A DNA stretch of 42,010 bases from Acidobacteriota bacterium (GTDB lineage: Bacteria > Acidobacteriota > UBA6911). The stretch spans positions 1 to 42,010 of the forward strand of contig JAAYAM010000325.1 in the NCBI GenBank assembly GCA_012719355.1, written 5' to 3'. This document shows, piece after piece, positions 1-42,010 of the stretch. Numbering within the stretch: the first letter of the stretch is position 1; each line of letters starts with the position of its first letter. The notes beneath the pieces are model-generated. The model made no database searches, was not told where the DNA came from, and saw nothing but the letters and a program-made list of their open reading frames with translations. The position numbers were made by a program, and so were the translations under genes.

Positions 1-127
1 CCTGGTTGCCGTCGATGTCGTGGCCAGGACGGCGATGGAAGCGGAAATCCCCATCGGCATCCTGACCGCGATTGCAGGAGCCCCGATATTCGCATACCTT
101 TTGCGGAAGAACCGTCCCGGGTGGTGA
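1..127 (+). CDS. C-terminal end of a FecCD-family ABC transporter permease (partial)
   Basis: The reading frame is open from base 2 to the TGA at 125-127 and is cut by the window edge. The 41 visible residues contain VDVVARTAMEAEIPIGILTA followed by a short hydrophobic stretch and a basic tail. This resembles the last cytoplasmic loop and helix of FecCD/BtuC permeases, where a conserved EIPVG(I/V)xTA segment contacts the ATPase. The protein would form the inner-membrane channel for a siderophore, haem or cobalamin. Three bases separate it from the ATPase gene, so the two are almost certainly one operon. Substrate cannot be assigned without the binding protein, which lies outside the window. 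Confidence 0.75.
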   Translation, partial: LVAVDVVARTAMEAEIPIGILTAIAGAPIFAYLLRKNRPGW

Positions 128-130
128 TGC

Positions 131-934
131 ATGAGTATTCGAATTCAGGCCGATAACATCTCCTTCAGTTACTCGCAGGATCGTGCCATTCCGGTGTTCC
201 GGAACGTTTCGTTCAGCGTCAGGTCTGGAGAAGTGTTCTGCCTGCTTGGCCCGAACGGTACGGGCAAATCGACACTGCTGAAGTGCCTTGATGGTGTGCT
301 GCGTATTCAGCATGGCAGGATAACGGTCGGCGGGAAGGACTTGTTCGACTATCGCGTGTCCGAAATCGCGCGTACGATAGGGTACGTGCCGCAGGGGCTG
401 ATGTCTGCGTTTCCATTCAGGATTAAAGACATTGTCGTGATGGGCCGCGCACCTCATCTGAGCGTTCTCGCTTCCCCTTCCCGGCATGACATGGAAATCG
501 CATATCGCGCGATGGAGCGCGTGGGGGTGATCCATCTGGCGGAAAGGTCGTGTATTTCCGTCAGTGGCGGCGAGTGGCAACTGGCGCTGATTGCCCGGGC
601 GCTGGTGCAGGAACCAGAGATGCTTCTGCTCGACGAACCGACTTCCCATCTCGATATGGGGAATCAGATGAGAATCCTCCATGTGATAAAGGAACTGGCG
701 AATGGCGGGATTACCGTCATCATGGCGTCTCACTTCCCTGATCACGCCTTTCTTGTTGCCGATTCGGCCGCCATTCTGAACGGCGGCACGTTGCGAGGGA
801 TCGGGACTCCGGATGAGGTAATCACCGAGGAGAGCATGAGAGAAACATATGGCGTCAACGTCAAGATCGTCAGTGACGGGGTGTCGCGGAAAGTCTGCTT
901 TCCTGAGCTTCGGCACAGTGTGTTACCGGGTTAA
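131..934 (+). CDS. ABC transporter ATP-binding protein, FecE/BtuD type
   Basis: This 267-residue protein is the ATPase of a metal-chelate importer and acts at the cytoplasmic face of the inner membrane. The Walker A motif GPNGTGKST is at residues 40-48, followed by a Q-loop (YVPQG). The signature appears as VSGGEWQLALIARAL, with W where most family members have R. Walker B is MLLLDEPTSHLD and the switch histidine lies in MASHFPDH. The MGRAPHL segment after the Q-loop is typical of the iron-siderophore/cobalamin/haem (FecE, FepC, BtuD) branch. It directly follows the permease gene. The family is clear, but the substrate (ferric siderophore, haem or B12) is undetermined. Confidence 0.9.
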   Translation: MSIRIQADNISFSYSQDRAIPVFRNVSFSVRSGEVFCLLGPNGTGKSTLLKCLDGVLRIQHGRITVGGKDLFDYRVSEIARTIGYVPQGLMSAFPFRIKDIVVMGRAPHLSVLASPSRHDMEIAYRAMERVGVIHLAERSCISVSGGEWQLALIARALVQEPEMLLLDEPTSHLDMGNQMRILHVIKELANGGITVIMASHFPDHAFLVADSAAILNGGTLRGIGTPDEVITEESMRETYGVNVKIVSDGVSRKVCFPELRHSVLPG

Positions 935-948
935 TCACTCTGGAGAGA

Positions 949-3135
949 TCAGAAGGCGGGGCCGAGAGAGATATAGAAGTTGAATCTGCCCCCTTCGCCC
1001 CAGGCGACGGTGGCCCGAACAGGGCCGATCACCGAATCCAGTGCCGCTCCGACGCCGAAGCCGTTGAACAGCTTCAAGTCGTATGGTGTAGTCTCCCTGG
1101 GGCTGGAATAGATGCCGTTGTACGTCCCCGTCAGGAATCCACGCCTGAAGAAACCAAACGCGTTGGAGAAGATCTGCCGCCGGTAGCTCGCGCCGAAAAT
1201 AGCCATCTGGCGTGCAGTCAGCTCGTCACGTTCAAGCCCCAGAAACGGACGGGAGCCTATCTCGGAAAAATAGTATCCTCCGATGAAGAATTGATCGTAG
1301 AAGGGAACGGATCCCCGTGAGTGACCTGCGGTGCCGAACAACTGCAGAGTCGCTCTTTCGGTCAAAGGGAGAAAATGCCTGTAGTCAGCGGTCCATTTTG
1401 AATAATCCAAGACTCCGCCCAGCGCCCTGGTCCGCTTGTCGCCCACGAATCGCAGGTTTGCACCCCGGCGGGGAAACTCCTGATCGTCAAGCGAATCGTG
1501 ATTGAGCCGAAAGAGAAGACCTGTAAGGAAATTGGAGCCGGCCAGAACGTTGGGAAAAGAGCCGCCGGATATCCTGACCCGTTCCGCCTGTACACCGGCA
1601 CTCATTTCGATATGCCTCGACAGCGATCCTCCGATGACCAGCCGCAAGCCTTCCCGCCTGTCGATGAATCTATCGACAGTCGTCTTGTCTCGTATATCGA
1701 GTCGTTCCAGTCTGTAAGCATCGGCTCTCGGTTCCACGAAGAAGAAGGGGACATGAGACGGCACGTAACGGAACGCAGTGAAATAATTTTCGATGCCGCC
1801 GAACTGGATCGACAGGGCCGCGCTCGAAGGAGTCTTGAACAGCTGCCGCGCGGTGAATTCACCGAGTGCGACGAAGTCGTATTCATTATCGTAACGAAGA
1901 CTCACCCCCAGGGTTTGCAGCGCGGCCTCTTTCAGAATGAAGACAAGCTGATACTGACTTCTGCCGATGGGGACGAGATCATACCTGACGCTGTCAAAGA
2001 GCCGTGTCGCGTACAGCCGGGCTACATCCGCCTCAATCAGTTCCGGATCGACGGCCTGTCCGGCTGAGATCTTCAGGCTTGATTCCAGCTGTTCGGCAGC
2101 TATCCGGTTTAGCCCGCGGAATGAGATGTAGCCTATAACCGGTCTTGCGTTCCCGGCAGAAGGCAATTCAGGACGGGTTTTGATTTGACCGACGAGCAAC
2201 CTGATCTTGTCCAAATACCTGTCGGCCTCCTCTTCTCCCCGCCTTACGATCAGGGGAAGGCGGTCGTAATCCGTGTTGCTGATCTTGTCCAGGTGCGGCG
2301 TGAGCACCATGGTTGCCAGTCTCCTGTTCTCCTCAACGTTCCTTTCCATCTGCAGGCTGATCGACTGGTCGATGACGTCGACAAAATTGTTGATTTCGTC
2401 CTTCTCCAGAAGAGGGGAGGTAGCGTCGACCGCAATTACGATATCGGCGCCGAGTGAGCGCGCGACATCGACAGGCAGGTTATTTACGAGCCCGCCGTCG
2501 ACCAGAAGCATTCCGTCCTTTTCCAGGGGGGTGAACAGAAAGGGGACCGCAATGGAGGCCCGTAGCGCCTCAGTCATCGATCCCTCCTTGAAGATGAAAG
2601 GCTTCCCGTCGATCAGATTGGTCGAGATGGCCCTGAACTGGATCGGCAGATTGTCGAAGTCGAAATTCGCCTGGAGCATCCTGCTGGTTGTCAGTACATC
2701 AAGCGCCTGCGTCAGCCGCTGTCCTCCGAGAAGTCCGGTCGGCAATTCCGGCTCCCAGCCTCTGAATGACACCTGCGCCTGATATCTGGCGATCCTGCGT
2801 TCCATCAAAGGGGTCAGGTGCCTCTGGGGGGCGCCGCTGAAAATGGTGTTCCAGTCCTGGCCAAGGAGAATTCGTTCGAGCTCCTGCGCAGAATAGCCTG
2901 CCGAGAACAATCCTCCTGCAAGCGCCCCGAAACTCGTGCCGGTGATACAGTCGATCGGAATCCCTTCCCGCTCAAGAACTTTCAGTACCCCAATGTGGGC
3001 GGCGGCGCGAGCCCCGCCTCCGCTCAGCGCCAGCCCGATCTTGGGTCTCGTCTGCCGGTCTGCGGACGACGCCGGTTGTACGGTGAGAGGGTTCAGAAGC
3101 AGCGTGCAGACAAGGCTCAGGATTAATGGGCGCAT
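949..3135 (-). CDS. Patatin-like phospholipase with POTRA and outer-membrane barrel (PlpD-like type Vd autotransporter)
   Basis: The 728-residue protein starts with a signal peptide (about residues 1-25). A patatin lipase domain follows, with the oxyanion loop SGGGARAAAHIG near 38-49, nucleophile motif GTSFG (Ser68) and DGGLVNNLP (Asp213), a complete Ser-Asp dyad. After about residue 320 comes a POTRA-like segment (VIGYISFRGLNRIAAEQLE), then a C-terminal region rich in alternating aromatic strands ending in Phe, as in BamA/Omp85 barrels. This is the layout of PlpD, in which the barrel carries the lipase across the outer membrane. Inferred role: a surface-exposed or released phospholipase A. 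No clear Shine-Dalgarno precedes the ATG. It converges on the ABC ATPase gene. Confidence 0.88.
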   Translation of the reverse strand: MRPLILSLVCTLLLNPLTVQPASSADRQTRPKIGLALSGGGARAAAHIGVLKVLEREGIPIDCITGTSFGALAGGLFSAGYSAQELERILLGQDWNTIFSGAPQRHLTPLMERRIARYQAQVSFRGWEPELPTGLLGGQRLTQALDVLTTSRMLQANFDFDNLPIQFRAISTNLIDGKPFIFKEGSMTEALRASIAVPFLFTPLEKDGMLLVDGGLVNNLPVDVARSLGADIVIAVDATSPLLEKDEINNFVDVIDQSISLQMERNVEENRRLATMVLTPHLDKISNTDYDRLPLIVRRGEEEADRYLDKIRLLVGQIKTRPELPSAGNARPVIGYISFRGLNRIAAEQLESSLKISAGQAVDPELIEADVARLYATRLFDSVRYDLVPIGRSQYQLVFILKEAALQTLGVSLRYDNEYDFVALGEFTARQLFKTPSSAALSIQFGGIENYFTAFRYVPSHVPFFFVEPRADAYRLERLDIRDKTTVDRFIDRREGLRLVIGGSLSRHIEMSAGVQAERVRISGGSFPNVLAGSNFLTGLLFRLNHDSLDDQEFPRRGANLRFVGDKRTRALGGVLDYSKWTADYRHFLPLTERATLQLFGTAGHSRGSVPFYDQFFIGGYYFSEIGSRPFLGLERDELTARQMAIFGASYRRQIFSNAFGFFRRGFLTGTYNGIYSSPRETTPYDLKLFNGFGVGAALDSVIGPVRATVAWGEGGRFNFYISLGPAF

Positions 3136-3303
3136 AAACGGTACCGATGCTGAGGACGGGCCCCAGTGTACATCATTTTGCCGTTCAAGGTTCAGGCGTT
3201 CGAGGCAGAAGGCTTCAGGTAACAGAAATCATCGCGTTGCGTACTAATAGGCAATTGGATTGGGTCCACAAGTTTTCCATAGCGACGGAGGTAAGCTTAT
3301 CTC

Positions 3304-3750
3304 ATGAAAATCAAATCGTTGTCAATCGCGGCGGTCCTTCTGGCTGCCACAGCCACAGTGGCTCTTGCCGCCGATGTAACGGGTAAGTGGGTTGCTCAAA
3401 TGCAGGGGCGTCAGGGAACCACCGAGATCACTTTCAATCTGAAGGCTGAAGGCGACACTCTGACCGGGAACATCACCGACGCCCGGGGCGAGACTCCCAT
3501 AACAGAAGGGAAGATCGAAGGGGATAACATCTCATTCGTGATTGTCCGGACTTTCGGAGAGAACGAAATGAAGACGCTCTGGAAGGGAGTTGTCTCCGGA
3601 GATGAAATCAAGTTCACGCGGGAATTCCAGATGCCTCCCGGAGGCTTTGGCGGACAGGGGGGTATGGGGAAACCGGCACCGGGAGCGGGCGGCGGCCCGG
3701 GCGGCCCTGGACGAAAACCACAGGAGATCATAGCAAAAAAGGTTCAATAA
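3304..3750 (+). CDS. Small exported protein with beta-rich core and Gly/Pro-rich tail
   Basis: The 148-residue product has a clear signal peptide (MKIKSLSIAAVLLAATATVALA, cleavage expected near residue 22). A compact beta-rich core follows, starting ADVTGKWVAQMQG, with alternating strands (TLTGNITD, ISFVIVRTF, GDEIKFTREF). The last 40 residues are a flexible Gly/Pro tail (GGFGGQGGMGKPAPGAGGG). Exported single-domain proteins of this kind are common in Acidobacteriota, but I know no function. A GGAGGT ribosome-binding site lies about 11 nt before the ATG. The gene stands alone between the divergent patatin gene and the downstream methyltransferase. Confidence 0.75.
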   Translation: MKIKSLSIAAVLLAATATVALAADVTGKWVAQMQGRQGTTEITFNLKAEGDTLTGNITDARGETPITEGKIEGDNISFVIVRTFGENEMKTLWKGVVSGDEIKFTREFQMPPGGFGGQGGMGKPAPGAGGGPGGPGRKPQEIIAKKVQ

Positions 3751-3809
3751 CCGGATAGCTCCACGGGCAGGCGGCAGTACCCTGCGTGCAGCCGTGGGGG
3801 AGGTGCTCT

Positions 3810-4451
3810 GTGGGAAAGTTCTCGTTTGCCGTGCTTTTTCTGTCCGTTCTTGCGCTGGGGGGGCCAATGGAACAGACTGATGCCCGCATCCGGCGAGTGA
3901 TTGACGGCCATCGTTCCTCCTGGGGCGGGATGAATGTCCCGGAGGCAGATGGAAAGGCGCTCTACGACCTGATCATCAGGAACGGGTACAAGAACGCTTT
4001 GGAGATAGGCACCTCGAATGGGTACTCAGGTCTTTGGATTGCCTGGGCTTTATCCAAGACCGGCGGCAGACTGATCACCATAGAGATCGATCAGGGCCGG
4101 CACAGGGAAGCTCTGAACTATTTCAGGGAAGCGGGACTGGAGAAGTATGTCGACGCCAGACTTGGAAACGCTCATGATCTGGTGCCGGCCCTCCCCGGGC
4201 CTTTCGACTTCGTCTTCTGCGATGCCGACAAAGACTGGTATGAGAATTACTTGAAAGCCGTCTTGCCGAAGCTGTCTCCTGGCGGCTGTTTTGCGGCCCA
4301 CAATGTGTCGGAGTATTCGGGATGGGGAAGGCGCAGGAGTGGTCAATCAGGCGGCTTCCTGCAATATGCCAGAAGCATTCCGGAACTTGAAACCCGCATT
4401 TTGGACATTCCGGGTTCAGCCGGGTTATCGGTCAGCTATAAGAAAAAATGA
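3810..4451 (+). CDS. Class I SAM O-methyltransferase-like protein with N-terminal signal-like segment
   Basis: From the GTG at 3810 the product is 213 residues. GGGGGAGG at 3794-3801 is well placed for this codon, whereas the ATG at 3786 (221 residues) lacks a good site. The core is a Rossmann methyltransferase: ALEIGTSNGYSGLWIAWAL binds SAM, ITIEID is the acidic ribose-binding strand end, and FDFVFCDADKDWYENY matches the DADK metal/catalytic region of COMT-like O-methyltransferases. Unusually, the protein begins with a hydrophobic run (FSFAVLFLSVLALGG) that looks like a signal peptide or anchor, although SAM is cytoplasmic. The substrate is unknown. It converges on ftsZ across a perfect palindrome. 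Confidence 0.8.
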   Translation: MGKFSFAVLFLSVLALGGPMEQTDARIRRVIDGHRSSWGGMNVPEADGKALYDLIIRNGYKNALEIGTSNGYSGLWIAWALSKTGGRLITIEIDQGRHREALNYFREAGLEKYVDARLGNAHDLVPALPGPFDFVFCDADKDWYENYLKAVLPKLSPGGCFAAHNVSEYSGWGRRRSGQSGGFLQYARSIPELETRILDIPGSAGLSVSYKKK

Positions 4452-4456
4452 CGTGG

Positions 4457-4486
4457 AAAGCCGGCAGCGGCGCCGCTGCCGGCTTT
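4457..4486. terminator. 30-bp perfect palindrome, probable bidirectional terminator
   Basis: Positions 4457-4471 (AAAGCCGGCAGCGGC) and 4472-4486 are exact reverse complements, so transcripts from either strand can fold a GC-rich stem flanked by A/T triplets. It sits 5 nt after the methyltransferase stop and 8 nt after the ftsZ stop on the opposite strand. It would therefore end both convergent transcripts. The U-tract is short (UUU), so termination strength is uncertain. Confidence 0.75.
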
Positions 4487-4494
4487 CGCTCCTG

Positions 4495-5652
4495 CTACTC
4501 AGCACGGCGGCGGCGGAACGCAGGTTCATCGAGGTTGTCTTTGATCGATTCGAGCTGATAATCGATCGACGCCTTGCCTGGGTCCGATGAACTGAGCGGG
4601 ATTACGTTGTTGACGCTCCGCAGGTGATCGTTCACCGCTTTGGCCCTTTCGCTGCTGCTTTGGTTGAAGCCGGTCGCGATAACGGTAATCTTGATGCAGT
4701 CGCCCATGCTTTCATCATAGACCGCGCCAAATATCGTATCTTCCGCGCCCGCGATTTCTTCGATCACTTTTGCCGCCGCATCGACCTCGTGCAGCCGGAG
4801 GCTGTCGTGCGTGGCAGTGATGTTTATGAGAACTCCCCGTGCGCCGCGGATTGAAGTCTCCTCGAGGAGCGGGCTTGAGATGGCGCGCTGCGCGGCTTCG
4901 ACGGCGCGGTTCTGACCCTCGGCCATCCCGGTTCCCATCAAAGCCATTCCTTTGCCCGACATGATGGTCCGCACGTCTGCGAAGTCTACATTGACAATCC
5001 CGGGCATGGTGATGATGTCCGAGATTCCCTGGACTGCCTGGCAGAGCACGTCGTCGGCATAGCGAAACGATTCTTCCAGCAAAGCCTCCGGCCCCATGGC
5101 GCAGAGCAGGCGTTCGTTCGGGATCGTAATAAGGGTATCGACGACTTCCTTCAGCTCGTGCAGCCCTTCCTCCGCATGCTGCTGGCGCCTCTTTCCCTCG
5201 AAATTGAAGGGCTTGGTGACCACTCCAACAGTCAGGGCGCCGAGTTCGGTTGCCAGACTTGCGATGATCGGGGCCGCTCCGGTTCCGGTTCCGCCTCCCA
5301 TTCCCGCGGTTACGAATACCATGTCGGCACCATCCAGCAGTTCGATAATTCGCTCGGTGTCTTCGAGCGCCGCCTGTCTCCCTCTTTCCGGAACTGCGCC
5401 GCATCCCAGACCGTTCGTCAACTTCGAGCCGATCTGCAATTTGATCGGGGCGATCGAGTTGCGCAGCGCCTGGATGTCAGTATTGGCGGCAATGAATTCC
5501 ACTCCTCCTATTTTTGCCTGGATCATGCGGTTTACCGCATTACCGCCGCCGCCTCCGACTCCGATTACTTTTATCTTGGCGGGAGGCTGCCGTCCTTCAT
5601 CAAACCTGAATTTGAGTTCCTCATCTTCGAACCGCAGTTTCTCCGTTTGCAT
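4495..5652 (-). CDS. ftsZ: Cell division protein FtsZ
   Basis: FtsZ is the tubulin-like GTPase that forms the Z-ring and recruits the divisome. The N-terminal GTPase fold starts [16 protein letters not shown], the tubulin signature GGGTGTG is at about 119-125 and the catalytic loop reads NVDFADV. A short linker leads to the C-terminal peptide [12 protein letters not shown], which in the family binds FtsA and other membrane tethers. I chose the ATG at 5652 (385 residues, MQTEKLRF) because AAGGGA lies 8 nt upstream. In-frame ATGs at 5691 and 5700 would add 13 or 16 residues and overlap the ftsA stop. It is the last gene of the dcw cluster. Confidence 0.97.
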
Positions 5653-5683
5653 CGTGGTCTTCCCTTTCCCGTTTAGGTGCACT

Positions 5684-6922
5684 TCACTCATGCCCCACAT
5701 TACCTGCCCATTGCAGAATCCTCGTGAATATCCACGGTGAGTTTCCCGTTTTACCCACGCTCTTTTTCCGGTTTCCGGCCTTACTCGCTCCCAGCAAAGT
5801 GAGTCCTATTGCGGTGGCATAGACCGGGTGCGACAGCTCATCGTTGAGTCCCTTGACGCCGATGGGCAATCCCTGTCGCACGGGCATGCCCATTGTTTCC
5901 TCCGTAAGTTCCATAAGACCGTCAAGCATGCTCCCGCCTCCCGTGAGCACCATCCCTGCAATCAAGGGGTCGCTTCCGAGCGCCTTTCGCAAGTGATCCC
6001 TGACAAGTTCCAGCATCTCTGCGGCCCTGTCGCGCAGAATGCCGCACACGAGTGTCCGCGAAATCGAGCGGGATGCGCGCGTCCCTATGCCCGGAACCTC
6101 TACAAGTTCGTCGTCCTGCACTCTTTCAGTCAAAACCGTTCCAGTCTCTTTCTTGATACGTTCCGCTTCTTCCATCGGGGTTTGCAGCCCGATGGCGAGG
6201 TCCCGCGTAAAATGGGCACCTCCGACCGGCAGCACTTTCGTGAAGTGAACTGCGTTCTTCATGAAAATGGCGATGTCAGTTGTTCCGCCGCCGATGTCGA
6301 CGAGGGCAGTGCCGAGTTCGCGTTCGTCTTTCGTCAGGACGGCCTCGGCGCTGGCGAGCTGTTGAAGGATCACCCTCTTCACACGCATCTGGGCCCGGTT
6401 GACCGCGTTGATCAGGTTCTGATTCAAAGCGCTCTGGCAGGTTACGACGTGAATGTTCACATCCAGCCGTGATCCGTACAATCCGACGGGATTCTGAATG
6501 TCTCCGTGTTCATCGAGAAAAAACTCCTGCGGCAGGATATGGATGATTTCACGGTCAGGAGGAATCGCTACCGATTTTGCTGCATTGATTACCTGGGTCA
6601 TGTGCTCGGCTGTGACTTCCTGGTGATTCCCCTCGATCGTGATCGCGCCGTGGGAATTGAAACTCTGGAAATGAGAACCTGCGGCTCCCACCGTTACCCA
6701 GTCGATCGAAAGGTTCGATTTCTGTTCCGCTTCGTCGGCTGCTTTCCGGATTGACGCGGCAGCTTGATCGAGGTCCACTATCACGCCTTTCTTCAGTCCG
6801 GCGGAATCAGCATACCCCGTGCTGACCAGTTCCAGACTTCCGTCCGGAAGAACCTGCGCGATCATCATGCAGATTTTCGTGGTTCCGACGTCAAGTCCAC
6901 AAATAATGCGATTCTTCTTCAC
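5684..6922 (-). CDS. ftsA: Cell division protein FtsA
   Basis: FtsA is the actin-like ATPase that tethers FtsZ filaments to the membrane and signals to the late divisome. The sequence shows the phosphate-1 motif [14 protein letters not shown], the connector [15 protein letters not shown] and the adenosine motif [13 protein letters not shown]. The C-terminal segment [15 protein letters not shown] is amphipathic and fits the membrane-targeting helix. The likely start is the GTG at 6922 (412 residues, [13 protein letters not shown]). Its GTGA overlaps the ftsQ stop by 4 nt and GGGAA lies just upstream. An ATG at 6970 would add 16 poorly conserved-looking residues and overlap ftsQ by 52 nt. Confidence 0.96.
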
Positions 6923-7845
6923 CTGTTTCCCTTCGAATTCCTTGCCTCTTTTGTGCGAATCGGAAGCCACACTATGCGGTCGTCGAAGCGCAGATCTATC
7001 GATCCGATGTCGCCGTACTCATCTTTCAATTGCCGGTACTGTCCCATGTTTTCCATGAGGGTGCGAAAACGGCTGCCGTAATCCTGGTTTCCGAGGTGTA
7101 CTTCCGCAATGTCATCAACCATCAGAACCTTGAGATTCTTCCTGTCGGACAGATCGACTTCCGAGATTCTCATGGTGTCGTGCGGTGATTCGGCTTCGAT
7201 TTCTGCCAGCATCTCAAGTCCCTGCGCGATGCGGGCTGCGTTCTCCTCCTGGTGCAGCCGGTATCCTTCGGCATCTTCTCCCGACAAACCTTTGAAGACC
7301 GGCCCGTCGAGCTTTCCGTATTTCGGATCATACCGGCAGAGGAGTACGCCGTCTCTGTCGACAAGCATCAACTCGTCCCTGATTTCAACGATTGCGGCAG
7401 GGGTGCGTTCCTGAACATATATCACCAGGTCGGAAGGGAGGATGCGACGGATTTCAACGCGTCTGGCCCATGTCTCCTTTTCAAGTCGATCCTTCAGGCT
7501 GCGTAGGTCTATGCGCAGAACACTGGCGGGAAACTCGCTGCGGATTATTCCCTCGAGTTCCTCCGGATCGAGTTCCCTGCAGCCGTAGAGCTCGACGGAG
7601 CGAAGATTGAACTTATCGGAACTGTACGCGTAGAGAAAGAAGGACAAAACTAGAATAAGAACCATGAACAGAGCGCCAAGCTTGCCCAGAAGCTTCAGGG
7701 CCGAGAGAAGGCGACGCCCGGCGATCTGGCCCTTGCCGAGCTTGTTCTCGGCCTTCCTGCGGACGCGCCCCCCCTTGTCCGGCGGGGGGACGATCCGGCT
7801 GCCCGCTGTTTCTCTCATTCTGCCGGCAGTGGTCTTGATTTCCAT
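6919..7845 (-). CDS. ftsQ: Cell division protein FtsQ/DivIB
   Basis: This bitopic divisome protein scaffolds the FtsB-FtsL complex. About 50 basic, Pro-containing cytoplasmic residues precede one membrane helix (GKLGALFMVLILVLSFFLYA, about 53-74). A POTRA domain follows (FNLRSVELYGCRELDPEELE), then the FtsQ domain with VYVQERTPAAIVEI-like strands and IDLRFDDRIVWLP near the C-terminus. The ATG at 7845 shares one base with the murC stop (TGATG); a GTG directly before it (7848) is the alternative. The length, 308 residues, is normal. Tight coupling with murC and ftsA indicates co-transcription. Confidence 0.92.
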   Translation of the reverse strand: MEIKTTAGRMRETAGSRIVPPPDKGGRVRRKAENKLGKGQIAGRRLLSALKLLGKLGALFMVLILVLSFFLYAYSSDKFNLRSVELYGCRELDPEELEGIIRSEFPASVLRIDLRSLKDRLEKETWARRVEIRRILPSDLVIYVQERTPAAIVEIRDELMLVDRDGVLLCRYDPKYGKLDGPVFKGLSGEDAEGYRLHQEENAARIAQGLEMLAEIEAESPHDTMRISEVDLSDRKNLKVLMVDDIAEVHLGNQDYGSRFRTLMENMGQYRQLKDEYGDIGSIDLRFDDRIVWLPIRTKEARNSKGNR

Positions 7846-9212
7846 CACTTCTCAACTCTCAAAAACTGTTCACCCACTTTCCATACGTCCCCGGCTCCCA
7901 GGGTTATGAGCAGGTCTCCTTTACGCGTTTTTTCCTCCAGAACCTGCAGCACGCTCGCGGCGTCGGGCGCGAAGCTGACGTCGCGGTGTCCGTATCTTTT
8001 TATGAGTTCGACAAGCCTTTCTGCAGTGATTCCAGGTATCGGTTCTTCTCCCGCAGGATAAATCGGCATTACTATGAGGGCATCAGCATGGTAAAAGGCG
8101 CGCGCGAAATCCTCTTCCAGTGCCTGAATCCTCGTATACCGGTGCGGTTGAAATACCGTCAGGATTCTCCGGTCGCAGGCGTTTCTCGCAGCGCTGAGGG
8201 TAGCGATGATCTCAGTGGGATGGTGGCCGTAGTCGTCGACGACAAGTATGTCATCCCGTTTCCCTTTCAGCTGGAACCTGCGGTCGGCGTTCTGGAACGA
8301 GGAGAGGGCGGCAGCCGTCTTCTCAAACGGAATTTCCAGTTCGAGTCCCGTGGCGACTGCCGCCAGGGCGTTGAGCACTCCGTGTTTGCCCGGCACTCCG
8401 AGCCGTAGGGTTCCGAGCAAATCTCCTTTGTAGCGTATGGTGCAGCTTGTTCCGAAGTCCGCATGCTCCAGATGCGACGCCACCAGGTCTGCCTGGCTGC
8501 TCGTCCCGTACGTGATAATCCGCCGCTCGACACGGGGGATGACAGCCTGGATGTTGGGATCATCGAGACATAGAATCGCGGCCCCGTAAAACGGCACCCT
8601 GTTCACGAAGGCGACAAAGGCAGACTGTATCTCTTGCAGATCGGCGTAGTGGTCCAGGTGTTCACGATCGATGTTGGTGACAACCGCAATTGTTGGGGTC
8701 AGCTTCAGAAACGACCCGTCGCTTTCATCAGCCTCGGCCACCAGAAAATCGCCTTTGCCGAGTTTTGCGTTGCTCCCGAACGCATTCAGTCTCCCCCCTA
8801 TGACGGCCGTCGGATCAAAGCCGCCGGCTACCAGCACCGTTGCGATCATGGATGTGGTGGTGGTTTTTCCATGAGAACCGGCAACCGCAACCCCGTATTT
8901 CAGCCTCATAAGTTCGGCGAGCATTTCCGCCCTTGGAATTACCGGAATCTGCAGCCGCTTGGCTTCAGCGACCTCGATATTGTCAGGACGGACTGCAGAT
9001 GAGATGATTACGACGTCCGTCCCTTCGACGTTGTCCGCGCGGTGTCCGATGCAAATCCTTCCGCCGAGAGCGGCCAGTCTTTCTGTTACAGGGCTCGGCC
9101 TCAAATCAGATCCGGAGACGCGGTATCCAAGGTTGAGAAGGAGCTCGGCAATACCGCTCATCCCGATGCCTCCGATGCCGACAAAATGCAGTTTCTGGAT
9201 CTTTCTGAACAT
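7845..9212 (-). CDS. murC: UDP-N-acetylmuramate--L-alanine ligase MurC
   Basis: MurC adds L-alanine to UDP-MurNAc using ATP, the first peptide step of peptidoglycan synthesis, in the cytoplasm. The 455-residue protein has the N-terminal UDP-binding loop [17 protein letters not shown] and the ATP loop [15 protein letters not shown] at about 110-124. It also has [12 protein letters not shown] and [10 protein letters not shown], the last being characteristic of MurC. GGAG lies 6 nt before the ATG. The gene starts 2 nt after the ftsW stop, where murG is usually found in dcw clusters. murB, another common neighbour, is also absent from the window. Confidence 0.97.
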
Positions 9213-9214
9213 GA

Positions 9215-10321
9215 CTACTCCGCCGCCTCATGCAGGCCGTGATGCGAGAGATTAAGCAGCACTCCCGTTGCAATGAGGTTCATCAGGAGCGAACTCCCCC
9301 CCTGGCTCATGAACGGCAACGCGATCCCCTTGGTGGGCATCATCGCAAGCACCATCGATATGTTGATGAATCCCTGTAGCACGACCATCAGGGTGATACC
9401 GAGACCCAAATAGAAACCAAAACGGTCGGGACACCGCAGGATGATGCGTATCCCGCGAAAGAAGAAGACAAGAAATCCGATTGCGACCAAAGACGTTCCG
9501 ATCAATCCCAGTTCTTCGCCGATGACCGCAAATATGAAGTCACTGCTGGCCTCCGGAAGGAAGAAAAGCTTCTGTTTGCTGGCTCCGAGACCCACACCGG
9601 AAAATCCGCCGCTGCCGACGGCCGTCAGTGACTGCGAGATCTGCCAGCCCGATCCCAGCGGGTCATGGAATGGATTCACGAATGACTTGATCCTCTCCCA
9701 ACGGAAAGGAACTTTGACTACGAAGAAGTAGAAGACCCCGAGCGCAAGAACAGCCGCTCCTCCTATGTAGCGCCAGGAGAGACCTGCGATGAAGAGCAGA
9801 ATCGCCGTGATCATGCAAATGATCACCGCCTGCCCCAGGTCCGGTTCGATCGCGATCAGACCGGCGAAAAAGGCGATAACCAACCCGAATGGGAGCAGCC
9901 GCCTCAGCGGCTGGTTGATCTGATCTTCGTACTTGTGCAGAAACGCGGCAATAAACATCAGGAGTATCAGCTTGGCTACCTCGGAAGGCTGAAAGGATAT
10001 GAAGCCCCAACGCAGCCAGCGGTGAGCGCCGTTGATTTTCGGCTGTGTCAGGACAAATGCAAGCACGGCCGCGCAGCACAGAAGTAGTACTAACAGCACT
10101 TTCGGTTTCTGCCATACGTGATAGTCCTTGTTCATCACTACTATCAGAAAGGCGAATCCCAAGGCTGCGTGCACCAGTTGCCGCATGAAGAAATACGAAG
10201 ACATCCCGTGCTGCGAAGAAGCGACGACGGAAGACGCGCTGTAAACCATCACGAGCCCGAAAATTGTGAGGAAAACAACGCTGAAGAACAGGATCCTGTC
10301 GTTTGTCGGTTTATAGGCCAT
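9215..10321 (-). CDS. ftsW: Peptidoglycan glycosyltransferase FtsW (SEDS family)
   Basis: FtsW polymerises lipid II at the septum together with its class B PBP partner. The 368-residue integral membrane protein shows about ten hydrophobic segments, the conserved loop [19 protein letters not shown], the extracellular motif [19 protein letters not shown] with the acidic residues expected in SEDS enzymes, and [20 protein letters not shown]. FtsW rather than RodA is supported by its position three bases after murD within the dcw cluster. No obvious Shine-Dalgarno precedes the ATG, so translation may depend on coupling to murD. Confidence 0.95.
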
Positions 10322-10324
10322 AGT

Positions 10325-11692
10325 TCAGTGGCGCAAGCTCCTGACCGCGTTTTTGAAAACACGGCCACGAACTTCGTAGTCCTGAAACATATCGAAACTG
10401 GCGCAGGCTGGAGCAAGCAGGACAACGTCTCCAGGTTGCGCAATCCGTTTGCACGTCTGTACCGCGTCTTGCATGGAAGATGCTTCCGTCATGTCAACAG
10501 TCTCACCAAGCGCCTTCCTGATCTTCTCCGCGGCTTCGCCGATCAGGACCAGGTGTTTTACACGCTCACGGACGAGCGGCCTCAGGACCGTGAAATCCCC
10601 TGCCTTGTCGCGTCCTCCTGCAATCAGCAGGATATTGCGCGGAAAAGCCTCCAGTGCTTTGATCGCTGCGTCGATGTTTGTGGCTTTCGAGTCGTTATAG
10701 TACCGGACTCCTTCGATTTCGGAGACCCATTCGATTCGATGTTCGACTGCTTCGAATCTGCGGACGCTCTCCTCGAAGCTTTCAGGGGCTGCACCCGCCA
10801 AAATGGCCATCGCGCACGCTGCAAGCACATTCTCCAGATTGTGGGCCCCCACTAGTTTGATGGCTGAAACGGGGAACAGCTCGGTCTCGCCGTTTTCGTC
10901 CCGATAGATCACGCGTTCGTTGCGAATGAATGCCCCGAATCCCGCGTTTTTCAGGCGGCTGAAGATGATCGGCCTTGCCTGCACCCGGGCCGCCAGGGCC
11001 GCGGTTGCCATGTCATCGCCGTTGAGCACCGCAAAATCAGAATCTTTCTGATTCCGGAACACCCTCTGTTTCGCAGCACCGTAATCTTCGAACCTGCCAT
11101 AGCGATCCATGTGGTCCGGGGTGATATTCAGCATTGAGGCGATGAACGGCCGGAACTGATCAATTGCTTCGAGCTGAAAGCTGGAGAGCTCCACAGCGTA
11201 AATGTCTTCCTCGGTCGATTCAGGAACGAGACTGATCAGCGGCGTCCCGATATTTCCGGCGGCGTGCCCCCTTAGTCCGGCGCCCGTAAGCAGGCGTTCG
11301 ACCAGAGTCGTCGTAGTCGTTTTTCCATTAGAGCCGGTGATCCCGATGATTTTCCCCTTCAGATGACGGTATGCGAGCTCTACCTCGGCAATTACAGGAA
11401 TGCCGGCTTTGCGGCTCGTCTCGAAAAACTCCAGTGAGAGCGGGACTCCCGGGCTGACGACCACGAGATCGCAGTTGCGGAATGCATCGTCCCTGTGGCC
11501 TCCGAGTTCAAGCACGAGGTTTTTTCGATGAATCAGGGATTCCAGCAATGGTTCCACAACTGTCTCGAGTGCCGCGAAGGTTTTCGTGTCGGTGAGGGTC
11601 ACATGGGCTCCCGAATCGAGCAGAAAGCGGGCCGCCGCCAATCCGCTTCTCGCCGCTCCGACCACCAGTATCTTCTTGCCGTTGTACTCCAT
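10325..11692 (-). CDS. murD: UDP-N-acetylmuramoylalanine--D-glutamate ligase MurD
   Basis: MurD adds D-glutamate to UDP-MurNAc-L-Ala with ATP hydrolysis. The 455-residue protein begins with an N-terminal Rossmann-type loop (ILVVGAARSGLAAARFLL), then the central ATP loop GITGSNGKTTTTTLVE at about 117-132, ELSSFQLEAI, and the C-terminal motif YYNDSKATNIDAAIKAL that is diagnostic for MurD. The closest GGAG is about 17 nt upstream of the ATG, so no well-spaced ribosome-binding site is seen. Only 21 bp separate it from murF, where mraY would be expected. Confidence 0.97.
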   Translation of the reverse strand: MEYNGKKILVVGAARSGLAAARFLLDSGAHVTLTDTKTFAALETVVEPLLESLIHRKNLVLELGGHRDDAFRNCDLVVVSPGVPLSLEFFETSRKAGIPVIAEVELAYRHLKGKIIGITGSNGKTTTTTLVERLLTGAGLRGHAAGNIGTPLISLVPESTEEDIYAVELSSFQLEAIDQFRPFIASMLNITPDHMDRYGRFEDYGAAKQRVFRNQKDSDFAVLNGDDMATAALAARVQARPIIFSRLKNAGFGAFIRNERVIYRDENGETELFPVSAIKLVGAHNLENVLAACAMAILAGAAPESFEESVRRFEAVEHRIEWVSEIEGVRYYNDSKATNIDAAIKALEAFPRNILLIAGGRDKAGDFTVLRPLVRERVKHLVLIGEAAEKIRKALGETVDMTEASSMQDAVQTCKRIAQPGDVVLLAPACASFDMFQDYEVRGRVFKNAVRSLRH

Positions 11693-11713
11693 AGGAAAAT
11701 GCTCAGAACTCCA

Positions 11714-13138
11714 TTACTTCAAAACTTCATATTGCCTGCCCAGATCGCTTATGACTTTCTCCAGACGGACGCCCCTGGAGCCCTTTACCAGCACAAGATC
11801 TCCCTCCCGGACTTCGCTCCTGATCAGGTCCAGAGCATCTTCTGCGGCGGGAAAGAAGTATCCCTTCGCTCCCGACCCTCCTGACTCATCGAACCCTCTG
11901 ACGATTTCGCTCGACGCTCCCTGGATCCCGACAAGCACATCAACTCCGCGCGCGGCCGCGATACGTCCGCATTCATAGTGAAGAGCACCGGAACTGCTTC
12001 CCAGTTCCAGCATCTCGCCGGCAATGACAATACGTCGCTTAAACAAAGGTACTTTCGACAGGACATCGATCATCTGTACGAGCGCGTTTGGATTGGAATT
12101 GTAGGAGTCGTCTATGACGACGAATCCCTGGGCAAAACGGATAACCTGACCGCGCATGGAAGCGTTCTCCAGCATCCCGATGCTCTGGACGATGCGCGGA
12201 AGAGTGATTCCGAACGACGCTCCGAGCGCCGCCCCTGCGAGCGCATTCATCACGTAGTGCACGCCTGCCAGCGCGATTTTCGCATCAGAGGAAATCCCGC
12301 GCCATGAGATCCGGAACGTGGTTTCGTCAAGGCTCAGAATCTTCACGTTGTCGGCGCGCACGTCTGCGGAATCGGAGAAGCCGAAGGAAACCTTCCGGCC
12401 CGGAAAGTCTGCTGCGATGTTGTTCACCAGCGGGTCATCTGCGTTATAGATGAGCGTGCCGTCAGGCGGAAGCGCTGCGGCGAGCTCTCCTTTGGCTCTG
12501 GCGATCTGCTCGAGTGAAGAGAAAAACTGCAGGTGAACGGGCGCGACGTTTGTGATTATCCCCACAGAGGGCGTGGCGATGCGGCACATTTCCTCTATCT
12601 CTCCGGGTGCGCTCATTCCCATTTCAAATATTCCAAGGTCATACTCGGAGCCAAGGCCGAACAGCGCGAGAGGAAGTCCGAAAAGGTTGTTGTAATTGCC
12701 GGGCGTTCGGTAGACGCTAAATTTGCTCCTCATTATGTTACATGCAAATTCCCGTGTGGTTGTCTTGCCCATGCTCCCGGTCACCGCGACCAGGATTCCG
12801 TGCCAGCGGTTTCTCATCCAGCGAGCGAGCTTTTTCAGGGCATCGTGCGTGTCGTCAACCTTGATCAGGACACGGTCGGCAGGGAACTCGTCCGGGTGCT
12901 CGTAATTCCGCTCCGCGACAATTCCTGCGGCTCCCTTCGACAGCGCCTCCGCTATAAAACGGTGTCCGTCCTGGTTCGGTCCGCGGATTGCGAAGAAGAC
13001 GTCTCCTGCACGCACGGTACGGGTGTCGATCGAAACCCTGGAGAAAACTTTCTCCTTCGATCCTTTTACCAGGACTCCCCCCGTTCCGGTTTCTGAATCA
13101 GCTGCAGTCAGTGTTGACATCTTTTCTTTCAAGCTCAC
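11714..13138 (-). CDS. murF: UDP-N-acetylmuramoyl-tripeptide--D-alanyl-D-alanine ligase MurF
   Basis: MurF completes the cytoplasmic precursor by adding the D-Ala-D-Ala dipeptide. Visible motifs are SIDTRTVRAGDVFFAIRG in the N-terminal domain, the ATP loop VAVTGSMGKTTTREFA near 117-132, FEMGMSAPGEI and VIDDSYNSNPNAL, the last two typical of MurF. The GTG at 13138 gives 474 residues and overlaps murE by 41 nt. An in-frame ATG at 13120 (MSTLTAADS) is an equally plausible start. The ddl gene that supplies D-Ala-D-Ala is not in the window. Confidence 0.97.
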   Translation of the reverse strand: MSLKEKMSTLTAADSETGTGGVLVKGSKEKVFSRVSIDTRTVRAGDVFFAIRGPNQDGHRFIAEALSKGAAGIVAERNYEHPDEFPADRVLIKVDDTHDALKKLARWMRNRWHGILVAVTGSMGKTTTREFACNIMRSKFSVYRTPGNYNNLFGLPLALFGLGSEYDLGIFEMGMSAPGEIEEMCRIATPSVGIITNVAPVHLQFFSSLEQIARAKGELAAALPPDGTLIYNADDPLVNNIAADFPGRKVSFGFSDSADVRADNVKILSLDETTFRISWRGISSDAKIALAGVHYVMNALAGAALGASFGITLPRIVQSIGMLENASMRGQVIRFAQGFVVIDDSYNSNPNALVQMIDVLSKVPLFKRRIVIAGEMLELGSSSGALHYECGRIAAARGVDVLVGIQGASSEIVRGFDESGGSGAKGYFFPAAEDALDLIRSEVREGDLVLVKGSRGVRLEKVISDLGRQYEVLK

Positions 13139-14600
13139 GCTTCCTGATCAATTCCTCCGCAATCCGTGCGTCGTCAAACGGGACGGTGCGGTCCTCCAGG
13201 ATCTGGTAGTTCTCGTGTCCCTTCCCGGCGATTACCACGACATCTCCAGGAGCTGCCAGCGAGATTGCCGAGTCTATAGCTTTGCGGCGGTCAGGCTCCA
13301 CCACATATTGAGCGGGTCCTTTGCTCAGCCCTGCTTCGATATCTCTCAGAATCTGCAGCGGGTCCTCGGATCTCGGGTTGTCGGAAGTCGCCACCACCAG
13401 ATCTGACATACCTGCAGCAATCTCCCCCATGATCGGACGTTTACCCTTGTCCCGGTCCCCGCCGCAGCCGAACACGAGGATGAGCCTCGAGTGAGGAAGA
13501 CCGGAGATTGTGTTAAGGAGGTTCTCGAGAGCGTCGGGAGAATGCGCATAATCGACGATGACACTGAAATCCTGGCCCGTCTTCACGCGTTCGACACGTC
13601 CCGGAACGCCCCGCAGCGCCTCCACCCCGTTGCGGATCTGCTCCGGCGCGAGGCCCTGGCAAAGGGCGGCTCCCGTTGCCGCCATTACGTTGTACACATT
13701 CGGCTTTCCGATCATGTGCGCATGGAACGTGATCTCGCCTGCAGGCGTCTTCAGTGTCAGATCCGTCGCATCCACGTGATTTTCGCAGCGAACCACATGA
13801 ATTGCCGCCCCGGCGTCAAATCCGAAGCTCATCGCAGGACAGTCGGTTTCTGATACGAGGCGTCGTCCGTACGGGTTATCAATATTGATAACGGCGTGTT
13901 CCACCCGGTTTTCGTTTTCGGAGGAGAACAGAAGACGTTTCGCCTGGTAGTACGACTCCATGTCCCGGTGGAAATCGAGGTGGTCCTGCGTGAGATTGGT
14001 GAAGATTCCCACCTTGAAACGCGTGCCAAAAACGCGCTTCAGCACGAGTGCGTGCGAGGAGACTTCAAGAGCTCCGTGAGTGCAGCCTTGCTCTACCGCC
14101 TGCTTCAGGAATATCGTCAGGTCCGGAGCTTCCGGCGTCGTGTGCCTGGCCTCGCAGGAGCGGTCTCCGATCTTCATCCCGATCGTTCCGATGAGGCACG
14201 ACCTGAGGCCGGCTGATTCGAAAATCGACTCCATCAGGTAAGAGGTTGTGGTCTTTCCGTTTGTTCCCGTGATTGCGGTGAGAGTCAGCTTTTCTGCAGG
14301 ATCATCGAAAAACACCCGGGAGATTTCGGCGAGAAATCTGCGGGCATCCTCGACCAGGATGGCCGCGACCTTCTGCTGTGCAGCCCCGGTCATGTGTTCG
14401 GATGCGACGGCGGCGGCGCCGCTGCGGATCGCCTGTTGCACGAAACGGTTGCCATCGGTCTTTTCGCCCTTGACGGCCACGAAGAGGTGCCCTTCCCGGA
14501 CAGAGCGGGAATCGTAGGAAATTCCGCTGATTCGGACACCGACATCCCCGAGGCAATCGATTACAGGGATTCGTTCGAGGGCATTACTCAATAACATCAA
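13098..14600 (-). CDS. murE: UDP-MurNAc-tripeptide synthetase MurE, meso-diaminopimelate type
   Basis: MurE adds the third residue of the stem peptide. The 500-residue enzyme shows ISYDSRSVREGHLFVA in the uridine-binding domain, the ATP loop TAITGTNGKTTTSYLME around 111-126, and HTTPEAPDL. The substrate-selecting motif DNPRSEDP starts at residue 407. DNPR is the signature of enzymes that accept meso-diaminopimelate rather than L-lysine, so this organism should have a DAP-type Gram-negative peptidoglycan. AGAGG lies 5 nt before the ATG. It follows ftsI by 8 nt and overlaps murF. Confidence 0.97.
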   Translation of the reverse strand: MMLLSNALERIPVIDCLGDVGVRISGISYDSRSVREGHLFVAVKGEKTDGNRFVQQAIRSGAAAVASEHMTGAAQQKVAAILVEDARRFLAEISRVFFDDPAEKLTLTAITGTNGKTTTSYLMESIFESAGLRSCLIGTIGMKIGDRSCEARHTTPEAPDLTIFLKQAVEQGCTHGALEVSSHALVLKRVFGTRFKVGIFTNLTQDHLDFHRDMESYYQAKRLLFSSENENRVEHAVINIDNPYGRRLVSETDCPAMSFGFDAGAAIHVVRCENHVDATDLTLKTPAGEITFHAHMIGKPNVYNVMAATGAALCQGLAPEQIRNGVEALRGVPGRVERVKTGQDFSVIVDYAHSPDALENLLNTISGLPHSRLILVFGCGGDRDKGKRPIMGEIAAGMSDLVVATSDNPRSEDPLQILRDIEAGLSKGPAQYVVEPDRRKAIDSAISLAAPGDVVVIAGKGHENYQILEDRTVPFDDARIAEELIRKRELERKDVNTDCS

Positions 14601-14608
14601 AACCTCTT

Positions 14609-16708
14609 CTATGGCCTGTCATTCCCGGATCGCTCGGCATCGGCCCGCTGAGCCGCGTAGTGTGCCTCGGCAGCGGCAAGCTGGCTTCTCCAGTTGGATT
14701 TTGCAAACGTCACGCTGCAGGTCGTGCCCGTTCGCACTTCGGTCCCCGGCATGGGTGACTGATAAACCGCCACGCCAGCGCCATTAGCCTGCAGGCGAAT
14801 GCCGAGGTCGATGCAACGGGCAAGAACAGTTCTTTTGCCCATTCCCCTGAAATCAGGGAGTGTAACCGTTTCGCGCCCCGGTTGCATCGTGATTATCTCT
14901 CTCGTGCCGGTTTTGGGTTCTTTGCCGGCGGACCGGATCGGTTGGACAGGGTTCGGCAAGTAATCTTCCGAATCCGCATCCGCAAGAAGAGGGGTGAATG
15001 ACGGCATCGGAAGATTCTTGTCCGGCGCCACGCGCAGCTGCAGGAGCACTTCCTGTGCAATGTTTCGGAAGATCGGCCCTGCGACTTCTCCCCCATAGTG
15101 GGAACCCCGGGGCTCGTCGATCTGAACAAGGACCGTGATGCGTGGCCGTGGAAGCGGGGCGAATCCTATGAAGGATGCGACATACTTGCTGTTGGAGTAT
15201 CTGCCGTTGATGATTTTTTGGGCAGTTCCGGTTTTTCCCGCTGCCCGGTAGCCTTCCAGTGCGGCCCGCTTGCCGGTGCCGCGCACGACGACTCCTTCGA
15301 ATGCCTCCGCCACGGCCTGTGCCGTCTTGGGGCTCATCAGTCGTACTCTCTCCTGTGAACGCACTCTGACGGCATCTCCATTTTCGTCTATGATACAGTC
15401 GACAACAGTAGGTTGGACCCTGTATCCGCCATTGGCGATGGCATTGATGGCTGTGAGGATCTGGACGGAAGTGACTCCTATCTCCTGTCCGAATGAGATG
15501 GCGCCTATCGACAGGCCGGACCAGTCCCGCCAGTGACGAACCAAACCCACTATCTCGCCCGGGAGATCGATTTTGGTTTTGGATCCGAAGCCGAAATTGC
15601 GCAACGCTTCATAAAGACCCTGCTCACCGAGGCGCAGCCCAAGTTTGGCCGCTCCGACATTTGAAGAGAATTCGAGAACCTGGCTGAAAGTCAGCAGGTC
15701 GTATGCCTTGTGGTCTCGGAAAACGTGCCTGCCGATTGTGATGGATCCCATCTGGCAGTCGATCAACTCGTCCGGTCGTGTCAGGCCTGCTTCCAGTGCT
15801 GCTGCGGCGACGACCACCTTGAATGTTGATCCCGGCTCGAAGGCGTCTGCAACAGCCCGGTTGCGCCAGTGGTCAGGCTTGCACTGGTTGTACAGGTTGC
15901 AGTTGTACTGGGGATAATTCGAGAGGGCCAGGATCCTCCCGGTATCGGATTCCATTACGATCGCAGTTCCGGCGCGCGCCCGTGCTTTTTCGGCACCTGC
16001 AGTCAATTCCCTGTCTGTGATGTACTGGATGGATTTGTCTATGCTGAGCACGAGCGAGTGCCCCTGGACCGGTGGCTTGTCAACTTTCAGGCGGAATGAG
16101 CGGCGGCGTGCATCGACATCAAAAGAGAAGACACCTTCCTGTCCTTTGAGATCCCTGTCGTACTGCAGTTCGAGTCCTTCGCCCCCGTCTCCGTCCATAT
16201 TGACGAACCCGAGGACGTGGCAGGCAAGTTCCCGATTCGGATAGACGCGCATGCTCTCTTCGACCAGGTAGATTCCGTCGATTCCGAGCGCTTCTATCTG
16301 CTCCCCGGCCTGCGGGTCGATCCTGCGTTGGATCACCATGAAGGTTTTTCGCGCCGGGTCCGTCATTCGGGTCAGAAGTTCATGGGATTGGCGGGAATCC
16401 ATCTCGAGAATGGTGGCGAGATTGCGGGCGGCCGATGGTATGTCTTCTATCCTGCGGGGTTCTGCCACTACCGTGCTGACACTGACGCTCGAGGCCAGTT
16501 CGTCCATGTGGCTGTCGTAGATGACTCCGCGGGGGGCGAAAATTGAGCGGGTAATCTGCTGCCGCTGCGTGGCGAGGCCTGCAAACGTCTCCTGCTGAAA
16601 GATCTGCAGTTGAATCAGCCGGATGATTATCAGGAGACTCCAGAGAGTGATCCCCAGTATCACTGCAGCGATTCGAGTGGTTTTGAATCCTTTGCCGGTC
16701 TCTGACAT
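14609..16708 (-). CDS. ftsI: FtsI-type penicillin-binding protein (class B transpeptidase) with C-terminal PASTA domain
   Basis: This septal transpeptidase cross-links peptidoglycan and partners FtsW. The 699-residue protein has one membrane anchor (TRIAAVILGITLWSLLIIIR, 11-30), a PBP dimerisation domain, and the full active-site set: SxxK as STFK (Ser294, Lys297), SxN as SSN (348-350) and KTGT at 492-495. A linker leads to a single PASTA-like domain at about 615-668 (VTLPDFRGMGKRTVLARCIDLG ... PGTEVRTGTTCSVTF). PASTA is familiar on Gram-positive and Spo5D-like PBPs but absent from E. coli FtsI. The ATG has no Shine-Dalgarno; a hairpin-forming repeat ends directly in front of it. Confidence 0.95.
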   Translation of the reverse strand: MSETGKGFKTTRIAAVILGITLWSLLIIIRLIQLQIFQQETFAGLATQRQQITRSIFAPRGVIYDSHMDELASSVSVSTVVAEPRRIEDIPSAARNLATILEMDSRQSHELLTRMTDPARKTFMVIQRRIDPQAGEQIEALGIDGIYLVEESMRVYPNRELACHVLGFVNMDGDGGEGLELQYDRDLKGQEGVFSFDVDARRRSFRLKVDKPPVQGHSLVLSIDKSIQYITDRELTAGAEKARARAGTAIVMESDTGRILALSNYPQYNCNLYNQCKPDHWRNRAVADAFEPGSTFKVVVAAAALEAGLTRPDELIDCQMGSITIGRHVFRDHKAYDLLTFSQVLEFSSNVGAAKLGLRLGEQGLYEALRNFGFGSKTKIDLPGEIVGLVRHWRDWSGLSIGAISFGQEIGVTSVQILTAINAIANGGYRVQPTVVDCIIDENGDAVRVRSQERVRLMSPKTAQAVAEAFEGVVVRGTGKRAALEGYRAAGKTGTAQKIINGRYSNSKYVASFIGFAPLPRPRITVLVQIDEPRGSHYGGEVAGPIFRNIAQEVLLQLRVAPDKNLPMPSFTPLLADADSEDYLPNPVQPIRSAGKEPKTGTREIITMQPGRETVTLPDFRGMGKRTVLARCIDLGIRLQANGAGVAVYQSPMPGTEVRTGTTCSVTFAKSNWRSQLAAAEAHYAAQRADAERSGNDRP

Positions 16709-16774
16709 AACGATTTACGATAGACGATTACGATCGATGAGCATCCAATCGTCAATCATCAATCGTAAATCGTC
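16709..16774. repeat. Inverted arrays of ACGATT-type heptamers in front of ftsI
   Basis: The ftsL-ftsI spacer holds three tandem heptamers on one side (AACGATT, TACGATA, GACGATT at 16709-16729) and four complementary heptamers on the other (AATCGTC, AATCATC, AATCGTA, AATCGTC at 16747-16774). The outer 12 bp (16710-16721 and 16762-16773) are exact reverse complements. The whole can fold as a long imperfect hairpin. On the mRNA its base ends one nucleotide before the ftsI AUG, so it may influence ftsI translation. It could also be a dispersed genomic repeat; one copy is seen here. Confidence 0.8.
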
Positions 16775-16799
16775 GAATCAGCCCCACGTTTTCCCAACA

Positions 16800-17237
16800 T
16801 CAGTTCGTCGGAATAATTTCCGCTCCCGGCGCAATCCGCCGCGCCAGCATAGGAGTCCCGGATCCCGACATCGCCATGTCGCCGGGGATGGCGTTAAGAT
16901 CCCGGATTTCCGGCACTATGAGCTGATTGGGATGAAGCGGAGTCATTCCAAGGTCGACACGTGCTATGAGGTCAATGCGCTCCGGATTTCTGAGCGTTTC
17001 CTCTTCAAGAATCAACCGCTTCTGCGTCTGCTCAAGGGACTGCTCAAGAGTGAAGAGATTCTGGGTTTCGTAGCCGATGTTGATAATCTGGCTGCGAACC
17101 CAGGAGTAAAACAGCAGAGCTCCCGCAATCGCCACAAGGGGAATAATGGTTCGGAAGAGATCGGAGAGCATGTTCGCGTCGATCTCGCTCCTGATGCCAT
17201 AGTTGCGTGTCTCAATTCCATCAGCCCAATCTGTCAT
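16800..17237 (-). CDS. ftsL: FtsL-like cell division protein
   Basis: The 145-residue bitopic protein has a short cytoplasmic N-terminus, one membrane helix (RTIIPLVAIAGALLFYSWVR, about 29-48), and a heptad-rich stretch (YETQNLFTLEQSLEQTQKRL) expected to form the periplasmic coiled coil with FtsB. The motif NPERIDLIARVDLGMTPL matches the conserved end of the FtsL coil. FtsL sequences diverge strongly, so the call rests mainly on this topology and on position between rsmH and ftsI. GGAG is 6 nt upstream of the ATG. The last 25 residues (NAIPGDMAMSGSG...) are Gly/Pro-rich and look unstructured. Confidence 0.88.
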   Translation of the reverse strand: MTDWADGIETRNYGIRSEIDANMLSDLFRTIIPLVAIAGALLFYSWVRSQIINIGYETQNLFTLEQSLEQTQKRLILEEETLRNPERIDLIARVDLGMTPLHPNQLIVPEIRDLNAIPGDMAMSGSGTPMLARRIAPGAEIIPTN

Positions 17238-17287
17238 TTCGATCTCCAGTTCATCGGCTCGGGCGTTGCATCTTCAAGCAGTCATCC

Positions 17288-18262
17288 TTATCTGCGCTCC
17301 AGCGACCTCAGGCGGGCGCTTCGCGAGCGCGGATTTGATGCGAGCTCCTCGGGCCTTGGGGTCATTGGACGGTGAGTGATCAGATTGGCCAGCGCCTGTC
17401 TGGGACAGGTGCAGAGTTCGGGCGGCGCCTCGCAGACGCACTGCCCGGCAAGCTTTCGGAAAACTCTCTTGACGATTCTGTCTTCAAGTGAATGGAAGGC
17501 GATGACAACGAGCCTTCCACCCGGTCTAAGGAAATCGAATGAGCGCGAGAGAAATCCTTCCAGTCCCTCCAGTTCCTCGTTCACTGCGATCCGCAACGCC
17601 TGGAAGGTCCGCGTTGCAGGGTGGATGGTCTGATGTCCCCGTGCTTTGAGGACCCTGCTGATCACCTCCGCCAGCTGTGAGCAGCGTGTTATGGGTGTCC
17701 TGGTCCGCTCCTGGACAATCGCCGCCGCAATCCTTCGTGAGAGACGCTCCTCTCCATAGCGGTAGATCAGGTCGGCCAGCTCTGTTTCCGGAAGGTTGTT
17801 CACAAGGTCGGCCGCCGTCCATTGTTGTGTCCGGTCCATGCGCATGTCCAGTTTTGCGTCCGACTGGAAACTGAAGCCGCGCTCCGGTGCCGTAAGCTGG
17901 TACGAAGAGACTCCAAGATCTACCAGGATGCCGTCCACCGGTCGGCTTGTCAGGTTGTTCAGAATCAGCGGAAGGTTTTTGAAGTTGTCATGAAGCAGCC
18001 GCAGACTCTCTGAATGCCGTCTGAGCCGGACCTGCGCCTTTTCCAGCGACTCCTTGTCGCGGTCTATCCCAATCAGCTGCCCGCCGGGCTGAATACACTC
18101 CAGGATGGCCTGACTGTGACCTCCAAGCCCCACGGTGGCGTCTACGTACGTGCCGCCGGGCCGGCATTGAAGGAGGTCAATCACCTCCTTCAGCATAACT
18201 GGAGTATGGCCTGGATCGCTGTTTCCCGTATATGTCATAAGTTTCCGGGCCGTGGCTCTCAC
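17288..18262 (-). CDS. rsmH: 16S rRNA (cytosine1402-N4)-methyltransferase RsmH (MraW)
   Basis: RsmH methylates C1402 in the decoding centre of 16S rRNA using SAM. The sequence begins HTPVMLKEVIDLL after a short leader. It carries the SAM motif YVDATVGLGGHSQAIL, GILVDLGVSSYQL, and the C-terminal region VIAFHSLEDRIVKRVFR typical of the family. The GTG at 18262 overlaps the mraZ stop by 4 nt (GTGA) and has GGAG 5 nt upstream, giving 324 residues; an internal ATG at 18238 is possible. Its place directly after mraZ is the classical dcw arrangement. Confidence 0.96.
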   Translation of the reverse strand: MRATARKLMTYTGNSDPGHTPVMLKEVIDLLQCRPGGTYVDATVGLGGHSQAILECIQPGGQLIGIDRDKESLEKAQVRLRRHSESLRLLHDNFKNLPLILNNLTSRPVDGILVDLGVSSYQLTAPERGFSFQSDAKLDMRMDRTQQWTAADLVNNLPETELADLIYRYGEERLSRRIAAAIVQERTRTPITRCSQLAEVISRVLKARGHQTIHPATRTFQALRIAVNEELEGLEGFLSRSFDFLRPGGRLVVIAFHSLEDRIVKRVFRKLAGQCVCEAPPELCTCPRQALANLITHRPMTPRPEELASNPRSRSARLRSLERR

Positions 18263-18732
18263 TTGTTCTCCATCCGCGGTTCTGAAACTGCCGCCTGCTT
18301 CTGTTGATTGATACGCTCTGCCAGCCCCCCGAGCTCTTCGGTAGTGAGAGGATCATGAACGAATTGGTTTCGGAAGATCTCTTCATTCCAGACTTCCACG
18401 TGGTCGGTGGCCCCGATGACCACTACATCACCTGATATTTTAGCCGCTTCTCTCAGGGTCTGCGGGATCATGATCCTCCCCTGCGGATCCATCTGTGATA
18501 CAAGCCCGAAATATCCGGTGATCCGCTGCAGCTTCTGCTGCACGGGGTCCATGCCCGCGTATTGCTGCAATTCCCGGGCGATCCTTTCCCAGACTTCTAT
18601 GGGGAAAACCTTGGCGTGCTTCCCGTCATAACTGGTCACAAAATACGTGTCCTGATCATCACGCCGGAACTTCGCCGGCATCCGCAGACGGGATTTTTCA
18701 TCGATTTTTGCCGAAAAGCTGCCCCAAAGCAT
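18259..18732 (-). CDS. mraZ: Transcriptional regulator MraZ
   Basis: MraZ is the DNA-binding repressor of the dcw operon. Its two AbrB/SpoVT-like half-domains each show the conserved D-x-K/Q-x-R...P pattern, IDEKSRLRMPAKFR near the N-terminus and MDPQGRIMIPQTLRE in the second half. The 157-residue length is near the usual 140-150, with a charged Gln-rich tail. It is the first gene of the cluster, and three spaced repeats resembling MraZ operators lie at its promoter, so autoregulation is likely. Only weak ribosome-binding potential precedes the ATG. Confidence 0.95.
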   Translation of the reverse strand: MLWGSFSAKIDEKSRLRMPAKFRRDDQDTYFVTSYDGKHAKVFPIEVWERIARELQQYAGMDPVQQKLQRITGYFGLVSQMDPQGRIMIPQTLREAAKISGDVVVIGATDHVEVWNEEIFRNQFVHDPLTTEELGGLAERINQQKQAAVSEPRMENK

Positions 18733-18810
18733 ATCAGACCCGCGCTACCTTCAGCTGCTGACTTTTTATGTCGTTCAAAGGGGAAAATGCGCTCTCTAGT
18801 GGCCCTTATC

Positions 18811-18835
18811 GACCACTACTGACCATACTCGACCA
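18811..18835 (-). promoter_or_regulatory. Predicted MraZ operator: three direct repeats at 10-bp period
   Basis: Reading the minus strand, TGGTC occurs three times exactly 10 bp apart (GACCA on the plus strand at 18811-18815, 18821-18825 and 18831-18835). In E. coli, MraZ binds three TGGGN repeats separated by 5 bp, the same period. The repeats begin immediately downstream of the -10 element, so bound MraZ would block RNA polymerase. The identification is by pattern and position. Confidence 0.75.
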
Positions 18836-18836
18836 C

Positions 18837-18866
18837 AACATAGTCCTATCGGACAATTTGTGTCAA
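18837..18866 (-). promoter_or_regulatory. Sigma70-type promoter of the dcw operon
   Basis: On the minus strand a perfect -35 TTGACA (18866-18861) is followed after 18 bp by TATGTT (18842-18837; 4 of 6 consensus positions). Transcription would start near 18830, about 100 nt before the mraZ ATG and inside the operator repeats. No other promoter is evident down to ftsZ, although internal promoters are common in such clusters. Confidence 0.65.
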
Positions 18867-18870
18867 GGGA

Positions 18871-18890
18871 ATAGTGACTTTTGTCACTAT
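18871..18890. promoter_or_regulatory. Perfect inverted repeat upstream of the mraZ promoter
   Basis: ATAGTGAC and GTCACTAT form exact 8-bp arms around TTTT. The centre is about 17 bp upstream of the -35 hexamer of mraZ and about 135 bp from ychF on the other strand. It could bind a dimeric regulator of either gene. It is not followed by a T-run, so termination is unlikely. Confidence 0.5.
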
Positions 18891-19017
18891 AAGAATTAAG
18901 AATTGGCAATTTTCTGAAAGCGTGGGACTGAAAACTGGACACTCAAAGCTCGAAACCCGAGACTGCAACTGCTAACATGTCTCCCTTAATATTCCCTTTA
19001 ATAGAGGATAGCGAATC

Positions 19018-20130
19018 ATGAAAGTCGGGATCGTCGGGTTGCCTCAGGTCGGTAAGACCACCATCTTCAATCTGTTGACACAGGGACGTGTCGATACTTC
19101 TGCCTGGGGGGGCGGCGGCCGGGAAGCTCATGTCGGCATTGCTCATGTGCCTGACTGGCATGTGGACCGCCTGGCGAAAGTGGTGAAACCCAAGAAGGCC
19201 ACCTATGCGACGGTCGAGTATGTCGATCTTCCCGGACTTTCGGTCGGGGAGGGGAGGGCCTCACTGGAAGGGCAATCAAGGGAGATGACTTCTTACCTGA
19301 ACAGCCTGAAGAACATCGATACGTTGCTGCATGTGGTGCGCGGATTCGAGGATCCGAATATTCCTCACGTCCAGGGGACGGTCGATCCCTCCAGGGATAT
19401 CGCTCTTTTCGAGCTTGAGATGATTTTTTCGGATCTTGCCATTGTCGAGAAGAGGCTTGAGCGTCTTGCCAAGGATCTGAAGAAAATGAAATCGCCTGAA
19501 CTCGAACTGGAGAACGAGGTGCTCGAGCGGTACAGGGCGGCGCTGGAATCGGAACGTCCGCTGCGCGAACTGGAGTTAACGCCGGAAGAAGAGAAAAGGG
19601 TTCGGGGATTCACCTTTCTCTCGGCAAAGCCGATCCTGCTCGTGGTCAATGTCGGTGACGAAGATGCCCCCAAAATAGCGAATGTGGTCGAAGAGTTCGG
19701 ACTTCAGAAAGAGGCGGCAATGCGCAATGTCGCGATTACGGCCGTCTGCGGCCGGATCGAATCCGAGATAGCGGCGCTGGCGCCGGAAGACGCCCGTATG
19801 TTCATGGACGACCTTGGGATCTCCGGGAGCGCACTCGATCGTATCATTCGGCACTCCTATGATCTCCTGGGAGTGTTTTCGTTCTACACGGCAGGCGAAC
19901 CGGAAGTCCGCGCCTGGACAATACCACGTAACACCACTGCAGTTCAGGCGGCCAGGGTGATACACAGCGACATCGAGAAGGGGTTCATCAAAGCCGAGGT
20001 GGTGTCGTTTGAAGACATGGTCAAGCTCGGATCATTTCAGGCTGCAAAGGGCAAGGGAGTGATGCGCCTCGAGGGGAAGGAATACCGCGTCAGGGAGGGC
20101 GATGTCATCCTCTTCCGTTTCAACGTATAA
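19018..20130 (+). CDS. ychF: Ribosome-associated P-loop ATPase/GTPase YchF
   Basis: YchF (OLA1 family) is an Obg-related nucleotide hydrolase that binds ribosomes and is linked to stress responses. The 370-residue protein opens with the P-loop GLPQVGKTT (7-15) and switch motif YVDLPGL. A helical insertion follows (LKKMKSPELELENEVLERYR), then LLVVNVGDED where Ras-type GTPases have NKxD. That altered motif is what gives the family its ATP preference. The C-terminal TGS-like domain ends MRLEGKEYRVREGDVILFRF. AGAGGAT lies about 8 nt before the ATG. It is divergent from mraZ. Confidence 0.96.
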   Translation: MKVGIVGLPQVGKTTIFNLLTQGRVDTSAWGGGGREAHVGIAHVPDWHVDRLAKVVKPKKATYATVEYVDLPGLSVGEGRASLEGQSREMTSYLNSLKNIDTLLHVVRGFEDPNIPHVQGTVDPSRDIALFELEMIFSDLAIVEKRLERLAKDLKKMKSPELELENEVLERYRAALESERPLRELELTPEEEKRVRGFTFLSAKPILLVVNVGDEDAPKIANVVEEFGLQKEAAMRNVAITAVCGRIESEIAALAPEDARMFMDDLGISGSALDRIIRHSYDLLGVFSFYTAGEPEVRAWTIPRNTTAVQAARVIHSDIEKGFIKAEVVSFEDMVKLGSFQAAKGKGVMRLEGKEYRVREGDVILFRFNV

Positions 20131-20168
20131 GTCCGGCACCCGCTTTCGACGTTTTCTGTCATTTGTTA

Positions 20169-20197
20169 TTGCCTTTTTAGCGGCTTCTTGGTTAAAT
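20169..20197 (+). promoter_or_regulatory. Possible promoter of rplU-rpmA
   Basis: TTGCCT (20169-20174) and TTAAAT (20192-20197) are separated by 17 bp, each matching the sigma70 consensus at 4 of 6 positions. Initiation would be about 20 nt before the rplU GTG. No structured L21 leader could be recognised in the remaining space. Confidence 0.4.
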
Positions 20198-20225
20198 CTT
20201 CTATTTCGCCCCAGGGAGGTGGACA

Positions 20226-20543
20226 GTGTACGCAGTGATAATGACCGGCGGAAAGCAGTATCGTGTTTCTGAAGGAGACCTCGTCCGGGTGGAGAAACTC
20301 GAATCCGAGCCGGGTGCTCAGGTGGAATTCAAAGATGTGCTCCTGGTGAAATCTGACGCGAAAACGTACATCGGCCAGCCGATGGTCGAAGGAGCGACGG
20401 TTACAGGAACCTTGGTTTCTCAAGGGAAGGACGACAAGATCCTGGTCTTCAAATATAAGAAAAAGAAGCAGTATCGCCGCACCCGAGGACATCGGCAGCA
20501 GCATTCGGAAGTGCGGATAGAAAAAATCAATGTGGCAGGGTAA
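20226..20543 (+). CDS. rplU: 50S ribosomal protein L21
   Basis: L21 is a small primary rRNA-binding protein of the large subunit. The 105-residue sequence shows the expected start [17 protein letters not shown], the central [26 protein letters not shown], and the basic C-terminal loop [17 protein letters not shown] that binds 23S rRNA. It starts with GTG, with GGGAGGTGG (20214-20222) directly upstream. It is followed 8 nt later by rpmA, the near-universal partner. Confidence 0.97.
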
Positions 20544-20551
20544 GGGGTCTT

Positions 20552-20812
20552 ATGGCACATAAAAAAGGAGTAGGGAGCTCCAGGAACGGAAGGGACAGCC
20601 AGTCCAAACGTCTTGGGGTGAAGCGTTTTGCCGGAGAGGTGGTCAACGGCGGAACGATCATCGTCCGGCAGCGGGGAACGCGGTTCAAGCCGGGTCTGAA
20701 CGTGGGAATCGGCAGCGACGACACGCTGTTTGCCAAGACCACGGGCATCGTGCAGTTCCAGGATAGAGGCCGTCTGGGGAAATTCGTACACGTTCATGAA
20801 AAGGCTTCATAG
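20552..20812 (+). CDS. rpmA: 50S ribosomal protein L27
   Basis: L27 reaches the peptidyl-transferase centre through its N-terminal tail. The 86-residue protein begins [20 protein letters not shown] without the cleavable extension found in Firmicutes, so no dedicated processing protease is required. The body ([24 protein letters not shown]) is standard. AAGGGG lies 4-5 nt before the ATG. A strong intrinsic terminator follows the stop. Confidence 0.97.
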
Positions 20813-20837
20813 CCCATTCTTCGGATTATCCGCTTAC

Positions 20838-20865
20838 GGGACCCCATACGGGGTCCTTTTTTTTT
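20838..20865 (+). terminator. Rho-independent terminator after rpmA
   Basis: GGACCCC (20839-20845) and GGGGTCC (20850-20856) form a perfect 7-bp stem with the tetraloop ATAC, followed by nine T residues (20857-20865). It lies 26 nt after the rpmA stop and before obgE, so obgE probably relies on read-through or its own promoter. Confidence 0.92.
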
Positions 20866-20909
20866 GGCGGATGGGAGTGTAGCCGGATAGCGCAAGTGGA
20901 GCCACGCAG

Positions 20910-21899
20910 TTGTTTATTGATCAGGCAAAAATCCAGGTAATAGCGGGCGATGGCGGCAACGGTTGTCTTGCCTTTCGCAGGGAGAAGTTCGTCCCCAGAG
21001 GCGGACCGAGCGGCGGTGACGGCGGGAAAGGAGGCGATGTCTACATCGAGTGCTCCGACCGTGTCAATACCCTCGTTCATTTCCAATACAAACGCATCTT
21101 CAAGGCTCAGCGTGGCCGTCACGGGGAAGGGGACAAACGCCACGGCAAAGACGGCTTTGATATCACGATCCTCGTGCCGCCGGGAACACAGGTCTATAAA
21201 GAGCCCGAGCATGTGCTGCTGCACGATTTCAGTACCCCGGGCGAACGCATCAGGGTGGCGGTCGGGGGCCGCGGCGGGAGAGGAAACGCGCGTTTTGCCA
21301 CGTCGACCAACCAGGCGCCCAGGTACACCGAAAAAGGTGGCGAAGGGGAACAGGCGGAGCTTTCCCTGAGCCTGAAGCTGATCGCTGATGTGGGGCTCGT
21401 GGGATTTCCGAACGTAGGCAAGTCCACGCTCATCTCGCGAATCAGTTCAGCAAAACCGAAGATTGCAGATTATCCGTTCACGACTCTGGAGCCTCACCTG
21501 GGAGTGGTGAAGCTTGATGACTTCCGCAGCTTTGTGGTTGCCGATATCCCGGGTCTTATCGAAGGTGCCCACGAGGGTCACGGTCTTGGTGACCGGTTCT
21601 TGAAGCACATCGAGCGCACGAAGGTGCTCGTTCACCTGGTCGATGTGTCTCAACAGGAGCGGAATCCGCTCTCAGACTACAAGGCGATTGTCAAAGAACT
21701 CGGGCTTTTCAACGAAATGCTTCTCGAAAGGAAGCAGCTGGTGGTCGCCTCAAAGATCGATGCGCTCGTCGACAGGCGCAAGCTGTCCAGCCTGAAGGCC
21801 ATGTGCACGCGCCGGCGACTCCCGTTCCTTGCAATCTCGGCCGTGACCGGGGAGGGGATCAGGGAACTCATATATACTCTTGACAAGATGCTCCGGTGA
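20910..21899 (+). CDS. obgE: Obg family GTPase (ObgE/CgtA)
   Basis: Obg binds the 50S subunit and couples ribosome maturation to GTP and ppGpp levels. The 329-residue protein has the glycine-rich Obg fold ([20 protein letters not shown]), then the G domain with P-loop GFPNVGKST (165-173), the switch segment [18 protein letters not shown], NKxD replaced by SKID, and ISAVTGEGI. It ends right after the G domain, so the OCT extension of Gram-positive Obg is missing. The only start that preserves the fold is the TTG at 20910, preceded by GTGGAG about 9 nt upstream. Its stop overlaps a possible nadD GTG. Confidence 0.96.
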
Positions 21900-21922
21900 A
21901 GTTGCGACAGGGAGAACGACGA

Positions 21923-22603
21923 TTGAGAGAACAGAAGATAGGGGTGCTTGGCGGGAGCTTCAACCCGATCCATGCAGGACACCTCCACATCGCGAGGGAA
22001 ATCCAGAGACTCTTTGCGCTGTCGCAGGTGCACTTCGTCGTAGCAGCCACGCCCCCTCACAAGCAGCTCGAAAACCTGATTCCGCTGCCCCATCGTTATG
22101 CCATGGTCGCGCTGGCTACGGCGGGAAGCCCTTCCTTCATCCCCTCGCTCGTGGAGCTGGAACCTCCGGCAAGCCCGTTCTCTGTCGATACGATGGAAAA
22201 ACTTGTCCGCAGTCTCGGCTGCAGAAAAGCTGACCTGTATTTCATTGCCGGGGGTGATTCACTGCATGACGTGAGTGCCTGGAAAGAAAGCGAAAAACTG
22301 CTGATCTCGTACAACTTCGTCTTCGTCGGACGGCCGGGGTTCAGAACTGCGAACGCGGAAGACCTCTTGCCGGGCAGGGCCGCAGCCCGCGTCAGGAGCT
22401 TTGTGGGAATGGGACAGACCTCTGTCAGGAAGCGCATCGAAGAAGCGGGGAGTGAACCCGGGATTTACATTCTGGATGTAAATGCCCCTGACGTCTCCGC
22501 CACCCGCATACGGGAGCTGGTTGCGACAGGAAAATCAATTCGGCGACTTGTTCCTGAGCCTGTTCTAGAATATATCAATAAACTCCATCTATATGGTGAA
22601 TGA
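21923..22603 (+). CDS. nadD: Nicotinate-nucleotide adenylyltransferase NadD
   Basis: NadD joins ATP and nicotinate mononucleotide to make deamido-NAD. The nucleotidyltransferase signature GGSFNPIHAGH is at residues 10-20, followed by PHKQ and, near the C-terminus, the substrate-binding motif DVSATRIREL. I favour the TTG at 21923 (226 residues, MREQKIGVLGG) because GGGAG lies 8 nt upstream. A GTG at 21896, overlapping the obgE stop as GTGA, would add nine residues. It is coupled to rsfS by a 4-nt overlap, a frequent nadD-rsfS arrangement. Confidence 0.94.
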   Translation: MREQKIGVLGGSFNPIHAGHLHIAREIQRLFALSQVHFVVAATPPHKQLENLIPLPHRYAMVALATAGSPSFIPSLVELEPPASPFSVDTMEKLVRSLGCRKADLYFIAGGDSLHDVSAWKESEKLLISYNFVFVGRPGFRTANAEDLLPGRAAARVRSFVGMGQTSVRKRIEEAGSEPGIYILDVNAPDVSATRIRELVATGKSIRRLVPEPVLEYINKLHLYGE

Positions 22604-22986
22604 TGATAGACGCTCTTAGAATTGCCGTGAATGCGGCCGACAACAAGAAAGCTCACGATCTTGTCGCCCTCGACATTTCAGGAATTGCTTCTTTTACGAA
22701 TTACTTCCTCTTCTGCACGGGAGATTCCTCCAGGCAGATGCAGGCTATCGCCGACGAGGTTGAGAAGCGGCTCAAAGCCAGCGGCATACGGCCCTCTCAT
22801 ATAGAAGGCTATCAGAATTCCGAATGGATTTTGATGGACTACATCGACCTCGTGGTCCATATCTTTTCCAGGAGTGCGCGGGCTTACTACGATCTGGAGA
22901 GGCTGTGGCGAGACGGGAAGAAGCTTGATATTGAGAAGCTTCTGGAAGAAGCGAAACCGGCTCCAAGGAAAAGAAAAGTCCAGTGA
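22600..22986 (+). CDS. rsfS: Ribosomal silencing factor RsfS (Iojap/YbeB)
   Basis: RsfS binds L14 on the 50S subunit and blocks joining with 30S when nutrients are scarce. The 128-residue protein has the family features: KKAHDLVALDISGIASFTNYF, CTGDSSRQMQAIADEVEKRL, EGYQNSEWILMDYIDLVVHIF and YYDLERLW. The basic tail (APRKRKVQ) is slightly longer than usual. The ATG at 22600 overlaps the nadD stop (ATGA); an ATG at 22603 is also possible. Confidence 0.96.
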   Translation: MMIDALRIAVNAADNKKAHDLVALDISGIASFTNYFLFCTGDSSRQMQAIADEVEKRLKASGIRPSHIEGYQNSEWILMDYIDLVVHIFSRSARAYYDLERLWRDGKKLDIEKLLEEAKPAPRKRKVQ

Positions 22987-22996
22987 GAGTCTGAAC

Positions 22997-23470
22997 GTGC
23001 AGATCAAATTTCTCTGGGTAGGGAAAACAAAGAACCCGTCAATAAAGACTCTGGTGTCGGATTACTTCGACCGGATCCGGCGCCTGATTGCGTGTGAGAT
23101 CACGGAAACACGCGATCTCTCAAAAAGGAAATCTCTGAAACCCGCGGAACTGATCGCCGGCGAGGGCGAAGATCTCGTGAAGCATCTGCCCGCTTCCGGC
23201 CGTCTCGTCGCGCTGGATGAATCAGGAAGGCAGTTCACATCCATGGATTTTGCCCGCTGGATCGAGGCGGAGCAGAACAGCGGGTCGCGCGCGATCACAT
23301 TCGTCATTGGAGGCTCCGAGGGATTGAGCGACATGATTTCCCGGAGAGCGCATCTTATATTGTCGCTGGGTAAGATGACATGGACCCACGAGATGACGCG
23401 CGTGCTTCTGCTCGAGCAGGTGTATCGCGCGTTGTGCATTATTCGCAGGATTCCCTATCACCGGGATTGA
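22997..23470 (+). CDS. rlmH: 23S rRNA (pseudouridine1915-N3)-methyltransferase RlmH
   Basis: RlmH is a SPOUT-class methyltransferase that methylates pseudouridine 1915 on the assembled 70S ribosome. The motifs are TFVIGGSEGLS in the SAM knot and LSLGKMTWTHEMTRVLLLEQ with YRALCIIRRIPYHR at the C-terminus, all diagnostic. The open frame extends further upstream into rsfS, but homology begins at VQIKFLWVGKTK. The GTG at 22997, giving the normal 157 residues, is therefore the start. No strong Shine-Dalgarno is present, so translation is probably coupled to rsfS 10 nt upstream. Confidence 0.95.
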   Translation: MQIKFLWVGKTKNPSIKTLVSDYFDRIRRLIACEITETRDLSKRKSLKPAELIAGEGEDLVKHLPASGRLVALDESGRQFTSMDFARWIEAEQNSGSRAITFVIGGSEGLSDMISRRAHLILSLGKMTWTHEMTRVLLLEQVYRALCIIRRIPYHRD

Positions 23471-23501
23471 AGCTTTCACGCAGGAGTAAGAGACAGAGAC
23501 G

Positions 23502-23855
23502 ATGGATGAGAAGAAGCTGGACTATTTCAAAGAAAAGCTGTTGCGCAAGCAGCTCTCCTTGACCGACATGGTGCAGAGAACCGAAAGCTATGGCCGCGAG
23601 AAGGATCAGAATATACAGGATATCGCGGACATGGCAGTCGAGTCTTACACCAGGGAGTTCAACTTCGGCAAGAGCTCGGGTGACCGTCACATTTTGCAGC
23701 TTATCCGCGAAGCCCTTGCCCGCATTGAAGACAGGACTTACGGGACATGCACACACTGTGAGACCGAAATTCTCCCCAAGAGGCTGGAAGCGGTGCCCTG
23801 GACGAGACTCTGCATCCGTTGTCAGGATCTCCTGGAAAAGGGCCTGCTCGAGTAA
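23502..23855 (+). CDS. DksA/TraR-family zinc-finger regulator
   Basis: DksA-type proteins enter the RNA polymerase secondary channel and modulate initiation, often with ppGpp. The 117-residue protein has a helical hairpin. Its tip carries DIADMA at 40-45, matching the DxxDxA motif at the DksA coiled-coil tip. A four-cysteine zinc finger follows (Cys83, Cys86, Cys104, Cys107; YGTCTHCETEI and TRLCIRCQDL). It is shorter than E. coli DksA (151 residues), so function as a true DksA is uncertain. It lies in a plus-strand run with rlmH and comF. Confidence 0.85.
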   Translation: MDEKKLDYFKEKLLRKQLSLTDMVQRTESYGREKDQNIQDIADMAVESYTREFNFGKSSGDRHILQLIREALARIEDRTYGTCTHCETEILPKRLEAVPWTRLCIRCQDLLEKGLLE

Positions 23856-23867
23856 GGAGGAGTTCTG

Positions 23868-24665
23868 ATTCCTGCGACTCAACCGCAAAGAGTCTTTTTT
23901 CCTGTCGGCAGGGATCTTCCTGTTTCGCGAACACAAAGACTGCTCGACAGCGTCTTGAATCTGATCTATCCGGAAGCGTGCTTTATCTGTTCTGTCCCGG
24001 TGGCGAGGCGGCAGGATTTCGGCGTGTGCGGGTCCTGCTGGGACCGGGCCCTTTCGATGAAGATAGCGCCCCCCCGCTGTTCTTCCTGCGGCATTCCGTT
24101 ACAGATTCCTGACACCTCGGGGGAGCACCTCTGCGGTAACTGCCTGCTGCAGTTTCCCCCATATTCCGGAGCGAGGGCGTTCGGCTACTATGCCGGAGAA
24201 GTGAGCCGGCTCGTTCAAGGACTGAAGTTCGATTCCAGATGGAATCTGGTGGAACCGCTGGGAGCTCTCCTTGCTGCCACTTTTTACGAAACGTGGCAGC
24301 GTCGTGACTTCGACCTTCTCGTGCCCGTCCCTTTGCATCCGAGGCGGAGGCGTGCACGCGGCTACAATCAGTCGGAACTTCTGGCGCAGGCTCTGGCCCG
24401 CCGGACCGCTATTCGCTGCAGCCTGGAACTCGTGCGCACGCGTGCCACGCTCCCGCAGGTCGGGCTGAGCAATTCTCAGCGTGCGGCGAACGTACGCGGT
24501 GCCTTTATATGCCGCACCCCTGATGCCGTTCGGGATAAACGGATTCTCCTGATCGACGATGTGATGACAACGGGTGCGACTGTGTCGAGCGCTGCTGCGA
24601 CACTCATTGCAGCTGGTGCATTGCGGGTGTCGGTCCTGACCATAGCACGGGCGGACAAATGGTGA
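23868..24665 (+). CDS. comF: ComF family phosphoribosyltransferase-like protein with probable non-AUG start
   Basis: ComF-like proteins combine an N-terminal zinc ribbon with a phosphoribosyltransferase-type domain and support DNA uptake in naturally competent species. Here CFIC...CGSCW and CSSC...LCGNC form two Cys pairs, YNQSELLAQALAR lies mid-protein, and the PRPP loop is ILLIDDVMTTGAT. The first conventional start, TTG at 23955, would cut into the conserved RLLDSVLNLIYPEAC segment and lacks a ribosome-binding site. Upstream in frame there is no ATG, GTG or TTG. However AAGGAGG at 23854-23860 points to ATT at 23868 (265 residues) or CTG at 23865. The product is clear; the start is tentative. 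Confidence 0.82.
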   Translation: MPATQPQRVFFPVGRDLPVSRTQRLLDSVLNLIYPEACFICSVPVARRQDFGVCGSCWDRALSMKIAPPRCSSCGIPLQIPDTSGEHLCGNCLLQFPPYSGARAFGYYAGEVSRLVQGLKFDSRWNLVEPLGALLAATFYETWQRRDFDLLVPVPLHPRRRRARGYNQSELLAQALARRTAIRCSLELVRTRATLPQVGLSNSQRAANVRGAFICRTPDAVRDKRILLIDDVMTTGATVSSAAATLIAAGALRVSVLTIARADKW

Positions 24666-24674
24666 TCACGCAAG

Positions 24675-25124
24675 CTATGGCGTAGGCGGCGGCTGCATCG
24701 TGGCGGCCTTGAACTTCTCCAGGAAATCTTCGAACTTCTTCTTCTGTTCGGGATTGAGAATGTCGCGTATCTTCTGGTCGCTGCGGTTTCTGATCGAATC
24801 GAAGCGTGGTCGGTAGATCCGGTTCAACTCTTCATATTTCGGACCGTACTGCTTGTTCAGTATGTCGTACTTCGGACCGAACTCCTCATTCAGCCTTTGA
24901 AATTCCAGTGTTGTCTCGCGGAAAATCTCTTTCAGTTGGTCCTTCTGGCCCGAATCGAGATTCAATTCTCTCGCGATCCCTTCAATTACATCAGTGGGTT
25001 GAAACATGTTTTGAGGAGGATTGATATGTTCTCTGTACAGGGAGTTGGTGACAAAACCCGCTACTCCTCCCAGAAGGAACACCAGAATGCCGAGGGACAC
25101 AATACCGAGCTTTGACTTCATCAT
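24675..25124 (-). CDS. Membrane-anchored Spy/CnrX-like (heavy-metal-resistance fold) protein
   Basis: The 149-residue protein has one N-terminal membrane segment (IVSLGILVFLLGGVAGFVTN, about 8-27) and a helical periplasmic domain rich in Glu, Gln and Arg. LNLDSGQKDQLKEIFRET and ILNPEQKKKFEDFLEKF are the LTxxQ-like motifs of Spy/CpxP/CnrX proteins. An internal near-repeat, FGPKYDILNKQYGPKYEELN, is visible. Family members bind metals or act as periplasmic chaperones or sensors. It lies 18 nt downstream of an anti-sigma-like gene, so by analogy with CnrX it may be the sensory partner. Metal binding is not demonstrated; there are no Cys and few His residues. Confidence 0.7.
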   Translation of the reverse strand: MMKSKLGIVSLGILVFLLGGVAGFVTNSLYREHINPPQNMFQPTDVIEGIARELNLDSGQKDQLKEIFRETTLEFQRLNEEFGPKYDILNKQYGPKYEELNRIYRPRFDSIRNRSDQKIRDILNPEQKKKFEDFLEKFKAATMQPPPTP

Positions 25125-25142
25125 CGGAACACCAACACCTGA

Positions 25143-25625
25143 TTATCTCACGACGGCGGCTTCTCGTTCAGCGATCGCACTGAGGACAGTTTCGTGCGTG
25201 ATTCTCTCCTGTTCAAACAGCAAGGCACGATGCGGCTGGTAGTGACTCACGAATGCTCTCTCGTACAGGCGGTAAAACTCGCTTTCAGTGACGCTCATCT
25301 GAAGATAGGCGAACACCGAAAGGAGAGCCAGCGTGACCCCGGCCAAAGCCGGAACCACCTTGCGGGCTGTGCCGAAGATGAACTGCCAGCTCGCTGCAGT
25401 GCGTGCCTCTTCTTCAATGCGCAATCGCACTTTCTGTAAGAAAAACGGCGACGCCGCCGGAGGCGGGCTGACCCGGGCAATTCTGCCGGGAAGGCTCAGT
25501 ATCCCCATTTCCCGAAGGCACGTCGGGCATTCCGAAAGATGGACATCGAGTTCTGCGTTCTCTGCTGACGTCAGTTCGCGGTCGATTCTGCGTTCTATCC
25601 GCTCTCGAGCAAAGCCACATTCCAT
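25143..25625 (-). CDS. Anti-sigma factor-like zinc-finger membrane protein
   Basis: From the ATG at 25625, with GGAGAGG 7 nt upstream, the product is 160 residues. Cys3, His29, Cys33 and Cys36 (HLSECPTC) form the HxxxCxxC zinc-binding anti-sigma motif. A Pro-rich linker, an amphipathic helix and one membrane segment (VVPALAGVTLALLSVFAYL, about 84-102) follow, with a periplasmic C-terminus. Such proteins sequester an ECF sigma factor at the membrane. No sigma-factor gene adjoins it: upstream are an intergenic stretch and queA. The downstream neighbour is the Spy/CnrX-like gene. Confidence 0.75.
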   Translation of the reverse strand: MECGFARERIERRIDRELTSAENAELDVHLSECPTCLREMGILSLPGRIARVSPPPAASPFFLQKVRLRIEEEARTAASWQFIFGTARKVVPALAGVTLALLSVFAYLQMSVTESEFYRLYERAFVSHYQPHRALLFEQERITHETVLSAIAEREAAVVR

Positions 25626-25759
25626 GAGAACACCTCTCCAAACCAAGAGAACTAATGGTATCTACGTCAGCGGTGCAAGGATATTTCATGTTCAGAGAGC
25701 AACAAACAACCAGGACTCTTTATCACAACGTGCTTCCCCGGATCAATAAGAAGTTGCGG

Positions 25760-25783
25760 AAAAAGCTCCGGCCGCCGGGGAGC
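25760..25783 (-). terminator. Probable Rho-independent terminator after queA
   Basis: On the minus strand, GCTCC and GGAGC bracket a GC-rich interior (CCGGCGGCC) and are followed by TTTTT (25764-25760). It lies about 30 nt past the queA stop and separates queA from the anti-sigma gene. Confidence 0.65.
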
Positions 25784-25812
25784 AAAGCTTTGTATTCCCC
25801 GCATTTATACGA

Positions 25813-26850
25813 TTAGATGATCAGCATGCAGTCTCCGTAGCTGTAAAAACGATAGTTTTCGGAGACTGCCTCCCGGTAGCAGTCCAGCAACAGTTCCCGG
25901 CCGGCAAAGGCGCTGGCGAGCATAAGAAGCGTGGATCTCGGCAGGTGAAAATTCGTCAGGAGCGCATCTATCATGCGGAACTCGAAACCCGGATGAATGA
26001 ACAGATCGCATGCCCCTGCACTGGAGCTTTCAAGCCCGCCCTCCTGCCTGGCCACATACTCGAGACAACGGGTGGTTGTTGTTCCCACGGCAAGAAGGCG
26101 CCTTCCTTCGTTCTTGTATGCTCGTATTTGTGCCGCCGTCTCTTTGGAGATTTCATAGTGTTCCGGATCCATGCGATGTTGGCGTATGTCCTCTGAACGT
26201 ACCGGTTTGAAGGTTCCGTATCCTACATGCAGGAGTATTTCACATATCGCTATACTTCGTTCCTCGAGCCGCCGGAGAACGTTTTCCGTGAAATGGAGTC
26301 CTGCCGTCGGGGCGGCGATCGATCCGCTGTGCCTGGCGAAAACGGTCTGGTATCTGTCGCGGTCCGAGGAGAGATCCTGATGCTTCTCCCTGTGAATGTA
26401 AGGAGGAATCGGAGGTTCTCCTATGGTTTCGAGGGCGTTTTTCACATCCGTCACGGAATCGAATTGCAGGACCCGGCTTCCGGATTCGGTTATATCTACA
26501 ACAACGGCGGTCAGATCTCCGATTATGAGTCTTTGTCCGGGAGACGCCTTCCTCGATGGTTTCAACAGCGCTACCCACCGGTTCGGCCCCGATTCTTTCA
26601 GTAGCAGGACTTCGATCTCTTCCTCTTTTCCCGGACGGGAAGCGCGTACCCTCGCCGGGAAGACCTTAGTGTTGTTGATGACGAGAAAGTAGTTGCGGTC
26701 GATGATGGCGGGCAGTTCCCTGAAAACGTGGTGCTCGCGCGTGCCGGTTGCGCGCCGGACCACCATGAGTCTGGATTCATCCCGTTCCGGTGCGGGGGCT
26801 TGAGCTATCAAATGTTCAGGAAGAACAAAGTCGAACTGGTCGAGTTTCAT
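25813..26850 (-). CDS. queA: S-adenosylmethionine:tRNA ribosyltransferase-isomerase QueA
   Basis: QueA transfers and rearranges the ribosyl moiety of SAM onto preQ1 in tRNA, forming epoxyqueuosine at the wobble position. The 345-residue protein shows DFVLPEHLIAQAPAPERDESRL, FLVINNTKVFPARV, SIAAPTAGLHFTENVL, LHVGYGTFKPV and MIDALLTNFHLPRSTLLMLASAF, all conserved in QueA. The ATG at 26850 is preferred; a TTG two codons upstream abuts the stop of the upstream gene. The GTP-cyclohydrolase gene nearby on the other strand catalyses the first step toward preQ1. Confidence 0.96.
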   Translation of the reverse strand: MKLDQFDFVLPEHLIAQAPAPERDESRLMVVRRATGTREHHVFRELPAIIDRNYFLVINNTKVFPARVRASRPGKEEEIEVLLLKESGPNRWVALLKPSRKASPGQRLIIGDLTAVVVDITESGSRVLQFDSVTDVKNALETIGEPPIPPYIHREKHQDLSSDRDRYQTVFARHSGSIAAPTAGLHFTENVLRRLEERSIAICEILLHVGYGTFKPVRSEDIRQHRMDPEHYEISKETAAQIRAYKNEGRRLLAVGTTTTRCLEYVARQEGGLESSSAGACDLFIHPGFEFRMIDALLTNFHLPRSTLLMLASAFAGRELLLDCYREAVSENYRFYSYGDCMLII

Positions 26851-26856
26851 CTTCAA

Positions 26857-27759
26857 TCAGAGTGGAAAACGGCGCACCTTCGTGTCGAAAATCCCAAGCT
26901 CTGCCAGTTCCTGCTCGGTCTTCAGGGAATGGAAGCGGGAGGAAAAATTGGCGCCGAAGAGCATGATGAGATTGGAGGCATAGACCCAGGCGAGCAGCGC
27001 CACGACGGCCCCCATCTTGCCGTAGATCCTTTGGTAATCGAAGAAAGGAACGATCCGTGCGAAGAGATAGCTGCCTATCTCCCACATTATCGTGGTGACC
27101 GCGGCGCCGGCAAATGCCGCACTCCATAGCACTTTCCTGTGCGGCATCCATTTGAACACGAGTGTGAATACGAGCACCGCCAGGACAAACCCGGCCCCGA
27201 GCAGAACGAAATACCAGAACCAGCCCAGCAGTGCGTGAGCTCGCGCAAAGGAGGCGTTTGCGGTCGTCCGGGCACGCGCGGTATTGATGAACAAGGTGAT
27301 GGCGGCCGAACTCAGCAGGCTGCATCCCCCCAGCATCATGAAGGCGACGTTACGCAGACGGCTTTCCCAGAAACTCTTCTGGCTTGAGATACCCCAGGCG
27401 CGGTTGACCGAACCTTCGAGAAACGTCAGGATCCAGGAGGAACACCAGATTACGACGACGAAACAGGACAGGATCACCGGCGTGGACGGATTGGTCAGCT
27501 CATTCAGGTTCGACCTGAGAAACTGCCGCGAGCCGGGGAATAAGGACATAATCCTCTGAAGCACGGTGCCGTGAAGATCAACCCATCCCAGCATCGCATC
27601 AACGAGTGATACCAGTACCAGGATGGAAGGCACCAACGCTATCAGGCCGAAATACGATATTCCGGCGGCGTCGCGTGCGACTTCGTGTCTCAGCATCACT
27701 CTCCCTGCAGATGCCAGAGACCTGACCAGCAGCGTAAAGAAACGATTGTTCGCAGCCAT
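26857..27759 (-). CDS. YihY/BrkB-family inner-membrane protein
   Basis: The protein has about six hydrophobic segments and the family motifs AAGISYFGLIALVPSILVLVSL near the start, WILTFLEGSVNRAWGI in the middle, and VVALLAWVYASNLIMLFGANFSS near the end. YihY/BrkB proteins are inner-membrane proteins of unsettled function, once misannotated as RNase BN. The ATG at 27759 gives 300 residues. The frame stays open to a further ATG at 27864 (335 residues), but that extension is polar and unlike the family. The stop is followed almost immediately by queA, so the two are co-transcribed. Confidence 0.88.
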   Translation of the reverse strand: MAANNRFFTLLVRSLASAGRVMLRHEVARDAAGISYFGLIALVPSILVLVSLVDAMLGWVDLHGTVLQRIMSLFPGSRQFLRSNLNELTNPSTPVILSCFVVVIWCSSWILTFLEGSVNRAWGISSQKSFWESRLRNVAFMMLGGCSLLSSAAITLFINTARARTTANASFARAHALLGWFWYFVLLGAGFVLAVLVFTLVFKWMPHRKVLWSAAFAGAAVTTIMWEIGSYLFARIVPFFDYQRIYGKMGAVVALLAWVYASNLIMLFGANFSSRFHSLKTEQELAELGIFDTKVRRFPL

Positions 27760-27990
27760 CCGTATAGCATTCCAGATTTCAGCTGCGGCTTCAAACGAGT
27801 TTTTGCAGATGGAATACCCTGAACGCCGAAATTCCCTATGGTAAAATACGCGATTCTGCCTCATCTTTTCGCGTCACCGGAGACGACGAAAGCGGAAGCA
27901 CTCTCTGGGGCGGAACGCGGGTCCGGGAGACGGTTCGCGCTTGCATGCCGGAGTTTTGAACTTTGCCCGTTGCGGGCGTTGCGAGGGTTG

Positions 27991-28545
27991 ATGAAGGAAC
28001 TTATTCGAAAGGTTCTGGAGGATCTTGGTGAAGATCCGGACCGACAGGGATTGAGAGGGACGCCGCGTCGCGTCGAACAGGCGTTGCGGTTTCTTACCAA
28101 AGGATATACGCAAAATGCCGATGAACTGTTGAACAATGCACTGTTCGATGTTCAGTATGATGAGATGGTGATTGTCTCCAATATAGATTTCTTCAGCATG
28201 TGCGAGCATCACCTGCTTCCGTTTTTCGGTAAATGCCATGTGGGCTATCTTCCCGACAAGAAAGTTATCGGGATAAGTAAGATCGCCCGACTGGTCGAAA
28301 TGTACAGCCGCCGGCTCCAGGTACAGGAACGCCTGACAACCCAAATCGCCAAGACCATTGAAGAGAAGATCAAACCACTTGGGGTAGGAGTCGTCATCGA
28401 AGCTCAGCACATGTGTATGCAGATGCGCGGAGTCGAGAAGCAGAACTCCCGCGCGATCACGAGTTCGATGCTGGGGAATTTCCGGCGTTCCGCCGAGACG
28501 CGCATGGAATTTCTGGATCTGATCTTTAAGAAGAATAACAAGTAG
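27991..28545 (+). CDS. folE: GTP cyclohydrolase I FolE
   Basis: FolE converts GTP to dihydroneopterin triphosphate, the entry point to folate, and also supplies the queuosine pathway. The zinc ligands Cys71 and His74 ([19 protein letters not shown]) and Cys142 ([12 protein letters not shown]) are present, as is [22 protein letters not shown]. The open frame extends to 27838, but the family begins at [21 protein letters not shown], so the ATG at 27991 (184 residues) is chosen; GAGGG lies just upstream. It is divergent from the YihY/BrkB gene. Confidence 0.96.
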
Positions 28546-28582
28546 ACGCCGACGGATCCGGGCAGGTGCGTGCCGCAGCGCG

Positions 28583-30184
28583 TCACCGGATCCGGATCGA
28601 AAAAGGCATTTCGAGCAGGATTCCCTGTGTCGCCAGTCTTTCCATTCTCTCGATGAGGTCGAGTGCCAGCAGCGGAGGACGCATTCCCGGCATCAGCCGC
28701 TCCCAGAGTTTGCGGTGACGGTAGTAGTGAACGACTCGCACCTTCGCATGTTCCGGGATTCGCGCCGATTCGCGTGCCCTCTGAACGGCTTCCATGAGCC
28801 CGCCCAGCTCGTCGACAAGTCGGTTTTCAACGGCGCGTTTTCCGGTCCAGACCCTGCCGCGGCCGGCCTCATCTACCTCCTGCTCGCTGATCCTCCGTCC
28901 CTCCGCGACTTTCTTCACGAAATCCTCCCGGTAGAATTCGCTGAGTTGCTGTCGAAGCTTCTCCTCCTCATCCGGAGTGAATTTCGTAAACGCCGAATCA
29001 TAACCTGCGTGCTTCCCTCTGACGATTGCTTCCCTCCGGATCCCCAGGTTCTCGATCAGGCCGCGCGCTACGAACTTGCCCGCCAGCACCCCGATGGAGC
29101 CGGTGATGGAAGTCGGCTCTGCGATTATTCGTCCGGCAGGAGCGGCTATGTAGTAACCGCCTGATGCCGCCACGTCTCCGAAGCTGACCACGACCGGTTT
29201 TTTCTTGTTTACGATCGAGATTTTGCGCCAGATCAGGTCGGAGGCGATCCCTGATCCTCCCGGAGAATCGATGCGGATGATTATCGCACGGGTAATTTTG
29301 GAACGCTCCGCATGGTCCAGGAATTTCCGAATCGTGTCAGCTCCGGCCATCTCCCGTCCGGCCTGGTTGCGCCGGCTTTCTCCGGTTTCGATGTGTCCTG
29401 TCACATCGATGAACGCGATACGCGAGCGCCTGAAAGTCAGGATGCGTCTGACAAGCCCGTCTCCTGCCCGATATCGGGCGGCTGCCACCGCGCGGGCCTT
29501 CTTCCCGAGAATCTCTTCCATCTTCCCGGCAAGTTCATCCTGGTAGCAGATTCCGTCTACAAGCTTTCTGGCTAGAGCTTCGCGCGCCGTATATGGACCG
29601 TCGTCCATAAGCGCCGTGCTGTCTTCGCGGCTGAATCCTCGATCTTCCAAAGCGCGGCACAGTTCCTCAAAACTGTCATCAAGTATCCTCTCGAGCTGTT
29701 CCCGTGCGGGCTCCGACATGCCCATCCGGGTGAACATTTCGGCCGCGGATTTGTACTCCCCCATCGAAAAAAGCTCAGCTTCAATCCCAAACCTCTCCAG
29801 TACGTTACGGAAGAAGAATGTTTCCGCGGACAGCCCTACGAGGTGGAGGTGCGCAGCCGGAGGCATGAAGACGCGGTCCGACGCGCTGGCCAGGTAGTAC
29901 TCCGCATTTCCTCCTTCCTGCAGGAAGCAGTAGACCTGTTTGCCGCTCCTGCGGAACTTCGAGATTGCGCGGCGAAGATCGCTCAGTCTCGCCCATCCGG
30001 TATTCAGCGGCTCTATGGAGAGCGCGAGCGCCGAGATGTCAGGATTCTTTGCGGCATGATGAAGCGCCTGAACGATTTCGTAGAGCGATGTCCTCGCCTT
30101 GCGCGAGATGAAGGGACGTTCGGCCACCCCTTCGACAATCTCGTCTTTAAGCAGCATTTCGAGATAGGCTTTCTTTTTCCTCAC
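28583..30184 (-). CDS. sppA: SppA-type signal peptide peptidase, long form, without an obvious N-terminal membrane anchor
   Basis: SppA degrades cleaved signal peptides. This 533-residue protein has the duplicated S49 architecture of the 67-kDa form. The catalytic lysine is in GEYKSAAEMF (Lys145) and the nucleophile in AASGGYYIAAP (Ser341). The 196-residue separation is like that in E. coli SppA. RIDSPGGSGIASDLIW and SITGSIGVLAGKF flank the active site. The N-terminus (MRKKKAYLEMLLKDEIVEGV) lacks the usual hydrophobic anchor. The GTG start at 30184 has GGAGA 7 nt upstream and overlaps the preceding gene by 38 nt. Confidence 0.88.
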   Translation of the reverse strand: MRKKKAYLEMLLKDEIVEGVAERPFISRKARTSLYEIVQALHHAAKNPDISALALSIEPLNTGWARLSDLRRAISKFRRSGKQVYCFLQEGGNAEYYLASASDRVFMPPAAHLHLVGLSAETFFFRNVLERFGIEAELFSMGEYKSAAEMFTRMGMSEPAREQLERILDDSFEELCRALEDRGFSREDSTALMDDGPYTAREALARKLVDGICYQDELAGKMEEILGKKARAVAAARYRAGDGLVRRILTFRRSRIAFIDVTGHIETGESRRNQAGREMAGADTIRKFLDHAERSKITRAIIIRIDSPGGSGIASDLIWRKISIVNKKKPVVVSFGDVAASGGYYIAAPAGRIIAEPTSITGSIGVLAGKFVARGLIENLGIRREAIVRGKHAGYDSAFTKFTPDEEEKLRQQLSEFYREDFVKKVAEGRRISEQEVDEAGRGRVWTGKRAVENRLVDELGGLMEAVQRARESARIPEHAKVRVVHYYRHRKLWERLMPGMRPPLLALDLIERMERLATQGILLEMPFSIRIR

Positions 30185-31499
30185 CGGGTTTTCTCCGTTC
30201 GGGCCAGATATCCAAAAGAGGGCGGCGTCGGCGTATTTCCCAGATCATCAGGGCATACATGGGGATGTATTGGACCAAAAGAACCCATGCAGGTTCATAT
30301 ACCGGATGCTGCGAATAAGCAAGATAGGAGAGGAAACAAGCTCCGGTCCAGTACACCATGAATGCATAAGGGAAAAACGGGAGCGCCAGCGCTGCCCATG
30401 ACAGGTACCAGGGGTGCACTGTCGTGGCAAGGCAGAGGTCGGCGGTCATAAGCCAGAATCCGCCGTGCAGCAGGTCTCGTTCATTCCGGACCGGGAACCT
30501 GTACCAGATCCCGATGCAGATCAGGAGCAGCACCACGCCCAGATACGGGCCGATGAGTTTGTCCCACGACTCCTCAAAACCCCATCTCCCAATAAACCGG
30601 ATGAAATAGTGAATGCCGGCATTGAATTCGAAGAGTCGGAAATACAGAGTTAGCGACTTTATATAGTTGATCCACGATGCCGGCGTGAAATAGAGAAGCA
30701 CAAGCATCAATCCGGTCGCAAAACCCGCAAGCGCGGCTTTCCATCCTGTACGACGCAGAATGAGAGGGAACCACAGCGCCGGATGGAGCTTCGCCATGAC
30801 CGCCCCCGCGTAGGCTACCAGCGACAGGCTCTCTTTTCCTCGTACGAGAAGATATATCGACAGGAGCAGTAGGAGAATCATCATGCTGTCGGAATGGCCC
30901 GAGGCGGAGAACTCGAAGACGAAGAAAGGGTGCCAGGCCATCAGGAGTAGAGGTTGACAGCTCTTTCCCCAGAGGACGAGCAGCCGCCATGCCACAATCA
31001 CGGCCAGGAATTCAAAAAGGCTGAAGAATGCCTTCATTGCCGTGACATCTGCGCCAAAGAGGGAATACGAGAGCCTGAAGACAAGCTGCGACGATGGAGG
31101 GTAGGCGGTGATATACGGCTTCGAGTTGATCATCGGATACACCTGCGCGTCACGGAGGTGCCGAATCTCCGGAGCATCAGGCGGGTAGCCGTAGGGGCTT
31201 ATTCCGTGTGACGCCACCTTTGCATCCCAGATATAGCGGTAGACGTCTTCGCTCTGGTGGGGTGGCGCCGCCACCAGAGTCACCCGGTAAAGGAGCGCGA
31301 AGGCGAGCACTATCCCGATTCCATACCGCCCTTTGACCGGGAGCAGGAAGAATGTGCCGAGACAGAGGGCAAGTTGGATAAAGATAAGGACGAGAAAGGA
31401 TCCTGTATTCTCCCGAAGGGGACCCAGTGAGCACATCGCAATCCAGATGATCTCCTGCAGGATTCCGACGGATACTAAACCGATGACTTGCTTCAACAT
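30147..31499 (-). CDS. Polytopic membrane glycosyltransferase, GT87/mannosyltransferase-like
   Basis: The protein has roughly ten membrane segments. The loop after the second or third helix reads PPHQSEDVYRYIWDAKVASHGISPYGYPP, an acidic-residue loop typical of GT-C enzymes that use polyprenyl-phosphate sugars, followed by YPPSSQLVFRLSY. MAKLHPALWFPLILRR is also typical of GT87/DUF2029 proteins. It would add a sugar, perhaps mannose, on the periplasmic side; donor and acceptor are unknown. I place the start at the ATG at 31499 (450 residues), just before the first helix. The frame is open to 31691, but that part lacks a membrane segment. No Shine-Dalgarno is evident. Confidence 0.75.
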   Translation of the reverse strand: MLKQVIGLVSVGILQEIIWIAMCSLGPLRENTGSFLVLIFIQLALCLGTFFLLPVKGRYGIGIVLAFALLYRVTLVAAPPHQSEDVYRYIWDAKVASHGISPYGYPPDAPEIRHLRDAQVYPMINSKPYITAYPPSSQLVFRLSYSLFGADVTAMKAFFSLFEFLAVIVAWRLLVLWGKSCQPLLLMAWHPFFVFEFSASGHSDSMMILLLLLSIYLLVRGKESLSLVAYAGAVMAKLHPALWFPLILRRTGWKAALAGFATGLMLVLLYFTPASWINYIKSLTLYFRLFEFNAGIHYFIRFIGRWGFEESWDKLIGPYLGVVLLLICIGIWYRFPVRNERDLLHGGFWLMTADLCLATTVHPWYLSWAALALPFFPYAFMVYWTGACFLSYLAYSQHPVYEPAWVLLVQYIPMYALMIWEIRRRRPLLDIWPERRKPGEEKESLSRNAA

Positions 31500-31778
31500 G
31501 GCGACACTATATGAGTTCGGATCCGAAGAATTCAATTCTTTATCTCCGGCGGGTTTGTCCCCGGGCGTCATGTGCAGAACCGAACGACAAATCTTCCGGG
31601 CTGTGCAATCTATTGATCTTTCAGAGTATACGGGTTTTTGCCCCGGCGATATCCCTTGACGGAAAGTCATCCCTGTGATAGCTTGACGCATTTCGAGGTA
31701 AAGGGACTCAATGCCTCTGTTGGAAAGGCTTACGGAAGAACTTCGGGGCGAAACATCAGATGCGGGGGGAGATCGGTG
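31500..31778. other. Divergent spacer between the GT87-like gene and atpH
   Basis: This 279-bp stretch must hold promoters for both directions. Toward atpH, TTGACG (31656-31661) and TAGCTT (31679-31684) are 17 bp apart and could be a weak sigma70 promoter. A 22-codon frame runs from ATG 31711 to the TGA at 31777-31779, which overlaps the atpH ATG (TGATG); AAGGGA lies 4 nt before it. It may be a leader peptide or chance. No stable hairpin was recognised. Confidence 0.4.
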
Positions 31779-33880
<2,102 letters not shown>

Positions 33881-33895
33881 CGACACCGGAAACTC

Positions 33896-36182
<2,287 letters not shown>

Positions 36183-36209
36183 ACCAATCCAGGTTCGGAA
36201 ATCTTAATT

Positions 36210-36626
36210 ATGGCACTACCGGAAAAAATCCATCTTGAGATTGTTACTCCTGAAAAGCAGCTGTTCAGTGGCGATGTCGATTCATTGACGGTTCCCTCCG
36301 CCGGCGGATATATGGGCATACTGCCCGGGCACGCTCCGCTACTTGCCGAACTTGGTATAGGCGAAATCAGCTACACGGCGGGCGGACACACCGAGTACAT
36401 GTTCTGTTCCTGGGGGTTTCTCGAAGTGCTTCCGGGGAGGGTAGTGATCCTTGCCCAGGCGGCTGAACTCGCTTCCGACATCGACATAAAGCGGGCTGAA
36501 GAAGCGAAAGTCCGGGCGGAAAAGATGCTGACTTCGGGGGATCCTGGTGTCGATTACGCCGCAGCTCAGCTTTCACTCATCCGCGCAATTTCCCGGATCG
36601 AAGCACATCGGCGCAAGAAGGTGTAA
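36210..36626 (+). CDS. atpC: ATP synthase F1 subunit epsilon
   Basis: Subunit epsilon contacts gamma and the c-ring and can inhibit ATP hydrolysis. The 138-residue protein shows IHLEIVTPEKQLFSGDVDSLTVPSAGGYMGILPGHAPLLAELGIGEISY, the beta-sandwich. A two-helix C-terminal domain follows (DIDIKRAEEAKVRAEKML ... LIRAISRIEAHRRKK), so the inhibitory arm is present. It ends the operon; a strong terminator follows. Confidence 0.96.
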   Translation: MALPEKIHLEIVTPEKQLFSGDVDSLTVPSAGGYMGILPGHAPLLAELGIGEISYTAGGHTEYMFCSWGFLEVLPGRVVILAQAAELASDIDIKRAEEAKVRAEKMLTSGDPGVDYAAAQLSLIRAISRIEAHRRKKV

Positions 36627-36639
36627 GCACCTGAAAGGA

Positions 36640-36683
36640 AGAATCCCGCAGGGAATCGTGAAATTCGCTGCGGGATTCTTTTT
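36640..36683 (+). terminator. Rho-independent terminator of the atp operon
   Basis: AGAATCCCGCAG (36640-36651) and CTGCGGGATTCT (36668-36679) form a perfect 12-bp stem with a 16-nt loop, followed by TTTT. On the opposite strand the stem is followed by a mixed pyrimidine tract, so it may also weakly end the convergent TPR gene. Confidence 0.9.
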
Positions 36684-36704
36684 GTAAGGCTGGTGCCGGC
36701 TTGA

Positions 36705-37748
36705 TTAATTCAGTCTGGCGTCGGAGACCTCTTCGTTCGCAAGCTCTTCCTTTGCCTGCTTGTACTTCTTGTCAATTCCGATTGTGGTGTCGTTGTGAAG
36801 CGCCTTATAGAGGAGTTCCAGCCGCTCCTTCGCTTTGGGAGCCAGCTCTCCTCCCTGCAACTCCGCCTTGGCGTATTCGACCATCGCTTCTTCCACCTTC
36901 TGCTGATTCTCCAGGCACTGACCTATCGAGAAGTAACCCACATCATATCTTTCCGACCTGAGTGCCTGCCTGAAGGCCCTGATCGCCTCTTCAAACTTGT
37001 CCTTTTCCATCAGGTCCATTCCGATGACATGATGGCAGGCCCTGTGCACCATCCGCAACGTCTCCTGAGTATTGGCATCGGGCTGTTTTACCAGCGCCGC
37101 CGATTTCAGGGTAAGCTGTGCGTATTCGGCTGCTTTTGGATAGTTGCCCGATTCCATGTATCTCTTGACGAAGTCCCAGCGGAGACCGAAGTCTGCGTCG
37201 AATTCGGGCATTTTGAACATCTTTTCCGCCCACTCTATCTGCTTGGCGAGATTGCTGGTCTTGACATAGTTGTTAAAGATGTCTCTGGCCAGCCCGGGAT
37301 CCGGCTTCTGAAGGTAGATCTCTTCCATACACTCGACGCAGCGTTCCAGCTTCCCGAGGTTCTGCGTGGCCGCCGCAATGTAGAGGAGCGTGTTCATGTC
37401 CCCTGGATGAAGCTTCAACCAGCTTTCGGCGAGGGATTCGAGCTGATCGTATTTCTTTACCTCTGAGCATTCATGGAGGAGCTTGTTGTATTCCGCATTG
37501 ATGTACGGCATGAGCTTCGATTCGGGATACTTCTCCACAAATGCGAGGAGCATTTCACCGCGTTTCAGGAGATCAGCTTCCTTAGTCGCGGCCTCGTATG
37601 CGTTGTATTCCTCTTCGGTATATTCCGGTTCAGCCTGCTCTTCCTGCTCCTGAGGCGTTGCCTGCACAGTTGCACCGACCAGACAGATCATGAAAAACAG
37701 AGCCATCCCCATCAGGGTAGTGACATACTTCTTAGAATAGCTTTTCAT
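36705..37748 (-). CDS. Exported tetratricopeptide-repeat protein
   Basis: The 347-residue protein has a signal peptide (TTLMGMALFFMICLVGATVQA, cleavage near residue 30), a highly acidic stretch (QEQEEQAEPEYTEEEYNAYE), and a helical body with TPR-like pairs. Examples are MLLAFVEKYPESKLMPYINAEYN and IGMDLMEKDKFEEAIRAFRQAL. A basic tail (DKKYKQAKEEL) ends it. TPR proteins are scaffolds; the partner is unknown. AAGGGGGA precedes the ATG and a good sigma70 promoter is visible upstream. Similar exported TPR proteins are frequent in Acidobacteriota. Confidence 0.8.
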   Translation of the reverse strand: MKSYSKKYVTTLMGMALFFMICLVGATVQATPQEQEEQAEPEYTEEEYNAYEAATKEADLLKRGEMLLAFVEKYPESKLMPYINAEYNKLLHECSEVKKYDQLESLAESWLKLHPGDMNTLLYIAAATQNLGKLERCVECMEEIYLQKPDPGLARDIFNNYVKTSNLAKQIEWAEKMFKMPEFDADFGLRWDFVKRYMESGNYPKAAEYAQLTLKSAALVKQPDANTQETLRMVHRACHHVIGMDLMEKDKFEEAIRAFRQALRSERYDVGYFSIGQCLENQQKVEEAMVEYAKAELQGGELAPKAKERLELLYKALHNDTTIGIDKKYKQAKEELANEEVSDARLN

Positions 37749-37787
37749 GGATAATGGTCCCCCTTTTTGATTCGCCGATTCAGCCGA

Positions 37788-37816
37788 ATTCTATTTGTTG
37801 TCAAAGGCTAAATCAA
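37788..37816 (-). promoter_or_regulatory. Sigma70-type promoter of the TPR gene
   Basis: On the minus strand TTGATT (37816-37811) is followed after 17 bp by TAGAAT (37793-37788), 5 of 6 consensus positions. The expected transcript start lies about 30 nt before the ATG at 37748, leaving space for the AAGGGGGA ribosome-binding site. Confidence 0.6.
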
Positions 37817-37976
37817 CTACAAAGGTCGCTCCCGACGCAAAACCGGCCGTGTTTTGTTCGGCTGGAAATCGGGCCTTACCTGCGTTCGCCTTACCGAGTC
37901 CGCGAGGTACACGCGCTTCGATCGAGTGTGGTATCATGCGGGGTTTACAGAAGAAACCATTGATCGAGAGAGGGTT

Positions 37977-39674
37977 ATGGAAGTCCGCAACAGCAACAGG
38001 GATGACAGAGAGACCACGGATTTTGTCAGGGCGATTGTCAGGGAAGATCTGCAGGCGGGGAAGAACGGCGGACGGGTCGCGACACGTTTTCCCCCCGAGC
38101 CCAACGGTTATCTGCATATCGGGCATGCGAAGTCGATCTGTCTGAATTTTGGTATAGCCCGAGAGTATGGCGGGACCTGTAATCTCCGCTTCGATGACAC
38201 CAATCCGGCGAAGGAAGAGGTCGAGTATGTGGAGGCGATAAAGGAAGACGTTCGCTGGCTTGGTTTCGACTGGGGAGATGGACTTTACTTCGCGTCAGAC
38301 TATTTTGAACGGCTCTACGGCTACGCAGTGCAGCTCATCCGGCTTGGAAAGGCCTATGTCGACAGTCTGACTGCGGAAGAGATACGCGCTTACCGCGGCA
38401 CCCTGACTGAGCCGGGGAAGGAGAGTCCGTATCGAAACAGATCGGTGGAAGAGAATCTCGACCTTTTTACGCGGATGCGCGCCGGGGAATTCGAAGACGG
38501 AAGCCATGTCCTGAGGGCAAGGATAGATATGGCTTCAGCCAATCTGAACATGAGGGACCCGACGCTTTACCGCATCCGCAGGATGGCTCACCATCGCACC
38601 GGCGACAAGTGGTGTATTTACCCGATGTACGACTTCGCACATTCTCTCTCGGATTCGCTGGAAGGGATCACGCACTCGATCTGTACACTGGAGTTCGAAG
38701 ATCACAGGCCACTGTATGATTGGTTTCAGGAGACACTGAAGGTCGAGCGTCGGTCCAGGCAAATTGAGTTTGCGAGACTCAACCTGAACTACACGGTCAT
38801 GAGCAAGAGGAAACTGCTTGAACTGGTCCAGGAAGGCCTTGTCCGCGGCTGGGACGATCCGCGCATGCCGACGATCTGCGGTTTGCGGCGGCGCGGGTAT
38901 ACTCCGGAGTCGATCCGGAATTTCTGCGAGCGCATCGGTGTCGCCAGACGGGACAACGTGATGGACGTGGCGCTGCTTGAGCACTCACTGCGGGAAGACC
39001 TGAACCTCAGGGCGCCGCGCGTTATGTGCGTCCTGCGTCCGCTGCGGCTCATAATCGACAACTACCCTGAAGGGCGAGTGGAAGAGCTTCAGGCCGTCAA
39101 CAATCCTGAGGATCCGTCTGCGGGAACCAGGCCGGTGCCGTTTTCAAGGGAGCTGTACATTGAGCAGGAGGACTTTCTCGAGAATCCTCCGAAGAAGTTT
39201 TTCCGTCTTGCCCCCGGACGAACGGTACGGCTTCGCTACGGTTACCTGGTTACGTGCACGAACGCGGTGAAGAATGACAAGGGGGAAGTAACCGAAGTGC
39301 ATTGCAGCTATGATCCCGATTCCCTGTCGGGAGAGGCGGGCGGCCCTAGGGCGAAGGCCACGCTGCACTGGGTTTCGGCGGCTCATTCCCTGCCTGCGGA
39401 AGTCCGGCTTTACGACCGGTTGTTCATGTCGGAAAACCCCGGGGAAGGAAAAGAGGATTTCAAGGCGGACCTGAATCCGGATTCACTGAAGGTGCTCCAG
39501 TCGTGCAGGATGGAGCCGAGTCTTGCCGGAGCGCAGCCTGGCGGGCGATATCAATTCGAGAGGCTCGGCTATTTCTGCGTGGATCCGGACTCGTGCCCCG
39601 GGTCGCTGGTCTTCAACCGGACCGTGACGCTGCGTGACCAGTGGGCGAAGATAGTGCGCGGCGGAGCGCTATAG
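37977..39674 (+). CDS. glnS: Glutaminyl-tRNA synthetase
   Basis: GlnRS charges tRNA-Gln directly with glutamine. The 565-residue class I enzyme has the HIGH motif [15 protein letters not shown] (HIGH at 47-50), [14 protein letters not shown], the GlnRS-specific [22 protein letters not shown], and the KMSKS-equivalent VMSKRK (MSKRK at 275-279). The C-terminal beta-barrel anticodon-binding region follows. The frame is open to 37854, but the family starts near [26 protein letters not shown] precedes this ATG. A tRNA-Gln gene lies 65 nt downstream. Confidence 0.96.
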
Positions 39675-39696
39675 CACGAAATATCAGCCTTTAGCC

Positions 39697-39725
39697 TTGA
39701 ATCGGTCCGGCTCTTTTTCTAAAAT
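39697..39725 (+). promoter_or_regulatory. Promoter of tRNA-Gln
   Basis: TTGAAT (39697-39702) and TAAAAT (39720-39725) are separated by 17 bp. Transcription would begin about 7-8 nt before the mature tRNA 5-prime end, as expected for a single tRNA gene. The tRNA can thus be expressed independently of glnS. Confidence 0.65.
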
Positions 39726-39739
39726 ACGCGGAGTAACGC

Positions 39740-39813
39740 TGGGAGATCGTCTAATGGTAAGACGGGTGGCTCTGGACCATCTGATCGGGGTTCGAATCCC
39801 TGTCTCCCAGCCA
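39740..39813 (+). tRNA. tRNA-Gln (anticodon CTG)
   Basis: A complete cloverleaf of 74 nt can be folded. The acceptor arms are TGGGAGA/TCTCCCA, the D-arm GTC/GAC with loop TAATGGTAA, and the anticodon arms GGTGG/CCATC with loop CTCTGGA (anticodon CTG at 39772-39774). The T-arm is CGGGG/CCCTG with loop TTCGAAT. The discriminator is G and CCA is encoded. The U1-A72 pair and G73 are GlnRS identity features. It reads CAG codons. A T-rich run follows the CCA. Confidence 0.97.
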
Positions 39814-39879
39814 TTTTTCTTTTTGGCATCCTTCCACAAGTGAATCAGGATTGGTATTTTACAGAACCTTGAGCGGGGT

Positions 39880-39923
39880 GGCTGGATTTCGCCTCCTCGT
39901 CAAACAGAGGGGGGAACCCAGCC
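39880..39923. other. Conserved-looking hairpin after the tRNA
   Basis: GGCTGG (39880-39885) pairs with CCAGCC (39918-39923), and an inner CCTC/GAGG helix can form around a loop of about 11 nt. There is no T-run on either strand. It lies between the tRNA and the stop of the convergent 99-residue gene, so it may be a transcript end or RNA structure of unknown role. Confidence 0.35.
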
Positions 39924-39941
39924 TCCCTTGATAGAATAGCC

Positions 39942-40241
39942 CTACCGGGAACCGGCGAGTTTAACTACCTTGTTATAGAGTCCCATAATCAATAGCGTCG
40001 GAGCCCATTGCCCGACAAACAGACTGACATCTCTCTTTCCCATTACCTGCAGTGCGGCCGATCCGATCATGGATCCCACTGCCATCCAGAGAAAAGTATC
40101 GGAGGGGAGCTTCGCCGTCTGTGTTTCGATTGAGCGGGCAACCCGCCCTTCCTTGTGTTCGGGACGCGGTCCCCGGCTCCCTGCAACCGACTCAGGCCCC
40201 GGTATGTTTATGTTTTCTTTTCCATATTCAAAATCCTGCAT
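39942..40241 (-). CDS. Small two-helix membrane protein of unknown function
   Basis: The 99-residue protein has a hydrophilic N-terminal half (DFEYGKENINIPGPESVAGS, then Lys/Arg/Glu-rich) and two membrane segments (DTFLWMAVGSMIGSAALQVM and VGQWAPTLLIMGLYNKVVKL). I recognise no functional domain. Translation should be efficient: GAGGAGGAG lies 4 nt before the ATG. Similar short proteins of unknown role occur in Acidobacteriota by my recollection. It is transcribed alone, away from the XDH-like gene. Confidence 0.7.
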   Translation of the reverse strand: MQDFEYGKENINIPGPESVAGSRGPRPEHKEGRVARSIETQTAKLPSDTFLWMAVGSMIGSAALQVMGKRDVSLFVGQWAPTLLIMGLYNKVVKLAGSR

Positions 40242-40632
40242 ATCTCCTCCTCAGACCAAGCCGACGCAAGTCGAGCACCAACTCCCCCGGCTGCCGTGGT
40301 AAAGGCTCTTCACGACTGAGCTTCTGCTCGACCCGAACCACAGACGTTTTTCGGCAGGGTGCGATGCAGGGGAATTTTTCCTGTCATCCCCTGCCGGCCG
40401 ATTCCCATCCATCATTTGCAGAATTTCAGCACTATAAGTGCCGGTCTGTAGTAAGATTCGTACCCGGAAATTCAGCGGAAACTGAATCAGCAGGCTTTCA
40501 GGGCCGGAGTGCCGTCGAACCGCTTTCGTAATTTGATCACTCTGTCTGGCGCCGCTCGCTTTATCCGTGATCGAAGAGGACCGTCATCATAGAAGCGGCG
40601 AAGAGAATGAAAGGAAAAGGAGGCGCATTACA
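40242..40632. other. 391-bp divergent intergenic region
   Basis: No convincing gene is seen. It contains a 7-bp-stem hairpin (GCAGGGG 40366-40372 with CCCCTGC 40388-40394), a 13-bp palindrome GCACTATAAGTGC (40429-40441), and TTCAG/CTGAA arms near 40470-40490. The AAAAGGAGG ribosome-binding site of the next gene is at 40615-40623. The spacer must carry the two divergent promoters, but no clear -35/-10 pair could be assigned. Confidence 0.4.
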
Positions 40633-42010
40633 ATGGCTGATCTTGCAGGAGTCAATGGGCAGAGGAAGGAGTTCAGGGTTGTCGGGAAACCGAATCTTCC
40701 AGGAGTGCTTTCCTGGTCGCAGGCGACGGGTGTCGCAAAATTCGGCGTCGATTACGTCGTTCCCGACATGCTCGAGGCCAGATTTCTCAGAAGCCCGCAT
40801 GCTAATGCCCGTATTAAATCGATAGACATAACCAAAGCCAAGGCCATCCCCGGCGTCGTCGACATCGTTACCTGGGAAGATGCTGACGCCAGAACCTTTC
40901 TGAGCGACTACGCAGACCAGGAAGGAGCCGAAGTAGGCGCCATCGTCGTGGCGGAAAACGAAGACATTTGTGAAGAGGCGTTGCGCCAGATTGTCGTGGA
41001 CTGGGAGGTCTTGCCTCATGTGGTAGATCTTCTCGAGGGAAGGAAGCCTGATGCGCCCGTCATCCGTCCGCCCGCCCCGGCGAAAAAAGCTGGAGGGGGT
41101 ATGGGTATGGGGTTCGGCGGCGGTGGCGGGAACAACCCTCCCAAGAAGGGGAACGTCTCTTTTTCCAATATGAATGACGGCGACATTGAAGCCGGTTTCA
41201 AGGAAGCGGATCACATCGTCGAATTCGACGTCAACACGTCCGCCTTTGCCGGTCATATTCCCAATCCTCTGGGAACTGTCGCATGGTGGTTTGACGATCC
41301 ACTCAGAGGCGAAGGGCAGAACCTGCAGATCGAAGGCGTCCCCTGGGGCCATGACCAGGTGGCAAGAATGAACCGGGTGGCTCCGGAGAAGGTCTTCCAG
41401 CACTGCATGTTCGTCGGGGGCAGGTATTGCGACTGGGGTATCCGAAAATCCCAGCAGATCACCCCGTTGCTTGCCAAGAGAGCTGGAAGGCCCGTTCGGT
41501 GCATCAACAGTCGCTATGACATGTACGACTTCAACTTGAATCAACGCTACGTGCACATGAAAGTCGGCTTTAAGAAGAACGGCCTGATTACGGCTATCGA
41601 TGATTTCTCCATCGCCGACGGCGGAGTTCAGGGAAGCTCCAATTTCGGGAATACAATGGACCAGACTTACGGCCCCTACTTCACCACCCGGTGCAAGAAC
41701 GTCAAACAAAGCATGGAGGTTGTCGACAGCAACCGCGGAAAGATGTACGTCAGCGGCCAGCACAATCCAATGAGCTGGGATTCTCTGATGGTGGCCCTGT
41801 ACGTGATCGCCGAAAAGCTCGGGAAAGACCCGATCGAGATCGCCACCCTGAATCTGCATGGGCCGGAGTCACAGGACGATCCCAATCCCGTTCCCAGCTA
41901 TGAAGCGTGTGTGGCGGCACTGAAGAAGATGATGAACTGGAACTGGCATCCGGCAGGCGCTCGAAAGCTCCCCGACGGCCGTTTGCACGGAGTAAGCTTC
42001 CGGTATAACC
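40633..42010 (+). CDS. Xanthine dehydrogenase-family molybdenum-binding subunit, divergent (partial, 3-prime end cut)
   Basis: The frame runs from ATG 40633, with AAGGAGG 9 nt upstream, to the window edge: 459 codons without a stop. Residues 31-82 form the a/b hammerhead domain (ATGVAKFGVDYVVPDMLEARFLRSPHANARIKSIDI, then IPGVVDIVTWEDA). The molybdenum-cofactor domain follows. It is unusual: VGGRYCDWGIRK (261-272) stands where GGGFGGK is expected and IPNPLG replaces MEP near 209. A Gly-rich insert, GGGMGMGFGGGGG, lies at 154-166. LAKRAGRPVRCINSRYDM and LGKDPIEIATLN keep the family pattern. Substrate is unknown; the FeS and FAD partners would be outside the window. Confidence 0.82.
   Translation, partial: MADLAGVNGQRKEFRVVGKPNLPGVLSWSQATGVAKFGVDYVVPDMLEARFLRSPHANARIKSIDITKAKAIPGVVDIVTWEDADARTFLSDYADQEGAEVGAIVVAENEDICEEALRQIVVDWEVLPHVVDLLEGRKPDAPVIRPPAPAKKAGGGMGMGFGGGGGNNPPKKGNVSFSNMNDGDIEAGFKEADHIVEFDVNTSAFAGHIPNPLGTVAWWFDDPLRGEGQNLQIEGVPWGHDQVARMNRVAPEKVFQHCMFVGGRYCDWGIRKSQQITPLLAKRAGRPVRCINSRYDMYDFNLNQRYVHMKVGFKKNGLITAIDDFSIADGGVQGSSNFGNTMDQTYGPYFTTRCKNVKQSMEVVDSNRGKMYVSGQHNPMSWDSLMVALYVIAEKLGKDPIEIATLNLHGPESQDDPNPVPSYEACVAALKKMMNWNWHPAGARKLPDGRLHGVSFRYN

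Follow-up and report, generated by a model that had tools for sequence, protein, structure and literature searches.

Probable displacement of the dcw-encoded mraY and murG genes by a horizontally acquired lipid II module in a genus of Acidobacteriota

The window, by which we mean the whole stretch of 42,010 nucleotides that was analysed, carries a dcw cluster on its minus strand. Open reading frames, read together with NCBIfam and Pfam profiles, give the order mraZ-rsmH-ftsI-murE-murF-murD-ftsW-murC-ftsQ-ftsA-ftsZ. The genes and the two junctions of interest are listed here from the first gene of the cluster onward.

18259..18732, minus strand: mraZ, first gene of the cluster (Pfam MraZ, 2.1e-18)
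17288..18262, minus strand: rsmH (mraW) (TIGR00006, 2.6e-107)
14609..16708, minus strand: ftsI-type penicillin-binding protein, 699 aa (top NCBIfam match spoVD_pbp, 6.5e-151)
13098..14600, minus strand: murE (NF001126, 2e-173)
11714..13138, minus strand: murF (TIGR01143, 1.6e-118)
11693..11713: murF/murD junction, 21 bp, the site of mraY in sister genera, without a remnant
10325..11692, minus strand: murD (TIGR01087, 1.3e-135)
9215..10321, minus strand: ftsW (TIGR02614, 8.4e-113)
9213..9214: ftsW/murC junction, 2 bp, the site of murG in sister genera, without a remnant
7845..9212, minus strand: murC (TIGR01082, 2.1e-161)
6919..7848, minus strand: ftsQ (NF004039, 1.3e-11)
5684..6970, minus strand: ftsA (TIGR01174, 1.3e-123)
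4495..5700, minus strand: ftsZ (TIGR00065, 3.9e-122)

Of the dcw genes covered by open reading frames and profile searches, only mraY and murG are missing from this cluster. The initial annotation had claimed that exactly these two are absent and that their neighbors lie 21 bp (murF/murD) and 2 bp (ftsW/murC) apart; the profile-based gene order confirms the first statement, and the coordinates agree with the second to the base. Elsewhere in the window, positions 949-3135 (minus strand) encode a 728-aa patatin, POTRA and Omp85 protein that resembles PlpD-type (type Vd) secreted phospholipases.

Is the absence of the two genes real, and is it derived? In nine further genomes of the genus, both junctions are closed, with 5-47 bp between the ends of the homology matches, which leaves no room for a remnant of mraY or murG. 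Since the closed junctions are repeated in these nine genomes, they are not an assembly slip, and the possibility that a better assembly would reveal intact genes at these positions falls away. Nor is the absence a matter of chance: in g2 and g4, sister genera within one family (f1) with this genus, mraY lies between murF and murD, and murG lies between ftsW and murC. Thus, the dcw order differs between this genus, which lacks both genes, and its sister genera, which hold both in place, and the absence is derived within the family. This also disposes of the suggestion that the lineage never had the two genes in its cluster.

Where, then, are mraY and murG? The initial annotation expected both elsewhere in the genome, and a genome search located them outside the window, in a murG-mraY-murJ operon on contig G000:C154 (locus L004). 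The three genes lie on one strand and overlap or abut.

G000:C154 3329-5362, plus strand: module murG, fused to a HEAT domain
G000:C154 5359-6465, plus strand: module mraY, its start overlapping the murG stop
G000:C154 6465-8063, plus strand: module murJ

Profile and protein searches of this genome found only one MraY that passes the family cut-off and only one MurG, and the two are neighbors on C154. A weaker second MraY match on C210 scores best as a WecA-type enzyme. There are two MurJ genes, at G000:C154:6525-8039 (the module gene) and G000:C201:54197-55693. The prediction that the two missing genes might sit together, perhaps with undecaprenyl-phosphate genes, proved half right: they are side by side, but the gene that accompanies them is murJ, and among the module neighbors that were read none was recognised as an undecaprenyl-phosphate gene.

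The module is present in 10/10 genomes of the genus, and dcw copies of mraY or murG are present in 0/10. In most of these genomes, the module operon includes murJ as well. In the nine further genomes, the two module genes again lie side by side, and their products are 58%-70% (MurG-HEAT, full length) and 73%-82% (MraY) identical to those of the present genome. Most of the genomes are drafts, and the assembly that contains the window consists of 377 contigs with 4.2% contamination, so one might suppose that the module contig is a contaminant and that the dcw genes were dropped by misassembly. An assembly or binning artefact of this kind has a negligible probability, given that ten genomes of the genus combine closed junctions with a module whose identity (58%-82%) tracks their divergence, and that G145, a single-contig genome, has the module and a dcw cluster with neither mraY nor murG.

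The module MurG is a 677-aa protein in which a complete GT28 MurG is followed by C-terminal HEAT repeats that form a solenoid of ~270 aa. Pfam finds the N- and C-domains of GT28 (PF03033 and PF04101) and a HEAT match (PF13646, 5.4e-10). The AlphaFold model has a mean pLDDT of 90.5; its N-terminal part matches solved MurG structures, and after a short disordered linker comes a solenoid made only of helices (residues 417-675, pLDDT mostly >84). In an even draw of genomes, the MurG-type HEAT domain occurs in 28/197 genomes and 15/123 genera, with 8/28 of these genomes coming from this genus. Matches to a profile of the domain always fell within MurG reading frames in the 197 genomes, and no free-standing relative was found among them at E 1e-12.

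Are the module proteins likely to perform the two lipid steps? The module MraY scores 288.9 bits against TIGR00445, above the cut-off of 192.05. It retains the catalytic Asp pair and the NxxNxxDGLDGLA, GDTG and HH residues; D118, D119, N196, N199, D202, D205, D274, H333 and H334 are conserved at ≥97% in 71 sequences. The module MurG scores 231.7 bits against TIGR01133, below the cut-off of 250.25, with a full-length match (2-353) that is by far the best of any family. Its residues H17, E130, N132, S204, N211, R290, E298 and Q319 are invariant in 32/32 aligned sequences. Numbering follows the proteins of this genome, and the roles of the residues are presumed to be those assigned in the E. coli and A. 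aeolicus enzymes. On the strength of these signatures, the module MurG is expected to convert lipid I to lipid II. At other positions, the module MraY departs from the canonical enzyme: Q58 is replaced by D, P65 and H68 are lost (positions 65 and 68 are variable), M329 is replaced by R, and both the final His of HHH and the Glu that comes after it (E337) are replaced. As a result, it fails the canonical HHHxE and Q..P..H signature, reading HH[A/T/S/Q/E]x[Q/T] with D58. The dcw copies of MraY keep the canonical signature, which marks the usual clade and is not a proof of catalysis. Loss of the signature residues at 58, 65, 68, the third His and E337, together with the sub-threshold MurG score, might suggest that the module makes some other polyprenyl-linked glycan, with peptidoglycan lipid II coming from unrecognised enzymes. 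We regard this as very improbable because the module supplies the only MraY and MurG in genomes where the Mur ligases, ftsW and ftsI are retained, no variation is seen at the catalytic Asp and His positions of MraY or at the active-site positions of MurG, MraY clears its equivalog cut-off, and the native genes vanish wherever the module is present.

Phylogeny separates the module proteins from their dcw counterparts. In the MraY tree, the module proteins form a single clade, set apart from every dcw copy with support of 100/100, and this holds when other phyla are added. The MurG tree has the same split (100/100) and largely the same internal groups, which indicates that module mraY and murG share a history and travel together. 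That both genes lie elsewhere and side by side could be taken to mean that the native pair was simply rearranged to another place. Such a relocation is extremely improbable and is refuted by the two trees: the dcw proteins of g2 and g4 are only ~40% (MraY) and ~30% (MurG) identical to those of the module and belong to the other clade, and the module MurG has its additional HEAT domain.

How did the module come to this genus? The MraY and MurG trees place the genus with G339 (family f41) and f63, then f38. The dcw tree, built from seven concatenated dcw proteins as a stand-in for the species tree and weakly supported at its deeper forks, places the genus with other f1 genera and G339 with other f41 genera. 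When the vertical grouping was forced on the module tree, it was rejected (p-AU 5.9e-52), as was a grouping of G339 with G236, its neighbor in the dcw tree (p-AU 3.6e-9). This conflict between the module and dcw trees indicates that the module moved horizontally, and horizontal transfer is the simplest reading of the sequence comparisons. It is also conceivable that an ancestor of the Acidobacteriota had both the dcw pair and the module, and that which of the two a lineage lost was a matter of chance. The long, fully supported branch between module and dcw copies does imply that the module is old, and G236 still has both types of MraY. We nevertheless consider ancient paralogy improbable. It is at odds with the rejection of both forced groupings; it would require both to have been kept for long periods in many lineages and several subtypes; complete pairs of both types occur together in no genome examined; and within f1, f41 and f14 there are single genera unlike their sisters, the module being confined to this genus in f1, to one genus in f41 and to some genera in f14.

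The off-dcw module was found in 13 Acidobacteriota families (f1, f41, f63, f38, f15, f36, f26, f14, f23, f56, f42, f76 and f33). One of the genomes, G004, has a contig that is the same as JAISUT010000029.1, from an Acidobacteriota MAG, throughout the region compared, and genome G109 of f38 matches a record of Candidatus Aminicenantes. Beyond the phylum, the module occurs at least in Latescibacterota, Gemmatimonadota, Myxococcota, UBP6/rumen bacteria and one Syntrophobacterales MAG. Clustering of neighboring reading frames found no extra partner gene common to all module lineages beyond murJ. A 365-aa protein with an inactive Peptidase_M16_C domain is encoded beside the module or close to it in eight genomes of f15, f36 and f38 (for example, L085:10537-11631, minus strand). 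Two further clusters have peculiarities of their own: the dcw cluster of the Latescibacterota genome G403 (L268) is missing murD besides mraY and murG, and that of G280 (L162) has murE out of its usual place, inverted just upstream of mraZ.

The module and the native genes exclude each other almost completely. In 67 Acidobacteriota genomes whose dcw clusters were read, dcw murG is absent from 40/40 genomes with the module and present in 27/27 without it; most of these are draft MAGs, and contig ends break several clusters, so that in some of them absence was read from a single junction (the dcw sequence of G244, for example, does not cover murF-murD). For dcw mraY, the sole discordant genome is G236. 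The state of the module changes at least seven times on the dcw tree, and independent pairs are concordant in 6/6 cases for module presence and dcw murG absence (sign test, p 0.031). The module appears to have taken over the lipid II steps in at least six lineages.

Intermediate states suggest how the native genes were lost. First, G236 (f33) carries the module on contig C119 and still has mraY in its dcw cluster on C62, and murG is gone from the ftsW-murC interval on C46. One of its two MraYs falls in the module clade and the other in the dcw clade. Second, in UBP6 genomes, which carry the module, dcw mraY is gone and a degenerate MurG remains between ftsW and murC:

L271:12317-13408, genome G406: degenerate dcw MurG
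L273:7496-8620, genome G408: degenerate dcw MurG

These proteins score 112-115 bits against the cut-off of 250, have lost the GGTGGH motif and sit on a branch of length 3.5, which suggests either a non-enzymatic role or decay. Thus, with the module present, native mraY and murG can be lost separately, murG alone in G236 and mraY alone in UBP6. Simultaneous excision of the two genes is ruled out by these intermediates. Where the initial annotation saw an unusual pattern of two independent, clean excisions, the pattern points instead to redundant genes lost after the module had arrived.

What is the role of murJ in the module? Lipid II must be flipped, and in several families the flippase is fused to MurG. 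In f15 and f36, one reading frame of 1071-1290 aa encodes MurG-MurJ-HEAT; the order MurJ-MurG-HEAT is found in genus g30 of f23, in f56 and in the Syntrophobacterales MAG; and in genus g93 of f23, murJ is a separate frame just upstream. The fused MurJ scores 281.2 (L085), 299.5 (L116), 268.6 (L084) and 281.8 bits (L188) against the TIGR01695 cut-off of 235.55, and that of G287 (f36) falls below it (202.2). A model of the f15 fusion (L085) matches MurJ (7waw, 5t77) and MurG crystal structures in one chain; its mean pLDDT of 78.7 and pTM of 0.53 mean that we do not trust its placement of the domains. In the tested genomes of f15, f36 and f56, no other MurJ reached the family cut-off, and a second MurJ is present in f23 g30 and in G402. 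The fusions are Rosetta-stone evidence that MurG and MurJ probably act in proximity. MraY is tied to the module only by operon structure and co-inheritance. The partnership with MurJ is not universal, since murJ is not adjacent to mraY in G004, G007, G009, G339 and f63, and searches with TIGR01695 detected no MurJ in G100 and G079 (f38), G052 (f26) and G108 (f42). The f38, f26 and f42 genomes may use another flippase, for example, one of the Amj type.

Taken together, the trees, the exclusivity and the intermediates argue that the module has very probably replaced the native pair, and displacement of dcw mraY and murG by a horizontally acquired lipid II module is the likely overall explanation for the cluster in the window. 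Arrival of the module would have made native mraY and murG redundant, and the redundant copies would then have been deleted in separate steps. HEAT repeats are generic interaction modules, and a scaffolding or channelling role for the HEAT domain is somewhat favored. MraY would make lipid I; the solenoid would hold MurG at the membrane beside MraY and would also put it beside MurJ, either directly or, in relatives, by way of fusion, as with the covalent MurG-MurJ tether of f15, f36, f23 (g30) and f56; and lipid I, then lipid II, would be handed to the flippase within one assembly. The best reading is that a scaffolded module for lipid II synthesis and flipping, for which we infer channelling, has taken over the lipid steps by xenologous replacement. 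A bolder version, which we think unlikely, holds that an obligate MraY-MurG-MurJ synthase-flippase complex, joined by the MurG-specific HEAT scaffold or as a single polypeptide, replaces the dcw lipid steps wholesale, and that it spread between phyla by escaping phage lysis proteins, nucleoside antibiotics and bacteriocins that hit canonical MraY or MurJ. The idea of escape is prompted by the altered MraY signature.

What are the implications of such a replacement? First, few bacterial gene clusters are as conserved as the one to which mraY and murG belong, and a foreign pair would have taken the place of both genes on several independent occasions. Second, natural MurG-MurJ-HEAT fusions would offer a direct handle on the passage of lipid II from synthase to flippase. 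Third, since the module MurG lies below its NCBIfam cut-off, profile-based annotation may call genomes with the module MurG-less. Fourth, the altered signature region of MraY is relevant to MraY as a drug target. A published comparison of dcw gene trees with a species tree of 117 genes reported the closest agreement for mraY (PMC8871954), which makes replacement of mraY more surprising. The literature searched, with many subscription papers outside its scope, contained no description of a MurG-HEAT fusion, a MurG-MurJ fusion or a replacement of this kind.

How does the module compare with known systems? Like canonical dcw MraY and MurG (TIGR00445 and TIGR01133), the module is expected to carry out the same two reactions, and it keeps the catalytic residues; E. 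coli MraY (8g01) and MurG (1f0k) are the nearest solved relatives in the PDB. Unlike the canonical pair, it lies outside the dcw cluster, each of its proteins forms a separate clade, the native genes are absent, its MurG ends in a HEAT solenoid and the signature positions of its MraY are altered. There is a partial parallel in MglA of Kitasatospora and Streptomyces, an alternative MurG that occurs besides dcw murG and, like the module MurG, is a distant homologue; it can functionally replace MurG (PMC8092295). However, MglA coexists with canonical murG, which is present in all strains studied there (PMC8092295), and it is not known to come with a replaced MraY or with a fusion to HEAT or MurJ. 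A second parallel is the MurE-MurF fusion of Bordetella, where MurG has been proposed as an oligomeric scaffold (PMC6420597). Both there and in the module, successive peptidoglycan enzymes are covalently linked and MurG is cast as an organiser (PMC6420597). The module differs in what it links: a glycosyltransferase, a flippase and a HEAT solenoid, with the cytoplasmic ligases left untouched.

Follow-up and report, generated by a model that had tools for sequence, protein, structure and literature searches.

What is encoded by a gene that carries the large-subunit signature of aldehyde oxidases and xanthine dehydrogenases with its cofactor motifs rewritten? An earlier note on this DNA proposed an uncharacterised subfamily with a different substrate or cofactor arrangement, and a decayed gene was the alternative to be weighed. 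The window, i.e., the whole stretch of DNA analysed, is the complete contig C281 (42,010 bases) of a 4.57-Mb Acidobacteriota genome in 377 contigs.

The window gene and its truncation

The gene lies at positions 40633–42010 of the forward strand, as do all of its features described below. Its frame is open from the ATG at 40633 to the last base of the window (459 codons), and AAGGAGG, a likely ribosome-binding site (40617–40623), was read nine bases ahead of the ATG. Both Pfam matches, Ald_Xan_dh_C (3.6e-16) and MoCoBD_1 (1.8e-18), were over cut-off, bearing out the large-subunit signature. Judged by these matches, the ORF is the 5′ part, i.e., the N-terminal 459 codons, of a molybdenum (molybdopterin-binding; Mo) subunit gene of the xanthine dehydrogenase/aldehyde oxidase type, 'GISH' subfamily.

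The replacements described in the earlier note were found where it had placed them. IPNPLG (residues 209–214; 41257–41274) stands in place of the (M/L)EP segment, with Asn for Glu. In place of GGGFGGK is VGGRYCDWGIRK (residues 261–272; 41413–41448), which aligns with GGGFGA of 4-hydroxybenzoyl-CoA reductase (4-HBCR) and has Cys at residue 266 (41428–41430). In addition, SGQHNPMSWD (41752–41781) takes the place of the FRGFG-type loop and aligns with AMRGHG of 4-HBCR. Three of four active-site changes are thus seen in the window copy; the fourth, at the position where relatives have His for Glu, is beyond its end. The Gly/Met-rich low-complexity run (residues 154–166; 41092–41130) is present as claimed, but its value as a meaningful signal did not survive comparison: its length varies, it is missing in two of eight paralogs, and it matches a stretch with pLDDT <50 (162–174) in the model of the C146 paralog, as a variable linker would.

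The gene does run off the window, and the reason is the contig end. The last 127 bases (41884–42010) match the end of contig C211 exactly, and C211 likewise breaks off within a paralog, at the same codon. This 127-bp stretch common to the two paralogs accounts for the stop inside the gene: the truncation is an assembly break at a repeat (k = 127 presumed), not decay. Contig C186 starts with the 3′ 190 codons of a family-type Mo gene, which may belong to the window gene or to the C211 copy.

No FeS/FAD partner or pathway gene was found upstream of the gene in the window, and its downstream side is cut by the contig end. The region at 37854–39674 reads by eye as glutaminyl-tRNA synthetase and is directly followed by a tRNA-Gln (CTG) gene at 39740–39813. 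Between this tRNA gene and the gene for the Mo subunit is a 99-aa ORF on the reverse strand (39942–40241).

Similarity searches and predicted structure

The best PDB match of the window fragment was nicotinate dehydrogenase (1.1e-18), with 4-HBCR second (1.9e-16); all 35 matches were xanthine oxidase (XO)-family subunits by name. A superclade profile, A2, comprised 37 rows: 29 from the family and eight related ones (two from clade GVAH and six from the Glu-keeping clade RCEQ, both described below). Its best match among solved structures was the 4-HBCR alpha subunit (2.2e-90, 307 bits), and CoxL was next (248 bits). Single-sequence comparisons, with the window fragment and with C146, do not favour 4-HBCR, which speaks against closeness; on sequence, the nearness to this enzyme is weak.

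Among NCBIfam models, the window fragment scored best with TIGR03194 (97.7 bits, cut-off 994.55). The full C146 paralog reached 155.1 bits with the same model and 162.4 bits with XdhA (NF043082, cut-off 780), and matched MoCoBD_2 over the Pfam cut-off. Membership in 4-HBCR, XdhA, CoxL or any listed NCBIfam equivalog was rejected, as scores were far under the cut-offs.

The structure of C146, predicted on the A2 alignment, had a pLDDT of 85.5 and a pTM of 0.86. The top two Foldseek matches of this model were 4-HBCR chains (TMq 0.80 and 0.78). VIA-align gave Z scores of 27.4–32.4 among the 50 entries listed, with 4-HBCR 18th and oxidases mixed in. As predicted from domains and model, the fold is that of XO-superfamily Mo subunits (a/b hammerhead, MoCoBD_1 and MoCoBD_2). 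With such similar VIA-align scores across the XO-family chains listed, comparison of the modelled fold does not tell function.

Conservation of the active-site changes

The relatives were the best 80 of 391 from a collection scan. The alignment held 80 Mo proteins of at least 600 aa out of 84 clustered, shorter ones (L012 and L080 among them) being left out. The main family contributed 59 rows, the window copy excluded; two are cut before the His position and one is unreadable at the Cys position.

At the position of the catalytic Glu of the GxGE motif (Glu726 of 4-HBCR), His was found in 57/57 family proteins reaching it among these best 80 of 391 relatives, and Glu in 11/11 sister and 8/8 canonical proteins. 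Excerpts of PMC10420851 describe this Glu as activating Mo-bound oxygen in hydroxylation and as essential to that chemistry. At the position of the Gly that follows Phe in GGGFGG, 58/59 family rows have Cys (the other being an X), and all 11 sister and all eight canonical proteins have Gly; the family version of this GGGFGG(K) pterin loop is GG(K/R)YCDW. Likewise, the Glu of MEP is Asn in 58/59 rows of the family and Glu in 11/11 and 8/8 of the two comparison groups. In place of the FRGFG loop, the family has SGQHxPFNWD or similar, with Gln in 59/59 rows and Trp and Asp in 59/59. The small gut clade GVAH (Hungatella, Clostridiaceae) has His at the Glu726 position and Cys in the pterin loop in both of its proteins.

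At most of the cofactor-loop positions chosen, the family departs from the outgroups and is itself nearly invariant (Asn, Cys, Asp, Gln, Trp, Asp, Ser and His), while loop glycines G274, G750 and G753 are retained as in most outgroup proteins. The loops surround the Mo-pterin in XO-family structures. Since the IPNPLG and VGGRYCDWGIRK replacements are nearly invariant in the 59 aligned relatives, neither can be put down to chance or decay. A His in the window gene and in the C211 copy, both of which end before the position, would be expected from these relatives.

Paralogs, phylogeny and distribution

The genome has eight family genes: the window gene and those on contigs C146, C211, C181, C76, C52, C86 and C324. 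The seven other paralogs are 83 to 50% identical to the window gene, and six are full length (about 750–790 aa). Ordinary XO-type genes are also present. NG86 dN/dS was 0.055–0.16 in six pairs (five paralogs, one homolog) of eight tried, ratios that are rough because dS (1.1–2.6) is near saturation. No stop codons were found inside the family frames listed, and the family looks to be under purifying selection.

In a tree of 61 rows, the family (27 rows) formed one clade (SH-aLRT 99). It grouped with the GVAH pair (SH-aLRT 100) and then with a Glu-keeping sister, here called RCEQ (SH-aLRT 100), in a superclade of 40 rows that excluded 4-HBCR. With four motif blocks masked and the window gene added (62 rows), the clade was kept (SH-aLRT 99). 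The trees are quick ones, with SH-aLRT values, without bootstrap, and several outgroup rows are on long branches. The simplest reading of these sequences would be one Glu-to-His change at the base of family plus GVAH. A single clade that holds when the motif columns are masked and stays far under the NCBIfam equivalog cut-offs upholds the proposal of an uncharacterised subfamily. No description of it was found in the open-licence literature, judged mostly from listings. The clade appears to be new as a branch, and not a 4-HBCR member, within an XO superfamily fold that is itself known.

All 10 genomes of the window's genus (its own included) carried the family, as did none of five from three other genera of the same taxonomic family. 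A survey of 297 sampled genomes of the phylum, in which three candidates per genome were scored, found it in nine, all of the window's genus (one of 166 genera; own genome included). Named contigs with the family came from Acidobacteria MAGs and from two MAGs with Deltaproteobacteria in the title (Myxococcota by their tree-output label). The many Bacillota members included Sporobacter termitidis DSM 10068, a Papillibacter MAG, Oscillospiraceae and other Clostridia. Some Bacillota record titles name sheep or buffalo rumen, rectum or cecum, and other isolate codes among the hosts presumably stand for termite guts and digesters. Of the five XO-type genes matched in S. termitidis, three are family members by our own reading of the match table (loci L050, L112 and L113); two of these are followed by FAD genes and one is an orphan. 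The distribution is patchy and therefore suggests horizontal transfer.

Partner subunits and neighbouring genes

The search for FeS and FAD partners raised by the earlier note had a divided outcome, as they were found in part of the family loci and not upstream of the window gene. The window's genome has four family-type FeS–FAD pairs. Those on C86 and C52 adjoin Mo genes; those on C32 (a 9-kb contig; L115) and C114 (L114) have no Mo match on their own contig. Relative to the C86 FAD subunit, identity was 80% for C52, 76% for C32 and 65% for C114, and 41% for C140. The C114 FeS protein is harder to assign (54%, against 48% for C140). Six of the eight Mo genes have no FeS/FAD gene adjacent in the stretches examined. 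Because the catalytic genes outnumber the modules (eight against four) and are mostly unlinked to them, the arrangement suggests interchangeable catalytic subunits. An MFS transporter gene adjoins the Mo gene of C211, and another, 46% identical to it, is near the C114 pair.

A number of Bacillota loci have the order FeS–Mo–FAD, L026 and L050 being complete examples. Their FAD subunit (~780 aa) has a GltD-like unit (Fer4_20 plus Pyr_redox_2) inserted in a FAD_binding_5/CO_deh_flav_C protein, as identified with Pfam on L050 (L050:12389-14716) and extended by clustering to 17 loci (L050 and 16 others). To our knowledge, a GltD-like unit inside a FAD subunit is an unusual architecture. The four family-type FAD subunits of the window's genome lack this insert, given that their open frames are only 316–365 aa.

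FAD subunits scored about equally as XdhB and as 4-HBCR-beta. A C-x(n)-C-x7-C pattern, covering three of the four cysteines of a 4-HBCR-beta-like insert, was present in 20/20 family, 7/7 sister RCEQ and 3/6 canonical neighbouring FAD subunits; in 4-HBCR itself, the extra Cys insert of the FAD subunit carries an Fe-S cluster. In FeS subunits, a C2H2-like motif precedes the ferredoxin domain in 20/26 family, 2/2 GVAH, 3/7 sister and 0/5 canonical proteins, one ORF counted (L082) being a fragment; Pfam finger models score the motif below cut-off. Examples of this finger-like N-terminus are L026:6028-6699, L015:3547-4380 and L083:2692-3282; the C86 and C32 copies have it in degenerate form. RRNFLK, which by eye resembles a Tat signal, is present in the FeS subunits of C52 and C32. 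XdhC was present in 4/4 genomes tested, and two family operons (L026 and L028) are preceded by a gene read as MocA.

The GVAH pair (L073 and L074), a second Glu-to-His clade with the loop RYCDF, occurs with a FAD subunit and a 350-aa protein of no Pfam family; the same type of protein is found beside the Mo genes of loci L015, L043 and L080.

Near Mo genes were URO-D-like genes in five loci (one Pfam-checked), glycyl-radical enzymes in five Bacillota loci (L033, L039, L044, L058 and L070) and Old Yellow Enzyme-type genes in three (identified with Pfam in L015 and by eye in L039 and L070). The glycyl-radical enzymes are PFL2/dehydratase-like and fell below every NCBIfam cut-off. A DMSO-reductase-family protein ~5 kb from a Mo gene (L046:1887-4784) matches a Pfam pyrogallol-hydroxytransferase-like domain, and DUF364/DUF4213-type genes were seen after two operons and near one paralog. 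HGD-D (benzoyl-CoA-reductase-like) genes were present in 7/8 genomes, and no 4-HBCR over cut-off was found in the nine genomes tested, the window's included. URO-D copy number was also tried as a marker of aromatic O-demethylation and discarded, as it did not separate carriers from non-carriers (4–18 copies in eight genus mates, 14 in the window's genome and 1–29 in 12 non-carriers).

Comparison with known enzymes

The family resembles 4-HBCR of Thauera aromatica (1rm6) in the fold of the alpha subunit (TMq 0.80), in being matched best by it at the level of the superclade profile, in the C-x(n)-C-x7-C part of the extra FAD-subunit insert, which half of the canonical neighbours (3/6) have as well, and in an anaerobic aromatic setting. 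It differs in that Glu726 is His, GGGFGA is GG(K/R)YCDW and AMRGHG is SGQHxP; furthermore, the family is outside TIGR03194 (155 bits against 994.55) and apart in the tree. With XdhA (NF043082) the family has domain order and, in part of its loci, partner subunits in common, whereas the catalytic Glu and GGGFGGK of XdhA are replaced and the score (162 bits) is under the cut-off of 780. The RCEQ clade (Desulfobacteraceae, Dehalococcoidia, Pelotomaculum and others) belongs to the same superclade and has the FAD Cys pattern (7/7) and, in part, the finger-like FeS N-terminus (3/7), but retains Glu (11/11) and the Gly at the Cys position (11/11).

The Cu-binding motif of Mo-Cu CO dehydrogenase is AYxCSFR, and chain 8uem_A shows AYACSFR in the profile alignment. 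This Cu-binding Cys loop aligns with SGQHxPxxWD or a similar stretch, whereas the family Cys is in another loop. A functional comparison is offered by Ucdh of Enterocloster bolteae, an XO-family enzyme that, according to excerpts of PMC12771579, removes a phenolic OH of urolithin C reductively with NADH and is closest to 4-HBCR (32.7%). The same excerpts state that its authors expect further reductive XO members. Ucdh is like the family in being an XO enzyme of an anaerobic Clostridium-type bacterium, a likeness taken from its description in these excerpts.

Proposed function and alternatives

As far as sequence can tell, the product of the window gene is a catalytic subunit from a separate branch of the XO superfamily. 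We tentatively read the family as an anaerobic, 4-HBCR-like Mo enzyme acting on plant or lignin phenolics, most likely reductive, with His as proton donor and with shared electron modules. The subunit would bind a Mo-pterin dinucleotide cofactor, with the XdhC/MocA system responsible for its maturation, and a few shared FeS–FAD modules would serve several catalytic paralogs that differ in substrate range. Plant- or lignin-derived phenolics would be reduced by removing or moving an aromatic C–O bond, as in 4-HBCR, with His in place of Glu donating the proton. NAD(P)H would supply the electrons in the operons of Bacillota, via the GltD-like domain of the FAD subunit. The Tat-like signals on two FeS subunits of the window's genome make an exported, membrane-coupled complex probable there. 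This reading was weighed highest because of the nearest matches by profile and by fold, hosts that are anaerobes, the neighbouring genes and the lifestyle of S. termitidis (excerpts of PMC4585845 and PMC8359953); the first of these papers describes it as growing only on a restricted set of methoxylated aromatics.

An oxidative Mo hydroxylase or dehydrogenase acting on an aldehyde, an aromatic aldehyde or an N-heterocycle appears somewhat unlikely. His would then be a general base, with electrons passing to quinone or cytochrome in the exported Acidobacteriota enzymes and to NAD(P)+ in Bacillota. Most XO-family members catalyse oxidations (excerpts of PMC12771579), and nicotinate dehydrogenase is the best PDB match of the window fragment. 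The roughly equal XdhB and 4-HBCR-beta scores of the FAD subunits also count here, and so do the Tat-like signals of the two FeS subunits, although these fit an oxidase feeding a membrane chain and a reductase fed by one equally well. Set against it are the replacement of the very Glu that activates Mo-bound oxygen (excerpts of PMC10420851), the GltD-like domain of the Bacillota FAD subunits, which points to a link with the NAD(P)H pool, and the fact that the best profile match is the reductive 4-HBCR.

The suggestion of a different substrate or cofactor arrangement gained from the pairing of Glu-to-His with the pterin-loop Cys, from which a further step may be taken. In a non-standard Mo centre, Cys and His (with Asn, Gln and Asp) would ligate Mo or a second metal and catalyse a reaction new to the family. 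CO dehydrogenase illustrates how one Cys can add a metal to the XO fold; here, by alignment, the Cys sits at the Gly-after-Phe position of the GGGFGG loop, and the cofactor-loop positions chosen are mostly changed and nearly invariant. The retained G274, G750 and G753, as in most outgroups, point the other way, and both XdhC and the partner genes in the operons speak for a dinucleotide cofactor of the ordinary kind, so that we consider such a centre quite unlikely. A combined version, in which a pocket rebuilt by Glu-to-His, Gly-to-Cys and Glu-to-Asn changes holds Cys/His-ligated Mo or a second metal and carries out new phenol C–O chemistry with swappable subunits, is unlikely as well. That these are non-catalytic or decaying paralogs is very improbable. 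The catalytic Glu, whose loss had been named beforehand as a sign of a decayed gene, is indeed gone, and the window copy is cut and has no partner genes upstream. The cut, however, is an assembly break, the family frames listed are free of stops, and dN/dS is low in the six pairs, even with dS near saturation. With His invariant (57/57), selection that looks purifying, and operons with FeS and FAD partners, the loss of Glu does not amount to decay.

Implications

A conserved clade that combines Glu-to-His with a pterin-loop Cys is a natural test of the workings of the XO family and of whether it runs without its Glu. Excerpts of PMC12771579 indicate, with Ucdh as the example, that a reductive XO-family member can be expressed and assayed. 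Because the hosts of the clade include an isolate living on methoxylated aromatics, it may supply steps still missing from the anaerobic breakdown of phenol and lignin in habitats such as termite guts and rumens.
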